Origin: Gilvimarinus sp. DA14
Lineage (GTDB): Bacteria > Pseudomonadota > Gammaproteobacteria > Pseudomonadales > Cellvibrionaceae
Assembly (NCBI RefSeq): GCF_024204685.1
Contig: NZ_CP100350.1
Coordinates: 558,001-622,000 of the forward strand
Length of the DNA stretch: 64,000 bases
Direction: 5' to 3'
The position numbers and the translations under genes were made by a program. The notes under the pieces were generated by a model, which worked only from the letters and a program-made list of their open reading frames with translations, was not told the DNA's origin and made no database searches. Positions 1 through 64,000 of this stretch are shown one piece after another (the first letter of the stretch is position 1; each line of letters starts with the position of its first letter).

Positions 1-920
1 GCAAGTGTTGTCTGAGTCAGCAAATCCAGCGCTTCAGCGATAATGAAGCGGCTTTTCTCTTCAGTTTTGCGGTGTGCCAGGGTCATTACCGAGCCCCGCT
101 TGATCTGTTTGGCAAGAATCGGCACCAGTCGCCCCGCGCTGACAAACTGGGCCGCGTACTGGGCGGGCATAAAGCCGACATAGCGCCCCGAGAGAATCAG
201 AAAGGCAATGGCTTCAAGGTTGGCGGTGTAGCTGACATCACCCAAGAGGTCATAACCGAGACACGCAATGTCGGACTCGTTGAGGAAATTGCGGGCGGCA
301 AAGTTCTGATGTTTGAGTTCATTCAGTAAACGCTCACCGCCCACCCCTTGTACCTGCAAGCGCGCGGCCGGGTTGTCCGGCGCGGCGTAAAGATAATCCA
401 GCTCTTCGTATATGGGGCGATACTGCAGCGCATCGTGGTAGCGCTCGAAGATGCCCAAAGCAATGTCGATGCGTTTATCCAGCAGATATTTTTCTAGCTC
501 GTAGGGAGTTTTCACATACAAATCGATGTGCAGAGCAGACGAAAAATGCTCGCCCAATTCGGTGATGGCGCGATCGAGGCGAAAACGAGTTTCGCCGATA
601 ATATTGTCGATCACGCCGATGGCGAGGCGACCCGAGCCATGCCCACCTAAACTTTCAGTGCGGTGCTCAAAAGAGCGAAACGAGGCGAACAACTTAAGCG
701 CTTCATCGGCCACCTGCTGCCCCTCCGGGGTAAGGCGAAACCCCTGTCGGCCGCGCTCGCAGAGTGTGAGGCCCAGGCGCGCCTCAAGTGCGCTAAGACT
801 GCGACTGATGGCCGATGCGTCTTTATTGAGCAGCGTTTGTGCGTTGGAGATGCCATTGGCCTCTATCACCGCTAAAAATACTTCCAGCCCTTTGATGGCG
901 CTGCTATCAATTTTGATCAT
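1..920 (-). CDS. LysR-family transcriptional regulator, C-terminus cut by window edge
   Basis: Reading the minus strand from the ATG at 920-918 gives about 306 codons without a stop, running off the window start. The first 60 residues have the LysR winged-HTH pattern: a helix-turn-helix with 'ASAISRSLSALEARLGLTLCERGRQGFRLTPEG', shown here only as the family hallmark (A-x-S-R-x-L-x-x-L-E followed by L-F/C-x-R and L-T-x-x-G). The remainder fits a periplasmic-binding-protein-like effector domain. It is divergent from the TonB-dependent receptor at 1357, and 436 bp separate the two starts, so it may control that receptor, as LysR regulators often act on divergent neighbours. The effector is unknown. 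Because the stop codon lies outside the window, total length cannot be judged, though roughly 300 residues is the usual family size. Confidence 0.85.
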   Translation of the reverse strand, partial: MIKIDSSAIKGLEVFLAVIEANGISNAQTLLNKDASAISRSLSALEARLGLTLCERGRQGFRLTPEGQQVADEALKLFASFRSFEHRTESLGGHGSGRLAIGVIDNIIGETRFRLDRAITELGEHFSSALHIDLYVKTPYELEKYLLDKRIDIALGIFERYHDALQYRPIYEELDYLYAAPDNPAARLQVQGVGGERLLNELKHQNFAARNFLNESDIACLGYDLLGDVSYTANLEAIAFLILSGRYVGFMPAQYAAQFVSAGRLVPILAKQIKRGSVMTLAHRKTEEKSRFIIAEALDLLTQTTL

Positions 921-1356
921 ACATTCGTGTCCGCTGTGTGCTGCTTTGCCTCTAAGAGCATACAGACAAGTCTCTTCGAGCGGAATTTTTTGGCTCACCA
1001 GCCAATCTGGTAGCGCTGCTCGCCACCCTATCCACATATAGCCGCAGGATTGTAGCGCCTAAATTCTTTGCCGCGCCGACCAGCTAGGCAAAAGCGCTGA
1101 ATCTGTATTGGCGCAAAAAGCATTGTTCTGTGCAAACTTTGAACACCTGGGTAAAGCTATGTAAACAAAAGTGTAACCGTTTACATAAATCGTTAAGGTC
1201 CCGCCCTAGCTATAAAAGATCGGATAAATAGCACATAAAAATTTACCGCTTCTCGCGTCATCTGAACGGAGCCGTGCAGCATGAGGTTTTGCCCACCTAA
1301 TAACCTCAGAAGCGCGTGAAGCGATTCCATAATTGATAAAAAATGAGGATGCCCAT
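921..1356. other. Divergent intergenic region, LysR gene / TonB receptor
   Basis: 436 bp between two divergent starts. No convincing small gene is present. The only distinct site is the LacI-type palindrome at 1172-1185, listed separately. About 130 nt of probable leader precede the receptor start, and GAGGA at 1345-1349 sits 7 nt before the ATG at 1357. Confidence 0.6.
1172..1185. promoter_or_regulatory. LacI-family type operator, TGTAACCGTTTACA
   Basis: The 14-mer TGTAACCGTTTACA is a near-perfect palindrome with half-sites TGTAA and TTACA around a central CG, the classic LacI-family operator form. It lies about 170 bp upstream of the TonB-dependent receptor start. LacI regulators commonly control carbohydrate-uptake TonB receptors in Xanthomonas and Caulobacter. 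No LacI gene is visible in this window, so the cognate regulator must be elsewhere. A second partial half-site (ATGTAAACA) lies just upstream, around 1160-1168. Confidence 0.5.
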
Positions 1357-4300
1357 ATGCAAAATAAACAACAAAAGCGTTTACTATCATTAGCCGTAGC
1401 GGCCGTATCTGCAGGCCTAACAGCCCTACCCGCAAGCGCACAGAATACTACCGATGAGTCTTTAGGACAGCTGGAAGAAGTGGTTGTCATCGGTATTCGT
1501 GGATCGCAAGAGGCGGCCGTGGATATCAAACGAGACTCTTCAATTATTGTCGACTCGATTGTTGCTGAAGACATTGGCAAGCTTCCGGACGTGACCATTG
1601 CTGACTCGCTTCAGCGTGTAACCGGTGTGCAAATACAGCGTACCGCCGGGGAAGGCACCAGCCTTAATATTCGCGGTATGCCGCAGGTTTTGACCACCCT
1701 GAATGGCGAGCAGTTTTTGAGCCCCTGGTCCATTACCGATGTTGGAGCCAACTACTCCGATATTCCCGCCACCATGATCTCCGGTGTAGACGTGTACAAA
1801 TCGCAAAGCGCGGCCCTGTCTGTGGGCGGTATTTCTGGCGTTGTGGATTTAAAAACCCGTCGCCCGCGCAATCTTGACCAGGGTTGGACCGCTGCTGCCG
1901 GCGCCGAGATGTCGCAGGGCTCCATCACTGAAGAAGACAACTACAACTTCAATGCGTTTGTCGGCTACAACGGTGACCGTTTTGGTTTTACCCTGGGTGG
2001 CTTTCAAACCGATTCAAACTCTGCCAACTACCAGATTCGCGAAGACCTGCGTCTGGGCTTTGTTAACCAGGGCGGCGACCCGCTGGACTTAAACAACAAC
2101 GGCAATCTGAACGATCGCTACCTAGTGCCCGGCGCCTATGGAGTGAGCGCCTTTGTCATGGAGCGCGAGCGCGAAGGTATGTCCGGCTCCTTCCAGTTTG
2201 ATATTTCCGACAGTCTGGAACTGACCACCGATGTTTTCTACACCAAGATGGATCAATACGATCGCGGTGTGCGCACGCAATTTAACGGCAGCAACAGCGA
2301 TGCTTACGACGTGCTGCGCCCAGGTACCGAAACCAGTTACGAGACAACAGTTCCGGCTGAAGGTGACACCCCTGCGCGCGACATTAATTCTATTCAAGTC
2401 GCTGTGGTGGAAGCGCCGGACTTTCAGGCGACCACGCAGAGCACGCAAAACCACACCGAATCGCTCAATGCCAATATTGAATTGGCGTTTGACAACGGCG
2501 GGCCATTCACAGGTTCTGTGCGCTACATTCACGGCGATGCAGAAAAAACTTACGAAAACGCCACCTTCCAGCAAGGCACGCCCGAGTGGTACTGGGTAGA
2601 CGAAAACAACGACGGCATTGATGACCCGGTTGAGCCTTTCTGGGTGACCGTCGATTACCGCGAAGAATATCCGACATTCCAGTTTGAGGATGATCTCTCA
2701 AGCACTGATCGCCTGAATCTGTTCCAGGCGTTTGCCGACGGCGTTGAACAAGAAGCCACCCTGGATGTTGCCCGCGCCGACGGCTCCTATGAGTTTGATT
2801 TCGCCAACTTCACCTCGGTGGACTTTGGTGTGCGCTACGGTCGCCGCGACGTGGATAACGAGCGTTTTATCTATATGACGCCTACCGGTTACTACTCCAC
2901 CTGGGCCGACCCGAATGTACCGGAAGATCTGTGGTATGAACCCCTGCCCGGCGATTACAAGTGGCAGCAGTATCCGGATTGGAATGACTTTGCCGGCAAT
3001 GCACAGCTGGGTATTGAACCCTATGATGAGCTGCGTGGCATGCTCACTTCATACAACGACTTTGGCCCCTTCGGCGGCTGGGGCGACGGCGTAGCAGCGC
3101 TGGACCCTCATGTGCTGGATGATCTGGACGGCTTTATGGAGTTTGTTTACCCAGGGTCCGAGCGCTTTACCGATCCGTCGCGCGCCTACTCAGTGGTTGA
3201 AGAAGAAACCTCAGGTTATGTGCAGCTAAATTTTGCCAATGACGAAGGCCTGTTCGGTATTCCGTTTGAAGGTAACTTCGGTGTGCAGGTGGTAGAGACC
3301 AAGCGCGAAGTGGTTAATGCCCTCTACGATCAGCAGGCTGTACCTGAAGATGGCACCTACTACGGTGGCGGCTACCCGGCGACCTATGGCGAGCCCCAAG
3401 GCTGGCAGATTATGTACAAAACTCTCGGCACCGAGACCACTGAAACTTCGTTTACCGATGTGCTGCCCTCGTTCAACATAAACTTCTTCCCCCGAGAAGA
3501 CGTCATCGTTCGCTTTGGCTACGCCGAAACCATGTCACGTAACGATTTAGCGAACGTCGGCTCGGGTGAATCCCTTTGGTATCAGGAATACAAGGTCTAT
3601 ACCGAAGACGGAAACCAGAGCGATGAGAATGGCAACTACAACGTCGTTACCAGCCCGGGTGGTGGTAATGATCAGGGTAACCCCTATGTCGATCCATGGC
3701 GCGCCAATAACTACAACCTTTCTACCGAGTGGTACTTTGCCGACGGCGGTATTTTGGGGGCCAGCATCTTCTTGATTGAGGTAGAAAGTGCAACTCAGTC
3801 AATGCAGGAGGCCCGCGCCTACCCAGACTCTGACGGTGTGGTACGCCGTACCGCCAACGTCTGGACAACGCAGAATGTGCCCGCCTCGGACCTGCAGGGT
3901 ATTGAGCTGGGCTACAAGCAGGCTTTTACTTTCCTCCCTGGCGTGCTGAGCAACACCGGTATTGAGGCTAACTACACCTACTCGGATAACGACTCGGGCG
4001 CTGTGGATTTAGAAGGTAATGCCTTCCCGCTGCAATCGAACTCCGAGCATCAGGCCAACTTGATTCTGTGGTATCAGGGTGAGCAGCTCAGCTCGCGTAT
4101 TGCCTACAACTGGCGCAGCGAAATCTTTCAGGGTCAGGCGGGCTTAAACACCAACGAAGCGCCTATTAGCCTGGGTAACTGGAGTGAGCCAGCCGGTTAT
4201 CTGGATGCCTCTGTGAACTACGATGTCAACGAGAACTTTACCGTTTACCTGCAGGGTACCAACCTGACCGAAACGGATTATCGCAACTACTCGCAGTTTG

Positions 4301-4368
4301 AGGACTCCTTCTACTCACTTAGCGTGCAAGAGCGCCGGGTAGCGGTTGGTTTACGCGCACGCTTGTAA
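1357..4368 (+). CDS. TonB-dependent outer membrane receptor (carbohydrate type)
   Basis: Outer membrane active transporter of 1003 residues. A signal peptide of about 29 residues ends at ASA|Q. A TonB-box-like stretch EEVVVIG is at residues 40-46, followed by a plug domain with the IAEDIGKLPDxTIADSLQRVTGVQIQR type sequence typical of the 'TonB-Xanth-Caul' subfamily, then a long beta-barrel rich in alternating aromatic residues. The first in-frame TTG at 1333 would add 8 residues, but the ATG at 1357 has GAGGA 7 nt upstream and starts directly with the signal peptide, so I chose it. Barrel size near 1000 residues and many aromatic residues suggest oligosaccharide uptake; the substrate is not known. 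The chain ends in -RARL, not the usual terminal Phe. A terminator follows, so it is probably monocistronic. Confidence 0.9.
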   Translation: MQNKQQKRLLSLAVAAVSAGLTALPASAQNTTDESLGQLEEVVVIGIRGSQEAAVDIKRDSSIIVDSIVAEDIGKLPDVTIADSLQRVTGVQIQRTAGEGTSLNIRGMPQVLTTLNGEQFLSPWSITDVGANYSDIPATMISGVDVYKSQSAALSVGGISGVVDLKTRRPRNLDQGWTAAAGAEMSQGSITEEDNYNFNAFVGYNGDRFGFTLGGFQTDSNSANYQIREDLRLGFVNQGGDPLDLNNNGNLNDRYLVPGAYGVSAFVMEREREGMSGSFQFDISDSLELTTDVFYTKMDQYDRGVRTQFNGSNSDAYDVLRPGTETSYETTVPAEGDTPARDINSIQVAVVEAPDFQATTQSTQNHTESLNANIELAFDNGGPFTGSVRYIHGDAEKTYENATFQQGTPEWYWVDENNDGIDDPVEPFWVTVDYREEYPTFQFEDDLSSTDRLNLFQAFADGVEQEATLDVARADGSYEFDFANFTSVDFGVRYGRRDVDNERFIYMTPTGYYSTWADPNVPEDLWYEPLPGDYKWQQYPDWNDFAGNAQLGIEPYDELRGMLTSYNDFGPFGGWGDGVAALDPHVLDDLDGFMEFVYPGSERFTDPSRAYSVVEEETSGYVQLNFANDEGLFGIPFEGNFGVQVVETKREVVNALYDQQAVPEDGTYYGGGYPATYGEPQGWQIMYKTLGTETTETSFTDVLPSFNINFFPREDVIVRFGYAETMSRNDLANVGSGESLWYQEYKVYTEDGNQSDENGNYNVVTSPGGGNDQGNPYVDPWRANNYNLSTEWYFADGGILGASIFLIEVESATQSMQEARAYPDSDGVVRRTANVWTTQNVPASDLQGIELGYKQAFTFLPGVLSNTGIEANYTYSDNDSGAVDLEGNAFPLQSNSEHQANLILWYQGEQLSSRIAYNWRSEIFQGQAGLNTNEAPISLGNWSEPAGYLDASVNYDVNENFTVYLQGTNLTETDYRNYSQFEDSFYSLSVQERRVAVGLRARL

Positions 4369-4414
4369 AACCTATTAAGTTACGTGTTCTACTCTCCTTT
4401 GTAGAGCTTGCTTT

Positions 4415-4441
4415 GGGGTCAGATTTTCTGGCCCCTTTTTT
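4415..4441 (+). terminator. Intrinsic terminator after TonB receptor
   Basis: An 8-bp stem (GGGGTCAG paired with CTGGCCCC, one G-U pair) with a 5-nt loop is followed by a run of T. It ends the transcript of the receptor at 1357-4368. Confidence 0.8.
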
Positions 4442-4527
4442 ATGGGCGGCGTAAGCTGTCATAATGCGCTGATCTTGCTGGTATAAAATCGCGTATCATA
4501 CAGTGTGTGTAGACACCTGGAGGGTGC

Positions 4528-5958
4528 GTGACAGATACGCTCAAGCAATCGTTTTTCCCCGGTTTGAATGGTCCGCTGGCCATTGTGGATATCGAAACCA
4601 CCGGCGGCAATGTAACTCGTGACCGCATCACCGAAATTGGTATTGTGACGGTGGATGATAAAGGCGTGCACGAATGGAGTACGCTGATAAACCCGGGTAT
4701 GGCAATTCCCAAGACTGTGCAGGCGTTAACCGGAATCGACAATGAAATGGTCGCCGATGCGCCGCGTTTTGAGCAGGTGGCAAAACAAATCTGGCTGCGT
4801 CTAGAGGGCAAAGTTTTTATTGCCCATAATGTCCGCTTTGACTACGGTTTTATTCGCAATGCGTTTGCCGACCTGGGCTTTCCCGTACAGCTAAATTTGT
4901 TGTGCACGGTGAAGCTATCTCGCGCTTTATATCCGGAGTTTAAGCGTCATGGTTTGGAGGCAATCATTCAGCGGTTTGATATTCCCACATCGGCACGGCA
5001 TCGCGCCTTGGCCGACGCCCGTGCCACCTATCATTTTTTAACAATCGCCCAACAAGAAAAGACCGCAGCAGCATTTATGACTGCGGTGCAAGGGCAAACA
5101 AGGCGCCCCAGCCTGCCGCCTGGGCTTGAGCCCGGTGTCATCGAGCGCCTGCCGAACACACCCGGGGTGTATTACTTTTACGGCGACAACGACAATTTGT
5201 TGTACATCGGCAAAAGCATCAATGTCCGCAAGCGTGTGATGTCGCACTTTAGCGCTGATAAAGCCAGCGCTAAAGCCATGGCCATGTGCCAGCAAATTCG
5301 CGACATTCAGGCCGAGCCCACCACCGGTGAATTAAGTGCGCTACTGCTCGAGTCGGCCGAGATAAAAAAACACCAGCCCATTTTTAACCGCCGCCTGCGC
5401 AGATTAAGCAAGCTGTATACATTGCAATTGCAAGAAGATGACGCAGGCTTGCTGCGCCCGCATATTCTCCCCGTTGGCGAGGCCCAAAGACAGTTAAAAA
5501 TGTACGGGTTGTTCCCCTCGCAGAAAAAAGCCCGTAACGCATTGCTCGAAGCGGCCAAGCCCGCGGGCCTTTGTGATCATGTGGTACTCACCGACACACC
5601 CGCGGTTGTTGCCTGCATGGGGTGGCAGTTAAACCGCTGTCGCGGTTTGTGTACTGGCAGTATTTCCACGGTTCAACACAATGTGTGGATGATGGAATCT
5701 CTGGCAAAACTTGCGCTGCAAGCTTGGCCCTATCCGGGCCCGGTTTGTTTGCTGGAACATGCGCAAAACGGCGAGCAGTACACCGCTTTTTTGATTGATA
5801 ATTGGTGCCTGTTAGCCTCTCAATCCGGCATTGGTGAACCGGATATGGATGATTTACGCGCATCGGCGGCGGAGCCTGCGCTAGACAGAGACTTATACCG
5901 CTACCTGAGCAAGGCCATTCTAAAAGGCGCACAACAAACTCAATTAATTCCCCTGTAA
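4528..5958 (+). CDS. DnaQ-like 3'-5' exonuclease fused to GIY-YIG (UvrC/Cho-like) nuclease
   Basis: Two-domain nuclease of 476 residues starting at GTG, with GGAGG 4 nt upstream. Residues 15-175 are a DEDDh exonuclease: D21-I-E23 (motif I), D105 in HNVRFD (motif II), and H158 with D163 (motif III), as in DNA polymerase III epsilon. Residues about 205-310 are a GIY-YIG nuclease with GVYYFY (213-218), LLYIG (224-228), Arg in NVRKRV and the conserved Glu/Asn in the E-x-A-x-I-K-x-x-x-P-x-x-N segment, as in UvrC and Cho. The C-terminal ~150 residues resemble the region after the nuclease in other family members. The DnaQ-GIY-YIG fusion is a known though poorly studied family, probably active in DNA repair or branch processing. 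It lies alone between two TonB receptors. Confidence 0.85.
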   Translation: MTDTLKQSFFPGLNGPLAIVDIETTGGNVTRDRITEIGIVTVDDKGVHEWSTLINPGMAIPKTVQALTGIDNEMVADAPRFEQVAKQIWLRLEGKVFIAHNVRFDYGFIRNAFADLGFPVQLNLLCTVKLSRALYPEFKRHGLEAIIQRFDIPTSARHRALADARATYHFLTIAQQEKTAAAFMTAVQGQTRRPSLPPGLEPGVIERLPNTPGVYYFYGDNDNLLYIGKSINVRKRVMSHFSADKASAKAMAMCQQIRDIQAEPTTGELSALLLESAEIKKHQPIFNRRLRRLSKLYTLQLQEDDAGLLRPHILPVGEAQRQLKMYGLFPSQKKARNALLEAAKPAGLCDHVVLTDTPAVVACMGWQLNRCRGLCTGSISTVQHNVWMMESLAKLALQAWPYPGPVCLLEHAQNGEQYTAFLIDNWCLLASQSGIGEPDMDDLRASAAEPALDRDLYRYLSKAILKGAQQTQLIPL

Positions 5959-6074
5959 ACCTACTCGTTTATTTCTTCCTGACTTGTGCAATCTGGTTGG
6001 CACGCCCTGTTTGACCCGGTGCGCAGCATTACTTTTATTAACAAATCTATTTATCCAACCCCCTTATAGTCCAA

Positions 6075-6103
6075 TTGACACAATATTTTTTCGGGGCTAG
6101 TAT
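6075..6103 (+). promoter_or_regulatory. Sigma70-type promoter for TonB receptor at 6212
   Basis: TTGACA at 6075-6080 is followed after exactly 17 nt by TAGTAT at 6098-6103, which matches the sigma70 consensus closely. It is about 110 bp upstream of the receptor start. Confidence 0.65.
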
Positions 6104-6118
6104 CCGCAGCTAACGCCA

Positions 6119-6129
6119 CTTGTATACTA
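6119..6129. promoter_or_regulatory. Possible GntR-type operator (TTGTATACTAG)
   Basis: The near-palindrome TTGTATACTAG is centred on GTATAC, a core seen in some FadR/UxuR-type GntR operators. It lies just downstream of the predicted -10 element, where a repressor would block initiation. A GntR/FCD regulator is encoded at 9211-9927, directly after this receptor gene. The link is inference from position only. Confidence 0.22.
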
Positions 6130-6211
6130 GTGGCCTAAAGACCGCAGAGCGTTTAATCAGACTAGTTTTGCGGACACATAAAAATAAGTTCACCAGTAGA
6201 GGACTCGCTCA

Positions 6212-9058
6212 ATGCCAACCAAGCCACACTTTAATCACTCAAAGCTCGGCCTACTGAGCCTGTTAATTGCCGGCTCTGCCACAACCATGGCACAAACTGC
6301 CAATAACGACACCGCGCAATCCAGCCAAGGCGCTGCCATTGAGGAGGTCGTTATTACCGGCTACCGAGGTAGCCTACTTAACTCCACCGCCGCAAAGCGC
6401 GACTCAGTGGGCTTCTCCGATGAAGTTTTCTCGGACGACATCGGTAAAATGCCCAGCCAGAACCTGGCAGAATCGTTAAGTCGTATCCCCGGCGTTAACA
6501 TTAACCGTGAAGTAACCGGCGAAGGTCAGCAGATTTCTGTGCGCGGCTTGGGCCCCTCTTTTACCAAAGTGGTGTTAAACGGTAATTCCATGTCCGTGGC
6601 CTCAATGGGTGACATGAACCAAAACGGCAGTGATGGTCGGCAGGTTAGCCTAGATATTTTTCCGCCCGAGCTGTTTAAAAGCTTAAGCGTGAATAAAACC
6701 GCAACCGCGCAGCAAATCGAAGGTGGTGTATCGGGTTACGTAAATATGAAAACCCTGAGACCTTCTGATTTGGGTGAAGGCCATACCTTCAATGTTGGCG
6801 TCGATGGTGTGTACAAAGAAGCGACCAGTTCAACCAGCCCTAAAGGTGCCCTCACCTACAGCTTTTCTAACGATACTTTTGGCGTGTTAACCAGCGTTGT
6901 CGCTCAGTCTAATGACCATGGTATTGACGGTTACGAGGTTATTGGCAACGTATTGCAAGGCGTTTGCCTGGGGGAACCTGGTACTAACGCCTGTGCTGAT
7001 GGCAGTGGCGATGGTCTGCGTTATTCCAATATTGCCACCCCCGATTACGCCGCTGCACACCCAGGCGTGAATGTAGGCGATGTGATTGATATCAGCGGCG
7101 AGCAAGCGACATATGATGCGATGCAGCTGCCGTACATTGGTCGTATGGTCTCCACCAACGGCAAAAAAGACAGTATTTCTGCGTTGGTTTCGCTTGAGTA
7201 CACGCCAAACGATGATATTACTGCCGCGCTGGATTTTTTAACCGCCGACACCGCGAACGAATACACGCGCGATGAGATTTCCCACTTTTATCGTCGCAAC
7301 TATGTGTACCAGCCCATTCCGTCTGACATAGTGCTGGACAGTAAAAACCAAGTGGTTTCAGGCACATTCTACGGCACATCGCCCTGGATTGGGTCCCAGG
7401 ACTACGACGAAGAAACCAGCTTTACCAGCATTATGCCGAGTGTTGACTGGCAAATTTCTGATGATTTCTCGATGGCCGCCTCGGCAAGTTTTACCGATTC
7501 AGAATTTTCACGCTACAACCCTTATGGGTTGATGTTTGGCGCCAACACCACTTTGGAATACGCCAATGACGGCATTGTGCCCTCGGTAAACTACGGCAGC
7601 ACTAACGACTACGCCAACTACACCACCCACGACGGCGAAGACCGTATTCGCGCCAGCCATACCGAGCGCGAGACTTCTACCACAGGCTTTCACGTTGATT
7701 TTGCGTACGGTGAAGATGCTGAGCGCAACGGGTTTAAATTTGGTATTCACCACGACCAAATGGAATCTACCCGTCAAACCTTCTTGCCTGTGTTTTCCAT
7801 GGAGTACGATGGCAATGCGGATGGTTCCGTCACCATGGCTGAGTACCTTGAAGGCTCGGGTGCAACGGCAGAGCTAACAAACAACATTCAAAATTATATT
7901 CGCACGGTTAATTTTGGTTCGAATATCGACGGCTGGGGCGGTGTACAAAGCTTTGGCGCGACTGACTGGTCCGCCATGAAAGATTTAATCGGCTTCGACC
8001 AGTGGCAGGAAGAGCAGCAAAACCTGACCAACATTGAAGAAGAAGTTACCGCTCTTTATTTAGAGTTTAATACTGAAACTGAAATTGGCGGTCGACTGCT
8101 GCGTACCAACAGTGGCGTACGCGCGGTAAAAACCGATCAATTTGTGGAAGACCAAACCGGTGCCACCAGTGAAAGTTATGATCGTGTTCTACCCTCATTC
8201 AGCGCGGTGTACGATTTAACCGACGACATTAAACTGCGTACCAGTGCATCGCGCAGTTTAACCCGCGCTAACCCCAGCGACATGTTCCCCGGGGCGCAGT
8301 GGGATGGATCGGGCATTGATGTAGTGCGTGTGGGTAACCCGGGCCTGGCGCCCTTTGAATCCACCAACTTGGATATCGGCGGCGAGTGGTACTTTAGCGA
8401 TATGGGTTACGTGGGCTTAACCTATTACACCAAAGATATCACCGGCTTTACTTACCAGGATACCATCTTGGAAAATCTGGATAACCTGGGCCAGTACGGT
8501 GTAGATTTAAGCGAGCTGACTCCAACTCAGCTTGAGGCCGAATCCATTTGCACACCTAACTGCACCGTACAAGTTATTACCCGTGTGAACAGTCGTGAAG
8601 CCAGTACACTTAAAGGCTTTGAATTGATCTGGGTACAGCCACTGGACTTTTTGGTGGAAGGTTTAGGTTTTAATGCCAGCGCCAACAAAATTGAAGATGA
8701 CTCGCCCGAAGGCGCCGAAATTACCGGCGTGTCTGATTCGTATAACCTGACCGGTTACTACGAAAATGATGTCTTTCAGGCGCGGGTTACACTCTACCAT
8801 CAAGAAGGCGCTGTGGCCTTTAACTCTTGGGGTCAGGATGTAGAAACCCGCGATCGCTCGCAGGTGGATGTATCGGCCAGTTACCGTTTGCCGGTAATGC
8901 AGGATAACGACCTGACGCTCACCTTTGACGCTTACAATGTTAACAACGAACCCTTGTCAACGCGCTTTGTGGGCGACGGTGTAGAGGAAGATTCACAGTC
9001 CTACAATGTGTATTACCCGGGCGCCACTTACACCATGGGTGTGCGCGCATCGTTTTAA
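6212..9058 (+). CDS. TonB-dependent outer membrane receptor (carbohydrate type)
   Basis: Outer membrane transporter of 948 residues. Its signal peptide ends near TMA|Q (residue 27/28), and a TonB-box-like IEEVVITG lies at residues 43-50. The plug domain has the DIGKMPSQNLAESLSRIPG and ISVRGLGPSFTKVVLNG patterns of the same subfamily as the receptor at 1357. The barrel ends in the canonical terminal Phe (VRASF), the signal for BAM insertion. GAGGA lies about 9 nt before the ATG. Only the general architecture is shared with the upstream receptor; they do not look like recent duplicates. The substrate is unknown, though nearby carbohydrate genes make a sugar plausible. An intrinsic terminator follows, and the next gene is convergent. 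Confidence 0.9.
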   Translation: MPTKPHFNHSKLGLLSLLIAGSATTMAQTANNDTAQSSQGAAIEEVVITGYRGSLLNSTAAKRDSVGFSDEVFSDDIGKMPSQNLAESLSRIPGVNINREVTGEGQQISVRGLGPSFTKVVLNGNSMSVASMGDMNQNGSDGRQVSLDIFPPELFKSLSVNKTATAQQIEGGVSGYVNMKTLRPSDLGEGHTFNVGVDGVYKEATSSTSPKGALTYSFSNDTFGVLTSVVAQSNDHGIDGYEVIGNVLQGVCLGEPGTNACADGSGDGLRYSNIATPDYAAAHPGVNVGDVIDISGEQATYDAMQLPYIGRMVSTNGKKDSISALVSLEYTPNDDITAALDFLTADTANEYTRDEISHFYRRNYVYQPIPSDIVLDSKNQVVSGTFYGTSPWIGSQDYDEETSFTSIMPSVDWQISDDFSMAASASFTDSEFSRYNPYGLMFGANTTLEYANDGIVPSVNYGSTNDYANYTTHDGEDRIRASHTERETSTTGFHVDFAYGEDAERNGFKFGIHHDQMESTRQTFLPVFSMEYDGNADGSVTMAEYLEGSGATAELTNNIQNYIRTVNFGSNIDGWGGVQSFGATDWSAMKDLIGFDQWQEEQQNLTNIEEEVTALYLEFNTETEIGGRLLRTNSGVRAVKTDQFVEDQTGATSESYDRVLPSFSAVYDLTDDIKLRTSASRSLTRANPSDMFPGAQWDGSGIDVVRVGNPGLAPFESTNLDIGGEWYFSDMGYVGLTYYTKDITGFTYQDTILENLDNLGQYGVDLSELTPTQLEAESICTPNCTVQVITRVNSREASTLKGFELIWVQPLDFLVEGLGFNASANKIEDDSPEGAEITGVSDSYNLTGYYENDVFQARVTLYHQEGAVAFNSWGQDVETRDRSQVDVSASYRLPVMQDNDLTLTFDAYNVNNEPLSTRFVGDGVEEDSQSYNVYYPGATYTMGVRASF

Positions 9059-9156
9059 CGGTATTCACAGTTTAAACGAATGAGGCTTAACAGCATTAGG
9101 CGCCGCGTAGGCGCCACTGATTTACTGATGCTCTCCCTAGCATGATGTAAACGCTT

Positions 9157-9182
9157 AGCCCCGCTTGCGCGGGGCTTTTTTA
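9157..9182 (+). terminator. Intrinsic terminator after second TonB receptor
   Basis: A perfect 8-bp stem (AGCCCCGC paired with GCGGGGCT) with a TTGC loop is followed by six T. It may also stop transcripts from the convergent GntR gene on the other strand. Confidence 0.9.
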
Positions 9183-9210
9183 TGCCGGGAGTTTGCTAAG
9201 CAAGCTCTGA

Positions 9211-9927
9211 CTATTGAAAGTACTCGGGATGTTCTTTCGGCAGGGTATCTAGCACTTTATAGACTCCGCGCAAATGCAAGCTCATGGCATCTACCGCTTC
9301 GCTCACTGAACCTGCTTTAATGGCGCGAATGATGGCTCTGTGCTGGGTGAGAACGCGCTTATACTGACCGGTCATGTGCAAACTTAGGTTGCGCACCCTG
9401 TCCATATGCGCTTTCTCTTCCTCTATCATGGCCGCCACCCGGCTGTATCCGGTATGGCTTGCCAACAGCTGATGAAACTTATCGTCCAGTTCTTGAAACA
9501 ACAACGCGTCATCGGCCTCGGCGGCAAGTTTTTGCTCGGCAATAATGGCTTCTGCGGCTTTCACAGCCTGGTGGTTAGGCTTCTCTGCCAAATGGCTTAC
9601 CACAGAAACCTCTAAGGCTTCACGAATAAACCGCGCCTCGAGAATTTTTTCCATGCTCAAGCGCGATACATAGGTACCGCGCTGGGGCAGCACCTCAACA
9701 AAACCGAGATTGGCGAGTTTAATTAAGGCTTCGCGTACCGGGGTTCGGCTAACTCCGAATTTACTCGCCAGGGCCGACTCGGAAATAAGCTGGCCCGGCT
9801 CCAGCTCCATACTGACAATGGCATCGCGAATAAAGCCGTATATTTGCCCGCTGGCAGGGCGAGCATAATCGAGCTGCTTGGCATACGCGGCCGCTCTATC
9901 GAGAAATTTTATGGGCTGTTGAGTCAA
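9211..9927 (-). CDS. GntR-family regulator, FadR subfamily (FCD domain)
   Basis: Protein of 238 residues starting at TTG with AAGGAT about 9 nt upstream. Residues 25-90 form the GntR winged HTH: I-x-x-G-x-x-x-P-G-x-x-x-S-E-x-x-L-A-x-x-F-G-V-S-R-T-P-V-R-E-A-L is readily seen, followed by the G-x-V wing. Residues 95-230 are an all-helical FCD effector domain with Asp and His residues of the metal/ligand-binding pocket (for example D-x-x-F-H in the middle). Such regulators usually respond to organic acids, uronates or similar catabolic intermediates. It is convergent with the TonB receptor at 6212 and may control it through the GTATAC-centred site in front of that gene, but this is inference. 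Confidence 0.88.
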   Translation of the reverse strand: MTQQPIKFLDRAAAYAKQLDYARPASGQIYGFIRDAIVSMELEPGQLISESALASKFGVSRTPVREALIKLANLGFVEVLPQRGTYVSRLSMEKILEARFIREALEVSVVSHLAEKPNHQAVKAAEAIIAEQKLAAEADDALLFQELDDKFHQLLASHTGYSRVAAMIEEEKAHMDRVRNLSLHMTGQYKRVLTQHRAIIRAIKAGSVSEAVDAMSLHLRGVYKVLDTLPKEHPEYFQ

Positions 9928-10080
9928 AGGGGGAAATCCTTATTGGCTAATGCTGATGTTATTATTCTGGCTCACCAACATTCTAATCCATATTACCTGT
10001 GCTCGTCAGCCGCTGTAAGACCCAAGGGCCCAAGCACTTTGCAGTAATAAGCTACGCCTAGCGCACTAAGGCCTTTTACC

Positions 10081-10115
10081 AAGCGCCTGGCGCTACTTGT
10101 ATCGTCCAGGCGCTT
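10081..10115. repeat. Perfect 10-bp inverted repeat
   Basis: AAGCGCCTGG at 10081-10090 is the exact reverse complement of CCAGGCGCTT at 10106-10115, with a 15-nt spacer. No T-run follows on either strand, so it is not a typical intrinsic terminator. It lies between the start of the GntR gene and the end of the minus-strand dehydrogenase gene, and may act as a transcript 3'-end structure. Confidence 0.4.
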
Positions 10116-10198
10116 AGGCATAACGGCGCAAGCAAATGTGGCCACCCGTTTTTAAGTGGTGAGCTTCTGCCTTGGAGTGAACGTGAGTTTCACCCTCG

Positions 10199-12493
10199 CT
10201 AATCCGGACATCCCGATAGCGAATCAATCCATTCATTCAATAACGCTTGCCCTTGGGTATCCACCTGGTTGCTGCCCACGGGGGGCATTTGCTGCGCATG
10301 ATCCCGCAACGCCATACGCGCCAGCAGTATCGATGCATCACTGTCACCCGGTGCCAGCAGCATGGCATCGCTGATTCCCATATCGCCGTTCTGTGGCGGG
10401 TGGTTACATAGCTGCATTTCACTGAACGAGGTTTGCCAGCGCAAATCCATATCCACATTAGTGCCCCCGCCCGGTTGGTGGCACTGGGCGCAGTTGGTAT
10501 GAAGATAGGCTCGGGCCCGCTCTTGCAAAGACGCGCTTTGATCAGCCGGGTCGGTAAGTCTGGCATCGGTGGCGCTACCACTAAGAACACCTATGCTTTG
10601 CAGCGTGGTGATCTGGTGCCCGTTAATGCCGGTTGAGGGGTACAAAAAGCTGCTATTTAACTGTGCTGTTTCAAGCCCCAGCGCTCGTCCTGCCGCTTCG
10701 GTATGACATTGCATGCAGTCGCTGCCGCTGGGGTAGATCCAGTCTTGTCCTTGGCGCTGCCTAACCGCGCCCCCTACTACCAGCTCGGCATCTGTGCCGG
10801 CTTGATTCCAAGCGTAGGTATAACCCGCCCAGACCTGGTCGGTGTGATGTTTCAGTAATCGGGTTTCGATTAATTCGTCGTTTAAGTAAAAGTTTTTGAC
10901 TAATACGCTGCCCGGCGGAACGGCCCAGTCTTGATTGGGCTGAACGCTTAACTGCTGATTGTCGGGTAACGCTATCCAGCGTTGTTTCTGTGCGCCATCG
11001 GACCAGAAAGGCGCGGTCACACTATACGGAATTAAACCGTCGGCCGGCAGATGCGGGCTGGCGGCATTCACACAGCCGGTATCGGAAAGTTGAGCGGCAG
11101 GCGCGTTGTTGACGCCGCCGGATTGGTTGTTGTCTTGCAGCTGAAAAATACCGCCGTTAAAACTCAAAATATACAGCTCGCCCTGGTGATCTTCGGCAAA
11201 CGAGGCAATATTCTGTCCGGTATTGGCTATAAGCACTTCTTTGTCCCACCCGCCCTTATCGTTTGGCTTAAGGGCATGTAAGGGGCCTGTAACAAAATCG
11301 CCATACACATAGTGACCTTGCAGCGAGGCAATGGTCGAACCCCGGTAGCGATAGCCACCGGTAATGGATTGAAAGTCGGGTTGAGGCTCTTCGGCCACCG
11401 GGTCTGTCAGGCCGCGTGTGTCACAGTTGTTGGCAGGGTTATAGCAGTGCGCTCCTTCGCGAACTCGCCAGCCATAGTTGCCGCCGCGCTGAATGGTATT
11501 AATTTCTTCCCAGTTGCCCTGCCCCACGTCGGCCAGCCACAACTCACCCGTGGCCCGGTCGAACGACCAGCGCCAGGGGTTGCGCAGCCCCCAGGCGTAA
11601 AGTTCGGGGCAGTCGCCGCCGGCACTTTGCTTTTGTTCCATCTGCGTATCGGTATCGCACAAAAAATCGGACTGATCGGCGAATGGGTTACTGGCCGGAA
11701 TCGCGTAGGGCGAGCCGTTGTCGACATCGATACGAATCATGCTGCCCCATAAGTTGGCCGTATTCTGGGCGCGGTTGTCTGGGTCACCTGCCGAGCCACC
11801 GTCGCCAATGCTCAAGTAAAGGTAGCCATCATCGCCAAAGCCCAGGTGTCCCCCAAAGTGATTTTTAGACCGGTAGGGAGCGGTAAAACGAATAAGCTCT
11901 TGCTCGGAGTCGGGGTCAAGCGTGCCCGATGCATCGGTGCTAAAGCGCGACAGCAAGGAATCGCAACAACCGCCACCGGCCTCATCGGTTTGATAAAACA
12001 CATAAACCTCGCCATTGCTGGCAAACTGAGGATGAAACGCAAATGACAAAAGTCCCGCTTCATTAGCGCTGTCGTTTACTTGGCTGGTTAAATCGGCAAA
12101 TACACGGGTGTTACTAACGTCTGGTGTGTCGGCAAAACGAATGATCCTGCCGTTTTTTTCGGCTAAGTACCAATTCGCCGAATCGCCTGGGGGCTGGCGC
12201 ATGTCGACTGGCTGGTTAAAGTTTAGATTTGTGTATACCGGCTGTAATTTAACGCCGTATTCCGGTTGCGGCGATTGTCCGGCAAGGCAGCTGATGTTAC
12301 TGGGGCGAACGCTTAATCCCGCCGCTGCGCTTGATGCGCTACTTAACGAGCTGCTTGATGGGCTACTTGCCGAAGAATGAGAAGAGCTAGCGGAGGATTG
12401 CGCCGGCGAGCTGTTGCCATCGCCCCCATCACCTCCGCCCGAGCCTCCACAGGCAGTTACGAGTAAGCAAACCGTCAATATCTGAACTTTCAT
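10199..12493 (-). CDS. PQQ-type sugar dehydrogenase lipoprotein with C-terminal haem c domain
   Basis: Protein of 764 residues. A lipoprotein signal ends in LVTAC (acylated Cys15), followed by a Gly/Asp stretch and a serine-rich linker (about residues 27-58), so it is tethered to a membrane facing the periplasm or the surface. Residues about 75-455 are a six-bladed beta-propeller of the glucose/sorbosone dehydrogenase family (GSDH, YliI-like), with motifs such as HFGGHLGFGDDGYLYLSIGDGG and WGLRNPWRWSFD. The C-terminal ~300 residues hold two CxxCH haem motifs, CMQCH near 593-597 and CAQCH near 668-672. Electrons from sugar oxidation could therefore pass intramolecularly to haem c, which suits the ccm cluster later in the window. 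A strong AAGGAGG precedes the ATG. The sugar substrate is unknown, and PQQ use is inferred from the family. Confidence 0.82.
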   Translation of the reverse strand: MKVQILTVCLLVTACGGSGGGDGGDGNSSPAQSSASSSHSSASSPSSSSLSSASSAAAGLSVRPSNISCLAGQSPQPEYGVKLQPVYTNLNFNQPVDMRQPPGDSANWYLAEKNGRIIRFADTPDVSNTRVFADLTSQVNDSANEAGLLSFAFHPQFASNGEVYVFYQTDEAGGGCCDSLLSRFSTDASGTLDPDSEQELIRFTAPYRSKNHFGGHLGFGDDGYLYLSIGDGGSAGDPDNRAQNTANLWGSMIRIDVDNGSPYAIPASNPFADQSDFLCDTDTQMEQKQSAGGDCPELYAWGLRNPWRWSFDRATGELWLADVGQGNWEEINTIQRGGNYGWRVREGAHCYNPANNCDTRGLTDPVAEEPQPDFQSITGGYRYRGSTIASLQGHYVYGDFVTGPLHALKPNDKGGWDKEVLIANTGQNIASFAEDHQGELYILSFNGGIFQLQDNNQSGGVNNAPAAQLSDTGCVNAASPHLPADGLIPYSVTAPFWSDGAQKQRWIALPDNQQLSVQPNQDWAVPPGSVLVKNFYLNDELIETRLLKHHTDQVWAGYTYAWNQAGTDAELVVGGAVRQRQGQDWIYPSGSDCMQCHTEAAGRALGLETAQLNSSFLYPSTGINGHQITTLQSIGVLSGSATDARLTDPADQSASLQERARAYLHTNCAQCHQPGGGTNVDMDLRWQTSFSEMQLCNHPPQNGDMGISDAMLLAPGDSDASILLARMALRDHAQQMPPVGSNQVDTQGQALLNEWIDSLSGCPD

Positions 12494-12759
12494 AGCCTAG
12501 GCCTCCTTGCTATTCAGCCTACACCTAAAACCCGGCATAGCGAGTGTCTTGCGCACAAAATAATCAATATCTGCTCGCTCGCTAAGTAAACGCCAATTCG
12601 CACTGGTGTGTTAACCAACATAGAACCTGGCTACAAGGACTTTGGCATCACGCCTCACATTTGTATTACAATTTGCCACTTAAGCGCCCCACCGCATGGT
12701 AGTGTTACTGGGCCCGCGTTTATCGCTTTCTTTTTGCTGCAAATCATAAGGATAAAATC

Positions 12760-13710
12760 ATGAAAAGATTCGCCGCCGCCCTACTTACGAGCGCCCTATC
12801 CAGCCTTACATGGGCCGATAACCCCGCGATTACCGATACCTTTACCGCCGACCCCGCGCCGCTGGTTGTAGGTGATACCGTCTACGTTTACGTCGGCCAC
12901 GATCAGGCAGAACCCGACGATTTCTATACCATGCACGAGTGGCTGGTGTATTCATCTACGGACATGGTGAACTGGAAATCCCATGGTTCGCCCTTTAAAC
13001 CTACCGACTACGAGTGGTCATCGGGCTCGGCGTGGGCGTCACATACCATTGAAAAAAATGGCAAGTTTTACTGGTACACCACCTCGAGCCATAAAACCAT
13101 TAAAGGCAAGGCTATTGGTGTCGCCGTCAGCGACTCGCCCACCGGCCCCTTTAAGGATGCCCGCGGCTCGGCGCTAGTTACCAACGACATGACCACCGCC
13201 ACGGATATCTCCTGGGATGATATTGATCCCGCTGCTTATATAGATGATGACGGACAAGCCTGGCTGTTCTGGGGCAATCAAAAGGCCTACTACGCCAAGC
13301 TTAAACCCAATATGATCGAGCTGGACGGCCCGATCCACGTGATACCGGACGAACAAGTGAAGAATTTTACCGAGGCGCCCTGGATTCATAAGCGCGGCGA
13401 CCTGTACTACCTGACTTATGCGGCAGGCTTTCCCGAAAAAACGGCCTATTCGACCGCCACCAGCATCGAAGGCCCCTGGACCTACCGGGGGCTACTGGCT
13501 GAGGGCGCAGCTAACAGCAACACCATTCACCAGGGCGTAATTGACTTTAAAGGCCAGTCTTATTTCTTTTACCACACCGGGATGCGGCAGCACCCTAACA
13601 CCGGTGGCAGTTATCGTCGCTCTATGGCAATTGATTATTTGCACTATAACGACGACGGTAGCCTGCAAAAGGTTATTCAGACCACGGAAGGGGTAAAAGC
13701 GGTCAAATAG
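12760..13710 (+). CDS. Glycoside hydrolase family 43 enzyme, secreted
   Basis: Five-bladed propeller glycosidase of 316 residues with a signal peptide of about 19 residues (TWA|DN). The three family carboxylates are visible: D31 in ADPAP (general base), D156 in DDIDPA (pKa modulator) and E205 in FTEAPW (general acid). The family includes arabinofuranosidases, beta-xylosidases and arabinanases, and the exact activity cannot be told from sequence. At this length it is a single catalytic domain without a carbohydrate-binding module. AAGGA precedes the ATG. It is divergent from the sugar dehydrogenase lipoprotein, with 266 bp between the starts. It probably releases pentoses or oligosaccharides from plant or algal polysaccharide. 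Confidence 0.9.
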   Translation: MKRFAAALLTSALSSLTWADNPAITDTFTADPAPLVVGDTVYVYVGHDQAEPDDFYTMHEWLVYSSTDMVNWKSHGSPFKPTDYEWSSGSAWASHTIEKNGKFYWYTTSSHKTIKGKAIGVAVSDSPTGPFKDARGSALVTNDMTTATDISWDDIDPAAYIDDDGQAWLFWGNQKAYYAKLKPNMIELDGPIHVIPDEQVKNFTEAPWIHKRGDLYYLTYAAGFPEKTAYSTATSIEGPWTYRGLLAEGAANSNTIHQGVIDFKGQSYFFYHTGMRQHPNTGGSYRRSMAIDYLHYNDDGSLQKVIQTTEGVKAVK

Positions 13711-13715
13711 CTCTA

Positions 13716-13743
13716 AGAGGCGGGCTTTTCGCTCGCCTCTTTA
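13716..13743 (+). terminator. Probable intrinsic terminator after GH43 gene
   Basis: A 7-bp stem (AGAGGCG paired with CGCCTCT) lies 5 nt after the stop codon and is followed by a short T-containing tract. Confidence 0.6.
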
Positions 13744-13809
13744 TCTGTTTCGGGCAAAACACCTTTGGGTATCCTAAATTCAAACAAGCGACATAAACAG
13801 TTCTATTCG

Positions 13810-14202
<393 letters not shown>

Positions 14203-14259
14203 TCAAAACAAGGCAATATTTAGTTGCTTTGAGTCATGTAAAAGCTCGTAGGCTTGAAA

Positions 14260-15156
14260 TTATTTTGCCCATTTTACAAGAAACGCTAAATATCGTTGAT
14301 AGACCACTTGGGCGCCTTCAGGCGTTGATTTTTTAAGGCTGTGTTCGCCTCCTTTCACTTCATAATATTCTACGTTGTGTTCAATTTTATCCAGTTCGGC
14401 CACGAACTCTCGGCTCATATCCACAGGTACCACAGAGTCCTGATCGCCATGAGACAAAAAGAAAGGTGGGTCACCAGCGTCTAGGTAACGAGCGGGAGAC
14501 ATGGCCGCCCGAACCTGGGTTGTCGCTTTCGGATCTGAACCCGCCAGTCGTTCCAACATGGGGCTGTCGTCGTATTTCGACAATCGAAAGTCACCGATAG
14601 GTGCTGATTGAGCGGCAACGGCGTGCACCCGGGAGTCCACACCCGGGTACAATCCGTAGTCCGAAAAACCTTCGGCGTTTCCCGTTACCCCTGCCATAAC
14701 GGCTAGATAGCCGCCCGCTGAGGCACCACTGAGCAGAATCCGATCTGGATCGATGTTGTACGCCTCGGCATTGGCTTTCAAATGGCGAATAGCCAGCTTA
14801 ATGTCATCCAACTGGGCTGGAAATTTGTATTCAGGCGCAAGTCGGTACATGGCGCTTGCCGCCACAAAGCCAAGGCGGGTCGCTTTTTGAATTTGATTGT
14901 TCTTAGAGTCTTTATTCCCGGAAACGAATCCCCCTCCGTGGATAATCAGCAGAGCCGGACGAGGTTTCTGCGAACGCTTTTCAGGAAAGGCAATATTAAT
15001 GGTCAGTGGCACCCCATCGATGATTCCAATGGGGATGTCTGTTACCAAGCCTGACAATCTTTTTGTACTACTCACAGAACCGCAAGAGACTAAGCCAACA
15101 GTGATAAGCAGTAGAGTGAAATAAGTTAAAACTCGGGACAATTGCGTGTTCCTCAT
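14260..15156 (-). CDS. Alpha/beta hydrolase, esterase-like lipoprotein
   Basis: Protein of 298 residues. I start it at the ATG at 15156 because GGAG lies about 10 nt upstream and the chain then opens with a lipoprotein signal ending in LVSC (acylated Cys25). The alpha/beta hydrolase signature is complete: oxyanion loop HGGG (73-76), nucleophile elbow GASAG (S146), D240 in HGDQD, and H272 in GGEHS. This resembles the BD-FAE/acetyl-esterase group, in which feruloyl or acetyl groups are removed from xylan. With the GH43 enzyme nearby, deacetylation of hemicellulose is a reasonable guess, but general carboxylesterase activity cannot be excluded. Confidence 0.82.
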   Translation of the reverse strand: MRNTQLSRVLTYFTLLLITVGLVSCGSVSSTKRLSGLVTDIPIGIIDGVPLTINIAFPEKRSQKPRPALLIIHGGGFVSGNKDSKNNQIQKATRLGFVAASAMYRLAPEYKFPAQLDDIKLAIRHLKANAEAYNIDPDRILLSGASAGGYLAVMAGVTGNAEGFSDYGLYPGVDSRVHAVAAQSAPIGDFRLSKYDDSPMLERLAGSDPKATTQVRAAMSPARYLDAGDPPFFLSHGDQDSVVPVDMSREFVAELDKIEHNVEYYEVKGGEHSLKKSTPEGAQVVYQRYLAFLVKWAK

Positions 15157-15355
15157 AGCAACCACTCCGCTAGGTTTGCATAATGGCAAAACATAATATT
15201 AGCGAATATCAATGCTTTCACCAGCAGGCTTGTTAACAATTCGGTAATTTAGATGTCGAAACCGCTAACGTTTTTGACTGCCTACTCCCAAAAACTCTTG
15301 TCCGATCTCAATACCGTTATATTTCACTAAGGTTGGTATGGTGGCAATTGTCGGA

Positions 15356-18300
15356 CTAGCCATTGAATATCTCTTGCAAAAACTGCCCCGTCAATGACCG
15401 CTTGCGCTTAATCACCGTCGCCGGTGTGCCTTGCGCGACGACCTTACCGCCACCGGAACCACCTTCCGGTCCCATATCGATAATCCAGTCGGCCTCGGCC
15501 ACGACATCCAGATTGTGCTCAATCACCAATACGGAGTTACCCGCATCCACCAGTCTGTGCAGAACGTGTAGTAGCTTATCGACATCGGCCATATGCAGCC
15601 CCACGGTGGGTTCGTCCAGCACATACAGGTTGTGCTGGTTGACGCGCCCTTTGGCATCTTCCGGGGTCATTTTGGCTTTGGCCAGCTCCGCCACCAGCTT
15701 AATGCGCTGGGCTTCACCGCCGCTTAGCGTTGGGCTCTGTTGCCCAAGGGTCAGATAACCCAAGCCCACGTCTTGCAGTAAACAAAGCGCATGATGCACT
15801 TTACTGATCGGTTTAAAAAACTCGGCCGCTTCATCGATGTTCATGGCCAGCACATCGCCAATGTGTTTGCCTTTGTAGCGCACGCTCAGGGTTTCATCGT
15901 TAAAGCGCCAGCCGTGACACACATCGCAGGGCACGCGCACATCGGGGAGAAAATTCATTTCGATTTTCTGCATCCCCTGCCCGCCGCAGGCATTACAGCG
16001 GCCGTCACCGGCGTTGAAGGAAAAGCGCGCGGGGGTGTATCCGCGCAAGCGCGCGTCCACGGTACCGGCAAACAGTTTACGGATTGCATCCCAGATGCCG
16101 ATATAAGTCGCCGGACAAGAGCGTGGGGTTTTGCCGATGGGAGTTTGGTCGACTTCCAAAATGCGGTCAATGCCTTCCCAGCCGGTGATGTTATCGGCGC
16201 CCTGCCAGCGCTGTGTTTTCTTGCGTTTATTGGCAATCGCGGTTTTCACGTTGGGATAGAGCACGCCGCGCACCAGGGTACTTTTGCCGCTGCCGCTGAC
16301 ACCGGTAATAGCGACCAGCTGATGCAGGGGCACCGAGACATTGACACTTTTTAGGTTGTTTTGCGTTGCACCCTCCACGGTAAGCGCTTCTTTTTCCCAC
16401 AGAGCGCGCATTTCGGGGTTGCGCAATTCAGGCATAGGGTGGCGCAAGGGGTTGGCCAGCATTTGCCCGGTGAGCGACTGCTTGTTTTTCATAAGCATGG
16501 CGACGCTGCCCTCGCCCACCACCTTGCCGCCGTTAACCCCGGCGCGGGGGCCAATATCGATAATATGATCTGCCTCGCGCATGGTGTCTTCGTCGTGCTC
16601 TACTACCAGTACAGTATTGCCTTGCTGCTGCAACTCGCGCAGGGTTTGCAACAGCTGGCGATTATCGCGGGTATGTAGACCGATGGTGGGTTCATCCAGC
16701 ACATAGCACACGCCCTGCAAGCTGGAACCCAGTTGCGCGGCCAAGCGAATACGCTGGGCCTCGCCGCCACTTAAGGTGGGCGCGGCGCGATCCAGGGTTA
16801 AATAATTCAGCCCAACCTTCTGCAAAAAGTGCAGCCGGTTTTGCATTTCACTAAGCAGGTCGCGAGCGATGGCCTGCTCGGACTTTTTCAGTGTCAGCTT
16901 GCCAAACCATTTCTCAGCATCGTCCACCGGCTGGGCCGCCAGCTGGGCGATAGAACGGTCGTGAAAGCGCACCGCCAGCGCGGTAGGGTTTAAGCGCTGT
17001 CCGTCGCACTTGGGGCACACGGTTTCCGTGTCGTCCTCTTCCGGTTGCCAGGTGTTTTCTTCACCGGTTTGTTCTTCATCAAACCCTTTTAACTTAACGC
17101 CCGTGCCAAAACAGCCTTCGCACCAACCGTGTTTAGAGTTATAGGAAAACAGGCGCGGGTCCAGCTCGGGAAAGCCGCAGCCGCAGCTGGGACACGCCCT
17201 TTGGGTAGAAAATAAACGCTCTTTGCTCTTACCCGCGGGGGCAATAACAACCACACCATTCCCCAGGCTTAGGGTTTGCTCCAGCGCCTGCATAAGTTCG
17301 CTGCTGTTTTGCGGCGTTACGTTAATCGTGGCAAATGGCAGTTCAATATCGTGTTCTTTGTACCGATCGAGCGCGGGCCAGTTGTCCGTGGGTTGGTAGT
17401 GGCCGTCCACTCGCAATTGCGAAAAGCCTTTTTCCGCCGCCCACTGCGCCAACTCGCGGTAGATGCCCTTGCGCGCCACCACCATGGGCGCCAGTAAAGT
17501 GACTTCTTTGCCGCGATAGTCTTTTTGCACCCGCGCCATAATGGCATCCGCCGTTTGCGGTTCGATGGGCACATCGCAGCTGGGGCAATGCTGCACACCT
17601 AATTTAACGAACATTAAGCGCAGGTAGTGATAAATTTCGGTCAGGGTCGCCACGGTACTTTTGCGTCCGCCGCGACTGGTGCGTTGCTCAATGGCCACCG
17701 CCGGAGGAATGCCGTAAATGGCGTCCACATCCGGGCGCGAGGCGGGCTGCACAAACTGGCGGGCGTAGGCGTTGAGTGATTCCAGGTAGCGGCGCTGACC
17801 TTCGCCAAAAATTAAATCGAACGCTAGGGTACTTTTACCACTGCCGCTCACGCCGGAAATAACCGTGAGCTTATCGCGCGGAATGGTCACGTCAATATTT
17901 TTTAGGTTGTGTTCGCGGGCGTGGTGCACACTGATCACGTTAGCGGCTTTTTTCGATGCTGCTCTGGCGTTTGCTTCGGACAGCGGTGAGCCTTTTGAAA
18001 GGGTTTTTACGTAATCATTCAGGGCTTTGGCAGTGTAACCCGTGCCCTGCTGCATCACCTCAATGGGTGTGCCCTGGGTAATCAGCTCGCCGCCGGCATC
18101 GCCTCCCTCGGGGCCGATGTCGATCATCCAGTCGGCGGCACGAATGACATCCAGGTTGTGCTCGATAATCAGCAGCGAATGCCCGGCCGCCTGCAGCTGC
18201 CGGAACGCCTGCATAAGCGTGGCGATATCGGAAAAATGTAACCCCGTGGTAGGCTCGTCGAACATAAACAAAATATGGTCGCGGTCTTTCCCTTTGCTGG

Positions 18301-20908
18301 CCGCCAAATGGCCCGCCAGTTTTAAACGCTGCGCTTCACCACCACTTAAAGTAGGCACCGCCTGTCCCAACTGCACATAATCCAGCCCCACATCGGCCAA
18401 TGGCTGCAAACTTTTAACCACTTCGGGCTTGTCGTCAAAAAAGCTCAGAGCCTCACTAACGGTCATAGCCAGAGCATCGGCTATGGATACCGCGCGTTTG
18501 TCTTTGAGTAATTTAATCTCCAGAATTTCGTCGCGAAAGCGTTTGCCGTCACAATCGGGGCAACGCAGGTACACATCGCTTAAAAACTGCATTTCCACGT
18601 GTTCAAAGCCGTTGCCCTGACAAGTAGGGCAGCGGCCATTGCCTGAGTTAAAGCTGAAAATGCCGGGTTTGTAGCCGCGCTCTTTGGCTTGGGGCGTGGC
18701 GACAAAGCACTTGCGGATGGCGTCATAGGCGCCCACATAGGTAGCCGGTGTCGAGCGGGTGGTTTTGCCGATGGGGCTTTGGTCCACCATCACGACTTTA
18801 TCCACGGCTTCTAAGCCGATAATACAATCGTGTGCGCCGGGCGCTTCGGTTTGCTCGCCAAAATGTTTGAGCAGTGCCGGATACAAAATCTGACGCATCA
18901 AGGTGGATTTTCCCGAGCCGCTAACCCCGGTTAAACACACCAATTTACCCAGCGGAATACGGACATCAATGTTTTTCAGATTATGCTCGCAGGCGCCTTT
19001 GATCTCGATGGTTTTACTGTGCAGCGCATTTAGATCCGGCAGATATTGAGGTGACATTTCGGCGACGCCATCGGTCACCGTCATTTCAATTTGTTCACTG
19101 CCGTTCAAATAGCGCGCCGTGGTGTTGTTTTTGCGCTTTAACAACGCCTTGGGGGTACCGAAAAACTCGATATTGCCGCCATCACGACCGGGTTTGGGGC
19201 CAATATCCAAAATGCGATCGGCGGCCAGAATCACCTGCGGATCGTGTTCTACCACTAACAGTGAATTACCCGCGTCGCGCAATCGGTGCAGAACATTCAC
19301 CAACCGATCAATATCGCGCGGATGCAAACCGGTGCTGGGTTCGTCCAGCACAAACAATGTATTTACCAGCGAAGTACCGAGCGCGGTGGTTAAATTTATG
19401 CGCTGCACTTCGCCGCCACTTAAAGTGCGCGATTGACGATCAAGCGTTAAATACTCAAGCCCCACTTCGCACAAAAAGCCGAGGCGCGAGCGCACCTCGC
19501 CCAGCAAAAGCTCGGTGGCCTCGTCAATGGCCGAGCCGCTGTCCGCCGCCAACTGGTTAAAAAACGCCAAGGCATTGGCCAGAGGCAACTGCATGGTATC
19601 GGCAATGTTTAAACCCGGCAGTTTGTGAAAGGTTTTGTCGGCCAGGGTGGCGCCCACAGGCTTAAAGCGCGTGCGTCCCGCCAGGGCTTTTTGCGCCTCG
19701 GCAAACGAGCCGATGCGCCACCAGAGTGATTCGGGTTTTAAGCGCGCCCCGCCACAGGCCTTACACGGGGTATAGGCGCGATACTTCGACAGCAGCACCC
19801 GAATGTGCATTTTGTAGGCTTTGGATTCCAGCCAATCGAAGAATTCACGCACCCCGTACCAGACGCCTTTGCTCCAACTGCCCTCGCCTTCAATCACCCA
19901 CTGGCGATCTTCTTCGCTTAAGTCTTTCCAGGCGGTGGTAATCGCAATACCGCGTTTTTTGGCGAATTTGATTAAATCGCGCTGCACTTCAGCGTAGCTT
20001 GGGGTTTGGATGGGCTTAATAGCGCCGTCTTTTAAACTTTTGTTTTCGTCGGGAATCACCAGGCCCCAATCCACCCCGATAACCCGGCCAAAGCCTTTGC
20101 AGGTTTCACAGGCGCCGATGGGCGAGTTAAACGAAAAGTGGCTGGGCGTGGGTTTGCCGTAGGTAATATCGCAACTGGGGCAATGGTGGTGACTGGAGTA
20201 ATGCGCCGCCTGTCCGACCTCGCGGTTGTCGTCCAGCGGGTAAACCAGCACATGGCCTTTGCCATAGTGCAACGCCGCTTCCAGCGCTTCGGTTAAGCGG
20301 CCGCGATTGTCATCGTTTAGGCGCAGGCGGTCCTGCACCACTTCTACCCGGCTACCGTCGCGTTGGTGAATGCGGGCATACCCCTGCTGGTTGAGCAGTT
20401 GCAGTACTTCATCATCGCTGAGCTTTTCCGGCACGGTAATGGGCAGGCATACCATCAGACGTTGCTCGGCGGGCCAGTTGCTGTACAGCGACTCAACAAT
20501 ACTCTGGGGCGTATCAATAACCACCGGATCGCCGCAACCCGAGCAATAGAGTGTGGCCACGCGAGCAAACAGCAGTTTTAGGTAATCGTTAAGCTCGGTC
20601 ATGGTACCCACGGTCGAGCGCGAGGTCCGCACCGTGTTGTTCTGCTCGATGGCAATGGCCGGGGGAATGCCGTCAATGCTATCGACGGCGGGTTTATCCA
20701 TGCGGTCCAGGAATTGTCGCGCATAGGCCGAGAAAGTTTCAACGTAGCGACGCTGGCCCTCGGCGTAGATGGTATCGAACGCCAGCGTAGACTTGCCCGA
20801 GCCGCTGACTCCGGTAACCACCACCATTTCCCCTAAAGGGATGTCTAAGTCGAGGTTCTTCAGGTTGTTCTGGCGCGCGCCGCGCACTTTAATGGCGTCG
20901 AAACTCAT
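15356..20908 (-). CDS. Double-length UvrA-like ATPase (two UvrA units fused)
   Basis: Single chain of 1850 residues, about twice normal UvrA (~940). It has four Walker A motifs GVSGSGKS, at about residues 33, 660, 1015 and 1535, and four ABC signatures LSGGE-V/A-QR, at about 495, 850, 1378 and 1727. Each half therefore has the paired ABC cassettes of a complete UvrA. Zinc-binding CxxC pairs are also duplicated: C-E-T-C...C-K-A-C and C-P-T-C...C-P-D-C in the first half, C-E-G-C...C-P-K-C and C-N-A-C...C-D-V-C in the second. UvrA normally works as a homodimer that finds DNA damage and loads UvrB, so this looks like a covalent dimer of diverged paralogues. No uvrB or uvrC is adjacent. A housekeeping uvrA is expected elsewhere. 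Confidence 0.9.
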   Translation of the reverse strand: MSFDAIKVRGARQNNLKNLDLDIPLGEMVVVTGVSGSGKSTLAFDTIYAEGQRRYVETFSAYARQFLDRMDKPAVDSIDGIPPAIAIEQNNTVRTSRSTVGTMTELNDYLKLLFARVATLYCSGCGDPVVIDTPQSIVESLYSNWPAEQRLMVCLPITVPEKLSDDEVLQLLNQQGYARIHQRDGSRVEVVQDRLRLNDDNRGRLTEALEAALHYGKGHVLVYPLDDNREVGQAAHYSSHHHCPSCDITYGKPTPSHFSFNSPIGACETCKGFGRVIGVDWGLVIPDENKSLKDGAIKPIQTPSYAEVQRDLIKFAKKRGIAITTAWKDLSEEDRQWVIEGEGSWSKGVWYGVREFFDWLESKAYKMHIRVLLSKYRAYTPCKACGGARLKPESLWWRIGSFAEAQKALAGRTRFKPVGATLADKTFHKLPGLNIADTMQLPLANALAFFNQLAADSGSAIDEATELLLGEVRSRLGFLCEVGLEYLTLDRQSRTLSGGEVQRINLTTALGTSLVNTLFVLDEPSTGLHPRDIDRLVNVLHRLRDAGNSLLVVEHDPQVILAADRILDIGPKPGRDGGNIEFFGTPKALLKRKNNTTARYLNGSEQIEMTVTDGVAEMSPQYLPDLNALHSKTIEIKGACEHNLKNIDVRIPLGKLVCLTGVSGSGKSTLMRQILYPALLKHFGEQTEAPGAHDCIIGLEAVDKVVMVDQSPIGKTTRSTPATYVGAYDAIRKCFVATPQAKERGYKPGIFSFNSGNGRCPTCQGNGFEHVEMQFLSDVYLRCPDCDGKRFRDEILEIKLLKDKRAVSIADALAMTVSEALSFFDDKPEVVKSLQPLADVGLDYVQLGQAVPTLSGGEAQRLKLAGHLAASKGKDRDHILFMFDEPTTGLHFSDIATLMQAFRQLQAAGHSLLIIEHNLDVIRAADWMIDIGPEGGDAGGELITQGTPIEVMQQGTGYTAKALNDYVKTLSKGSPLSEANARAASKKAANVISVHHAREHNLKNIDVTIPRDKLTVISGVSGSGKSTLAFDLIFGEGQRRYLESLNAYARQFVQPASRPDVDAIYGIPPAVAIEQRTSRGGRKSTVATLTEIYHYLRLMFVKLGVQHCPSCDVPIEPQTADAIMARVQKDYRGKEVTLLAPMVVARKGIYRELAQWAAEKGFSQLRVDGHYQPTDNWPALDRYKEHDIELPFATINVTPQNSSELMQALEQTLSLGNGVVVIAPAGKSKERLFSTQRACPSCGCGFPELDPRLFSYNSKHGWCEGCFGTGVKLKGFDEEQTGEENTWQPEEDDTETVCPKCDGQRLNPTALAVRFHDRSIAQLAAQPVDDAEKWFGKLTLKKSEQAIARDLLSEMQNRLHFLQKVGLNYLTLDRAAPTLSGGEAQRIRLAAQLGSSLQGVCYVLDEPTIGLHTRDNRQLLQTLRELQQQGNTVLVVEHDEDTMREADHIIDIGPRAGVNGGKVVGEGSVAMLMKNKQSLTGQMLANPLRHPMPELRNPEMRALWEKEALTVEGATQNNLKSVNVSVPLHQLVAITGVSGSGKSTLVRGVLYPNVKTAIANKRKKTQRWQGADNITGWEGIDRILEVDQTPIGKTPRSCPATYIGIWDAIRKLFAGTVDARLRGYTPARFSFNAGDGRCNACGGQGMQKIEMNFLPDVRVPCDVCHGWRFNDETLSVRYKGKHIGDVLAMNIDEAAEFFKPISKVHHALCLLQDVGLGYLTLGQQSPTLSGGEAQRIKLVAELAKAKMTPEDAKGRVNQHNLYVLDEPTVGLHMADVDKLLHVLHRLVDAGNSVLVIEHNLDVVAEADWIIDMGPEGGSGGGKVVAQGTPATVIKRKRSLTGQFLQEIFNG

Positions 20909-21036
20909 GGATAGTATTCTCGCAGCGGATAAAAAGACTGGCTAAATATACAGTAGTGACCGTTAATGGCCAAGGCTAATAGGTACGCATTGCTGCGTCT
21001 GTTGGTTCAGATTGTGACAATGCTCTGGCGAGCCTG

Positions 21037-21948
21037 CTACCAGAGCCACTCCAACAGATGGTGCAAGGGATCTAGCCCCAGAGTAAAGCCCATGGCGGCA
21101 AAAAGCCAAATAAGGCACATAATAATACCGCTGTGAGCGCGCTGCGGCACTGGGGCCAACAGGGCTTGCACCCTGGCGCTAACGTGGCTGCGAGCAAAAA
21201 AGCTGGCGCTGGGAGTATCCGTGGCGGATTGCTGCAGACGGGTTACATCGATAATAGTCTGCGCCACCAAAGTGGGGGAATTACGCTGGCAGGCAGCGCG
21301 GTCGCAGGCTTTTTCGTGGTTGAGGTCAAGGTCTGCCAGCAATTGCCGACACACGGGCAGCGCCGGCAGCAGCGCAAGGCGGGCGAGAACATTGCGCAGG
21401 TTGTCGCCACGGCGCTTGTGCGCTTGTTCGTGCGCGGCAATAACTTGCAATGCGTCGGGGCTAAGGGCGGCGAGCAGCCCCTGGCTGGCAACCAGCTTGC
21501 AATGCCAAAAGCCCAGGGTAAAAGCCGTAGGGGCCTGAGTGGGCAATATCCACCAGTCGCCCTGGCGCTCGGCTAATTGCAGCAGTTGCCGTGCGCGGCG
21601 GCGATCGCGCTGCCAGTGCCACAGCGCCCACAACAGTAAAGCGGACAAAAGCCCCGCGCCGAGAATCAGCAGTAGCAGCGGGTACTGAATGTCCGGGCGA
21701 TGCTGGCTACAAATATCACCGTGGCAGTGAGATAAGAGCAGCCCCCCTGCGCCGCCGTTAACGGCCCACACCAAAGCGCCACTTAACACCACCGGCACAG
21801 CGTAAAGCGCTAGCTGTATAGTCGCTGCATCCGAGGGATGAAGGCGCATTAAAGGTTGCCTGAGCGCAGAGTAAACCATGCGCAGTACCAGCAGTGCGAG
21901 CACCCAGAGCAACAACCACTGGCTGACAGGCGCGAGCAAACTGCTCAT
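21037..21948 (-). CDS. M56-family (BlaR1-like) membrane metalloprotease
   Basis: Protein of 303 residues with N-terminal membrane segments, a cytoplasmic zinc-protease domain with H-E-Q-A-H (HExxH, about residues 192-196) and a C-terminal hydrophobic segment. It lacks the penicillin-binding sensor domain of BlaR1. Between the second and third hydrophobic segments is a short Cys/His-rich loop, LSHCHGDICSQH, which could bind metal on the periplasmic side. The start codon overlaps the stop of the BlaI-like gene (ATGA), so the two are co-translated. By analogy it would cleave the BlaI-like repressor on receiving a signal, de-repressing the divergent TonB receptor. Confidence 0.83.
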   Translation of the reverse strand: MSSLLAPVSQWLLLWVLALLVLRMVYSALRQPLMRLHPSDAATIQLALYAVPVVLSGALVWAVNGGAGGLLLSHCHGDICSQHRPDIQYPLLLLILGAGLLSALLLWALWHWQRDRRRARQLLQLAERQGDWWILPTQAPTAFTLGFWHCKLVASQGLLAALSPDALQVIAAHEQAHKRRGDNLRNVLARLALLPALPVCRQLLADLDLNHEKACDRAACQRNSPTLVAQTIIDVTRLQQSATDTPSASFFARSHVSARVQALLAPVPQRAHSGIIMCLIWLFAAMGFTLGLDPLHHLLEWLW

Positions 21949-22358
21949 GGGGCCACCTGGCGCTTTTGTTTTTTAGCGGCAATCAACTGTTCCAGTTCGG
22001 TCAGCGACTCTTCGCTGATGTTATCGGCAAAGTCGACAAATCCGCTGAGAATTGGCGATAAGGTACCCGTGTGAACTTTGGCAATGACCCCGCCCAGTAA
22101 TTTGCCTAAAAACTCGCCGCGCTCTAGCGCCGGGCGATAAAAATAGGCCCTGCCCTTTTTGTGCCGATGCAAAAGCTGTTTGCGATGCAAGCGCTCGAGG
22201 GTGGACTGTACCGTGTTAAGGCTTAAGCGCTCTGCCTGGGGCAAAGCCTGCCAAATGTTTTTTGCCTCCTGCTCCGGGCACTCCCACAGCAGGCGTAACA
22301 CCGAAAGCTCTAGCTCTCCCAATTGCGGCAAGGTGTTACTTTGTGACCGATGTTTCAT
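21945..22358 (-). CDS. BlaI/MecI/CopY-family transcriptional repressor
   Basis: Winged-helix protein of about 137 residues from the ATG at 22358 (a TTG at 22370 would add four). The family signature is plain: L-G-E-L-E-L-x-V-L-R-L-L-W near the N-terminus, then a recognition helix LNTVQSTLERLHRKQLL and a wing with RAYFYRP. The C-terminal helices would dimerise. It is co-translated with the M56 protease and divergent from the TonB receptor at 22597. The likely role is to repress itself and the receptor until the protease cleaves it. No strong ribosome binding site is visible, so the start is uncertain by a few codons. Confidence 0.85.
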   Translation of the reverse strand: MKHRSQSNTLPQLGELELSVLRLLWECPEQEAKNIWQALPQAERLSLNTVQSTLERLHRKQLLHRHKKGRAYFYRPALERGEFLGKLLGGVIAKVHTGTLSPILSGFVDFADNISEESLTELEQLIAAKKQKRQVAP

Positions 22359-22596
22359 TCGTTTGCCCAAAACCGATTGCGACGCGGTTTTTATCGCTTT
22401 TTACTCAAGGTTAATTCTTTTCTCTAACACGCTGAATTGTAACTGTTTTTTACGCTTTAGTGGTACGGCCATGTGCGCTTGCCCTCCGCTTTGAGCAAGC
22501 CGCCGCTAGAATATCGCGTTTTTCAACGGCGCCACTGAATCCATCAGGCAGCCTGCGCCGTAGAGTGATTAGGTTTTATATAAAAAAGGAGCAGTC

Positions 22597-24654
22597 ATGG
22601 ATCGTCAAAGATCTATTAAAGCGGGCATTATCAGTGTGATGGCAATTAGCCCCTGGGTCAGCGCCCACCCCATTATCGAAGAGATCAATGTGTCGGGCCA
22701 GCGCACCAACCTGATTGGCAAAAGTATGTCCGCATCGCAAGGGATGGTATCCCAAGCGGATATGGAAATACGAGCCATGTTGCGCGTGGGAGAAATTCTA
22801 GAGCTGGTGCCGGGCATGGTAGTTACCCAACACAGTGGTACGGGCAAGGCCAACCAGTATTTTCTGCGCGGCTTTAACCTGGACCATGGCACCGACTTCG
22901 CCACCGCTTATGACGGCATGCCGGTCAATATGCGCACCCATGGTCACGGCCAGGGTTATACCGATATCAATTTTATTATTCCCGAAACGGTGGGAACGCT
23001 TTACTACCAAAAAGGCCCCTACTACGCCGATGTGGGCGACTTTAGCGGTGCGGGCGCGGCGAATATTAACAGCTTGCGCAAGCGCAACCAGGGTATGGTG
23101 CAATTAACCGCTGGTGAAAATCAGTACCAGCGCTTGCTCGCCACCGACAGCATCAACACCGGTGCCAGCGATGTCCTGTGGGCGCTTGAGTACACAGCTT
23201 ACGAAGGGCCCTGGAGCGATATTGATGAGGATCTGGACAAAATCAACGCGCAATTAAAAGGCACCACCGACCTCTCTAACGGCACCTTCCGCTGGGGCTT
23301 TATGGCCTACGACAACCAGTGGAACAGCGCCGATCAGATTCCCGCCCGCGCGGTGGAGCAAGGCATTATTGACGAGCTGGGCTCTATTGATACCACCACC
23401 GGCGGCGAGTCGCACCGCTACAGTGTGAACCTGGGCTTTGAAAATGAGCAGTGGTTAGTGGAGGCCTATGCCATAGATTACGGCATGAACCTCTGGTCAA
23501 ATTTTACTTACTTTCTCGATGACCCCGAGCGCGGTGACCAGTTTGAGCAGGTGGACGACCGGCAAATTTTCGGCGGCCAGGTGCGCTACACCATTAACTC
23601 CCAGTGGGCGGGTAAAACCGTACAAAACCGCTTTGGCTTGCAGACCCGCTATGACGATATCGGCGAGGTCGGCCTTTACACTACCGAACAGCGCATTCGC
23701 GATGGCGTGGTGCGCGCCGATGCAGTGGATGAGCTAAGCCTGGCGGCCTACTGGGATAACACCATTGAGTGGAGCGAGCGTTTTAAGACCGTTCTTGGCC
23801 TGCGCTACGATCAGTTTGAGTTTGAAGTAAACGACAAGGTCGGTGTTAACACGGCGGGCGTAAACCTCAGCCAAAACTCGGGCGACGCCTCAGACGGTAT
23901 TGCCTCGGTTAAAGCCAGCGGTATTTTTACTCTGACAGATCACTGGGAAACCTATTTGTCCGCCGGCAGCGGTTATCACTCTAACGACGCCCGTGGCACC
24001 ACGATTGTGATTGACCCCAACGATGGTGCGGCAGTTGATAGCGTCGACCCATTGGTACGCTCGCTGGGCGCTGAATGGGGGGTACGCGGTTACCTGGGGC
24101 ACAACTTTAATGTTTCAGCGGCGCTGTGGTACCTGACACTGGACAGTGAATTACTTTTTGTGGGTGACGCTGGCAATACCGAACCCAGCGATGAAAGTGA
24201 GCGCCGCGGTTTTGAGTTAACAGGCTACTACCGTTTAAGCGATAGCTGGACCTTGGATTTGGAATACGCCTACACCGACGCCGAGTTTACCCACGAGCAA
24301 CCGGGCCGGGAAATTCCAGGGGCCGTGAAGGATGTTGTGCAATTCGGGGTCAGCGGTAACTTTAGCAATGGCCTTTTTGGCAGCGCGCGACTGCGCTATT
24401 TCGGCCCGCGCCCTCTGGTAGAAACCGGCGAGGTTGAATCCAGCTCATCAACTCTGGTTAACCTAAAAGCGGGTTACCACTTTGAGCCCTTCACCCTAAG
24501 CCTGGATGTACTCAACCTGCTCGACAGTGATGACCACGATATTGACTACTACTACGAGTCGCAATTGGCGGGCGAAACCGAACCGGTGGAGGATGTGCAT
24601 TACCACCCGCTGGAGCCGCGCACAGTGCGAGTGTCTTTAGAGATGAGCTTTTAA
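22597..24654 (+). CDS. TonB-dependent receptor controlled by BlaI/M56 pair (inferred)
   Basis: Outer membrane receptor of 685 residues, close to siderophore/metal-receptor size and much shorter than the two carbohydrate-type receptors earlier in the window. AAGGAG lies 7 nt before the ATG. The signal peptide is short (about 23 residues, VSA|HP), followed by a TonB-box-like EEINVSG (28-34). The plug has QYFLRGFNLDHGTD and a striking MRTHGHGQGYTD segment. The barrel's last extracellular loop is rich in His and Asp/Glu (DDHDIDYYY and VHYHP), and the chain ends in the canonical Phe (MSF). The His-rich loops and metal-like regulators next door suggest metal or metal-complex uptake; this is inference. 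A strong terminator follows. Confidence 0.88.
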   Translation: MDRQRSIKAGIISVMAISPWVSAHPIIEEINVSGQRTNLIGKSMSASQGMVSQADMEIRAMLRVGEILELVPGMVVTQHSGTGKANQYFLRGFNLDHGTDFATAYDGMPVNMRTHGHGQGYTDINFIIPETVGTLYYQKGPYYADVGDFSGAGAANINSLRKRNQGMVQLTAGENQYQRLLATDSINTGASDVLWALEYTAYEGPWSDIDEDLDKINAQLKGTTDLSNGTFRWGFMAYDNQWNSADQIPARAVEQGIIDELGSIDTTTGGESHRYSVNLGFENEQWLVEAYAIDYGMNLWSNFTYFLDDPERGDQFEQVDDRQIFGGQVRYTINSQWAGKTVQNRFGLQTRYDDIGEVGLYTTEQRIRDGVVRADAVDELSLAAYWDNTIEWSERFKTVLGLRYDQFEFEVNDKVGVNTAGVNLSQNSGDASDGIASVKASGIFTLTDHWETYLSAGSGYHSNDARGTTIVIDPNDGAAVDSVDPLVRSLGAEWGVRGYLGHNFNVSAALWYLTLDSELLFVGDAGNTEPSDESERRGFELTGYYRLSDSWTLDLEYAYTDAEFTHEQPGREIPGAVKDVVQFGVSGNFSNGLFGSARLRYFGPRPLVETGEVESSSSTLVNLKAGYHFEPFTLSLDVLNLLDSDDHDIDYYYESQLAGETEPVEDVHYHPLEPRTVRVSLEMSF

Positions 24655-24655
24655 C

Positions 24656-24688
24656 AATAAAACGCCGGGTTTAGCCCGGCGTTTTATT
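24656..24688. terminator. Bidirectional intrinsic terminator
   Basis: A perfect 14-bp inverted repeat (AATAAAACGCCGGG with CCCGGCGTTTTATT) around a 5-nt loop, with A-run and T-run flanks. It serves both the TonB receptor on the plus strand and the convergent PilZ gene ending at 24695. Confidence 0.95.
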
Positions 24689-24694
24689 ATCAAG

Positions 24695-25045
24695 TTATTC
24701 ATTCACCAGTTTATTAGCTGCACCCGGCAAAGCTTCACTATGAAAGCTTTTAATCGCGCGCAGTAAACTAGCTGACTGATGATAGGACTGGGCATTGGCA
24801 TCCAACTCAATAGCAATGCCATTGTCCTGCAGGCGAACAATATTTCCTTTTAATGTGTAGGTGGCATTAGTGAGCCGCACCACCAAGTGCAACGCCTGGT
24901 GAAGCCTGTACTCGTCTGGTGCTGTGGCAATAAAAACGCCAAGCAGGCTAATGTTTTTTAGGCGCCCGGCTGCACGGTGCTTATTGGGAGTAATTAGCTC
25001 GGCCAGTAAATCGGTATTGGTACGAACGCTTGCGCGGTGTTCCAT
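24695..25045 (-). CDS. PilZ-domain protein, probable c-di-GMP receptor
   Basis: Protein of 116 residues made of one PilZ domain. The N-terminal RxxxR motif (R-A-S-V-R, residues 4-8) and the second motif N-I-S-L-L-G, equivalent to (D/N)xSxxG, are both present and would clamp the c-di-GMP dimer. It begins only 3 bp after malQ, with GAGGAT inside the malQ end as ribosome binding site, so it is the last gene of the glgC-GH57-malQ transcript. Position suggests that c-di-GMP signalling touches glycogen turnover, for instance by binding one of the enzymes. That is inference; single-domain PilZ proteins have many partners. Confidence 0.82.
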   Translation of the reverse strand: MEHRASVRTNTDLLAELITPNKHRAAGRLKNISLLGVFIATAPDEYRLHQALHLVVRLTNATYTLKGNIVRLQDNGIAIELDANAQSYHQSASLLRAIKSFHSEALPGAANKLVNE

Positions 25046-25048
25046 AGG

Positions 25049-26608
25049 TTAATCCTCTGGTGTATTGGCCTGGGCAAACGGCAAATCCCGCCCCAGTCGA
25101 TCGTAGATAGAAACTTCGTGATGAATACGTACGGCTAAATTCTCTGGCAACTCGGACCAATCAAAACGCCAGTGCCAGTTATTATCCGTGGTGCCCGGGG
25201 TGTTCATACGGGCGCTGTTGTCCAGCTGTAAAAAGTCCTGCAGCGGAATAATCGCCATACGCGCCACAGACGCCAGGGCGGTTTTAATCAGTCCCCAGCT
25301 GCTAACCTCTTCGGCTCCCAAGTAGTCACCGAGGGCCAGACGTTGCCCGGTAGACAAACTGGCGAGCCAGCCCGCTGTTGTGTCGTTATCGTGGGTGCCG
25401 GTGTAGACAATATTCACCGGTTCAAAGTGGTGTGGCGCATTGATGTTTTCGGCGTTACCGTCAAAACCAAACTGCAACACCAGCATGCCCGGCAGTGCAA
25501 ATTGTTTGCGCAGCGCTTCGACTTTGTCGGTAATCAGCCCCAGGTTTTCTGCCACAATGGGCAAACTGTGAAAATGCTCGAACAGACTCGCCAATAACTC
25601 TTGCCCCGGTGCCTCTACCCATTTTCCGCCGCGGGCATCTTGCGCATCGGCGGGAATTTCCCAGTAGGCTTCTAGACCGCGAAAATGATCGATACGAATT
25701 AAATCAAACTGTGCCAGCTGCCCGGCTATGCGCTCGCGCCACCAACTAAAGTTATCCGCTTGCATAACGGCCCAGTTGTAATGGGGGTTGCCCCAGTGTT
25801 GCCCGGTTGCGGAAAAATAATCCGGCGGCACACCCGCTACGGATAAAGGCTTGCCAGCGCTATCCAGTTTAAACTGCTCCGGGTGGGCCCAGACATCGGC
25901 GCTGTCCAGGGCGACAAAAATGGGAATATCGCCAAACAATTGCACACCCTGCTCCAGTGCCGTTTGCTTGAGTGCTTGCCACTGGGAGTAAAACGCAAAC
26001 TGCTCAAAGTGTGCCTGTTCAATATCGCGCCGATAGAGTTTACGCGCTCGGGTCAGCGCCTCGGGCTCGCGCAGGCGCACAGACGCTTCCCAGTCCAGCC
26101 AGGAGGCCCCTTGATGAGCGTTACGCAGCGCTAAAAACAGCGAAAAGTCATCCAACCAATGATGTTGCTCGGCGATAAAACGTTTAAAGTCCTGCCCCAG
26201 CGCTCCCCCCTCGGGCGTAGCAATGTGGGCGTAGAATGCCTCGCAGGCCAATACCCGTAACTCGGCCAGCTGAGTAAAGCTAAGAGGTTGAGGTCGCTTA
26301 AGTACGCCTTGCAAAGCGGCAGGATTTATCCAGCCCCAATCGATTAAGGTTTGCAGGCAAATGAATTCAGGGTTGCCCGCATGGGCGGACCAAGACTGAT
26401 AGGGCGAGCGATCATCGTGGGTGGGGCCGGTGGGCAGCATTTGCCATACACTCAGGCCGGCATCGTGCAAAAAGCGCACGAAGTTTTTGGCGTGATAACC
26501 CAGGTTGCCACAGGGCACGGCACAGCCATTTAGCGCCGCTGCCGGCAGCGAGCTTGGGTGCAGTAAACAACCGGCGGTGCGGCGATTAAAAATATCCGCA
26601 GGCTTCAT
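25049..26608 (-). CDS. malQ: 4-alpha-glucanotransferase (amylomaltase)
   Basis: GH77 enzyme of 519 residues, the typical length of the shorter MalQ forms. It disproportionates maltodextrins by moving glucan segments between chains. Visible family motifs include G-x-L-L-H-P-S-S-L-P at the N-terminus, WQMLPTGPT, the nucleophile Asp in LIRIDHFRGLE, the acid Glu in VAENLG and the transition-state Asp in GTHDNDT. It overlaps the upstream GH57 gene by 4 bp (ATGA), and the PilZ gene follows within 3 bp. Here it probably handles short dextrins produced during glycogen debranching or degradation. Confidence 0.95.
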   Translation of the reverse strand: MKPADIFNRRTAGCLLHPSSLPAAALNGCAVPCGNLGYHAKNFVRFLHDAGLSVWQMLPTGPTHDDRSPYQSWSAHAGNPEFICLQTLIDWGWINPAALQGVLKRPQPLSFTQLAELRVLACEAFYAHIATPEGGALGQDFKRFIAEQHHWLDDFSLFLALRNAHQGASWLDWEASVRLREPEALTRARKLYRRDIEQAHFEQFAFYSQWQALKQTALEQGVQLFGDIPIFVALDSADVWAHPEQFKLDSAGKPLSVAGVPPDYFSATGQHWGNPHYNWAVMQADNFSWWRERIAGQLAQFDLIRIDHFRGLEAYWEIPADAQDARGGKWVEAPGQELLASLFEHFHSLPIVAENLGLITDKVEALRKQFALPGMLVLQFGFDGNAENINAPHHFEPVNIVYTGTHDNDTTAGWLASLSTGQRLALGDYLGAEEVSSWGLIKTALASVARMAIIPLQDFLQLDNSARMNTPGTTDNNWHWRFDWSELPENLAVRIHHEVSIYDRLGRDLPFAQANTPED

Positions 26609-28338
26609 TGGCCGCCGTCCATATGCCCTTGTCGCATCACGCCGCCATTGGCGGGCGTGCCCGAGCCTTTGCTGATGGGCTGGTCGATTTTGGGCGGCGC
26701 TTTTTTGCCAATAAGCTGATACAAATTGGAAATGTGTTGGCGAAACAGATAATCAAAATCGCGTACGCTGTCGGAAGGGTTGTAATCGCCAAACCACCAG
26801 AACCAATCGCTGCCCTCACACAAAGCCAACTGTTCGGTGGCCAGTGCCAGGGTTTCAGCGTCCAGGGTTCCTGCTTCCACCACTTCATCGTATTCGGTTT
26901 TTGCCTGGCAAAGCATATCCCAAGCTTTATTTTTTTCCACATGGGCAATCCAGGTAGAAAAGGTGCCGTAAACCCAACTGCCCGCACACAGGCCCGCAAG
27001 TTCTACCGGGGTGGGTTTACGCTCGAGCCATTCGCTGTAGGTGGTGGTGTACAAACGCGGGTGGTCGGCCAGGCGCGCGTAAAGCGTGTCGAGAAAATAA
27101 TAAGCGTTCTCGGGGTAATACTCCCAGGCGTTTTCGCCATCCATAATAATGGAAATAACACAGCTTTTGGGATCGCTGGCACTGTCGGCAATATTTTCCA
27201 GGTGATGAAGAAAATCCCCCACCGCATCATCGGCGTGCCAGTTGGCGTATTCAAAACCGATTTTGTCCGACAGACCGTCGTCGCGAAAAAACACCCCAAC
27301 CGATTTATCCGCCACGGTAAATTCTCGATGGCGCTTATCCGGGTGCTGATTAATATCGTCAGCGGCGCTCTGGTTTTGTTGTTGCTTCAGGCTGTGGTGC
27401 ATGACCGAATCACCGGTAGCCGTCCAGCGAAACCCGGCTTCACCCAGGGCCTCTAAGGTGGCGTCGCTGACGGCCCCCTCTGAGGCCCAACAGCCTTTGG
27501 GCTTAAAACCAAAGTGCAACTCAAAAACCTCTAACCCTTTTTGTAAATGCCAGGCGGCGCGGGTGTTGCCGCCGGGGTAGTGAGACGCCGCCGGCAGTGG
27601 CGCGTCCGGCATAGCCTCGCGGGTAGTTTTAAAATCCTGCAACAGTGGCACTATCGGGTGGGCATAGGGGCTGGTAATAATTTCTGCCTGTCCGCTTTCA
27701 GCTAAACGTTTGTAGCGCGGTAACAAGTCGCTCATCAGTTCGGCAATTACCGTCAGCAAGGTGCGGCGCTGCTCATCGGTAAAGCCTGTGCCCTGCTCTT
27801 GCAGCTCGCTGACACGCAGATCTTTGCGCCGCACGGTTTCGGCCAGCCAACCCAGGTGGTACCACATGGCCAGGTCAGTCAGAAACTGTTGGTTAAAGTA
27901 GCAGGGTAAATCGTCATCCTGACGCCAGGCATCGAGCATATGCACCAACTGGCGAAACGGCGAGAAGCGATCGATAATACGGTCGCGGTTAGCGCGGGTA
28001 CACTTTTCCAATAGGTCAAGAAACTCAGGGCTGCCCGGGCTCGGTCTTTCGGCGTCGGTTAATAGCGCCAGCAGTGGGTCTTTAATGGCGCTGCCGGTTT
28101 CCAGGTTAGCATTTAACTGCCGCGCGTAATCGTCCAGCTGTTCAATCAAAATAGGCACAAAGTTAAACACCGCCTTGCACTCTGGGTGAGCCTCAAGGTG
28201 TGCGGCCATATCGACATAGTCTTTAATGGCGTGTAAGTAAGTCCAGGGAAAATAGTAAGTTCCGGTAACGCAATCGCGGTAATCCGGTTGATGCATGTGC
28301 CACAAAAAGACAACGGGTATTTTTGTGCCAGTGCTCAT
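26605..28338 (-). CDS. GH57 glycoside hydrolase (amylolytic)
   Basis: Protein of 577 residues. The GH57 hallmarks are present: HMHQPDYRD near the N-terminus, the catalytic nucleophile Glu in CWASEGAVS and the acid/base Asp in IMDGENAWE. GH57 contains alpha-amylases, amylopullulanases, glucanotransferases and some branching enzymes. This one sits in an operon between glgC and malQ, so it is most likely an intracellular alpha-amylase or glucanotransferase acting on glycogen. There is no signal peptide, which agrees with a cytoplasmic role. AGAGG precedes the ATG; the gap from glgC is 11 bp and the overlap with malQ is 4 bp. A GH13 branching enzyme is encoded divergently (glgB), so branching is probably not its job. 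Confidence 0.9.
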   Translation of the reverse strand: MSTGTKIPVVFLWHMHQPDYRDCVTGTYYFPWTYLHAIKDYVDMAAHLEAHPECKAVFNFVPILIEQLDDYARQLNANLETGSAIKDPLLALLTDAERPSPGSPEFLDLLEKCTRANRDRIIDRFSPFRQLVHMLDAWRQDDDLPCYFNQQFLTDLAMWYHLGWLAETVRRKDLRVSELQEQGTGFTDEQRRTLLTVIAELMSDLLPRYKRLAESGQAEIITSPYAHPIVPLLQDFKTTREAMPDAPLPAASHYPGGNTRAAWHLQKGLEVFELHFGFKPKGCWASEGAVSDATLEALGEAGFRWTATGDSVMHHSLKQQQNQSAADDINQHPDKRHREFTVADKSVGVFFRDDGLSDKIGFEYANWHADDAVGDFLHHLENIADSASDPKSCVISIIMDGENAWEYYPENAYYFLDTLYARLADHPRLYTTTYSEWLERKPTPVELAGLCAGSWVYGTFSTWIAHVEKNKAWDMLCQAKTEYDEVVEAGTLDAETLALATEQLALCEGSDWFWWFGDYNPSDSVRDFDYLFRQHISNLYQLIGKKAPPKIDQPISKGSGTPANGGVMRQGHMDGGQ

Positions 28339-28349
28339 GGTAATAACCT

Positions 28350-29603
28350 CTAGTCTTGGTTGAGCATGTCGGGGGTCACCAGTACGACACCGCCTGGTGA
28401 GACATAAAAACGTTCTCGATCGGCCGCTTCGTCATAACCGATGACGGTATCTGGCGGAATAACACAGGCGCGATCAATTAGCGCTTTTTTAATTTTGCAG
28501 TTGCGGCCAATTTCCACACTGGGAAACAGCACCGAGTCGGTAATTTCACTGAAGGAGTTCACCCTTACCCGGGGAAACAGCAGCGAGTGTCTGACCACCG
28601 CGCCCGAGACAATACACCCGCCGGCGACCATAGAGTCCACCGCCATACCGCGACGGCCGCTGTCATCAAAAATAAATTTCGCCGGCGGCACATGCTCCTG
28701 GTAAGTCCAGATGGGCCATTCAGCATCGTACAAATCCAGCTCGGGGGTGATTCCGGTCAGCTCCAGGTTCGATTGCCAAAGCGCGTCCACGGTGCCCACA
28801 TCGCGCCAGTAAGCCTCGCCGCCCGAGACCGGATCTTTAAATGGAAATGCCTGTACCTTACGTTTGCTTAGCAGCGATGGAATAATGTCTTTGCCAAAAT
28901 CGTGGCTGGAGCCTTCGACGCTGCTGTCATTTTCCAGCTCGTTAAACAGCACCTCGGTCGAGAACACATAGATGCCCATGGATGCCAGGGCAATCCCCGG
29001 TTTGCCCGGTATGGATTCCGGGTCGGCGGGTTTTTCTTTGAATTTTACAATTTGGTAATCTTCATCCACCGCCATCACACCAAAGGCGCTGGCCTCGGCA
29101 CAGGGCACCTCGATACAACCAACGGTAATGTCTGCCCCACTTTCAACGTGTGCGCCAATCATGGTGCCATAGTCCATCTTATAGACATGGTCACCGGCGA
29201 GAATTAATACGTAGCTGGGATCGTGGCGCTTAATAATATCCAGGTTTTGCAGTACGGCATCGGCGGTACCCGCGTACCAGGAGTCCCCCAGCCGTTGCTG
29301 CGCCGGAATCAGCTCAACAAACTCCCCCAGCTCGCCGCCTAAAAAGCCCCAGCCGCGCTGGATATGACGGTTAAGCGAATGGCTTTTGTATTGCGTTAAA
29401 ACACTGATGCGGCGGATGCCTGAATTCACACAATTGGAAAGGGGGAAGTCGATAATGCGAAACTTTCCGCCAAAGTGAACCGCCGGCTTGGCCCGCCAGC
29501 GGGTTAAATCCTTTAACCGGGTTCCCTGTCCACCTGCCAGTACCAACGCCAAGGTTTCACGAGTTAAACGACTGACAAAGCGGCCCGATCTGTGATTGGT
29601 CAT
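28350..29603 (-). CDS. glgC: Glucose-1-phosphate adenylyltransferase
   Basis: ADP-glucose pyrophosphorylase of 417 residues, close to the usual ~420-430. It makes ADP-glucose from glucose-1-phosphate and ATP, the committed step of glycogen synthesis. Visible motifs: LAGGQGTRL with the nearby R-A-K-P-A-V[21 protein letters not shown], the glucose-1-P site VGCIEVP...FKEKP, and the C-terminal left-handed beta-helix with [15 protein letters not shown]. The N-terminal [14 protein letters not shown] region resembles the fructose-1,6-bisphosphate-activated enzymes. AAGGAG precedes the ATG. It is first in the minus-strand glycogen operon and divergent from glgB-glgA. Confidence 0.96.
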
Positions 29604-30189
29604 AGGGTGAAGCTCCTTCTTAAAATAACGGTAGTTAACGCATAAGTCCCCTGCGAGTCAGTGTAGTACTACCATTAGCCGAAGCTATACCCACACCAAA
29701 CGGCGCAACAAATTTGAAGCTGATACTGATGGATGTCCCTGTTCGATTCGCTGCCCTTTTTACCCGGCAACGGTTACTCCTTGTAAAAGATTCCTGGGCA
29801 AGTCAGTTTTGCCCGGTGATTATGTTACCGAAATATTTAACAGCAATATGAGTGCCACAAGCCGACACATCGTTCAGCTTTGCGAACTGTGCCCCTGAAG
29901 AAACTACGGCTTAAGAAAATAATGCTGAGGGTCGTCTGACTGTCATGCGCCATGGCTACACTCGCCGTTTTACGACGACGGACACCGAGGGTGATAACCA
30001 TAGAAGCCGCGCGAAACAAAACCCTTGAATAGAAAGTAATAGAGTGGCACCAATAGTGCAAAAGCATTTTGCGTAAAACCTTAATGTCGCTGTAGAGTGT
30101 TGCCAAAAGCGGGCATCGATTTCACGCTACTATAACCATAGTGTGTTACGGTTTTGTGTTTAGCACAGATGAAAAGGAATAAGTCAGCT
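29604..30189. other. Divergent intergenic region of the glycogen cluster
   Basis: 586 bp between the starts of glgC and glgB. I find no convincing gene: the 89-codon minus-strand ORF at 29837-30106 has no recognisable features. A small hairpin (CTGGGCAA with TTGCCCGG) lies around 29789-29813. Promoters for both glycogen transcripts must lie here, but no consensus pair stands out. Confidence 0.55.
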
Positions 30190-32364
30190 ATGACGCGCTC
30201 CAAAGGAAGTCACGTTACCCCCGAGATGCAACGAATCAGTGCAGCAACCCACCACGACCCTTTTTCGGTATTGGGCAAACAAAACGATCAGCTACTGGTT
30301 TACCTGCCCGACTTAAACGCCCCGCCTTCGGTGGTGACCGAAAAAGGACAACAAGCGCTAATCCCCATCGCGGCCACCGGTTTTTTTACCGCGCCCTTAA
30401 CCGAGCTTAACGGAAGTCACCAAAAGCTGGTGTGGCAGAACGGCTCGGGTTATACCCACGAGCGCTATTACCCCTATACCTTTGCACCGCAAATTTCCGA
30501 CTACGACCTGCACCTTTTTAATGAGGGCCGCCACTGGGAGGTCTACAAGGTATTGGGTGCCCATGTAAAAGAGGTGGACGGTATCAGCGGCGTGTTGTTC
30601 GCCACCTGGGCACCAGGGGCCGAGCGCGTCAGCGTGGTGGGCAATTTCAACCACTGGGACGGGCGCCTGCACCCTATGCGATCGCGCGGCAGCTCGGGCG
30701 TGTGGGAGCTGTTTGTGCCGGGGCTTGGGCCAGACGAGCTGTACAAGTTTGAAATTCGCAGTCGCGCCACCGGCCAGGTAGTGGTTAAATCCGACCCCTA
30801 CGCCCAGGCCTTTGAGCTACGCCCCGCCACCGCCGCTAAAGTAAATGCCGAACCGTCCTACCAATGGCAGGACGGCAACTGGATGGAACAACGGGCCCAA
30901 TGGGATTGGCAGCACAGCCCCTTATCGGTTTACGAGGTGCACTTAAGCTCCTGGCAGCGCAGTGACGATGGCGGATTTTTAACGTATCGCGAATTGGCGC
31001 ACCGGCTTTGCGACTATGTGAAGCCGCTGGGCTTTACCCATATTGAAATTTTGCCGGTGGCCGAACACCCTTTGGACGACTCTTGGGGTTATCAGTGCAC
31101 AGGTTACTTTGCCCCTACTAGCCGCTACGGCTCGGCGGATGATTTCCGCTATTTTGTCGACCACCTACATCAACACGGCATTGGCGTTATTCTCGACTGG
31201 GTGCCGGCGCATTTTCCCAAAGACGAATTCGCCCTGGCACGCTTTGACGGCACAGCACTCTATGAGCATCAAGACCCGCGCCTGGGGGAGCACAAAGACT
31301 GGGGCACTTTAATTTTTAACTACGGCCGCAACGAAGTGCGTAACTTTCTTATTGCCAGCGCGCTCTATTGGCTAAAAGAATGTCACATTGATGGACTGCG
31401 GGTAGACGCGGTTGCCTCTATGTTGCACCTGGATTATTCGCGTAATGAAGGCGAGTGGATTCCCAACCGTTATGGCGGCAATGAAAACCTTGAAGCAGTC
31501 GAGTTTATTCGCGAACTAAATGTTCAGTGTCACGGGCAGTGCCCAGGCGCACTGGTCATTGCCGAAGAGAGCACCGCCTGGCCGCAGGTGTCGGGCCCTG
31601 TTTACCTCGGTGGGTTGGGCTTTTCGTTAAAGTGGAACATGGGGTGGATGCACGACACCCTGGACTATATGAGCAAAGACCCTATCTTTCGCCAGTACCA
31701 TCACAACAGCCTAACGTTTGGCATGATGTACGCCTACAGCGAGAACTTCCAGCTGCCTTTTAGTCACGATGAAGTGGTGCACGGTAAGGGCAGCATGATC
31801 AACAAAATGCCCGGCGATTACTGGCAAAAGTTTGCCAACCTGCGCTTGCTTTACACCTATCAATTCACCTACCCCGGCAGCAAATTACTGTTTATGGGGT
31901 CGGAGTTCGCCCAGTGGGCTGAATGGGCCGACAAGGGGCAGCTGGATTGGGCGTTAATGGAATTTGACGCTCACACCGGAGTGCAAAAAACCGTGGCTGA
32001 CCTGAACCAACTGTATCGCCAGTCGCCGGCGTTGTATCAGCGCAGCTACCAAAGTGACGGCTTTAGCTGGGTAGACTGCCATGACAACACCCAGTCGGTA
32101 ATCAGTTACTTGCGCATTGCCGATGAACAAACCTATCTCGTCATCTTAAACTTTACCCCAGAGCCTCGCACAGGCTATCGCGTGGGCGTACCGGCGCTGG
32201 GCACCTACCGCGAGGTGTTTAACTCCGACTCGCAATACTATGGCGGCAGCAACCTGGGCAATGGCGATGGCCTGGTAGCAGAAGAGATTGCGTGGATGAA
32301 TCAGCCCGCCAGCCTTGAGCTGACCTTACCGCCACTGGCGGGCGTTATTTTAACTAGGGATTAA
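30190..32364 (+). CDS. glgB: 1,4-alpha-glucan branching enzyme
   Basis: GH13 enzyme of about 724 residues from the ATG at 30190 (E. coli GlgB has 728). AAAAGGA lies 11 nt upstream; an ATG at 30169 and one at 30154 are also in frame. The N-terminal part has two beta-sandwich domains, including the CBM48 stretch [21 protein letters not shown]. The catalytic core shows VYEVHLSSW, the nucleophile Asp in GLRVDAVAS, the acid Glu in [10 protein letters not shown] and the third carboxylate in [14 protein letters not shown]. It introduces alpha-1,6 branches into glycogen and is followed within 2 bp by glgA. Confidence 0.96.
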
Positions 32365-32366
32365 GT

Positions 32367-33848
32367 TTGAAAATTTTATTTGTTTGCAGCGAAGCTTATC
32401 CGTTAATCAAGACCGGCGGCCTCGGGGACGTAGGCGGCGCCCTGCCCCGTGCGCTGTTAAAACGCGGCGCTCAAGTGCGCCTGCTGCTGCCTGCCTATGG
32501 CGCCGTGATGAGCAAAGCCAAAGACGCTGGCCTAAAACTACTGCTTGAGTTTGAATGTGACGGCGCGCCGGTAAAGCTGTGGCAAACCCGCCTGCCGGGC
32601 AGCCGTGTGGTAACCTGGCTGGTGGATATCGCTGAGTTTTCCGCTCGCGATGGCGGCCCCTATGGCGACCATACCGGCGCCGACTGGCACGACAACGCCT
32701 GGCGCTTTTACCTGTTTAGTCGTGTCGCCGAGCTGATTTCCACCGCTCAGTTAAGCCTCGATTTTACTCCCGAGATAACCCATTGCCACGATTGGCAAAC
32801 CGGCCTGGTGCCCGCCCTGTTAAGCCGCCATACCAAGCGCCCGGCCACGGTATTTACCATTCACAATCTGGCCTATGGCGGTATTTTTAACTACGAAACC
32901 TTTGCCTCGTTGCGCCTGCCCGAAGACTGGTGGCACCACGAAAAGCTCGAGTTTTGGGGGAATTTTTCCTACTTAAAAGCCGGCCTGGTCTACGCTGACA
33001 AAATTACCACCGTCAGCCCCAGCTACGCCGAAGAAATACAAACACCTGAGTTTGGCCAGGGGCTAGAGGGCTTGTTATCCCACCGCAAGGCCGATTTACT
33101 GGGTTTAATTAACGGCATTGATACGCAAACCTGGAACCCAGGCAGCGATGCTTTTATACCCAGCAAATACACCCGCCGCAGCTTAAAACGCCGCATGGCA
33201 AATAAACTTGCGCTGCAGCAAGAACGAAAACTGCCAGTAAACGAAAACATTCCCCTGTTCGGATTTGTCGGCCGCCTAGTTGAGCAAAAAGGTGTCAGCC
33301 TGATACTGGAAGCCATCAAGCCACTACTCGCTGCAGGCGAGTGTCAACTTGTAGCCGTAGGCACCGGCCAGCGTGAATACGAACAGGGCCTATTAGCGCT
33401 ACAGGAAGAATTTCCCGACGCAGTAGCTGTCACCATCGGCTACAGCGAACCGCTTTCTCACTGGGTAGAAGCCGCCTGCGATATTTTCCTAATGCCCTCG
33501 CTGTTCGAGCCCTGCGGCCTAAACCAAATGTACAGCCAGCGCTATGGCGCACTGCCCATATGCCACTATGTGGGCGGATTGCGCGATACCGTCGTCAACT
33601 TTTGCCAACCCCAGCTAGACGCCTACTTAAACGGCAGCTTAAGCGTTAGCGACATAGATGAAACCGGCTTTTTATTTCGCGAACCCAGCGCCGAGGCTTT
33701 AGCCCAATGCATCCACCGCGCCCTCGCCTGCTACCAACAGCCAGAGTTGTGGCAAGCGCTACAGCTCAACGCCATGCATAAGGACTTTAGCTGGCAACAG
33801 TGTTGTGAAGGGTATATGGAGCTTTATCGGGAATTGCTGGAGGAATAA
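32367..33848 (+). CDS. glgA: Glycogen synthase (ADP-glucose dependent)
   Basis: GT5 glycosyltransferase of 493 residues starting at TTG, with AGGGA 6 nt upstream at the end of glgB. The N-terminal KTGGLGDVGGALP loop binds ADP-glucose. The C-terminal half has GFVGRLVEQKG and PSLFEPCGLNQMYSQRYG, the GT-B nucleotide-sugar region with its retaining-enzyme Glu. It extends alpha-1,4 glucan chains with the ADP-glucose made by GlgC. With glgB it forms a two-gene transcript. No terminator is seen directly after it; a ~210-bp repeat begins 126 bp downstream. Confidence 0.96.
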   Translation: MKILFVCSEAYPLIKTGGLGDVGGALPRALLKRGAQVRLLLPAYGAVMSKAKDAGLKLLLEFECDGAPVKLWQTRLPGSRVVTWLVDIAEFSARDGGPYGDHTGADWHDNAWRFYLFSRVAELISTAQLSLDFTPEITHCHDWQTGLVPALLSRHTKRPATVFTIHNLAYGGIFNYETFASLRLPEDWWHHEKLEFWGNFSYLKAGLVYADKITTVSPSYAEEIQTPEFGQGLEGLLSHRKADLLGLINGIDTQTWNPGSDAFIPSKYTRRSLKRRMANKLALQQERKLPVNENIPLFGFVGRLVEQKGVSLILEAIKPLLAAGECQLVAVGTGQREYEQGLLALQEEFPDAVAVTIGYSEPLSHWVEAACDIFLMPSLFEPCGLNQMYSQRYGALPICHYVGGLRDTVVNFCQPQLDAYLNGSLSVSDIDETGFLFREPSAEALAQCIHRALACYQQPELWQALQLNAMHKDFSWQQCCEGYMELYRELLEE

Positions 33849-34394
33849 TGGCCGGCTCTGTACGGCTAGTGCGCCGTGTCTCGAACGCTTCGAACGTCCA
33901 TATTACATAAATCAAAAGGCTCACCTTCTCTAGAGCCCCATGCCACTGACGGGGACTTTTGATATGCGCGAGTTGTCGCGCGGGCAAGTCACTTTTCTTT
34001 GTTTGGGCAAAGCAAACTAACGAAAAGAAAGCCCACCCCGGCTACCAGCCCTGCGGGTTTCCTCTCTCCAACCGATTTTAGAAGGCCGTATCGACACGCC
34101 TTCCCTGGCGTGGCGATACTTGCGTACACGTCCATGCGTACTTACCCCCTAAAATAGGTTTCTACTCGGCTGTATGCAGGGGGATTGAAAGCGGCGCTTC
34201 GTAGCTAAGCTGGATACCAAGCTGTAGTTTCTATTTACCCACGGAGGTCGGTTCGAAACAATTCAAAACCGAAGAATCCTGTCACGTTTTCACTTCACAA
34301 CGTTGAAATCCACCATGGCCGAAAACGTCGGGTATTTGTCATTCCAGCCATATATCCTTATGCTACTGTACTGCGTTAATGACAGGACAGATTC
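33849..34394. other. Intergenic region at left edge of accessory island
   Basis: 546 bp without a supported gene. It holds one copy of the ~210-bp island-flanking repeat (33975-34185, listed separately). The remaining ~200 bp before the next gene probably carries the promoter of the GlxA-type regulator, with no clear consensus elements. Confidence 0.6.
33975..34185 (+). repeat. Island-flanking ~210-bp repeat, left copy
   Basis: This sequence is matched, in reverse complement, at 43203-43416. Shared blocks include CACTTTTCTTTGTTTGGGCA, ACGAAAAGAAAGCCCACCCC and CTGGCGTGGCGAT, with differences scattered between, so the two are diverged members of one family. It contains several short hairpins, such as CACGCC/GGCGTG around a 5-nt loop. 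It lies 126 bp after glgA. The two copies bracket the accessory genes at 34.4-43.2 kb. Confidence 0.85.
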
Positions 34395-35348
34395 ATGCAG
34401 ATAGGTTTTCTATTATTTGACGGTTTTCAGACCATGGATATCGCGGGGCCGCTAGATGCACTGGACTTAGCGAATCAGTGGTTGGCGGAGCAGCGTGAGC
34501 CTCCACTATTTGAGCTGAAGTTTATCTCCCAGGCGAACAAGAAGCTTACCAGCGAACCCGGACTAACTTATGTCGCGGACATTAGTTTAAACGATGTAGA
34601 GACCTTAGATTGGTTAATCATCCCCGGCGGTAAAGGCACCCGCGAGTTGATGAATCAACCCGAAACTTTGCGAAAAATCATCGAACTGAGTACCAAAGCA
34701 TCGAGGGTCATATCGATCTGTACTGGAGCCTATATTCTTGCCGCGACCGGACTAATAGACGGGCAGTCATGTTGCTCCCACTGGCGTTTTATCGATGATT
34801 TAGCGCAACGCTTTCCCAAGGTAAAATTTGATTCAAACTCTTTATACACAGTTCACGATAAGTATTTATCGTCAGGGGGCTTATCCACAGGTATCGATTT
34901 AACCCTATGGTTGATTGAGCAGGAACTGGGCAAGCAAGCGGCTCAATATGTGGCAAGAAATCTAGTGGTCTATTTACGCCGCAGTGGCGACCAGTCCCAA
35001 TTCTCGTCAGCGCTTAGCGTACAGTCAATGGACTCTCGGTTTTCAAAACTCCAGGACTGGCTAATGGATAACCTGAACAAAGCCATCACTATTGAAGACA
35101 TGGCAGACCAAGTGGCATTAAGCCCAAGGCAGTTCCGACGGGTCTTCAGCGAGCAAATTCAGCTATCACCCAAAGAGTATCTTGACCAAATCCGACTAGA
35201 TCGAGGGCGTAACCTACTACTCAGCACTCATATGCAAATAGAAGATATTGCGCGACAAACAGGCTTCTCCGACAGTGACGTGTTTCGTCGGAGATTTAAA
35301 AAGCAATTCGACATTACCCCCGGGGAATACCGCAAACACTTTTGTTAA
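34395..35348 (+). CDS. GlxA-type transcriptional regulator (DJ-1/PfpI domain plus AraC HTH)
   Basis: Protein of 317 residues. Residues 1 to about 170 form a DJ-1/PfpI-like domain with the Cys elbow in ISICTGAYILAATG and the IIPGGKGT motif. Residues about 225-317 form the two-HTH AraC DNA-binding domain, with MADQVALSPRQFRRVFSEQ and IARQTGFSDSDVFRRRFKKQF. This is the usual GlxA-family layout; such regulators control amine, amino-acid or stress genes. It is followed after 21 bp by an exported DJ-1 paralogue, so the two probably form one transcript. Confidence 0.9.
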   Translation: MQIGFLLFDGFQTMDIAGPLDALDLANQWLAEQREPPLFELKFISQANKKLTSEPGLTYVADISLNDVETLDWLIIPGGKGTRELMNQPETLRKIIELSTKASRVISICTGAYILAATGLIDGQSCCSHWRFIDDLAQRFPKVKFDSNSLYTVHDKYLSSGGLSTGIDLTLWLIEQELGKQAAQYVARNLVVYLRRSGDQSQFSSALSVQSMDSRFSKLQDWLMDNLNKAITIEDMADQVALSPRQFRRVFSEQIQLSPKEYLDQIRLDRGRNLLLSTHMQIEDIARQTGFSDSDVFRRRFKKQFDITPGEYRKHFC

Positions 35349-35369
35349 AAATAGAAAAAGGACTACAGT

Positions 35370-36398
35370 ATGTTTTTTGCAGTAAAGCAATCCATGGCTC
35401 TTGTTTTTCTTCTCACTTGGTGCATTTGTGCCGCAGCCGAGCCCCCGCACGGCGACAGACAGCATAATTCGCACGACTCAGCCGCTAATAACATAGAAAC
35501 GGTGGGCATTTTAATATACCCCGGCGTGCAGATCATTGACTTCACCGGCCCCTGGGAGGTGTTTGGCCACGCCGGCTACAAGGTCGCGACGGTGAGTAAA
35601 GAGGGGAAGACCTTGAGTACCTCAATGAACATGACCGTAGTGCCCGATTACAGCTTTGAAACAGCCCCGCAATTTGATGCCCTACTGATTCCTGGCGGCC
35701 ATCACCACAATGCCTACGATGAGTCGACCTACAACTGGATTAAAAAACACGCTGAATCTGGTAAGACGATACTGTCTGTATGCACGGGATCATTTATTCT
35801 GGCTGAAGCCGGTTTACTAAAAGAACAAAAGGCGACCACTTTTTTCAAATTACTTGACCCTTTTGCAGAGAATTATCCTGAAACCCAGGTTATCCGCGAT
35901 CAAAGATTTGTGGATAGCGGAAAAATCATCACCTCGGCTGGGCTCTCATCCGGCATAGATGCCGCCCTACATTTAGTGGCTAAAGATCAGGGACAGCGCG
36001 CCGCCCAAACCCTTGCCATGCACATTGAATACGACTGGGAGCCCGAGCAAGGCTTTGTGCGTGGAAAAATGGCCGACCGTTATATGCCGCATTTTTCATT
36101 ACCTATCCCCGAAGCATTCACATTCCACCGCGAATATGCCTATGGTGACGAAAGTCATTGGTATGAGTCCTACATTGTGACGTTGGCGACATCCGACAAT
36201 ATAAAGCAGAAAACTGTCGATCTGGTCGAAGAACAAATGGCGGCCCTGAACGACTGGAAGCCACACCCCAAAAGCGACAGCATCTGGATCAAGCACTCCG
36301 AAGGCAAAGAGTGGCGCGTTTCCATGCAATACACCCCAATTACCAAAGATCAAAGCCTGCGCTATGATCTATCACTCGAGGAAGTAACAGACCAGTAA
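35370..36398 (+). CDS. Exported DJ-1/PfpI-family protein with C-terminal extension
   Basis: Protein of 342 residues starting with a signal peptide (hydrophobic to about residue 23, CAAAE). AAGGA precedes the ATG. Residues about 45-225 form a DJ-1/PfpI domain: VGILIYPGVQIIDFTGPWEVFG at the start, LIPGGHHH, and the nucleophile-elbow Cys in LSVCTGSFILAEAG. The remaining ~120 residues are a separate domain I do not recognise. Most DJ-1 relatives are cytoplasmic, so export is unusual. It follows the GlxA-type regulator and shares that regulator's sensor fold, which suggests a paired function, for example handling of a small ligand or thiol/aldehyde stress in the periplasm. Confidence 0.82.
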   Translation: MFFAVKQSMALVFLLTWCICAAAEPPHGDRQHNSHDSAANNIETVGILIYPGVQIIDFTGPWEVFGHAGYKVATVSKEGKTLSTSMNMTVVPDYSFETAPQFDALLIPGGHHHNAYDESTYNWIKKHAESGKTILSVCTGSFILAEAGLLKEQKATTFFKLLDPFAENYPETQVIRDQRFVDSGKIITSAGLSSGIDAALHLVAKDQGQRAAQTLAMHIEYDWEPEQGFVRGKMADRYMPHFSLPIPEAFTFHREYAYGDESHWYESYIVTLATSDNIKQKTVDLVEEQMAALNDWKPHPKSDSIWIKHSEGKEWRVSMQYTPITKDQSLRYDLSLEEVTDQ

Positions 36399-36485
36399 TA
36401 AAAGTCAGGGGGAAATCTTGGCGCTTCTTATGCATCATGAATCGGAACAGTTTCAGTCAAGATTTTCCGGTCCTGTTCACGATTC

Positions 36486-36532
36486 TGTCCTTCGGCTGCG
36501 TAATTGAAAGTCAAACACCTGGCCCCTGCTCC
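36486..36532 (+). repeat. 47-bp direct repeat, copy 1
   Basis: It begins TGTCCTTCGGCTGC and ends ACCTGGCCCCTGCTCC. A second copy lies in the same orientation at 37807-37854. Together they bracket the three small genes at 36589-37822. The 'cctggccccggctcc' type of ending resembles short repeats often found near transposase genes in marine gammaproteobacteria. Confidence 0.7.
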
Positions 36533-36588
36533 CTTTGACCCTGGCTCCCTTAAAGTTAAGCCTTGCCACCAAGATTCTTTGATGCTAG

Positions 36589-37041
36589 TCATTGGAACGC
36601 TTTATTTATGCGAAACGCCACAAAAATAAATAGGCAACCAAAAACCATGGAGGTTAAATGTGGTCTCCGAATGCCGGCCTCTAACGATGCCTGCGCGTGA
36701 TTTCTTGGGTTCACATAGATCTCTATATACTCTCCGACTCTATAACTTCGAGTTGGGCCAGAAAAACCAAAACCCACAAAGGAGGAAGTATACTCCCTCC
36801 CCGCAATCTCATAGGAGTAGCTAAACCGCCCTCCAGAGCCGCTATTGCTTAAATGGCGAGTAACGGACACAACAGAAACTCCCTTGTCATATGCCCCCTG
36901 AACTTTCGCCTGAATCGAGTGCCACGAACTAGCTTTAGCACTATTAAAACCGTTCCAAAGCGAACTCCCAACCAGAAACAAACCAGCCACCAGCGGTAAT
37001 CCAATTAGCAATAGCTTGATAAATTTTAATTTAGTATTCAT
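36589..37041 (-). CDS. DUF3592-like membrane protein
   Basis: Protein of 150 residues with a hydrophobic helix at each end (about 10-28 and 128-145) and a beta-rich extracytoplasmic middle. The middle has the DUF3592 pattern: WHSIQAKVQGA, then FSYSYEIAGREYTSS and YRVGEYIEIYVNPRNHAQA. DUF3592 proteins have no established biochemical role. The base composition is more AT-rich than the core genes, consistent with acquisition. It lies between two direct repeats, with two other small genes. Confidence 0.7.
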   Translation of the reverse strand: MNTKLKFIKLLLIGLPLVAGLFLVGSSLWNGFNSAKASSWHSIQAKVQGAYDKGVSVVSVTRHLSNSGSGGRFSYSYEIAGREYTSSFVGFGFSGPTRSYRVGEYIEIYVNPRNHAQASLEAGIRRPHLTSMVFGCLFIFVAFRINKAFQ

Positions 37042-37197
37042 AGCATCCGTGGAGCCGAGTTAAAATAGACAAAGCCGAGCACCTACGCAATTTTTTGAAT
37101 GACGCACAAGACCTGTAGTCAGGCTGTATATATTGCAGGCACTTAACACTATACATGTCAGTTTTAGGGTCTGCCGCGAGAATTTCTACGCAGTTGG

Positions 37198-37506
37198 TTA
37201 TGTATTTCCAATTACGACGAACACTATTGATGACAACAACCCAAGAATAATAAGACCAAAACCCACATACGAATAACCCTTTGAGCTTTTACGCTGCCTA
37301 ATCCACTTTAAGCGAAGGTAGTTATGAGCGAATAGCGATATTGAAGCGCCGAACCATAGACATGCCACAAAATACGCTTCATACGCATGAAACCAGATAT
37401 ACTTTGATCGACCAGGGAAAACCGACTTGCCATCCACAGCGAGAAAATATACAGCAAAGATAAAAATAGCAATTGGTAGTAGCAGACCCAACGCTGCTAT
37501 CTGCAA
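37198..37506 (-). CDS. Small membrane protein, function unknown
   Basis: Protein of 102 residues with three predicted hydrophobic segments: about 5-24, 43-62 and 80-100. Between the second and third is a basic stretch (LRLKWIRQRKSSKG). I do not recognise a family. It starts 10 bp after the end of the gene at 37517-37822, so the two were probably co-transcribed. The ~155 bp downstream hold no supported feature. Confidence 0.5.
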   Translation of the reverse strand: MQIAALGLLLPIAIFIFAVYFLAVDGKSVFPGRSKYIWFHAYEAYFVACLWFGASISLFAHNYLRLKWIRQRKSSKGYSYVGFGLIILGLLSSIVFVVIGNT

Positions 37507-37516
37507 CTTTTCGAAC

Positions 37517-37822
37517 CTATATAATCTTCTTTTTCTTTAATAAATATTCGAAGAGATCGAAGTGTGCGGAGTCAATGAGCTCTCCGGTACAGCGATTTCG
37601 ATCGTCGAGGCGCCGTCTTAAGTTTTCGACTTGAAAATCGCGCCTAAACTGCTCAGTACCGAGCGCGGTTGCTCTATTTATTGTATCTCGGTTGCTTTGT
37701 AGCTCCCATCGAGGAAGCTTGTATTTGATAGGTTTTGGTAAATAGCTTACTACCCAGTTAAGCAGCGCCCCCAAACTAACCACTCTGACACCATTGATCA
37801 CTCGTATGTCCTTCGGCTGCAA
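37517..37822 (-). CDS. Hypothetical protein, probably 5'-truncated by the 48-bp repeat
   Basis: ORF of 101 residues. Its start codon and first codons lie inside the repeat copy at 37807-37854 (MQPKD is encoded by the GGCTGC/CCTTCGG part). The first real sequence is V-I-N-G-V-R-V-V-S-L-G-A-L-L-N-W, which looks like the interior of a longer protein, for example the end of a nuclease-like domain. The C-terminal half is charged (FRRDFQVENLRRRLDDRNR). The simplest reading is a decayed 3' gene fragment joined to a repeat. No function can be assigned. Confidence 0.4.
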   Translation of the reverse strand: MQPKDIRVINGVRVVSLGALLNWVVSYLPKPIKYKLPRWELQSNRDTINRATALGTEQFRRDFQVENLRRRLDDRNRCTGELIDSAHFDLFEYLLKKKKII

Positions 37823-37854
37823 CGATTCAAAATCAAAGACCTGGCCCCGGCTCC
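37807..37854 (+). repeat. 48-bp direct repeat, copy 2
   Basis: It begins TGTCCTTCGGCTGC and ends ACCTGGCCCCGGCTCC, matching the copy at 36486-36532 with about ten differences in the middle. It overlaps the start of the ORF at 37517-37822. Confidence 0.7.
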
Positions 37855-38201
37855 TCTTCTTACGGAGCTCGGGTGATTAATTGATTACCCTTGCACCACA
37901 ATTCTTCTCTTTCAGAGGGAGTTTGCTTAGACATACAATGGTTGTTCAATTATCGAGAATAAGTCTGTTCACATTAAATTTAGCAACGGTATTAATGGCT
38001 GTATAACATATCGCCCCGTAGTCAGTGAGTGTCCCCAAGTTGTGGGTTAGATAGCCGTCCATACCCGATTAGGCGCCACCGAGGCTACCCCACGTTAGCA
38101 CTGCGACCGCTGCCAAGGCGACCCAACCAGGGTGCCGACCACAGGTCCCGATGAAGGCGAACGTTGCACCACCCAAAATCAACGACTCTGACCCCATTGA
38201 T

Positions 38202-38492
38202 CCCAAGCAAAAGCAGTCTGGAACATCGATCAATGGGCGAAGTAGCCTGTCACGCACTGGGCATAATGCTGCGAGGAAAGCTCTTTTTATGCCCGGCATG
38301 GTTGCCAAGCGCTTCAACCCCGTCATCATTGCAGCATCAAGAAGGATTGAGGCAAGAGGGCTGACTCCTAAAGCGATTATTGGCGTCAGCATGAGGAAGC
38401 TGGTTCACATGATCTACGGTGTCGTGAAGTCAGGAACCCATTTTAATGCGAAAATTCCACTTTCAGGTCTTGATCTTCAAAAGGGTATCTGA
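38202..38492 (+). pseudogene. IS110-family transposase, C-terminal remnant
   Basis: In the plus frame ending at the stop at 38492 the sequence reads the C-terminal part of an IS110/IS1111 transposase (Transposase_20 domain): PKQKQSGTSINGRSSLSR, then G-H-N-A-A-R-K-A-L-F-M-P, R-F-N-P-V-I, and V-S-M-R-K-L-V-H-M-I-Y-G-V-V-K-S-G. The N-terminal DEDD domain is absent; sequence before about 38202 no longer matches in this frame. It is a dead fragment. Some IS110-family (IS1111-attC) elements insert specifically into attC sites, and a candidate attC lies 70 bp away, at 38562-38619. Confidence 0.75.
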
Positions 38493-38561
38493 CCCGATTG
38501 ATCGCCTTTTGGCAAGCCCCGATTTTAGCAAAAAACGCCTTGTTTTTAGAGTTTTTCTACA

Positions 38562-38619
38562 GCCTCAACGCCACAAGAACCGGCGGTGCGACCATCCGAT
38601 TGCTTTTCTTGTTATATGC
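38562..38619 (-). repeat. attC-like recombination site after REase-TPR cassette
   Basis: Read on the minus strand it begins GCATATAACAAGAA and ends TTCTTGTGGCGTTGAGG. The ACAAGAA and TTCTTGT boxes are exact complements (7 bp), and the inner CGG...CCG parts can also pair. The outer core GTTGAGG differs at the last base from the GTTRRRY rule. It starts 27 bp after the stop codon at 38647. Confidence 0.5.
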
Positions 38620-38646
38620 TTTTTAGATTCAACGTTCATGGCCATA

Positions 38647-40044
38647 TTAATTTCCTAGGCCCTCTAGGTTTGTTTTTATTAAACCAAAGACCATATGATC
38701 ATCACTTAATGATTGAGAAAAACAATTACGGGCATCCTGGAAATTATTAATAGCCTTGTTTTTTTGTCCAACCGCCTGATGATATAGTCCTAGGTGATAG
38801 AGGATGTTTCCTTTGGCCTCAAGATCAAAAGTATAATTGTCTGCCACTCTAAGCATTGCAGGCTCTATTGATGAGAGCGCGTCATGTTCATCATATAAGT
38901 CCAGTAAATCCTGGCAAACCGTCGGATTTCTTGGGGCTAGTTCGAAGAAATCATCGACGGCTTTATCTAGCTTGGCCTCAGCTGCATTTGATATAAGACT
39001 CAGCTCAATATTTCCCTTTAGTGCCCCATAACTCGTTGGTAATATTTCAATACTTTTATTAAACTTTTCCTCTGCCTGCTCATACTCTTTAAGCCTCATT
39101 AATGTTTTGCCCTGCTCAATTAATATCTCGGCCTTTTCCACTTGGTCCTCGCTATTGGCTAAGTGATAGTCAAGTTCACTTAGCCTAGCCCGACTTACAC
39201 TATCAGTATCAACATTGAAAGGCAGGGCTCTAGATATTATGTGCTGGAGCTTCTTAATGTTTTTTTCTCTAAGTTCTTCAGGAGTAAAGAGAACGCAGAA
39301 AAATATAGACTCCCCAAAATCTATAAAGCCAGTGTATTCTACTGTTGGGTATTCCTCTATTTCTATTGTTCTTAGTAATGTCTTGTACTTCTCTCTCTTG
39401 ACGGTCTTTTGATAATTAATTTTTGCCTTTGGAAAATTCTTCAGCGTTTCAGACTCATGTAATGCTATGAATGAATCTAAATCACATATTTCCTCATTCT
39501 TACTGAAAATATTTAGATACATCCATTCATTTCGATTTCCGGCCTCTTCAAATGTAAGGCCTCGCTGATAAAGAGTTGCTAGAACGCCATCTCTTCTCTC
39601 TGCATCAATGACCCAGCCGAAAGGTGCAGGCAATATAACACCATGCCTTCCGCTATAAGGAAGCGCTCCGAATCCTTGAAATCGCTTTAGCTCATCAAAA
39701 TTTAGAATGTCGAGCTCAACACGTGAAGGGTCATTATGGGCTCTAGCTATTGCAGCTTTTGAATATCCCTTTTGAGCAACTAGCAGGCCTTTATCTGCAC
39801 CTACGTCTTGCATCATGCCTATAAAAGACTCTACTTCTTTTACATCGATAACTTCCGAAAAAAACTTTGCGTCCACCATTATTCTAATATTTTCGCCGGC
39901 AACAAAATCTTCTACCAGCATATCTATCTGTCTATCTACCTTTGAATATCTCCCTCGAACTTTGGCATCATGGGTGATATCAGCATCAGGATACATTTCC
40001 TGAAACTGCTGATGTATTTCCTTTTCATAGTCTTTCCAATTCAC
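38647..40044 (-). CDS. Restriction-endonuclease-like domain fused to TPR repeats
   Basis: Protein of 465 residues starting at GTG. Residues 1-130 form a PD-(D/E)XK fold of the Mrr/restriction-endonuclease-like type: D41 in RQID, the D58-A-K60 catalytic pair, then Q-D-V-G-A-D-K-G-L-L-V-A-Q-K-G-Y-S-K-A-A. The middle (~150-310) is unassigned. Residues about 310-465 form tetratricopeptide-like helical repeats (for example AEILIEQGKTLMRLKEYEQAEEKFNKSIEILP). A nuclease joined to a protein-interaction scaffold fits an anti-phage or anti-plasmid effector, and it sits in a candidate gene cassette followed by an attC-like site. No methyltransferase is adjacent, so it is not a classical restriction-modification pair. 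Confidence 0.75.
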   Translation of the reverse strand: MNWKDYEKEIHQQFQEMYPDADITHDAKVRGRYSKVDRQIDMLVEDFVAGENIRIMVDAKFFSEVIDVKEVESFIGMMQDVGADKGLLVAQKGYSKAAIARAHNDPSRVELDILNFDELKRFQGFGALPYSGRHGVILPAPFGWVIDAERRDGVLATLYQRGLTFEEAGNRNEWMYLNIFSKNEEICDLDSFIALHESETLKNFPKAKINYQKTVKREKYKTLLRTIEIEEYPTVEYTGFIDFGESIFFCVLFTPEELREKNIKKLQHIISRALPFNVDTDSVSRARLSELDYHLANSEDQVEKAEILIEQGKTLMRLKEYEQAEEKFNKSIEILPTSYGALKGNIELSLISNAAEAKLDKAVDDFFELAPRNPTVCQDLLDLYDEHDALSSIEPAMLRVADNYTFDLEAKGNILYHLGLYHQAVGQKNKAINNFQDARNCFSQSLSDDHMVFGLIKTNLEGLGN

Positions 40045-40153
40045 CTGAGGTTATTCCTATTCCTACTGATGCTTTTTACGTGCCATTTTGGACACCTCCA
40101 TATAGGGCAAATATAACTATACAGGGTGTCTACTTTTTATGGGTAACTTGGGT

Positions 40154-40225
40154 GCATAACGCCACGCTCTGCGGAAAATTTGTAGCGCAGCGTAACATTT
40201 GTCCAGCAGCATCGCCTTGTTAAAC
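40154..40225 (-). repeat. attC-like recombination site after the oxygenase cassette
   Basis: On the minus strand it begins GTTTAACAAGGCGATGC (core GTTTAAC fits RYYYAAC), 2 nt after the oxygenase stop codon, and ends GAGCGTGGCGTTATGC. The outer TAAC/GTTA boxes pair, and the inner GCTGCTGGA and CCGCAGAGCG segments partly pair. The 72-bp length is normal for attC. The TAACAAGGCG...GGCGTTATGC frame is typical of gammaproteobacterial chromosomal-integron sites. Confidence 0.65.
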
Positions 40226-40227
40226 GA

Positions 40228-40782
40228 TTACTGGCAATTGTATCGAGCGCTAATCGTAACTCTTGTTTCTTTACATGGTCTTTGCGGAACTCCAGCTCGA
40301 TGATAAATATTGGCGTGAAACAAGACTAGCCTGCCGGGTTTAACTGAAACGCATACCTTTGAATCCTTACTTGAATCAAAGAAAATAATTTCTCCACCCC
40401 AATCATGATGCCAATAACTATTTACAAAATATAGCGCAGAAATGACATCTGGATTCTCACAATCTTGATGAGTGAACGTATTACAGCCAAAGCGTAAATA
40501 ATTTCCTAGCACCTTGTAACATACATATCGTTTGCCAAAAGCCTCAGAGATAGAATTCAAAATTGATTTCCCAAGATTCGTTAAAGAGAAATCCTTCTCC
40601 TCTAAATCAAACATGATTTCTCTAAACTTATTAGACTTTTCATTTGAGCAGCCAAGTATTGATACATCCGCCCTAATTAAGGCCTGATGAAGGTTTTCAA
40701 CTTTATCCGTATCAGCTAATACATCAAAGATAAAAATATTACCGTCATCTATTGAATGCTTGCTTACTAACTTATGCTTCAT
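40228..40782 (-). CDS. 2-oxoglutarate/Fe(II)-dependent oxygenase, second paralogue
   Basis: Protein of 184 residues. The iron-binding facial triad is visible as H105-x-D107 (THQD) and H161 (IYHRAG), and R174 in ETRVTISAR would hold 2-oxoglutarate, the prolyl-4-hydroxylase-like pattern. The core HDWGGEIIFFD...VKPGRLVLF is shared with the neighbour at 40772-41362, so the two are paralogues with divergent N-terminal halves. The start overlaps the end of the upstream paralogue by 11 bp, indicating translational coupling. Probable protein or peptide hydroxylase; the substrate is unknown. Confidence 0.85.
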   Translation of the reverse strand: MKHKLVSKHSIDDGNIFIFDVLADTDKVENLHQALIRADVSILGCSNEKSNKFREIMFDLEEKDFSLTNLGKSILNSISEAFGKRYVCYKVLGNYLRFGCNTFTHQDCENPDVISALYFVNSYWHHDWGGEIIFFDSSKDSKVCVSVKPGRLVLFHANIYHRAGVPQRPCKETRVTISARYNCQ

Positions 40783-41362
40783 TCCAACAGAACCTCAGAT
40801 TAAGTGTTACTCGCATTTCTGGGCATGTTCGAAGAGGCAATCCAGGTCTATGAAGAGTATCATTCATAAACGCCACAACTCTACCTGGCTTCGGGCTGAC
40901 TGTGATTTTGGCTTCATATTCTTCATCAAAAAATAGCAGTTCACCTCCCCAATTAGAGTCCCATTCAGTGTTTAAAAAACATAACATCGAAATTCCTTTT
41001 CCACTTTTGCGCTCATCCCTATGTGTAAAAGTAGCGTCTCCATACTGGAAGGCATTGCAAAACCCCCTTTCAAGCCAAACATCTTCGCAGCTGCATATTT
41101 CTTGAGCTATTTTTTTAAAAGTTGGATAAAGAGAGTGCTCTTTAAAGTCTTCAACATCTAGCTCAAACTGCAAATAGTCGCAAGGAACATCTCCTGCCAG
41201 CTTATGTAGCTTTTGATCATTTATTCTCCATGCTTTGTATGGAGCAGCAGTCAAAGCTAGTGAAAGTTTAGAAAAGGATTCATAATCAATAGCTCCATCA
41301 ACAACCAAAACAGGGTTGTTGATGGAAATTGAGTCATTCCTTTCGACTATCTCAATACTCAT
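40772..41362 (-). CDS. 2-oxoglutarate/Fe(II)-dependent oxygenase, first paralogue
   Basis: Protein of 196 residues with the same fold as its neighbour: H114-x-D116 (THRD), distal H171 (TLHRPG) and R184 (EMRVTL). The NWGGELLFFDEEYEAKITVSPKPGRVV segment is the double-stranded beta-helix core of prolyl-hydroxylase-like enzymes. It begins 6 bp after the unrecognised gene at 41369-41872 and overlaps the second oxygenase by 11 bp. All three appear to lie in one gene cassette, which suggests that they act together, perhaps with the 41369 product as substrate or carrier. That idea is inference. Confidence 0.85.
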   Translation of the reverse strand: MSIEIVERNDSISINNPVLVVDGAIDYESFSKLSLALTAAPYKAWRINDQKLHKLAGDVPCDYLQFELDVEDFKEHSLYPTFKKIAQEICSCEDVWLERGFCNAFQYGDATFTHRDERKSGKGISMLCFLNTEWDSNWGGELLFFDEEYEAKITVSPKPGRVVAFMNDTLHRPGLPLRTCPEMRVTLNLRFCWNEA

Positions 41363-41368
41363 GCCTAG

Positions 41369-41872
41369 TTAAAACCCTGAGTCTTTCATTTTCTTTAAGA
41401 GTTGAATGGGTTCTAAACCACCATTACCAAGCTTTGATACGGCATCTTCGAGAGCGGATAATTTCTGAGTGGATACATCTAGTTTTTTGCTAGCAGAAGT
41501 TGAATCTAATGCAACAATTCTTGAGTTTAAGACAATTTGGTCACGCCCTATAACATGAATAGCTACATGAGTAATACCATCATCCAATTCAATGTCTTTT
41601 AGAGCCCAAGAGACTGGCCTTCCCTGAAAATCCGAAGGCGATTCAATACTACCAACCATTTTGAGAGGCAGAGTGATATGGATTACATTATCGGATTCCA
41701 TGGTGATAGTGCTAGGGGTTGAAACCTTCGCTTTATCCGCCTGATATAGTGCGTTTGGGACGAAAGCAAAGGCAGATATATCAATACCTTTATTACCTGG
41801 AAGTAACGATCCTTGCGGTTGGAAAAACGGAACGAAATTTCCTTCACTACCTAATTGATCTTCATTGTTCAT
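41369..41872 (-). CDS. Unrecognised protein, first gene of the oxygenase cassette
   Basis: Protein of 167 residues from the ATG at 41872, which has AAAGGAGAT 6 nt upstream and lies 46 nt after the preceding attC-like site. An in-frame start 14 codons upstream lacks this. I do not recognise the family. There is no signal peptide or membrane segment. The N-terminal 35 residues are Gly/Pro/Phe-rich (FVPFFQPQGSLLPGNKG). The middle looks like a beta-sandwich (HITLPLKMVGSI and THVAIHVIGRDQIVLNSRIVAL), and the C-terminus is helical. It is co-transcribed with two 2-oxoglutarate oxygenases, and several Pro and Asn/Asp residues could be hydroxylation targets. Confidence 0.75.
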   Translation of the reverse strand: MNNEDQLGSEGNFVPFFQPQGSLLPGNKGIDISAFAFVPNALYQADKAKVSTPSTITMESDNVIHITLPLKMVGSIESPSDFQGRPVSWALKDIELDDGITHVAIHVIGRDQIVLNSRIVALDSTSASKKLDVSTQKLSALEDAVSKLGNGGLEPIQLLKKMKDSGF

Positions 41873-41918
41873 GTTTATATCTCCTTTTAGTTTCATAGGT
41901 GGTCGATAAATCATGACC

Positions 41919-41981
41919 GTTTAACGCCCTTCAACAACGGCGCCGGCTCAGCCGGCGTCCGATTGCTTGAAATTGTTACGT
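41919..41981 (-). repeat. attC-like recombination site after the GIY-YIG cassette
   Basis: Best-formed of the candidate sites. On the minus strand it begins ACGTAACAATTTCAAGC, with the gene's own TAA stop inside the core, and ends GTTGAAGGGCGTTAAAC (GTTRRRY satisfied). TAAC pairs with GTTA and TTCAA with TTGAA, and the centre is the palindrome GACGCCGGC-tga-GCCGGCGCC. Its 63-bp length, the order of boxes and the terminal core are those of a classical integron attC. Confidence 0.75.
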
Positions 41982-42680
41982 GTTGACGGGCACAAACTCA
42001 TGTTCTATTAAATCAATTATGGAGGCCACAGTTACAGTGCTTATGCTCAAAACTTTTGCGCCTCCCTTTTTTCCTTGCTCCACATCAAATCCGTGGTTTT
42101 CAAGGAACTCCTTGATGTCTTCGTAGACGTCTTTACTGCGACCAATAGATAGATGGTGCTTACCGGACTTCCTAGCATTTACATAGTATGTGAGCTGCTT
42201 TTCATCACTGAAAAATGTTGGTCCGGCAATACGCGAACTTGACCTCAACGGCTTAGAGAGAAAGTCTAAAATTTCACCAAGTAATATGTGGTCAGTCTTT
42301 TGCTTGCTCTCCACTTCTTTTTGCATAACGCTCTTTGTATAGGGATCATTACTCTGCTCGATGGGCACTTCTCTGGCACCGATAAGATTCATAATCGGAT
42401 GCATGCGTTCTACCAGTGAGTCATCTCGGTCCACAAACCACTCACCTTCGATGCGACTATCATCCAGCAGCATATGCAGAGCAGTCTCAACTGCTCTGGC
42501 ATCACTATGCTCCCAGGCAGCAATGCACTGAGCCTTTATTGGCGACTTGGTATTGCTGATCTGTTGCAACCGAGAACTAAGAGTTGCATTCCCTGCTCCA
42601 GTAACACCCACCTTCTTATATGGAATGTCAACATTGCCGCCAATATCTATGTGGCGCATTACGTAGATGATATTCTGCAT
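41976..42680 (-). CDS. GIY-YIG nuclease-like protein (T5orf172/MUG113 type)
   Basis: Protein of 234 residues. The N-terminal ~95 residues have the T5orf172 pattern: IIYVM then Y-K-K-V-G-V-T-G, L-x-x-R-L-Q-Q-I-S-N-T, a conserved Glu in A-V-E-T-A-L-H and the closing G-E-W-F. These correspond to GIY-YIG strand motifs, helix Arg and metal-binding Glu. The C-terminal ~90 residues form a separate mixed alpha/beta domain (YYVNARKSGKHHLSIGRSKDV...) that I do not recognise. Such proteins are common in phages and defence islands. The stop codon lies inside an attC-like site, as expected for a cassette gene. Confidence 0.72.
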   Translation of the reverse strand: MQNIIYVMRHIDIGGNVDIPYKKVGVTGAGNATLSSRLQQISNTKSPIKAQCIAAWEHSDARAVETALHMLLDDSRIEGEWFVDRDDSLVERMHPIMNLIGAREVPIEQSNDPYTKSVMQKEVESKQKTDHILLGEILDFLSKPLRSSSRIAGPTFFSDEKQLTYYVNARKSGKHHLSIGRSKDVYEDIKEFLENHGFDVEQGKKGGAKVLSISTVTVASIIDLIEHEFVPVNT

Positions 42681-42844
42681 TACTTAAAAGTTACTCCAAT
42701 TTCGCAGAAACACGTAACATTTGTAGATCGCGCATGCGCGTTATCATTCCCTGAAACAGAATTAGGAATTGTACGCAGGCTTATGATTTATAAACTATTT
42801 AACCAATTTCTTGGACTTGGGAAGGAGAGGCAAAGTGAGCTTGC

Positions 42845-42872
42845 GCATAACGCCCAACACCGGCCTTATTAT
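42845..42872 (-). repeat. Partial attC-like end ahead of the first cassette
   Basis: On the minus strand this reads ...GGTGTTGGGCGTTATGC, the L'-R' half of an attC ending in GTTATGC, exactly as in the site at 40154. The matching R''-L'' half may be ACTTAACCAAC near 43030-43040, which would make the site ~195 bp long or interrupted by inserted sequence. Confidence 0.4.
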
Positions 42873-43202
42873 CTGTCAGGCTGTTGCAAAGCTACCTACG
42901 TTGCCGCTGCGGCGTTAAAAATAGCTTCAAACTGCTCATTTACTAAATGTAAACTCCGCGTTTTCACCGATTTTTGCCTTGCATCGGCTGCCTCGCCTAC
43001 GTTTTTCAACGGCCTGTTCACCTTCCCAGTTGGTTAAGTGTCTGACTATAAACGTTTTTTAAATTAATGAAAACCGCAAAGCGAGCCAGCTTTGCAGGCA
43101 ATACGTGCACTTTAGGCGGTAGCGGTCAAATATACCTGTATAAAAAGTCGCGCCTTAAAGGTGAGATAGAAAACCTCAGCCAACTACGAAGCACCGCTCT
43201 TA
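42873..43202. other. Intergenic stretch with hairpin-rich repeat-like sequence
   Basis: 330 bp without a supported gene. From about 42873 to 43020 it has several hairpins: CCGAT/ATCGG around 42967-42987, and GCCGCTGCGGC near 42903. The sequence resembles dispersed intergenic repeats of marine gammaproteobacteria that run between a 'GGCTGTTGCAAAG' end and a 'CGCCTACGTTTT' end. No second copy lies in this window, so the assignment is tentative. Confidence 0.35.
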
Positions 43203-43416
43203 GAATCCCCTGCATCCAGCCGAGCGAAGGCCTATTTTAGGGCGGTAAGTATGCATGGACGCGTACGCAAGCATCGCCACGCCAGGGACGGCGTGTCGAT
43301 GCAGCCCCCTAAAATCGGCCGTAGCGAGGGCACCCAACGGGCTGAATGCCGGGGTGGGCTTTCTTTTCGTTAGTTTTCTTTGCCCAAACAAAGAAAAGTG
43401 ACTCGCCCGCCCGGCG
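43203..43416 (-). repeat. Island-flanking ~210-bp repeat, right copy (inverted)
   Basis: Reverse-complement partner of 33975-34185, with long shared blocks and scattered differences. An apparent 76-codon minus-strand ORF (43200-43430) lies wholly inside it and is an artefact of the repeat. The copy ends about 110 bp before the DUF815 gene, the first core gene to the right of the island. Confidence 0.85.
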
Positions 43417-43526
43417 ACCCGGGCAAACAAAAAGTTACCGCCTCCGGCGGCGCAATTTGTCTAGACACCGGTTCAAGGCCGATGATGATAAAACAGCGGC
43501 AGCTCAATGACTCGCGCCAGCGAAAC

Positions 43527-44378
43527 CTAAACCCCCGCTCCCCCCACATAATCCCTAGCAAACTGCCAAGCCACCCTGCCGCTCCGCGACCCACGGGTCA
43601 TACTCCAACGCAAAGCCGCCGCACGAACCTCATCACTCCACTGCCCGCCTAAGTACTCCACCCAATACTCACAGGCGGCAAAGTACTCGTCCTGGCGAAA
43701 CGGATAAAAAGTGAGCAAAAGTCCAAAACGCTCCGACAGCGATGTTTTCTCTTCCATGCTGTCGCCGGGGCGAATTTCTCCGTCCACCTGCTCGGTTTCC
43801 AGGTTATCGCTCATTTTGTGGGGCAGCAAATGGCGGCGGTTACTGGTGGCGTAAAACAGGATATTGTCACCCGGAGCGCGGATAGAGCCATCCAGAGCTG
43901 ACTTGAGGGCCTTGTAGTGGTGCTCGCCCTCTTCGAACGATAAGTCATCGCAAAACACAATAAAGCGTTCGGGCCGTTTTGCCAAAATAGTCAGTAGCTG
44001 GCCCAGGTCTTTTAAGTCTGGCTTGTCGATTTCAATCAGCTTGATGGCGTTTTTGTGCTGATACCAGCAGGCTTTAATCAGCGTGGATTTACCCGTGCCC
44101 CGCGAGCCGGTTAGGAGAATATTATTGGCGGGTTTACCCGCTGCATACTGGGCGGTGTTACGCAAGATGGCTTGTTTCTGCCGGTCGACGTTTTGCAGCG
44201 CATCGAGGGGAATATGGTGCGGGTTGTCGACGGCTTCCAGGTAGCCACCGCGGGGATGAGAGCACCAGTAGAAGGCGTCGGCATCCCACTGGGTTTGTGG
44301 TGGCAGTGGCGGAATAAAGTGATCCAGGCGATCCAGCAGACGATCAACTTTGGATAAAACATCGGACAACTCGGCCAT
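43527..44378 (-). CDS. DUF815 family AAA+ ATPase
   Basis: Protein of 283 residues. An N-terminal ~75-residue region (W-D-A-D-A-F-Y-W-C...) precedes an AAA+ core with Walker A GSRGTGKST, Walker B R-F-I-V-F-C-D-D-L-S-F and the sensor-1 Asn in YATSNRRHLLP. This matches DUF815, a widespread family of unknown cellular role. GGAG precedes the ATG. The neighbouring response regulator gene is divergent and 132 bp separate the starts. Confidence 0.88.
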   Translation of the reverse strand: MAELSDVLSKVDRLLDRLDHFIPPLPPQTQWDADAFYWCSHPRGGYLEAVDNPHHIPLDALQNVDRQKQAILRNTAQYAAGKPANNILLTGSRGTGKSTLIKACWYQHKNAIKLIEIDKPDLKDLGQLLTILAKRPERFIVFCDDLSFEEGEHHYKALKSALDGSIRAPGDNILFYATSNRRHLLPHKMSDNLETEQVDGEIRPGDSMEEKTSLSERFGLLLTFYPFRQDEYFAACEYWVEYLGGQWSDEVRAAALRWSMTRGSRSGRVAWQFARDYVGGAGV

Positions 44379-44510
44379 AGGGCTCTCCTGGAGGGCGCGA
44401 AAACAAGGCGCTCACAATAGCAAGTGAAGCGGGAAAATCAAGCGCTCTGCACCTGTGAGATTTACTGAATTTTGATCTATAGTGTGGTTAGAATTTGAGG
44501 CCGAGCACTT

Positions 44511-45095
44511 ATGCAGTTTACTCCCCAGGAAAAATCGTTAATTACTCAGACACTACAGCAACGCTGCGACTGGCTAGCCAAGAAACTCAGTCAGATGGAT
44601 ACAGGCGAAGCCAAGCAACAGGCGCAGACCGTCAAGCAGGAGTTGGACGCTATTATTCAGAAAGTCTCCCGCGCCGAAGCCGCCGCAGACACGACTACGG
44701 CGCTGGCGGCCGAGGATTTACGAATACTGGTGGTAGATGACGACGAGGCGGTGACCCAGTTGCTGGCCACCATGCTAGAGGGCCTGGGCTTTTGCAATAT
44801 TGATATCGCCCACGACGGCCAAGCCGCGATTAAGTTTATGTACGACACGCCTCTGCCCTATCACCTGATTTTGTCGGACTGGAATATGCCGATTAAGAGT
44901 GGCCTGGAAGTACATGCGGCAATGCAGGCCTCAGACAGGTACACCAACTCGGTGTTTGTGATGACCACCGCCGTTACTCAAGCGAGCCAAATTCGCGAGG
45001 CGATTGAGCGCGGGGTCAGCGATTATTTGGCCAAACCCCTGTCGGGCGAGGCGCTGGAGCGCAAGTTAAAGCGGCTGTTTCCGGGCGTAATCTAG
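44511..45095 (+). CDS. CheY-like response regulator with N-terminal helical region
   Basis: Protein of 194 residues. Residues 1-65 are a helical, Gln-rich segment. Residues about 72-190 are a receiver domain with acidic pocket VVDDDEA, phospho-acceptor Asp in LILSDWNMP, the Thr in VMTTAV and the Lys in YLAKPLS. There is no output domain, so it probably signals by protein contact like CheY. The helical N-terminus could dimerise or dock to a partner. No sensor kinase is adjacent. GAGG lies about 10 nt before the ATG. Confidence 0.85.
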   Translation: MQFTPQEKSLITQTLQQRCDWLAKKLSQMDTGEAKQQAQTVKQELDAIIQKVSRAEAAADTTTALAAEDLRILVVDDDEAVTQLLATMLEGLGFCNIDIAHDGQAAIKFMYDTPLPYHLILSDWNMPIKSGLEVHAAMQASDRYTNSVFVMTTAVTQASQIREAIERGVSDYLAKPLSGEALERKLKRLFPGVI

Positions 45096-45193
45096 GCCTG
45101 CATGGATAAACCTCAGTGTTTGGTATCTGGGCCACCGGCGCTGTGCAGAATGCTTATTTAGTCGTGCAAGGCTGCACTCCGGCGGCACCTTTA

Positions 45194-45237
45194 CCTTTGC
45201 GCGGTGCTCGCGATGCCTTTGTGCGGTGCTCGCGATG
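45194..45237. repeat. 22-bp tandem duplication
   Basis: Two head-to-tail 22-bp copies of CCTTTG(C/T)GCGGTGCTCGCGATG, differing at one base. It lies between the response regulator and the convergent ion-channel gene. It is a short local duplication with no clear function. Confidence 0.6.
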
Positions 45238-45251
45238 CTGAGAGAGCTCCC

Positions 45252-46097
45252 CTACTCTTTCTTATTCTGCGCCAAAAGCTCATCCACCGATTTTTGCAGC
45301 TGAATAAGCTGGGCTTCAAGCTCGGAGCGGGCGGGCTGCTCGCCCTCTTCTTCGATTTGGCGGGCGCGATTTTCCGACTCAATCACATTGACCACAATGC
45401 CGATAATCATATTCAAAAAGGCAAAGGCGGTTAAAAAGATAAAACTGACGTAGAACATCCAGCTGAGCGGATACTCGGCCATGGTTTCGTACATAACGTC
45501 GGTCCAATCCTCGAACGTCATAATACGAAACAAGGTCAGCATACTGATGGCAATATCACCCCAGAGCACCTCGTTAACCTCGGCAAAAAAGAAGCTGCCC
45601 ACGGCGCCGTAGATATAAAAAATAATAAACATTAAAAGCGCCACATACCCCAGCTGCGGCAAGGCTTTAATCAGCGAGCTGAGCAGCATCCGCAGCTCGG
45701 GGATAATGGACACCATCCGCAGCACCCGGAACACGCGAATTAAGCGCCCTACCAGTGCCATCTCGCTGTCTTCGATAGGCACCAGGCTGATCACTACGAT
45801 AAGAGTGTCGAATATATTCCAGCCGGATTTAAAAAAGTCGCGCTTGCGCGGCTCACCGATAAAGCGAATGGTGATTTCAAACAGAAAAAACAGCGTGATT
45901 AACCAATCAAGGACCACGATGACCTGCGACAGCAGCGGCGGAATATCGTAAGTTTTGGCACCGATAACCAGCGCCGAAAACACAATAATGGACACCACAA
46001 AAAGCTCAAAGGCTTTGTTGCTGCGCAGGCGATGAAACTTCGCCTGGACACTGTTGGGGTCGAAATGCAGTTCGGACAAATCAGAATGACCGCTCAC
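45252..46097 (-). CDS. Bacterial voltage-gated cation channel (NaChBac-like)
   Basis: Six-transmembrane subunit of 281 residues that would form a homotetramer. S1-S3 run from about residue 30 to 115. S4 carries regularly spaced arginines (RLIRVFRVLRM). The pore loop has the selectivity filter TFEDWTD, where NaChBac has TLESWAS. The C-terminal ~50 residues are a coiled coil (RQIEEEGEQPARSELEAQLIQLQKSVDELL) of the kind that tetramerises these channels. The E-D-W filter with an extra acidic residue may shift the Na/Ca preference. The start is GTG. It is the last gene of a minus-strand group with the DUF3012 gene and hemB. Confidence 0.88.
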   Translation of the reverse strand: MSGHSDLSELHFDPNSVQAKFHRLRSNKAFELFVVSIIVFSALVIGAKTYDIPPLLSQVIVVLDWLITLFFLFEITIRFIGEPRKRDFFKSGWNIFDTLIVVISLVPIEDSEMALVGRLIRVFRVLRMVSIIPELRMLLSSLIKALPQLGYVALLMFIIFYIYGAVGSFFFAEVNEVLWGDIAISMLTLFRIMTFEDWTDVMYETMAEYPLSWMFYVSFIFLTAFAFLNMIIGIVVNVIESENRARQIEEEGEQPARSELEAQLIQLQKSVDELLAQNKKE

Positions 46098-46106
46098 AGG
46101 TTAGCC

Positions 46107-46421
46107 CTACTGGTAAATACAATGCTGAGAAAACAGACGCGCGTCGGCGTCGGACCATTCGCCATCCGGTGTTGCCATCATGGCCTCACACCAGGCCTCT
46201 GAGCCTGGCTCGGCGTCGGCATCCGGCACCAAAGTGGCGTTGCTGCCACTGATTTGCGGGACCACCGCCAGCGGCTCTTTGGGGGCAGTTGATTCACTCT
46301 GTGGCGCTGCGGCAGGCTCAGGGGCTGGAGCGGGTGTAGTCGCCAAAATATACAGCCCCACCGCCAGGGTACAGACGCCAATAATGGTCGCCACTAAGGC
46401 GATAACAAGTGATTTATTCAT
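46107..46421 (-). CDS. DUF3012-domain small membrane-anchored protein
   Basis: Protein of 104 residues with one N-terminal membrane helix (residues 5-27), a Pro/Ala/Glu-rich linker, and a C-terminal block with the DUF3012 pattern: G-S-E-A-W-C-E-x-M-x-x-x-P-x-G-x-W-S-x-x-D-A-x-x-F-x-x-H-C. The two Cys could form a disulphide outside the membrane. Function unknown. It lies 6 bp after hemB and 9 bp before the ion-channel gene, so the three are probably co-transcribed. Confidence 0.75.
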   Translation of the reverse strand: MNKSLVIALVATIIGVCTLAVGLYILATTPAPAPEPAAAPQSESTAPKEPLAVVPQISGSNATLVPDADAEPGSEAWCEAMMATPDGEWSDADARLFSQHCIYQ

Positions 46422-46427
46422 GGGTGT

Positions 46428-47408
46428 TTACTTCGCATCGCCGGCGGTGAGCCAGCGCGCCAAATCAGAGGCGTAGTAGGTAATAATCAAGTTGGCGCCA
46501 GCGCGCTTGAACGCCAGCATGGTTTCCAGCACTATGGCTTTTTCATCGATAACCCCGGCGGCCGCTGCCGCTTTGATCATCGCGTATTCACCGCTAACGT
46601 GATAAACCGCAAGCGGCAAAGCGCTGTGCGCGCGAATATCGGCAATAACATCCAGATAGGCAATGCCGGGTTTTACCATTAGCAAGTCCGCCCCTTCGAC
46701 TTCGTCTTCCAGCGACTCGGCCAAGGCTTCGCGGCCGTTGGCCGGGTCCATCTGATAGGTATTGCGGCTGCCCTTAAAGGTGCTGTCTACCGCATCGCGA
46801 AACGGGCCGTAAAAAGCCGAGGCAAATTTGGTGGAATAGGACATTACCGGAATATGGCTAAAGCCACTGCTGTCCAGCGCCTCGCGAATAGCGCTGATCA
46901 TGCCGTCCATCATGCCAGAGGGCGCGATCATATCGACCCCGGCGCGGGCGCAGGTGACCACCTGTTTTTGCAGGTTTTTAAGAGTTTTGTCGTTGTCTAC
47001 GTCGTGATTGCACACCACACCGCAGTGGCCGTGGCTGGTGTACTCGCAAAAGCAGTTATCGCTAATGATCAGCATCTCGGGCACAGCGGCCTTGGCAATG
47101 CGAATCATGCGTGCCAGTAAACCGTCTTCGCGCCAGGTATCCGAGCCTATGTCGTCTTTGTTATCGGACACGCCAAACAAGAGTACCGCTTTAATACCCA
47201 ATTGCCAGGCATTTTGCACGGCGTCTGCCAGCTGGTCTTCCGGGTAGCGCACTACTCCGGGCATGCTGTCGATGGTGACCGGCTCGCTGATGCCTTCCTG
47301 CACAAAAATAGGCAGAATCAAATCATCAATACTGAGCTGGTTTTCGCGCACCAAATCGCGAATGGCCGGGGTGCGACGGCGGCGGCGAAAACGAATAGCT
47401 TGGTTCAT
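46428..47408 (-). CDS. hemB: Delta-aminolevulinic acid dehydratase (porphobilinogen synthase)
   Basis: TIM-barrel enzyme of 326 residues that condenses two 5-aminolevulinate molecules into porphobilinogen, the second common step of tetrapyrrole synthesis. Catalytic lysines are visible in SYSTKFASAFYGPFRDA and MVKPGIAYLDV. The Cys cluster C-F-C-E-Y-T-S-H-G-H-C identifies the zinc-binding site. The N-terminal RFRRRRRTPAIRDLV is also typical. It is preceded within 4 bp by the small gene at 47412, and 6 bp separate it from the DUF3012 gene. Confidence 0.95.
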   Translation of the reverse strand: MNQAIRFRRRRRTPAIRDLVRENQLSIDDLILPIFVQEGISEPVTIDSMPGVVRYPEDQLADAVQNAWQLGIKAVLLFGVSDNKDDIGSDTWREDGLLARMIRIAKAAVPEMLIISDNCFCEYTSHGHCGVVCNHDVDNDKTLKNLQKQVVTCARAGVDMIAPSGMMDGMISAIREALDSSGFSHIPVMSYSTKFASAFYGPFRDAVDSTFKGSRNTYQMDPANGREALAESLEDEVEGADLLMVKPGIAYLDVIADIRAHSALPLAVYHVSGEYAMIKAAAAAGVIDEKAIVLETMLAFKRAGANLIITYYASDLARWLTAGDAK

Positions 47409-47411
47409 AAA

Positions 47412-47846
47412 TCAGGCTCTTAAGTAATCTTCATGGCTCCACTGGCACTGGACGAACATATCGCCAGAGCCGGGCACGTGAAAGTTGCGGCTGCTCTCCC
47501 AGCTAAAGGTGTGGGTGCCGTAGAGTTCAGTTTCAAGGTGGACGGTGGCTGAGACCCAGTACATTTGACTGAGCAAGCCTTCAAATTGCTCTATCCACTG
47601 GTTCCATTCGTATTCGACCGCTTTATAAGAGGCGCCGAAATGCATCACCTCGGTTTGATAATTGGTGCTTAGCACACGCTGCTCGGGGATGGAGAACATC
47701 TCCTGACAGAGAAATGGCCACTGCTCGGCCCGGGGCAACGCCAGCATGGCCTCGCGATTGACCCGCAGCCGATCGCCCTGCCCGGTACCAACAATGCTGT
47801 CTTTGATGCAACCGTAGACAATCGATTCCTGATCCATTGAGCTCAC
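47412..47846 (-). CDS. Conserved hypothetical protein between ligA and hemB
   Basis: Protein of 144 residues; a second Met at residue 4 is an equally possible start. There is no signal peptide or membrane helix. It is rich in Trp, Tyr and Phe (WNQWIEQFEGLLSQMYWVSATVHLETELYGTHTFSWESS), suggesting a compact beta-rich domain. I do not recognise the family. It lies 14 bp after ligA and 3 bp before hemB, firmly inside an operon-like run, and its coding bias matches the neighbours, so it should be a real gene. Confidence 0.7.
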   Translation of the reverse strand: MSSMDQESIVYGCIKDSIVGTGQGDRLRVNREAMLALPRAEQWPFLCQEMFSIPEQRVLSTNYQTEVMHFGASYKAVEYEWNQWIEQFEGLLSQMYWVSATVHLETELYGTHTFSWESSRNFHVPGSGDMFVQCQWSHEDYLRA

Positions 47847-47860
47847 CTATTGGTTTAAAT

Positions 47861-50928
<3,068 letters not shown>

Positions 50929-50960
50929 GATGCGTATTCCAATTCCCGAAAATTCGTTGA

Positions 50961-53900
50961 TTACACGGCGGCCAGTTCGGCTGCCTCGTCGACGTCTACT
51001 GTTACCAGGCGGGATACACCCGGCTCATGCATAGTAACCCCCATCAACTGATGCGCCATTTCCATGGCGATCTTGTTGTGGGTGATATAAATAAATTGTA
51101 CCTGGGCGGACATCTCTTCCACCATGCGCGCGTAGCGGCCCACGTTGGCATCGTCCAGCGGCGCGTCCACCTCATCCAGCATACAGAAAGGGGCCGGGTT
51201 GAGGCGGAAAATAGAAAATACCAGCGCAATCGCCGTAAGCGCTTTTTCCCCGCCGGACAACAGATGGATGGTGCTGTTACGTTTGCCCGGTGGGCGCGCC
51301 ATAATCGCAATACCGGTATCGAGCATATCTTCGCCGGTGAGTTCCAGATACGCGTGCCCGCCGCCAAAGACTTTGGGGAACAGCTCCTGCAAGCCACCGT
51401 TCACCTGATCAAAGGTCTCTTTAAACCGGGTACGTGTTTCCCGGTCAATTTTCTTGATGGCGTTTTCCAGGGTTTCCAGCGCTTCCATTAAGTCTTCGTT
51501 TTGCGCATCCAGATAATTTTTGCGCTCGGACTCGGACTTGTACTCTTCGATGGCCGCCAGGTTAATGGCGCCCAAACGGGAAATCCGATTAGCCAGCTGT
51601 TCCAGCTCGGCTTCCAGCGGCGCCATTTGCGCATCTTCCGGAGTGTTATCCAGCAGTGTCTGCAAATCGAAATTGTCTTCTGCCAATTGCTCGGCCAGGG
51701 TGCGGCGCTGAACTTCAAAAGTTTGTGCCTGCAGGCGCTCTTGCTCAAGATGCGAGCGCACCGCCTGCACTTCCTGCTCGGCGCGGTTGCGCGACTGCTC
51801 TACTTCTCGCAGCTCGTGCTCCACCGCTTCCAGCGCACGGCGTGATTCGTTTAACTCTTCTTCCACACTGACGCGTTTGGCCAGCAGCGCTTCCAACTCC
51901 AGTTTGTTTTCTTCCGCCGGATCGCGGTTTTCCGCCATGGATTCGGCCAACTGTTCACGCCGCTCGGCAAGCCCCTCGCTTTGCTCCTGCAATCGAGCAA
52001 TGCTCAGTTTGATGCTATCGATTTGCGTATTCAACGACGAGGCGCGCATTTGCAGCTCGTGCGCCTTGTCTTTATCGTGCCGTGCTTTTTGTCGCGCGCC
52101 GTCCAGCTTGCCGCGAATATCGTCGCGCCTTGCCAGCAGGTTTTCCCGCTCTTCGGTATCGGCCTCCATGGCTTCAATCGCGTCGCTCAGAATCACCCGA
52201 GCCTCGGCCAGTTGCTCGGCCTCCTGCTCCATCTGCTCGCGGGCTTCGCGAATTTCGCTCTCGAGTCGGGATTTACGCATGCCCAACTGTTCAATTTGCA
52301 CCTGCTTAGCGCTGATGCTGGAGCGCAGCTCGCCGTGGCGGCTGTTGAGCCCGTCGAGTTCACGGCGCAGATTTTCGCGCTCTTGTTCTTGGGCTTTGAT
52401 CGCTTCGCGGTTTTGCTCGCGCTTTTCCGATAACTCGTTGACCAGTGCCTCGGTGGTTTCGATCTCGGCGCTGAGCTCTTCGAGCTCTTGGCGGCGGGCA
52501 ATCACACCGGCGCTGGCGTCAGTGTCGCGAGCAACTTTAATCCAGTGGGCGCTTAGCCAAATGCCATCGCGCGTGACCACTGTGTCGCCACCGGCCAGTT
52601 GCGTGCGCAGCGCCAGTGCCTGGCTGAGATCTTCCGCGACATGCACACCGGCCAACACCCCTGCGGCATCCCACTCGGCGCTGACGTAATCGGCCAACAG
52701 CGGGCCTTTACCCGAGGTTGCGGGGGCGGCTTTGGCGCTGGCATCAAGCAGAACCAGCTCACCCTGACTGAGGCTTTCTAAGGTGGCGGCCACTTGGTCT
52801 GTGCCGTCTACGCATACGGCCTGCAGAGTCGAACCCAGTACGGTCTCCAGGGCTTTATCCCAGCCGTCGCTGACACTGACTTGCTCGGCAAGGCGCGGCG
52901 CGTCGGTCAGTGATTGGCTTTCCAGCCACTGGGTGACAGCCTTGTTTTTCTCGCCCAGTGCTGCTTGCTGCAAGGCTTCGAGGGAGGCATGGCGGCCGCG
53001 CATGCTCTGCAACTTGCTGCGCGTGGTGTCCAGCTCATCGCCTATGTCTCGCCCGGCATTGCGCGCCTGCTCAAGCTCGTCCGACAGGCTCTCGCTGCGT
53101 TCGCGCCGAGTTTCCATATCCACTTCCAGCTCGGCCAGCTCTTCGCGGGCGATGGCCAGGTCTTCGTCCTCGACGGCATTTTCGCCCAGGCTTTTCTTTT
53201 CATCGTTGAGCTTTTCTACCCGTGACAGCAGCCGGGTTTGCACCTGCTCTAAATGCTGGATACGAGATTGCTGCACTTCGGCGCGCTGGCGCGGCTCGGC
53301 GGCGCGCTGGTTAAAGCTGTCCCAGTCGCTCTGCCAGGCTTGCATAAGCTCTTCGGCCTCGTGCAGTAGGTCGCCTGAGCTTTGCTCGGCTGCTTCAACC
53401 ATTTCCAGTTCCGGCTCAATTTCCAGCAATTCGGCCTGCCATTGCTGTTCGCGATCGGTGTCTTGCTCTAACCGCTCGCGGGCTTCGCGAACTTCGCGCT
53501 CGGTGCGCTCAAGATCGGTTTGCAGCTGACGGTTGCGCTCTTCGGCGTGTTTGATGCTTTGTTCAATGCGCGCTATATCAGCGCCAATGGCGTAGTAGCG
53601 TCCCTGAACCTCGTGAAATCTATCCCCCAGCTCAGAATGCTGCGTGCGGTACTTTTCAATCTGGGTGTCTTTGTTCACCTGCCCGGTGACAAAGGACTCC
53701 ATTTTCAGTTCCAGCTCGCGGATCGCATCCTGTTTGGCTTTCGCCTGCTGGTCGAGATCGCGGTACTTGAGCGCCTGCACCTGAGCCTTCAAGGTGCGCT
53801 CTTGCTTTTTATACTCGGTGTATTTTTCCGCCGCCTGAGCCTGGCGTTCGAGGCGCGCCAGCTGACGCTCCAGCTCGTCGCGAATATCGGTTAAGCGCTC

Positions 53901-54473
53901 CAGGTTCTCCTGAGTGCGGCGCATGCGGTTTTCGGTATCGCGGCGGCGCTCTTTGTATTTGGAAATGCCGGCGGCTTCTTCAATATACACCCGCAGCTCT
54001 TCAGGTTTGGCTTCAATCAAACGGGAGATCATGCCCTGTTCGATAATGGCGTAGCTGCGCGGCCCAAGGCCAGTGCCTAAAAAGATGTCGGTAATATCAC
54101 GGCGACGACATTTGGCGCCGTTGAGAAAGTAAACGTTTTGCCCGTCGCGGCTGACACGACGCTTGATGGAGATTTCGGTAAACGCAGCGTACTCGCCCAC
54201 CAGCGAGCCGTCGCTGTTGTCGAATACCAGTTCGATGGAAGCCTGACCCACCGGCTTACGACCGCCGGAGCCGTTGAAAATAACATCGGTCATGGATTCG
54301 CCGCGCAGGTTTTTGGCGGAGGATTCGCCCATTACCCAGCGTACAGCATCGATAATATTGGATTTGCCACAACCGTTGGGGCCTACCACAGCGCAGAGGT
54401 TACTGGGAAAGTTGACGGTTGTCGGGTCGACAAACGACTTAAAGCCCGCCAATTTAATACACTTTAACCGCAT
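50961..54473 (-). CDS. smc: Chromosome segregation protein SMC
   Basis: Protein of 1170 residues, normal SMC length. The N-terminal head has Walker A GPNGCGKS (31-38). Two very long coiled-coil arms flank a hinge around residues 510-660. The C-terminal head has the signature LSGGEKALTAIAL and Walker B F-C-M-L-D-E-V-D-A-P-L-D-D. It condenses and organises the chromosome, normally with ScpA and ScpB. AAGGA lies just before the ATG. Long antisense ORFs opposite this gene are shadows of its coiled-coil codon bias. Confidence 0.97.
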   Translation of the reverse strand: MRLKCIKLAGFKSFVDPTTVNFPSNLCAVVGPNGCGKSNIIDAVRWVMGESSAKNLRGESMTDVIFNGSGGRKPVGQASIELVFDNSDGSLVGEYAAFTEISIKRRVSRDGQNVYFLNGAKCRRRDITDIFLGTGLGPRSYAIIEQGMISRLIEAKPEELRVYIEEAAGISKYKERRRDTENRMRRTQENLERLTDIRDELERQLARLERQAQAAEKYTEYKKQERTLKAQVQALKYRDLDQQAKAKQDAIRELELKMESFVTGQVNKDTQIEKYRTQHSELGDRFHEVQGRYYAIGADIARIEQSIKHAEERNRQLQTDLERTEREVREARERLEQDTDREQQWQAELLEIEPELEMVEAAEQSSGDLLHEAEELMQAWQSDWDSFNQRAAEPRQRAEVQQSRIQHLEQVQTRLLSRVEKLNDEKKSLGENAVEDEDLAIAREELAELEVDMETRRERSESLSDELEQARNAGRDIGDELDTTRSKLQSMRGRHASLEALQQAALGEKNKAVTQWLESQSLTDAPRLAEQVSVSDGWDKALETVLGSTLQAVCVDGTDQVAATLESLSQGELVLLDASAKAAPATSGKGPLLADYVSAEWDAAGVLAGVHVAEDLSQALALRTQLAGGDTVVTRDGIWLSAHWIKVARDTDASAGVIARRQELEELSAEIETTEALVNELSEKREQNREAIKAQEQERENLRRELDGLNSRHGELRSSISAKQVQIEQLGMRKSRLESEIREAREQMEQEAEQLAEARVILSDAIEAMEADTEERENLLARRDDIRGKLDGARQKARHDKDKAHELQMRASSLNTQIDSIKLSIARLQEQSEGLAERREQLAESMAENRDPAEENKLELEALLAKRVSVEEELNESRRALEAVEHELREVEQSRNRAEQEVQAVRSHLEQERLQAQTFEVQRRTLAEQLAEDNFDLQTLLDNTPEDAQMAPLEAELEQLANRISRLGAINLAAIEEYKSESERKNYLDAQNEDLMEALETLENAIKKIDRETRTRFKETFDQVNGGLQELFPKVFGGGHAYLELTGEDMLDTGIAIMARPPGKRNSTIHLLSGGEKALTAIALVFSIFRLNPAPFCMLDEVDAPLDDANVGRYARMVEEMSAQVQFIYITHNKIAMEMAHQLMGVTMHEPGVSRLVTVDVDEAAELAAV

Positions 54474-54734
54474 AGGTCCTTGTCACTCGTTATGTGCCTT
54501 GCCGGCGAATATTTTGCGACAAATGTCTGGTAAGCGCCTGTACTCTATGACGCTTTAAACGCCACGGGGCAGCTCATTTGCCCGGATAAAGCAAAGAATT
54601 CTACACATTTGCCGAGGGCATTACACCTGCCCGACCGGCGTTTGTGACAAGTTTTTTGCCACTTTGGCGGGAGCGCGGCGGCGACTGAACAGGATTTAAC
54701 CAGTGTGCGCAATTAGCCGCCGCTTTACGCTTAC

Positions 54735-55994
54735 TTAGGGTCTGACAGTGTCGATGGTGATGGTCAGCTCATCTGGCAGGTTTGCCATATCCACCGGCGC
54801 AATACTGCCCTCCAGATCGCCGCTTGCGGGCATTGCCTGACCCGAGCGGGATAACCTGGCCACCAGTTCCACCTGTGCATTCTTACTCAAGCGATCGACA
54901 CTGGTCATGGCCATAGATTCATCCAGAGTAACCGAGGTGGGAAACTCACCCGCTGGGCCGCGGTAAACCGCCAGCGGCATGGGGCTGCCTTGGTATTCGC
55001 GGGCGAACACAAACAGCGTCGCGTTGGCCGGCGCTTGCAGACCCTGCCCCAAAGCAACGTCCACCGTAACTTGCCAGGCCGATGACTCTGCCGAGTTCTG
55101 CTCCGACGAGGTGCTGTCCGTTGAGTTCACCCCGGCCTCGGCGCGGGCGCGCTCTACCCCGGCCAGCAGCGCCTGACGGCCGGAGGCACCAGGTGGGGTT
55201 AAGTCGGCTGCGCGCTGCCAGTGCTTGGCGGCCTCGGCGAAGTTGCGTTGCTCGAAGGCGCGAATACCAGCCAGGCCAAGGGCGGTGGTATCGTCGGGAT
55301 CAACCTCCAGAGCCCGGTCGGTAAGAAAGCTCACCTCATCGCTCATGCGGTTGCCCTGCCCCAGGAATATTACTTGCGCCAGCTCTGAAGCACTGCCCGG
55401 CTCATTGGGAGCGCGCTGATAGACCTCGCGATAACCTTGCTCGGCGAGCGCAAAGTCGCCCAGCTGGCTGGCGTAATTACCCAATAGATACCAGTACTGA
55501 GTATTGTCCGGGTGTTTTTGCAGCCGCGTTTGCACCCGCTCAATCAGCTGCCGGATGCGCTGGGGATCGGGCGACTGACCTGCCTGCATAGCGAGAAAAT
55601 TTTCTTCCATCACCTGCCGCTGCAATTGATTGAAAGCAATATCGCCGCTAGAGCCACGGGCAAAGTACAGCAGCGCGGCAGCCACCAGACTTAGCAGGGC
55701 CACCATCACCAACAACCACTTGCCACCGCTGGTGTAGCTGGCAGCGACGGCATTTTGATCAGCAAGCAGGTTTTTCTTTGCTTCCAGTTGCAGCTTATCA
55801 AACTGGCTTTGATCGATATCGCCCGCGTCCAGTTGCTGAGCCAGCTCTTGCTCGTGCTCGCGGTACAGCGCGATGTTTTCTTGCAGACGATCTTTGCTGG
55901 AGGCAGTATTCGGCGTGCGGACAAACAGCGGCCAGATAACGCAGGCAACAGCCACCAAACAAAGCGCAATAGCGCCGATAATAAAAACAGTCAT
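54735..55994 (-). CDS. ccmI: Cytochrome c maturation protein CcmI
   Basis: Protein of 419 residues with two N-terminal membrane helices (about 1-23 and 92-110) separated by a heptad-like cytoplasmic loop, then periplasmic TPR repeats (YWYLLGNYASQLGDFALAEQGYREV...) and a C-terminal beta domain. CcmI holds apocytochrome c and presents it to the CcmF haem lyase. It overlaps ccmH by 4 bp (ATGA), as in other gammaproteobacteria. Confidence 0.92.
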   Translation of the reverse strand: MTVFIIGAIALCLVAVACVIWPLFVRTPNTASSKDRLQENIALYREHEQELAQQLDAGDIDQSQFDKLQLEAKKNLLADQNAVAASYTSGGKWLLVMVALLSLVAAALLYFARGSSGDIAFNQLQRQVMEENFLAMQAGQSPDPQRIRQLIERVQTRLQKHPDNTQYWYLLGNYASQLGDFALAEQGYREVYQRAPNEPGSASELAQVIFLGQGNRMSDEVSFLTDRALEVDPDDTTALGLAGIRAFEQRNFAEAAKHWQRAADLTPPGASGRQALLAGVERARAEAGVNSTDSTSSEQNSAESSAWQVTVDVALGQGLQAPANATLFVFAREYQGSPMPLAVYRGPAGEFPTSVTLDESMAMTSVDRLSKNAQVELVARLSRSGQAMPASGDLEGSIAPVDMANLPDELTITIDTVRP

Positions 55995-56503
55995 TCGGAT
56001 TTCTCGCGGCGAGTAGACGATTCGGTTTTGCTCTGTTGGTTGCCGGTCTCGGCGTTAGTCGCCAACAGCGCGTCGATGCGAGCCTGCTCGGCGGCGGACA
56101 ACCCCTGGTCGCCAACTGGATCCGCTTTTGCCCGCTTGCGCACCATTGCCACTACAACGCCCACACCCACCAGCAGCAACACCAGCGGGAATGCCCACAA
56201 GATCGCCGTAGAGGCGTCAAACGGAGGCCGATAGAGAATGTAGTTACCGTAGCGGCGCACCATTTCGTCGACAATTTCCTTGTCACTGCGCCCGGCCTGA
56301 ATTTGCTCGTACACTTCGCGGCGCAAATCCCCTGCCTGCATCGACTCCGAGTCGGCTATGTTCTGATTTTGACACTGGGGACAGCGCAGCTCTTTACCAA
56401 ATTGTTCGAATCGGGCGCGGTCCGCCGGATCGTCAAACTGATAAATTTCTTCCGCCTGCACCTGGGCAAAAAACAACAGAAAAACAAAAACTAAGCGTGT
56501 CAT
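55991..56503 (-). CDS. ccmH: Cytochrome c maturation thiol reductase CcmH (CcmL type)
   Basis: Protein of 170 residues from the ATG at 56503, which has GAGGT about 5 nt upstream and opens with a signal peptide (hydrophobic to about residue 17, VQA). An ATG six codons upstream is less likely. The redox motif C-P-Q-C lies in ELRCPQCQNQNIADS; a membrane helix (about 105-125) is followed by a charged cytoplasmic tail. It reduces or binds the apocytochrome CxxCH thiols. It is separated from ccmG by ~740 bp that contain the tRNA operon on the opposite strand. Confidence 0.92.
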   Translation of the reverse strand: MTRLVFVFLLFFAQVQAEEIYQFDDPADRARFEQFGKELRCPQCQNQNIADSESMQAGDLRREVYEQIQAGRSDKEIVDEMVRRYGNYILYRPPFDASTAILWAFPLVLLLVGVGVVVAMVRKRAKADPVGDQGLSAAEQARIDALLATNAETGNQQSKTESSTRREKSE

Positions 56504-56627
56504 ATTGACCTCGATTATCATCGACTGGCGAGTATACCGGTAGCCTTAACCCGGTGCGAGCCCGACGCCGATTGCTGAACGCTTTTTAACCTTCGCGCAA
56601 GCGGTAATAAAAAATTTAAAAAAGTGG

Positions 56628-56655
56628 TTGACCTCAGGCGGTTTATCATTAGAAT
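56628..56655 (+). promoter_or_regulatory. Promoter of the tRNA-Val/tRNA-Asp operon
   Basis: TTGACC at 56628-56633 and TAGAAT at 56650-56655, spaced by 16 nt, lie 19 bp before the first tRNA. An A/T-rich stretch just upstream (56608-56620) could act as an UP element, as is common for stable RNA promoters. Confidence 0.75.
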
Positions 56656-56674
56656 ACGCAGCTCTTGAACGGAG

Positions 56675-56750
56675 GGGTGGTTAGCTCAGCTGGGAGAGCA
56701 TCGCCCTTACAAGGCGAGGGTCACAGGTTCGATCCCTGTACCACCCACCA
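56675..56750 (+). tRNA. tRNA-Val (anticodon TAC)
   Basis: A 76-nt cloverleaf with acceptor GGGTGGT/ACCACCC, D-arm TTAGCTCAGCTGGGAGAGC, anticodon loop CTTACAA (anticodon TAC), T-arm GGTTCGATCC and an encoded ACCA end. It is the first gene of a two-tRNA operon. Confidence 0.97.
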
Positions 56751-56762
56751 ATTCAAGACTGC

Positions 56763-56839
56763 GGACCGGTAGTTCAGCTGGTTAGAATGCCGGCCTGTCA
56801 CGCCGGAGGTCGCGGGTTCGAGTCCCGTCCGGTCCGCCA
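56763..56839 (+). tRNA. tRNA-Asp (anticodon GTC)
   Basis: A 77-nt cloverleaf with acceptor GGACCGG/CCGGTCC, anticodon loop CTGTCAC (anticodon GTC), T-arm GGGTTCGAGTCCC and an encoded GCCA end. It starts 12 nt after tRNA-Val. Its last 16 nt (CCCGTCCGGTCCGCCA) recur exactly at 57019-57034. Confidence 0.97.
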
Positions 56840-56847
56840 CTATTCAG

Positions 56848-56876
56848 AAAAGGCTCCACACTGTGGGGCCTTTTTT
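56848..56876 (+). terminator. Intrinsic terminator after tRNA-Asp
   Basis: An 8-bp stem (GGCTCCAC paired with GTGGGGCC, one G-U) is followed by six T, starting about 10 nt after the tRNA end. Confidence 0.85.
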
Positions 56877-56934
56877 ATGTCTGTTTAAAATGCCCATGTC
56901 GGTCGCGGACGGGACGATGAACCCGCGAAGCGGT

Positions 56935-57202
56935 GTTCGACAAAATGGCAGGATAGTCATTTTGCACAGCGCGGATGCGCTGCCCGTAGGGCGAGGGCCA
57001 CGGACGGCCCGAGTGTTTCCCGTCCGGTCCGCCATACATACAAAAGAGCCCTCGCGAATGCGGGGGCTTTTTGTATGTATTGTGGTTCGTGATGGGCGAG
57101 AGCTCGCGTTCGGGTTCGACCAATTCGCCGGGAGCGAATTGGCACAGCGCGCATGCGCTGCCCGCAGGGCGAGGGCCAGGACGGCCCGAGTGCTTCCCGT
57201 CC
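56935..57202 (+). repeat. Two structured ~90-bp direct repeats after tRNA-Asp (rtT-like)
   Basis: Copy 1 is at 56935-57025 and copy 2 at 57114-57202, offset by ~178 bp. Both begin GTTCGAC, then a hairpin whose stem differs in sequence but keeps pairing (CAAAATG/CATTTTG in copy 1, CCAATTCGC/GCGAATTGG in copy 2), then CACAGCGCG-ATGCGCTGCCCG-AGGGCGAGGGCC and ...GACGGCCCGAGTG-TTCCCGTCC. Copy 1 runs straight into GGTCCGCCA, giving an exact 16-nt copy of the tRNA-Asp 3' end. The layout recalls the E. coli tyrT 'rtT' repeats, which are ~178 bp and also start from a tRNA 3' end. Confidence 0.75.
57034..57080. terminator. Long bidirectional hairpin/terminator between the two repeats
   Basis: ATACATACAAAA pairs with TTTTGTATGTAT outside an inner AGCCCTCGC/GCGGGGGCT stem with a GAAT loop. 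The T-run makes it an intrinsic terminator on the plus strand, and the A-run makes it a candidate on the minus strand for the ccmA-G transcript. Confidence 0.75.
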
Positions 57203-57260
57203 AATCTCCTCCCCCTTGTATTTATCGCCTAACTCTACGGTCTCTGAAGCTTAAGCCCCC

Positions 57261-57791
57261 CTACTGCCCTTCCAACTCCCGATACATTGGCCCCAGCGTT
57301 TCACTCCACACTTTGTCGTTCACCACACCAATATGGCGGTAGTGGATTACTCCATCTCCACCGACAAGATAGGTTTCGGGCGCGCCAGTCACGCCCAGGT
57401 CTAACCCAAGACGCCCTTCGTCGTCGTAAACGCTGAACAAATACGGATTGTGCAAGTCGCGCAGCCATTTCTGCGCCGCACTGCGCTCGTCTTTGTAGTT
57501 GACGCCGATAATTCGAATGCCCTGCTCTGCCAATTTGTTCAGATAGGGGTGCTCTGCCTTACAGGCAAAACACCAGGTAGCCCAAACATTTAACAATACC
57601 GGCTGATCGCCAATATTAGCTTCGGTAACAAACTCATCGGCATTGGCCACTTTGCTCAAGCGAAACTCGGGCACGGGGTTGCCAATTAACGCCGAAGGCA
57701 TGGCGCTGGGGTCGAGCCGCAGGCCCACATAAAACAGCGGCAACAGAATCAGTAAAATAATGAGCGGTAAAAATAATTTAAAACGCCCCAT
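57261..57791 (-). CDS. ccmG: Thiol:disulphide interchange protein CcmG (DsbE)
   Basis: Protein of 176 residues with an N-terminal membrane anchor (about 4-24) and a periplasmic thioredoxin fold. The redox motif is W-C-F-A-C-K-A-E-H, with the family's acidic GVTGAPETYLVGGDG loop later. It reduces CcmH or apocytochrome c thiols before haem attachment. It starts 2 bp after ccmF and is the last gene of the ccmA-G run. Confidence 0.94.
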   Translation of the reverse strand: MGRFKLFLPLIILLILLPLFYVGLRLDPSAMPSALIGNPVPEFRLSKVANADEFVTEANIGDQPVLLNVWATWCFACKAEHPYLNKLAEQGIRIIGVNYKDERSAAQKWLRDLHNPYLFSVYDDEGRLGLDLGVTGAPETYLVGGDGVIHYRHIGVVNDKVWSETLGPMYRELEGQ

Positions 57792-57793
57792 GC

Positions 57794-59767
57794 TTACGCC
57801 TCCTGCACTCTGGCGGCAACCTCAGGCGCCTGTTTTGGTACGCGCTTGCGGTAGCGTTTATCGATGACCGCAAGAATACCGCCCGCTGCCATTAACAAAG
57901 CGCCCAGCCAAATCCAGCGTACAAAACGCATATAGTGAATGCGAACGGCCCAACTTTCGGCATTGATCTTATCGCCCAAGGCAACATAAACATCGCGGAA
58001 AAAGCCCGGGTCTAATGCCACTTCAGTCATAATCTGGCCGCTGGCAAAATAGCGCCGCTTTTGCGGCTTGAGCACCTGAATCACCTTTTCGTTTTTACTC
58101 ATCACCACCACGGCTTGATCGGCCATATAGTTGGGGCCGCGAACTTGCTCAAGTTTTTCCAAGGTAAATTGATAGCCGGCTACGGTGACCGGTTGATTGA
58201 GGTTCATACGGACTTTTTGCTCGTCGGCGTAGTGACTGTTTAGACACACACCGAGCACTGTAACCGCAATACCAAGATGCGCGGTAATCATGCCCCAATA
58301 ACTTAAGCTCAGTTTACGCAGCCCATTTACCCTACCTTCGCTGGCGCGGCTTTTACGCCACAGATCAAACAGTGTGGCAAGCGCCACCCAGCTACCGACA
58401 AAGACTGCAAAGGCCATTGTCAGCGTAAAATCACCCAGCAGTATTGGTACGGCAATACCAATCAACACACTTGCAACGGCTGGTGCGAGCAAAACTCTGC
58501 CGACTTTTTTCGTATCGGTTCGCTTCCAGCGGCTTTCTGGGGCAATACCCATCAGGAGACAAATGATGGTGATAAATGGCAGGAAGGTCATATTGAAGTA
58601 AGGCGCACCTACCGAATATTTACCCAATTTAAGCGCATCGGCCACCAGCGGAAACAGAGTGCCAAACAGAACGGTAATCATGGCGATAACTAACAAAATA
58701 TTGTTAGCCAACAGCAAAGTTTCCCGCGACAGTAATTTAAACCCGGGCGCACTTTTCACTACCGGCGCGCGCAGCGCAAACAGCAGTAGCGAGCCGCCGG
58801 CAACCACCGCAAGAAACACCAGAATAAACAAACCGCGCTCCGGGTCGTTGGCAAACGCGTGTACCGAAGTGAGCACGCCAGAACGCACCAGGAAGGTTCC
58901 CAACAAGCTTAGCGAAAACGCAAAAATAGCCAGCAGGATTGTCCAGCTTTTAAACAGGCCGCGTTTTTCGGTAACCGCCAATGAATGTATCAGTGCGGTT
59001 CCCACCAGCCAGGGCATAAACGAAGCGTTTTCCACCGGGTCCCAAAACCACCAGCCGCCCCAGCCGAGTTCGTAGTAAGCCCACCAGCTTCCTAAAGCAA
59101 TGCCCACGGTTAAAAACGCCCAGGCTACGGTTGCCCAGGGGCGCGACCAGCGCGCCCAGGCGGTATCCAGTTTTCCGGTTAACAAGGCGGCAATGGCAAA
59201 AGCAAAAACACTGCTGAACCCTACATAGCCCATATACAGTAACGGCGGATGAAATATCAGCCCCGGATCTTGCAGCAGCGGGTTTAAATCGGCGCCCTCT
59301 TGCGGCGGCAGTGGCAAAATCCGATCAAAGGGGTTGGAGGTAAACAGAATAAACATCAAAAAGCCGGTGGCGACAAACCCCATCACCGCCAGCACCCGGG
59401 CTTGCATATCCAAAGGCAAAGAGCGGCTGAATACCGCGATGGCAAAGGTCCAGCCCGAGAGGATAAAAATCCACAACAGTAGTGAGCCTTCGTGACCACC
59501 CCAGATCGCACTGAGTTTATATTTAACCGGCATCAGCGAGTTGGAGTGATTGGCCACATAGGAAACGGAAAAATCGTCTTGCAAGAATGCCCAGCCCAGC
59601 ACCACAAACGCTGCGCCAATCATTACAAGCTGCCCGGTGGCCAGTGACCTGGCCGACAACATTAAGGTTTGGTTTAAACGGTAGGCGCCCCACATGGGCA
59701 ACACAAACAGCGCGGCGCTTAATACCAACGCCAGAATTAACGCCAGGTGACCTAACTCAGGAATCAT
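57794..59767 (-). CDS. ccmF: Cytochrome c haem lyase subunit CcmF
   Basis: Polytopic membrane protein of 657 residues, the usual length. The haem-handling WWD motif is seen as WGGWWFWDPVENASFMPW, with conserved membrane His residues around it. The long C-terminal periplasmic domain follows about residue 510. It attaches haem from holo-CcmE to apocytochrome c. It overlaps ccmE by 11 bp. Confidence 0.97.
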   Translation of the reverse strand: MIPELGHLALILALVLSAALFVLPMWGAYRLNQTLMLSARSLATGQLVMIGAAFVVLGWAFLQDDFSVSYVANHSNSLMPVKYKLSAIWGGHEGSLLLWIFILSGWTFAIAVFSRSLPLDMQARVLAVMGFVATGFLMFILFTSNPFDRILPLPPQEGADLNPLLQDPGLIFHPPLLYMGYVGFSSVFAFAIAALLTGKLDTAWARWSRPWATVAWAFLTVGIALGSWWAYYELGWGGWWFWDPVENASFMPWLVGTALIHSLAVTEKRGLFKSWTILLAIFAFSLSLLGTFLVRSGVLTSVHAFANDPERGLFILVFLAVVAGGSLLLFALRAPVVKSAPGFKLLSRETLLLANNILLVIAMITVLFGTLFPLVADALKLGKYSVGAPYFNMTFLPFITIICLLMGIAPESRWKRTDTKKVGRVLLAPAVASVLIGIAVPILLGDFTLTMAFAVFVGSWVALATLFDLWRKSRASEGRVNGLRKLSLSYWGMITAHLGIAVTVLGVCLNSHYADEQKVRMNLNQPVTVAGYQFTLEKLEQVRGPNYMADQAVVVMSKNEKVIQVLKPQKRRYFASGQIMTEVALDPGFFRDVYVALGDKINAESWAVRIHYMRFVRWIWLGALLMAAGGILAVIDKRYRKRVPKQAPEVAARVQEA

Positions 59768-60221
59768 ATTTGGCCTCTTCGCAGGTAGCCTGATGTTTTT
59801 CGCCGTTATTCATGGCCTCAGCCACTTCGGGCGGCATATAGTTTTCATCGTGCTTGGCGAGAACCTGGTCGGCGTAAAAAATGTTGTCGTCGCGCCAGAT
59901 GCCATTAACCACAGCGGCCTCACCCTCGGCAAACAGGTCGGGCAAGATGCCTTCGTAGTTAACAGTCAGCCGACCGGCAGGATCGACCAATTCAAATTGC
60001 ACCTGAAGCGAATCTTCGTCGCGCACCACGCTGCCTGGCTGCACACAACCACCTGCGCGCAGGCGCACATCGCGCGGCACTTCATCGGTGCTGAATTTTG
60101 CCGGCGGGTAAAACAAGTTGATGTTCTCGCGCAGGGCAAACACCAAAAGCCCAATGGCAATGGACGACAGCACCACCAGGGCGAGCACTATAAATAAACG
60201 CTGTTTGCGGACTGGATGCAT
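59757..60221 (-). CDS. ccmE: Periplasmic haem chaperone CcmE
   Basis: Protein of 154 residues from the ATG at 60221; a GTG three codons upstream overlaps the ccmD stop. It has an N-terminal membrane anchor after a basic start (RKQRL) and an OB-fold periplasmic domain with D-x-x-R-L-x-V-N-Y-E-G-I-L-P-D-L-F. The haem-binding His is in V-L-A-K-H-D-E-N-Y-M-P-P-E. It carries haem from CcmABCD to CcmF. Confidence 0.95.
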   Translation of the reverse strand: MHPVRKQRLFIVLALVVLSSIAIGLLVFALRENINLFYPPAKFSTDEVPRDVRLRAGGCVQPGSVVRDEDSLQVQFELVDPAGRLTVNYEGILPDLFAEGEAAVVNGIWRDDNIFYADQVLAKHDENYMPPEVAEAMNNGEKHQATCEEAKYDS

Positions 60222-60229
60222 ACTCTTCA

Positions 60230-60448
60230 CTACTCGGTAACGGTTGGACGCTTATGGCGTTGTTGCTGATACTGCTTGAGAGCCAGCTGCTGGGCGATTT
60301 TCCGCTTTTGGTTTTTCTGCAGCCACAGCGGGTGCAGCAACAGCGCGGTTAAAATCACCAGAGCAATAACAGTACAGCTCCAAACATAAATGCCGTGGCC
60401 GTCCATGGCGGCGAACTCTGCAATAGAGGAAAATTTAAACTTGGGCAT
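60230..60448 (-). CDS. ccmD: Haem exporter protein CcmD
   Basis: Protein of 72 residues from the ATG at 60448, which gives a 5-bp gap to ccmC; longer in-frame starts would run into ccmC. The pattern is that of CcmD: FAAMDGHGIYVW ahead of a single membrane helix, then a basic, Gln-rich cytoplasmic tail. It stabilises the CcmC-CcmE complex during haem transfer. Confidence 0.9.
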   Translation of the reverse strand: MPKFKFSSIAEFAAMDGHGIYVWSCTVIALVILTALLLHPLWLQKNQKRKIAQQLALKQYQQQRHKRPTVTE

Positions 60449-60453
60449 ATTGG

Positions 60454-61212
60454 CTAATCTTTTGTATTCGCGGTTTGCTTGCTTACCAGTTCTGCCACCC
60501 ATTTGGTTCTTGCCTCACGGGCAAGTATCTCCTGACGGGTGTATAGAATCAGCGACAAGGTATAGAAACAGTAATAGGCAAGAATGCACAGCAGCAGCGG
60601 ATACAACATGCTTGGGTGAATGCTGCTGGAGCCGGTGAATTTAATGCTGGCTGGCTGATGCAGGCTGTACCACCAGTCGACCGATTTATAGATAATCGGC
60701 ACATTTACCGTGCCCACCAACGCCAAAATAGCACAGGCTTTATCGGCGGCATCGCGCACTGGGTAGACCCGCCCGAGCATGATGATGCTGAGATACAAAA
60801 ACAGCAGGATCAGCATAAAAATATTGCGCGCATCCCACTCCCAAAAAGTTCCCCAGGTAGGGTAGCCCCAGAGCGAACCGGTAATGAGCGTAAGGGCGGT
60901 GAACGCGGCGCCAATGTAAGCGGCCGACTGCATCACCATAAACGGCAGCTTCATTTTCCAGATTAATCCGATACCGCCGGCAATGGCCATGAGGTAATAA
61001 CCGGCCAAGGACAATACCGCCGCCGGCATGTGAATATAAATTATGCGGTAGCTATTGCCCTGTTTGGCATCCACGGGGGCAAACGCCAGCCCCCAGCTCA
61101 AGCCAAGCAACAGCAATGCAATGCTAAGCGGTGCGAACCATGTCAGCCAGCGGCTGGTATTGTCGTAAAACCAGCGCGGCGAGCCCAATTTGTGAAACCA
61201 TTGCCAAGCCAA
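60454..61212 (-). CDS. ccmC: Haem exporter / haem-CcmE lyase CcmC
   Basis: Six-helix membrane protein of 252 residues starting at TTG with GAGGG upstream. The WWD motif is W-G-T-F-W-E-W-D-A-R, flanked by the two conserved periplasmic His (YIHMPAA and SLHQPAS). It loads haem onto CcmE. Confidence 0.96.
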   Translation of the reverse strand: MAWQWFHKLGSPRWFYDNTSRWLTWFAPLSIALLLLGLSWGLAFAPVDAKQGNSYRIIYIHMPAAVLSLAGYYLMAIAGGIGLIWKMKLPFMVMQSAAYIGAAFTALTLITGSLWGYPTWGTFWEWDARNIFMLILLFLYLSIIMLGRVYPVRDAADKACAILALVGTVNVPIIYKSVDWWYSLHQPASIKFTGSSSIHPSMLYPLLLCILAYYCFYTLSLILYTRQEILAREARTKWVAELVSKQTANTKD

Positions 61213-61229
61213 AATTTATACCCTCGTTG

Positions 61230-61922
61230 TTATTGATTGGCGGATATTTTTAACGCGCCGGCAATGGCCGCCGGCATAACAATAAGCGCCATGGCTAACC
61301 CCGCGCCCAGCAGTGCCAGTTCACGCTGGTAACCAAAACCTGCCACAGCACTGCTGACGCAATTGGCGCCGATGATCAGCACAGGCAAGTACAGCGGCAT
61401 GACTACCAAGGTTAGAATCAGGCCGCCGGAGTTCAGGCATACGGTCAGTGCCGCACCCAAGGCGCCAATCAGACTCATAATCGCGGTGCCCAATAGTAGG
61501 GATAACACCAGTGCAATGTAACCCCCGTCGGGCAATGCCAGCATTATTCCCAGCAGCGGCGAGATAAGCGCCAAAGGCAAACCGGTGGTGAGCCAATAAG
61601 CGGTCACCTTGCCAAGTACCGTGAGAAATAAAGGCTGGGCCGAAAGCTGGAACTGAACCAGGCTGCCGTCTTCATAATCACTGCGAAACAAGGAGTCCAG
61701 CGACAGCAAAGTCGCTAACAGCGCCATAATCCACAGCATACCCGGGGCGATACTGCCCAACAGCTGGCGGGAAGGATCAACCCCCAGGGGCAATAGCGTT
61801 ATGGTGATCAGGTAAAACACCAGCGGATTAATCATGTCGCTGCGCTGGCGCCAAATCAGCTTGAGATCGCGCGATACGATAGTGCGCCAACTGCTACGAG
61901 CGACTTGCGGTAATTCAGACAT
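61230..61922 (-). CDS. ccmB: Haem exporter ABC membrane subunit CcmB
   Basis: Protein of about 230 residues with six hydrophobic segments. The start at 61922 (MSELPQV) is the most likely; in-frame Met codons 2 and 5 residues upstream also exist. Family sequences include DLKLIWRQRSDMINPLVFYLITITLLPLGV and LWIMALLATLLSLDSLFRSDYEDGSL. With CcmA it forms the ABC transporter whose ATPase releases holo-CcmE from CcmC. It overlaps the end of ccmA. Confidence 0.94.
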   Translation of the reverse strand: MSELPQVARSSWRTIVSRDLKLIWRQRSDMINPLVFYLITITLLPLGVDPSRQLLGSIAPGMLWIMALLATLLSLDSLFRSDYEDGSLVQFQLSAQPLFLTVLGKVTAYWLTTGLPLALISPLLGIMLALPDGGYIALVLSLLLGTAIMSLIGALGAALTVCLNSGGLILTLVVMPLYLPVLIIGANCVSSAVAGFGYQRELALLGAGLAMALIVMPAAIAGALKISANQ

Positions 61923-62583
61923 AGGCATAGGCCTCATCTGGCTGAAATTCCGACAAATCGAGAGTGTTCAGGTCATCCAAAGCCAGCGCCTGGTGTGACG
62001 TAAGAATCGTGATGCCACCGCGCTCGGCGTGCTCGCGAAGCAGCTGCTGTAAGCGCCCCACCCCCTCTTTATCGATGGCGGTGAAAGGCTCATCCAGAAT
62101 CCATAGCGGTGAATCGCTGAGATACAACTGAGCCAGCGCCACCCGCCGCTTTTGACCGGCCGACAAACTGCCACAACTGGTATCGTGGTAGGCTTCCAGA
62201 TCAACTTGCGCCAGGGCGCTGGCAAGCGCGGCCGACGTAGGGCACTGGCCGCGCAACTGGGCCAACCATTGCACATTTTCGGCCACAGTTAAGGCCGCTT
62301 TTACCGGCGCCTGGTGGCCCAAATAAAACATGCTGCGGTAATAATCGCGGTTGCCGCTGATTGCCTCACCACCCCAGGTGATAGTGCCACTGCTGGGAGT
62401 CATCAGCCCGGCTAGCGTGTGCAGCAAGGTGGTTTTACCCGCGCCGTTAAAACCCAGCACCTGCAACACGCTGCCAGCACAACAGTTATACTGCAACTGA
62501 GTAAAAAGTACCCGGTCGTCCCGCACACAGGTCAGGTCATGTAGCCTAAGTTCGATCTGGGCTGGGTCTTGCCACTGCGACAT
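61915..62583 (-). CDS. ccmA: Haem exporter ATP-binding protein CcmA
   Basis: ABC ATPase of about 222 residues from the ATG at 62583 (a TTG four codons upstream is also open). It has Walker A G-F-N-G-A-G-K-T-T, signature S-L-S-A-G-Q-K-R-R-V-A-L and Walker B L-W-I-L-D-E-P-F. It is first in the ccmABCDEFG run and divergent from the fliK-like gene, with about 147 bp between starts. Confidence 0.95.
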   Translation of the reverse strand: MSQWQDPAQIELRLHDLTCVRDDRVLFTQLQYNCCAGSVLQVLGFNGAGKTTLLHTLAGLMTPSSGTITWGGEAISGNRDYYRSMFYLGHQAPVKAALTVAENVQWLAQLRGQCPTSAALASALAQVDLEAYHDTSCGSLSAGQKRRVALAQLYLSDSPLWILDEPFTAIDKEGVGRLQQLLREHAERGGITILTSHQALALDDLNTLDLSEFQPDEAYAYV

Positions 62584-62730
62584 CGGGACACTCAATGATT
62601 ATGGCCTGCGGCCGAAAACAATTAGCCAATGGCCAAAGAAAACGTTGCGCGGCGATTATATAGCCACAAGCACTAAAAGTTTACCCAAATCCGGGTTAAA
62701 TGACGTAAACAGCACCCCTACAGGACGAAT

Positions 62731-64000
62731 ATGCCGATAGATTTCACCCAGCTGTATACGGGAATGGGCGCAAAAACTGCCGCGCGCACTGCGGGTGCTA
62801 GCCCACAAGCCAATAGTGCGCTGGCTCAGCTGCGGCTGACACCGGGAGAGGCCGTCAGCGCCGAGGTGCTGAATGTAAAATCCATTAAACCCGAGCACCA
62901 GCAGTGGCTCAGCCGCGAGCAGCCGGCGAGTTTACCCCCCGCCAATACCAGGCCCGGCGACGCACGGGCCGCGTTGCGCTTAGCCACACTGCTGATAAAA
63001 GGCCAGAGTTTACCTGTCATCACACGCGAAGCTCTGCAGCCGGGGCAACAAGTTGCTGTAGCGTTAACCAGTAATCGCCAGCTCAGCCTCAGGCCAGAGA
63101 CAAGCGCAGCGACGCCCCGGCCAGAATCCACGGGCAATAACCGTCCAGCAGTGGCGGCCGAGGTATTAAACCAGGCGCTACGGGAAATACTGCCGCGCCA
63201 GGCGGGCCCAAGTGTCGAGCCGCTCGCTGCAGCACTGGCCCGCGTGTTGCAAAAGCTACCGCAGCCTCCGGGCACGCAGCCGTTAACACAGTCGCTCCAG
63301 CAGCTCGCCAAAGCGCCTGTTGCATTGCGACCCGGGGTCCCACTTGAACCTGTGCAATTAAAATCGGCGCTGGAGCAGAGCGGCAGTTTATTCGAAAGGC
63401 ATTTGGCAAACGCCAAAAGCAAAGGCCCGGAGGCGGTGCAGCAGGTAATCAGTACCGACCGCAAAGCCACCCTGCTCCATCTCGCCAAACAAGTGACTGC
63501 GCAATTACCCGCGGCGGCACAAGCAACAGCGCCTGGACTGAAAATTCCAGCGACACAGGCGGCCTTACGCCCCAGAGAAGCGGCCGACGTAGCGGCTATT
63601 GTGCGTCTGCTCTCAGCAGGCTCAAACGCTCAGGGCGTTAATAGCCATGGCGCCCAAGCGCAACTCTCCAGCCCCGTCAGTCCCACTGCAGTCAATCCCG
63701 CGCAGGGCAAAACACCAGCCGGCAGCTTACCTGCCGGCATGGATAGCTTGAGCATTAAAGGCGGCGAACTCAATTTAAGCCAGCTGTTACTAAACAGTCA
63801 GCATATCCCTCGCGAGACCTCCGAATCCAGAGCGCTGCGCACTCAATTACTGCTGCTCACCCATCAGCTGACGCTCAACAGTTTGGCCCGTATTCGCCAA
63901 CAGCAATTGCAGCCCGAGGCCAGCCGCGCAAGAACCGGCGAAGCAGCGCCGGGGATCAATGTGCATTTTGAGCTGCCAATACGCTTAGATCAGGGGGTTT
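62731..64000 (+). CDS. FliK-like flagellar hook-length control protein, 3' end outside window
   Basis: An open frame runs from the ATG at 62731 (GGAC about 7 nt upstream) to the window end, 423 codons, with no stop. The sequence is Ala/Gln/Pro/Leu-rich and low in complexity, as expected for the N-terminal and middle parts of FliK-type proteins; the conserved C-terminal FliK domain would lie past the window. In Pseudomonas-like genomes a FliK-like gene also stands divergent to ccmA, which supports the call. The product would set flagellar hook length or a related export switch. The assignment rests mainly on context and composition. Confidence 0.6.
   Translation, partial: MPIDFTQLYTGMGAKTAARTAGASPQANSALAQLRLTPGEAVSAEVLNVKSIKPEHQQWLSREQPASLPPANTRPGDARAALRLATLLIKGQSLPVITREALQPGQQVAVALTSNRQLSLRPETSAATPRPESTGNNRPAVAAEVLNQALREILPRQAGPSVEPLAAALARVLQKLPQPPGTQPLTQSLQQLAKAPVALRPGVPLEPVQLKSALEQSGSLFERHLANAKSKGPEAVQQVISTDRKATLLHLAKQVTAQLPAAAQATAPGLKIPATQAALRPREAADVAAIVRLLSAGSNAQGVNSHGAQAQLSSPVSPTAVNPAQGKTPAGSLPAGMDSLSIKGGELNLSQLLLNSQHIPRETSESRALRTQLLLLTHQLTLNSLARIRQQQLQPEASRARTGEAAPGINVHFELPIRLDQGV

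Follow-up and report, generated by a model that had tools for sequence, protein, structure and literature searches.

The cassette array of Gilvimarinus sp. DA14 described here is very probably an integron platform that lacks its integrase gene, in which three cassettes follow an attI site and the region upstream of it, and it is one of a dispersed set of such sites. As part of the same explanation, and held with the same high confidence, its attI belongs to a family cognate to one clade of IntI, whose members adjoin intI in some genomes and occur as dispersed single copies in many others. The array lies in a 64,000-nt stretch of DNA, referred to here as the window (GCF_024204685.1, NZ_CP100350.1 positions 558,001-622,000), and comprises three cassettes, three attC sites and five genes, all on the minus strand (attC span 38563-41981). 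What can be read directly from the sequence is that there are three attC sites and an attI core, that cassette 1 carries an integration mark, that the genome has no integron integrase over the model cut-off, and that dispersed copies of the core exist.

attC sites, cassettes and their genes

Two models, both trained solely on sites of relatives, were used to find attC: a covariance model from 11 short sites and a two-arm profile from 128. The preliminary description had listed four attC-like palindromes and proposed a covariance test. Three of them pass it, using our own model from relatives' sites and not that of IntegronFinder, and the fourth, near 42851, is not upheld. The next-best covariance match had 13.6 bits (E 0.92) and the best other profile score in the window was 15.4; in 30 simulated 64-kb strands there was one profile score of at least 20, which exceeded 30. 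The profile scores of attC1 and attC3 (26.9 and 32.4) fall under the 5% point of the training sites (33.0), and these are therefore atypical attC members. attC2 is 85-88% identical to attC sites in genomes G296 and G294. The R''-L''-L'-R' pairing with an extrahelical base is present in all three sites as matches to the model, with one model pair unpaired in attC2 and one in attC3, and in the 11 training sites both sides have changed in 8 of 13 pairs. Rfam gave no attC match at this array. The list of attC sites for the whole genome is a lower bound, as 150 of 2438 candidates were scored.

Table 1. Features of the array and its surroundings (window coordinates).
Feature	Position	Strand	Evidence or remarks
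IS110-family transposase remnant beyond array	38151..38492	+	PF02371 over cut-off; NF033542 below cut-off
IS end, 59 bp	38502..38560		abuts R' box of attC3; longer copy (L094) has DUF772-type transposase, PF05598
attC3	38563..38617	-	CM 32.3 bits, E 2.5e-5; profile 32.4
Cassette 3	38569..40159	-	limits are attC2 and attC3
Mrr-type restriction endonuclease domain + TPR protein, 465 aa	38647..40044	-	PF04471 6.5e-10, PF07719 2.6e-10; PADLOC PDC-S02 9.8e-8
attC2	40154..40225	-	CM 29.6 bits, E 1.1e-4; profile 38.6
Cassette 2, three genes, one attC	40160..41924	-	start GTTAAAC complementary to attC2 R'' GTTTAAC
2OG-Fe(II) oxygenase, overlapping oxygenase gene at 40772..41362	40228..40782	-	PF13640 9.2e-8; NF052475 2.9e-28, below its cut-off
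2OG-Fe(II) oxygenase	40772..41362	-	PF13640 9.4e-11; FlmC model NF052475 4.1e-25, below its cut-off
Orphan protein, 181 aa at most	41369..41914	-	no family assigned
attC1	41919..41981	-	CM 33.1 bits, E 1.6e-5; profile 26.9
Cassette 1	41925..42717	-	limits are attI crossover and attC1
GIY-YIG-like protein (MUG113 / T5orf172), 234 aa	41976..42680	-	PF13455 2.3e-8, PF10544 1.4e-6; PADLOC PDC-S57 5.4e-9
attI core, 31 bp	42715..42745	-	crossover between 42718 (G) and 42717 (T)
attI unit, upstream end approximate	42715..43160	-	alignment of 15 Gilvimarinus copies
MITE-like insertion	42877..43016		imperfect terminal repeats CAGGCYGTTG; interrupts attI unit
Conserved DUF815 gene, chromosomal anchor of locus	43527..44378	-	found in 8/8 genus genomes; neighbours compared

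The content had been described as four genes plus one more unit, and is corrected here to five genes in three cassettes, one of which carries three genes. The start of cassette 3, GTTATGC, matches the R'' complement GTTATAT in only 5 of 7 letters. The noted AT-richness is apparent, with a G+C of 0.38-0.44 at 39-43 kb versus 0.48-0.61 outside 37-43 kb of the window. Beyond attC3, the identical 59-bp IS end also adjoins attC at three other loci (L094, L085, where this occurs twice, and L086).

The Pfam matches of the 234-aa protein are to what we take to be GIY-YIG-type domains. This protein and the Mrr-like protein match PADLOC candidate families (PDC-S57 and PDC-S02), making a defence role plausible for two of the five cassette genes as judged from these matches; there was also a match to a 2OG model that bears a CRISPR-associated label. 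For the orphan protein, Pfam (best 0.08), NCBIfam, PHROGs and PADLOC yielded no family within the limits applied, and no match turned up in the remaining 292 of the order's 293 genomes or in plasmids. A literature search for FlmC returned nothing.

At the DUF815 locus of seven genus mates these cassette genes are absent, and the locus is either empty or carries other genes. The same gene order without the palindromes, which had been named as evidence against cassettes, was thus not encountered in these seven.

The attI site at the head of the array

The array had been given a start at 42851, but the first cassette begins at 42717, and what precedes it is a 31-bp core that is predicted to recombine as the attI cognate to the clade-A IntI described below; this forms part of the explanation we consider very probable. 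The core and up to ~250 bp upstream are common to the genus copies in the 15-copy alignment, and TTTATAGTCA was seen by eye in 12 of the 15 units. A promoter-like TTTTCA-17-TATAGT is present in the unit (-10 TATAGT at 43050-43045), of a pattern found once against 1.1 times expected by chance, and, under the same explanation, a promoter in this region would express cassette 1, the GIY-YIG-like gene.

Homology ends at the same point of the core at two other loci of this genome and at the orthologous locus in G294, and the junction GTTACGT is complementary to the R'' box ACGTAAC of attC1, which is the integration mark of cassette 1. These observations bear on whether the 31-bp motif could instead be a promoter or a regulator-binding palindrome of cassette arrays and no recombination site at all. 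It does contain a perfect palindrome, GCGCATGCGC, but homology stops at GTTA in the four loci, two of them orthologous, the bases following GTT pair with R'', and the motif occupies the attI position beside intI elsewhere, so that this reading is highly improbable.

Similarly, the cassettes could have been inserted at chromosomal sites of the attG type, with the shared 31 bp being coincidence or a preferred target. Integrases do insert cassettes outside att sites (attG, as cited in PMC12444791), and the present array resembles such events in that its cassettes lie outside an intI locus. However, an attG site is neither attI nor attC in sequence, while the site here is a conserved attI, and no loose consensus, that matches the core beside intI; the conservation of both core and upstream DNA within the genus, and the near-identity of the core to intI-linked copies, leave very little room for this alternative.

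The GCGTTA near 42851 was rejected as a fourth attC, as it is inside the attI region and lacks a matching attC half; the stretch around it varies among the 15 aligned copies, four of which have GCGTTA. An attC split there by the MITE-like element was also rejected, on the basis of the 15-copy alignment, which shows an attI region. The MITE-like element is missing from 13 of the 15 units, and a second copy, 95% identical, is located at G000 6899-7048.

Solitary attI copies and the clade-A integrases

No integron integrase over the TIGR02249 cut-off was found in the whole genome, which extends the earlier failure to find intI in the window; six sub-cut-off matches are to genes that we interpret as XerC-, XerD- and phage-like recombinases. 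The motif is found beside intI in other genomes. The collection examined has 73 copies after removal of repeats, each with GTTA or GTTG at its end and 23 or more of 31 letters matching (L048, at a contig end, and L130, without GTTA, are among those left out). In 13 of the 73 there is an upstream IntI-like frame that is directed away from the core and terminates 127-434 nt from it; these intI-linked cores, from Cellvibrio, Shewanella and Enterovibrio, match in 26-30 of 31 letters. The core beside intI in G090 matches in 25 of 31. Nine motif-linked IntI, picked for having the motif, form one clade among 53 in the tree (support 100/99). Clade-A IntI, defined as at least 63% identity to the G090 IntI, a line set after viewing the list, occurs in 11 genomes of the family, two with partial genes; the motif is in 10 of these 11 versus 14 of 133 others (Fisher p 2.5e-8, for genomes that are related). 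The clade was not found in the eight Gilvimarinus genomes searched (best match 47% identity), and so the cognate enzyme is missing from these eight.

Within the family, 24 of 144 genomes carry 55 core copies, of which 45 have no adjoining IntI, counted at E 1e-70, at which short remains of intI would escape; the reversed motif pattern had no match in the 144 genomes. An attC lies downstream in the right orientation for 32 of 60 solitary copies. The other 28, including those at 2.04 Mb in this genome and 172 kb in G298, have none in the DNA examined, and may therefore be empty, decayed or not functional. Within 3 kb of the solitary copies, 48 attC are on the array strand and one on the opposite strand in 147 kb downstream, and there is one attC in 107 kb upstream.

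The integration mark, for which the four bases after GTT must pair with the R'' box of the attC belonging to the first cassette, was detected in 23 of the 32 copies with downstream attC (22 on the all-seven-letter test) and was absent in nine; shuffles of the four-letter test gave a mean of 1.94 and a maximum of 7 (2000 shuffles). It was present in 11 of 13 copies for which the upstream DNA examined reached 1.3 kb or more, and in 5 of 6 among 10 further copies, 20 of 30 loci having been left out of this test as previously counted. The orthologous DUF815 attI in G294 (L189) has a different first cassette and also carries the mark, and the 8-kb site of this genome and the 172-kb site of G298 are orthologous with different genes behind each. 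In G296 there is an attC array at the DUF815 locus and no motif copy (up to 3 mismatches) anywhere in the genome, indicating that some arrays at this locus can do without this attI.

The cassettes may instead be leftovers, each solitary attI being what remains of an old and once complete integron whose intI was lost in place, with no action in trans. This is a tentative alternative, less probable than the platform explanation though the strongest of its competitors. At the acnA locus five genus genomes have intI and this genome a solitary attI, and one solitary copy (G293_C30) retains, in alignments judged by eye, a CTG-N10-CAG box like that of a linked copy (L144), presumably a LexA site. Against it, frames of at least 80 aa in the flanks examined gave no IntI match at E 1e-3 around any of the 60 solitary copies (upstream DNA of less than 1.3 kb for 30 of these, and less than 0.7 kb for 10 of the 30). 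The presence of attI at several loci of one genome, and the different first cassettes at orthologous sites, with the mark in both members of the DUF815 pair, also argue against loss in place.

A further possibility, compatible with the platform explanation, is that the attI unit is itself a small mobile element that spreads, a kind of landing pad either copying itself or copied by transposases. In Shewanella, much of an upstream unit is common to eight solitary copies and missing from the two intI-linked copies aligned with them, and 3-5 copies are present in 8 of 14 genomes, all picked for having the motif. Some copies are orthologous between species, however, and therefore inherited, and no terminal repeats or target duplications were identified in an unsystematic look; we consider such spread unlikely.

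Under the preferred explanation of an integrase-less platform, the cassettes would have entered at this attI through the action of an integrase that is not encoded here. This enzyme may have been lost since, or may act in trans from a different locus or a mobile element present only for a time; we regard loading in trans as likely.

Relation to known systems and implications

Clusters of attC or single attC without an integron integrase are termed CALIN or SALIN and are reported from, for example, Shewanella and Xanthomonas, in Xanthomonas at recurrent loci (PMC9229058, PMC12444791). The array had been proposed as an orphan array of this kind. It does have attC-bounded cassettes, three attC and no integrase nearby, away from any resident integron, and that part stands; unlike a CALIN, the definition of which includes no attI, it has a recognisable attI before its first cassette. 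The leading unit being an attI with its upstream region, this is not a bare attC cluster but rather an integron platform lacking intI. It resembles a complete sedentary chromosomal integron (intI-attI-array) in its oriented cassettes and in an attI that adjoins the first of them, marked at the junction and with a core common to intI-linked copies, but differs in that intI is missing from the locus, with none in the genome exceeding the cut-off, and in the several attI per genome. In the delta-attI cassettes of mobile integrons (PMC12901181), attI sequence is likewise not beside its own integrase; there, attI pieces are the recombination site of resistance cassettes, whereas here attI is upstream of a chromosomal array. 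Among the matches listed from the open-licence PMC literature, none described dispersed attI sites, and none of those containing the motif letters was on integrons by title. IntegronFinder detects attI for class 1 only (PMC9024848).

More broadly, and with the case for and against evenly balanced in our judgement, many gammaproteobacterial genomes may hold networks of integrase-detached attI docking sites at fixed loci, each with an upstream promoter region of its own, which an integrase, whether resident or passing through, loads in trans. In that case many CALINs and isolated orphan cassettes would be functioning outposts and not debris, missed because attI is unannotated outside class 1. 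This provides a concrete account of how cassette arrays without an integrase originate and why they recur at the same loci. A motif of 25-31 bp locates such arrays, and integration in trans at a solitary attI becomes directly testable. If true, intI alone would be no gauge of integron capacity, and genomes without intI would still be able to receive cassettes.

Cassettes and attC sites of the array

The genome of Gilvimarinus sp. DA14 (G000) is a single contig (C1) of 3.96 Mb, of which the window covers 558001-622000. The preliminary description of an orphan cassette array is correct in that the array is real, its three attC sites being supported by two tests built without the window sequence; it needs changing at the leading unit, which is read here as an attI. 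One test was a two-arm profile whose training set was 128 attC sites from the vicinity of relatives' IntI genes; the other was a covariance model built from 11 attC sites of relatives, with both sides changed in 8 of 13 pairs. The covariance model gave 29.6-33.1 bits for the three sites and 13.6 for the next match within the 64 kb; with the profile, two of the three score under the 5% point of the training set. Across the whole genome the covariance model returned at least ten matches at E up to 0.5 (150 of 2438 candidates scored), one of which, at 8470-8526, has 56.7 bits. This list is incomplete, as it lacks a lone attC at 2.36 Mb that the profile detects with a score of 32.0.

In cassette 2 the orphan protein gene lies ahead of two paralogous oxygenase genes, and its product is possibly, as a guess, their substrate. 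The array is followed by an IS end and then by an IS110 remnant. The former, 59 bp long, directly abuts the R' box of an attC in all five full-length copies compared (the window and four attC in L094, L085, twice, and L086, which are extracted genomic stretches); two shorter matches lie in the genus mate G295. The L094 copy carries a DUF772-type transposase, and from sequence it appears as if an IS of this type targets attC.

Features of the array, its surroundings and related stretches (window coordinates unless a stretch or contig is named)
Feature	Position	Strand	Remark
DUF815 gene	43527-44378	-	chromosomal anchor
TwoAYGGAY RNA (RF01731)	43198-43362	+	beside DUF815; 44.8 bits, gathering 43
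MITE-like element, ~140 bp	42877-43016; G000:C1:6899-7048		two full copies in genome, both within attI units
attI core, 31 bp	42745-42715	-	
Cassette 1		-	GIY-YIG-like protein
attC1	41981-41919	-	profile + covariance model
Cassette 2		-	orphan protein up to 181 aa + two overlapping 2OG-Fe(II) oxygenases
Orphan protein gene	41369-41914		in cassette 2
attC2	40225-40154	-	profile + covariance model
Cassette 3		-	Mrr-domain/TPR protein
attC3	38617-38563	-	profile + covariance model
59-bp IS end, full-length copies	38502-38560; L094 8093-9424; L085 4338-4408 and 7442-7512; L086 9631-9701		
Stretch matching the same relatives' DNA as the TwoAYGGAY stretch	34028-34206		opposite orientation
Solitary attI, 8 kb (L096)	G000:C1:1-14000		leads PIN_8 gene
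Solitary attI, 2.04 Mb (L137)	G000:C1:2036001-2041000		leads HATPase_c_3, pentapeptide and nucleotidyltransferase genes

The leading unit and its homologs

Homology links the DNA upstream of cassette 1 with that preceding the first genes at the acnA and 8-kb loci of DA14 and at the orthologous DUF815 locus of the genus mate G294; in these four loci it stops at one common GTTA. Most of 15 aligned Gilvimarinus copies have a unit of ~250 bp in common (upstream, G294_1087k and G298_C13 have diverged or lost part of the sequence), which terminates in GATAACGCGCATGCGCGATATACAAATG/TTA; by eye, TTTATAGTCA is present in 12 of the 15. In the window the unit is split by a MITE-like element of 140 bp. Judged from these comparisons and from the intI-linked copies below, the leading unit of the array is an attI.

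An intI lies upstream, pointing away, in 13 of 73 copies examined. In a tree of 53 IntI sequences the nine placeable motif-linked IntI form one clade (support 100/99), separate from the IntI of Gilvimarinus acnA loci, and a second G294 IntI (L070) joins next to it on a long branch. A similar end (25 of 31 letters alike) occurs ~310 bp from intI in the related genome G090. The family's other intI-linked arrays have different attI sequences; following the first-cassette rule, attI was located in 14 of the 15 with attC in reach (18 examined).

Solitary copies and the integration signature

Exact scanning of an 84,980-species collection with the core yielded 46 stretches, 45 gammaproteobacterial by title and one titled Proteobacteria only. 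With up to three mismatches, 55 copies were found in 24 of 144 family genomes, where the reversed control pattern had none; by coordinates, 10 adjoin an IntI found in a search at E 1e-70 and the other 45 lack such a neighbour. In fourteen genomes selected as motif carriers there are 38 copies (1-5 each) and none of the control. For 60 of the 73 copies the available stretch has no IntI match (upstream DNA 510 nt or more, and in 30 of them 1.3 kb or more). The first 3 kb downstream of these solitary copies contain 48 attC in array orientation versus one opposite, and the 3 kb upstream contain one.

A strict signature marks an integrated cassette: it opens with bases that pair with R'' of its own attC. 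Of 32 solitary copies having attC, 23 show this agreement over the four bases that follow GTT (shuffles: mean 1.94, maximum 7) and 22 over all seven letters. The signature is present in 11 of 13 solitary copies with attC and long upstream DNA, and in 5/6 within a further set of ten copies, two of which have an IntI match in the stretch, neither being among the five.

Eight solitary Shewanella attI (L172, L174, L176, L180, L185, L187, L190, L198) have much of a ~250-bp upstream unit in common, which is missing from the two intI-linked copies aligned (L204, L210). No attC reaching the threshold was found at the 2.04-Mb attI of DA14.

Integrase absence and cassette turnover

A TIGR02249 search of DA14 gave six matches, all under the cut-off and falling in XerC-, XerD- and phage-like recombinases, which bears out the absence of intI reported for the window and widens it to the whole genome. 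IntI above the cut-off occurs in 6/8 genus and 127/293 order genomes, and in five genus genomes intI adjoins acnA. At the acnA locus of DA14 (acnA named by NCBIfam) there is an IS and a lone cassette with its attC, and intI is absent.

In G295 nothing is inserted beside DUF815, which the next shared gene follows directly; in G294 and the genus mate G296 other genes take up the site. In G294 an attI unit 89% identical to that of the window lies in the same place, followed by a HEPN-domain gene in the first cassette and, further on, a PDC-M49A candidate defence gene. The attI sites at 8 kb in DA14 and 172 kb in G298 are likewise orthologous with different genes behind each, no attC being detected behind the latter. 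Cassette content has therefore changed at inherited solitary sites, and may have done so by integrase in trans, or earlier, ahead of intI loss.

Seven attC sites occupy the corresponding DUF815-adjacent position in G296 (L061); a search of G296 for the motif, allowing up to three mismatches, found none, so this array is without a copy. The TwoAYGGAY RNA adjoins DUF815 also in G294 and G298.

The consulted parts of published work describe CALINs confined to a few loci in Xanthomonas, as opposed to scattered attG integration (PMC12444791), and numerous CALINs and SALINs in Shewanella (PMC9229058); those parts make no mention of attI at such sites. The feature is a dispersed attI without intI plus its array, which goes beyond orphan cassettes alone, and it is a variant of the integron rather than a separate kind of system. 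An intI-less attI with its array makes the finding more interesting than the orphan cassettes first described.
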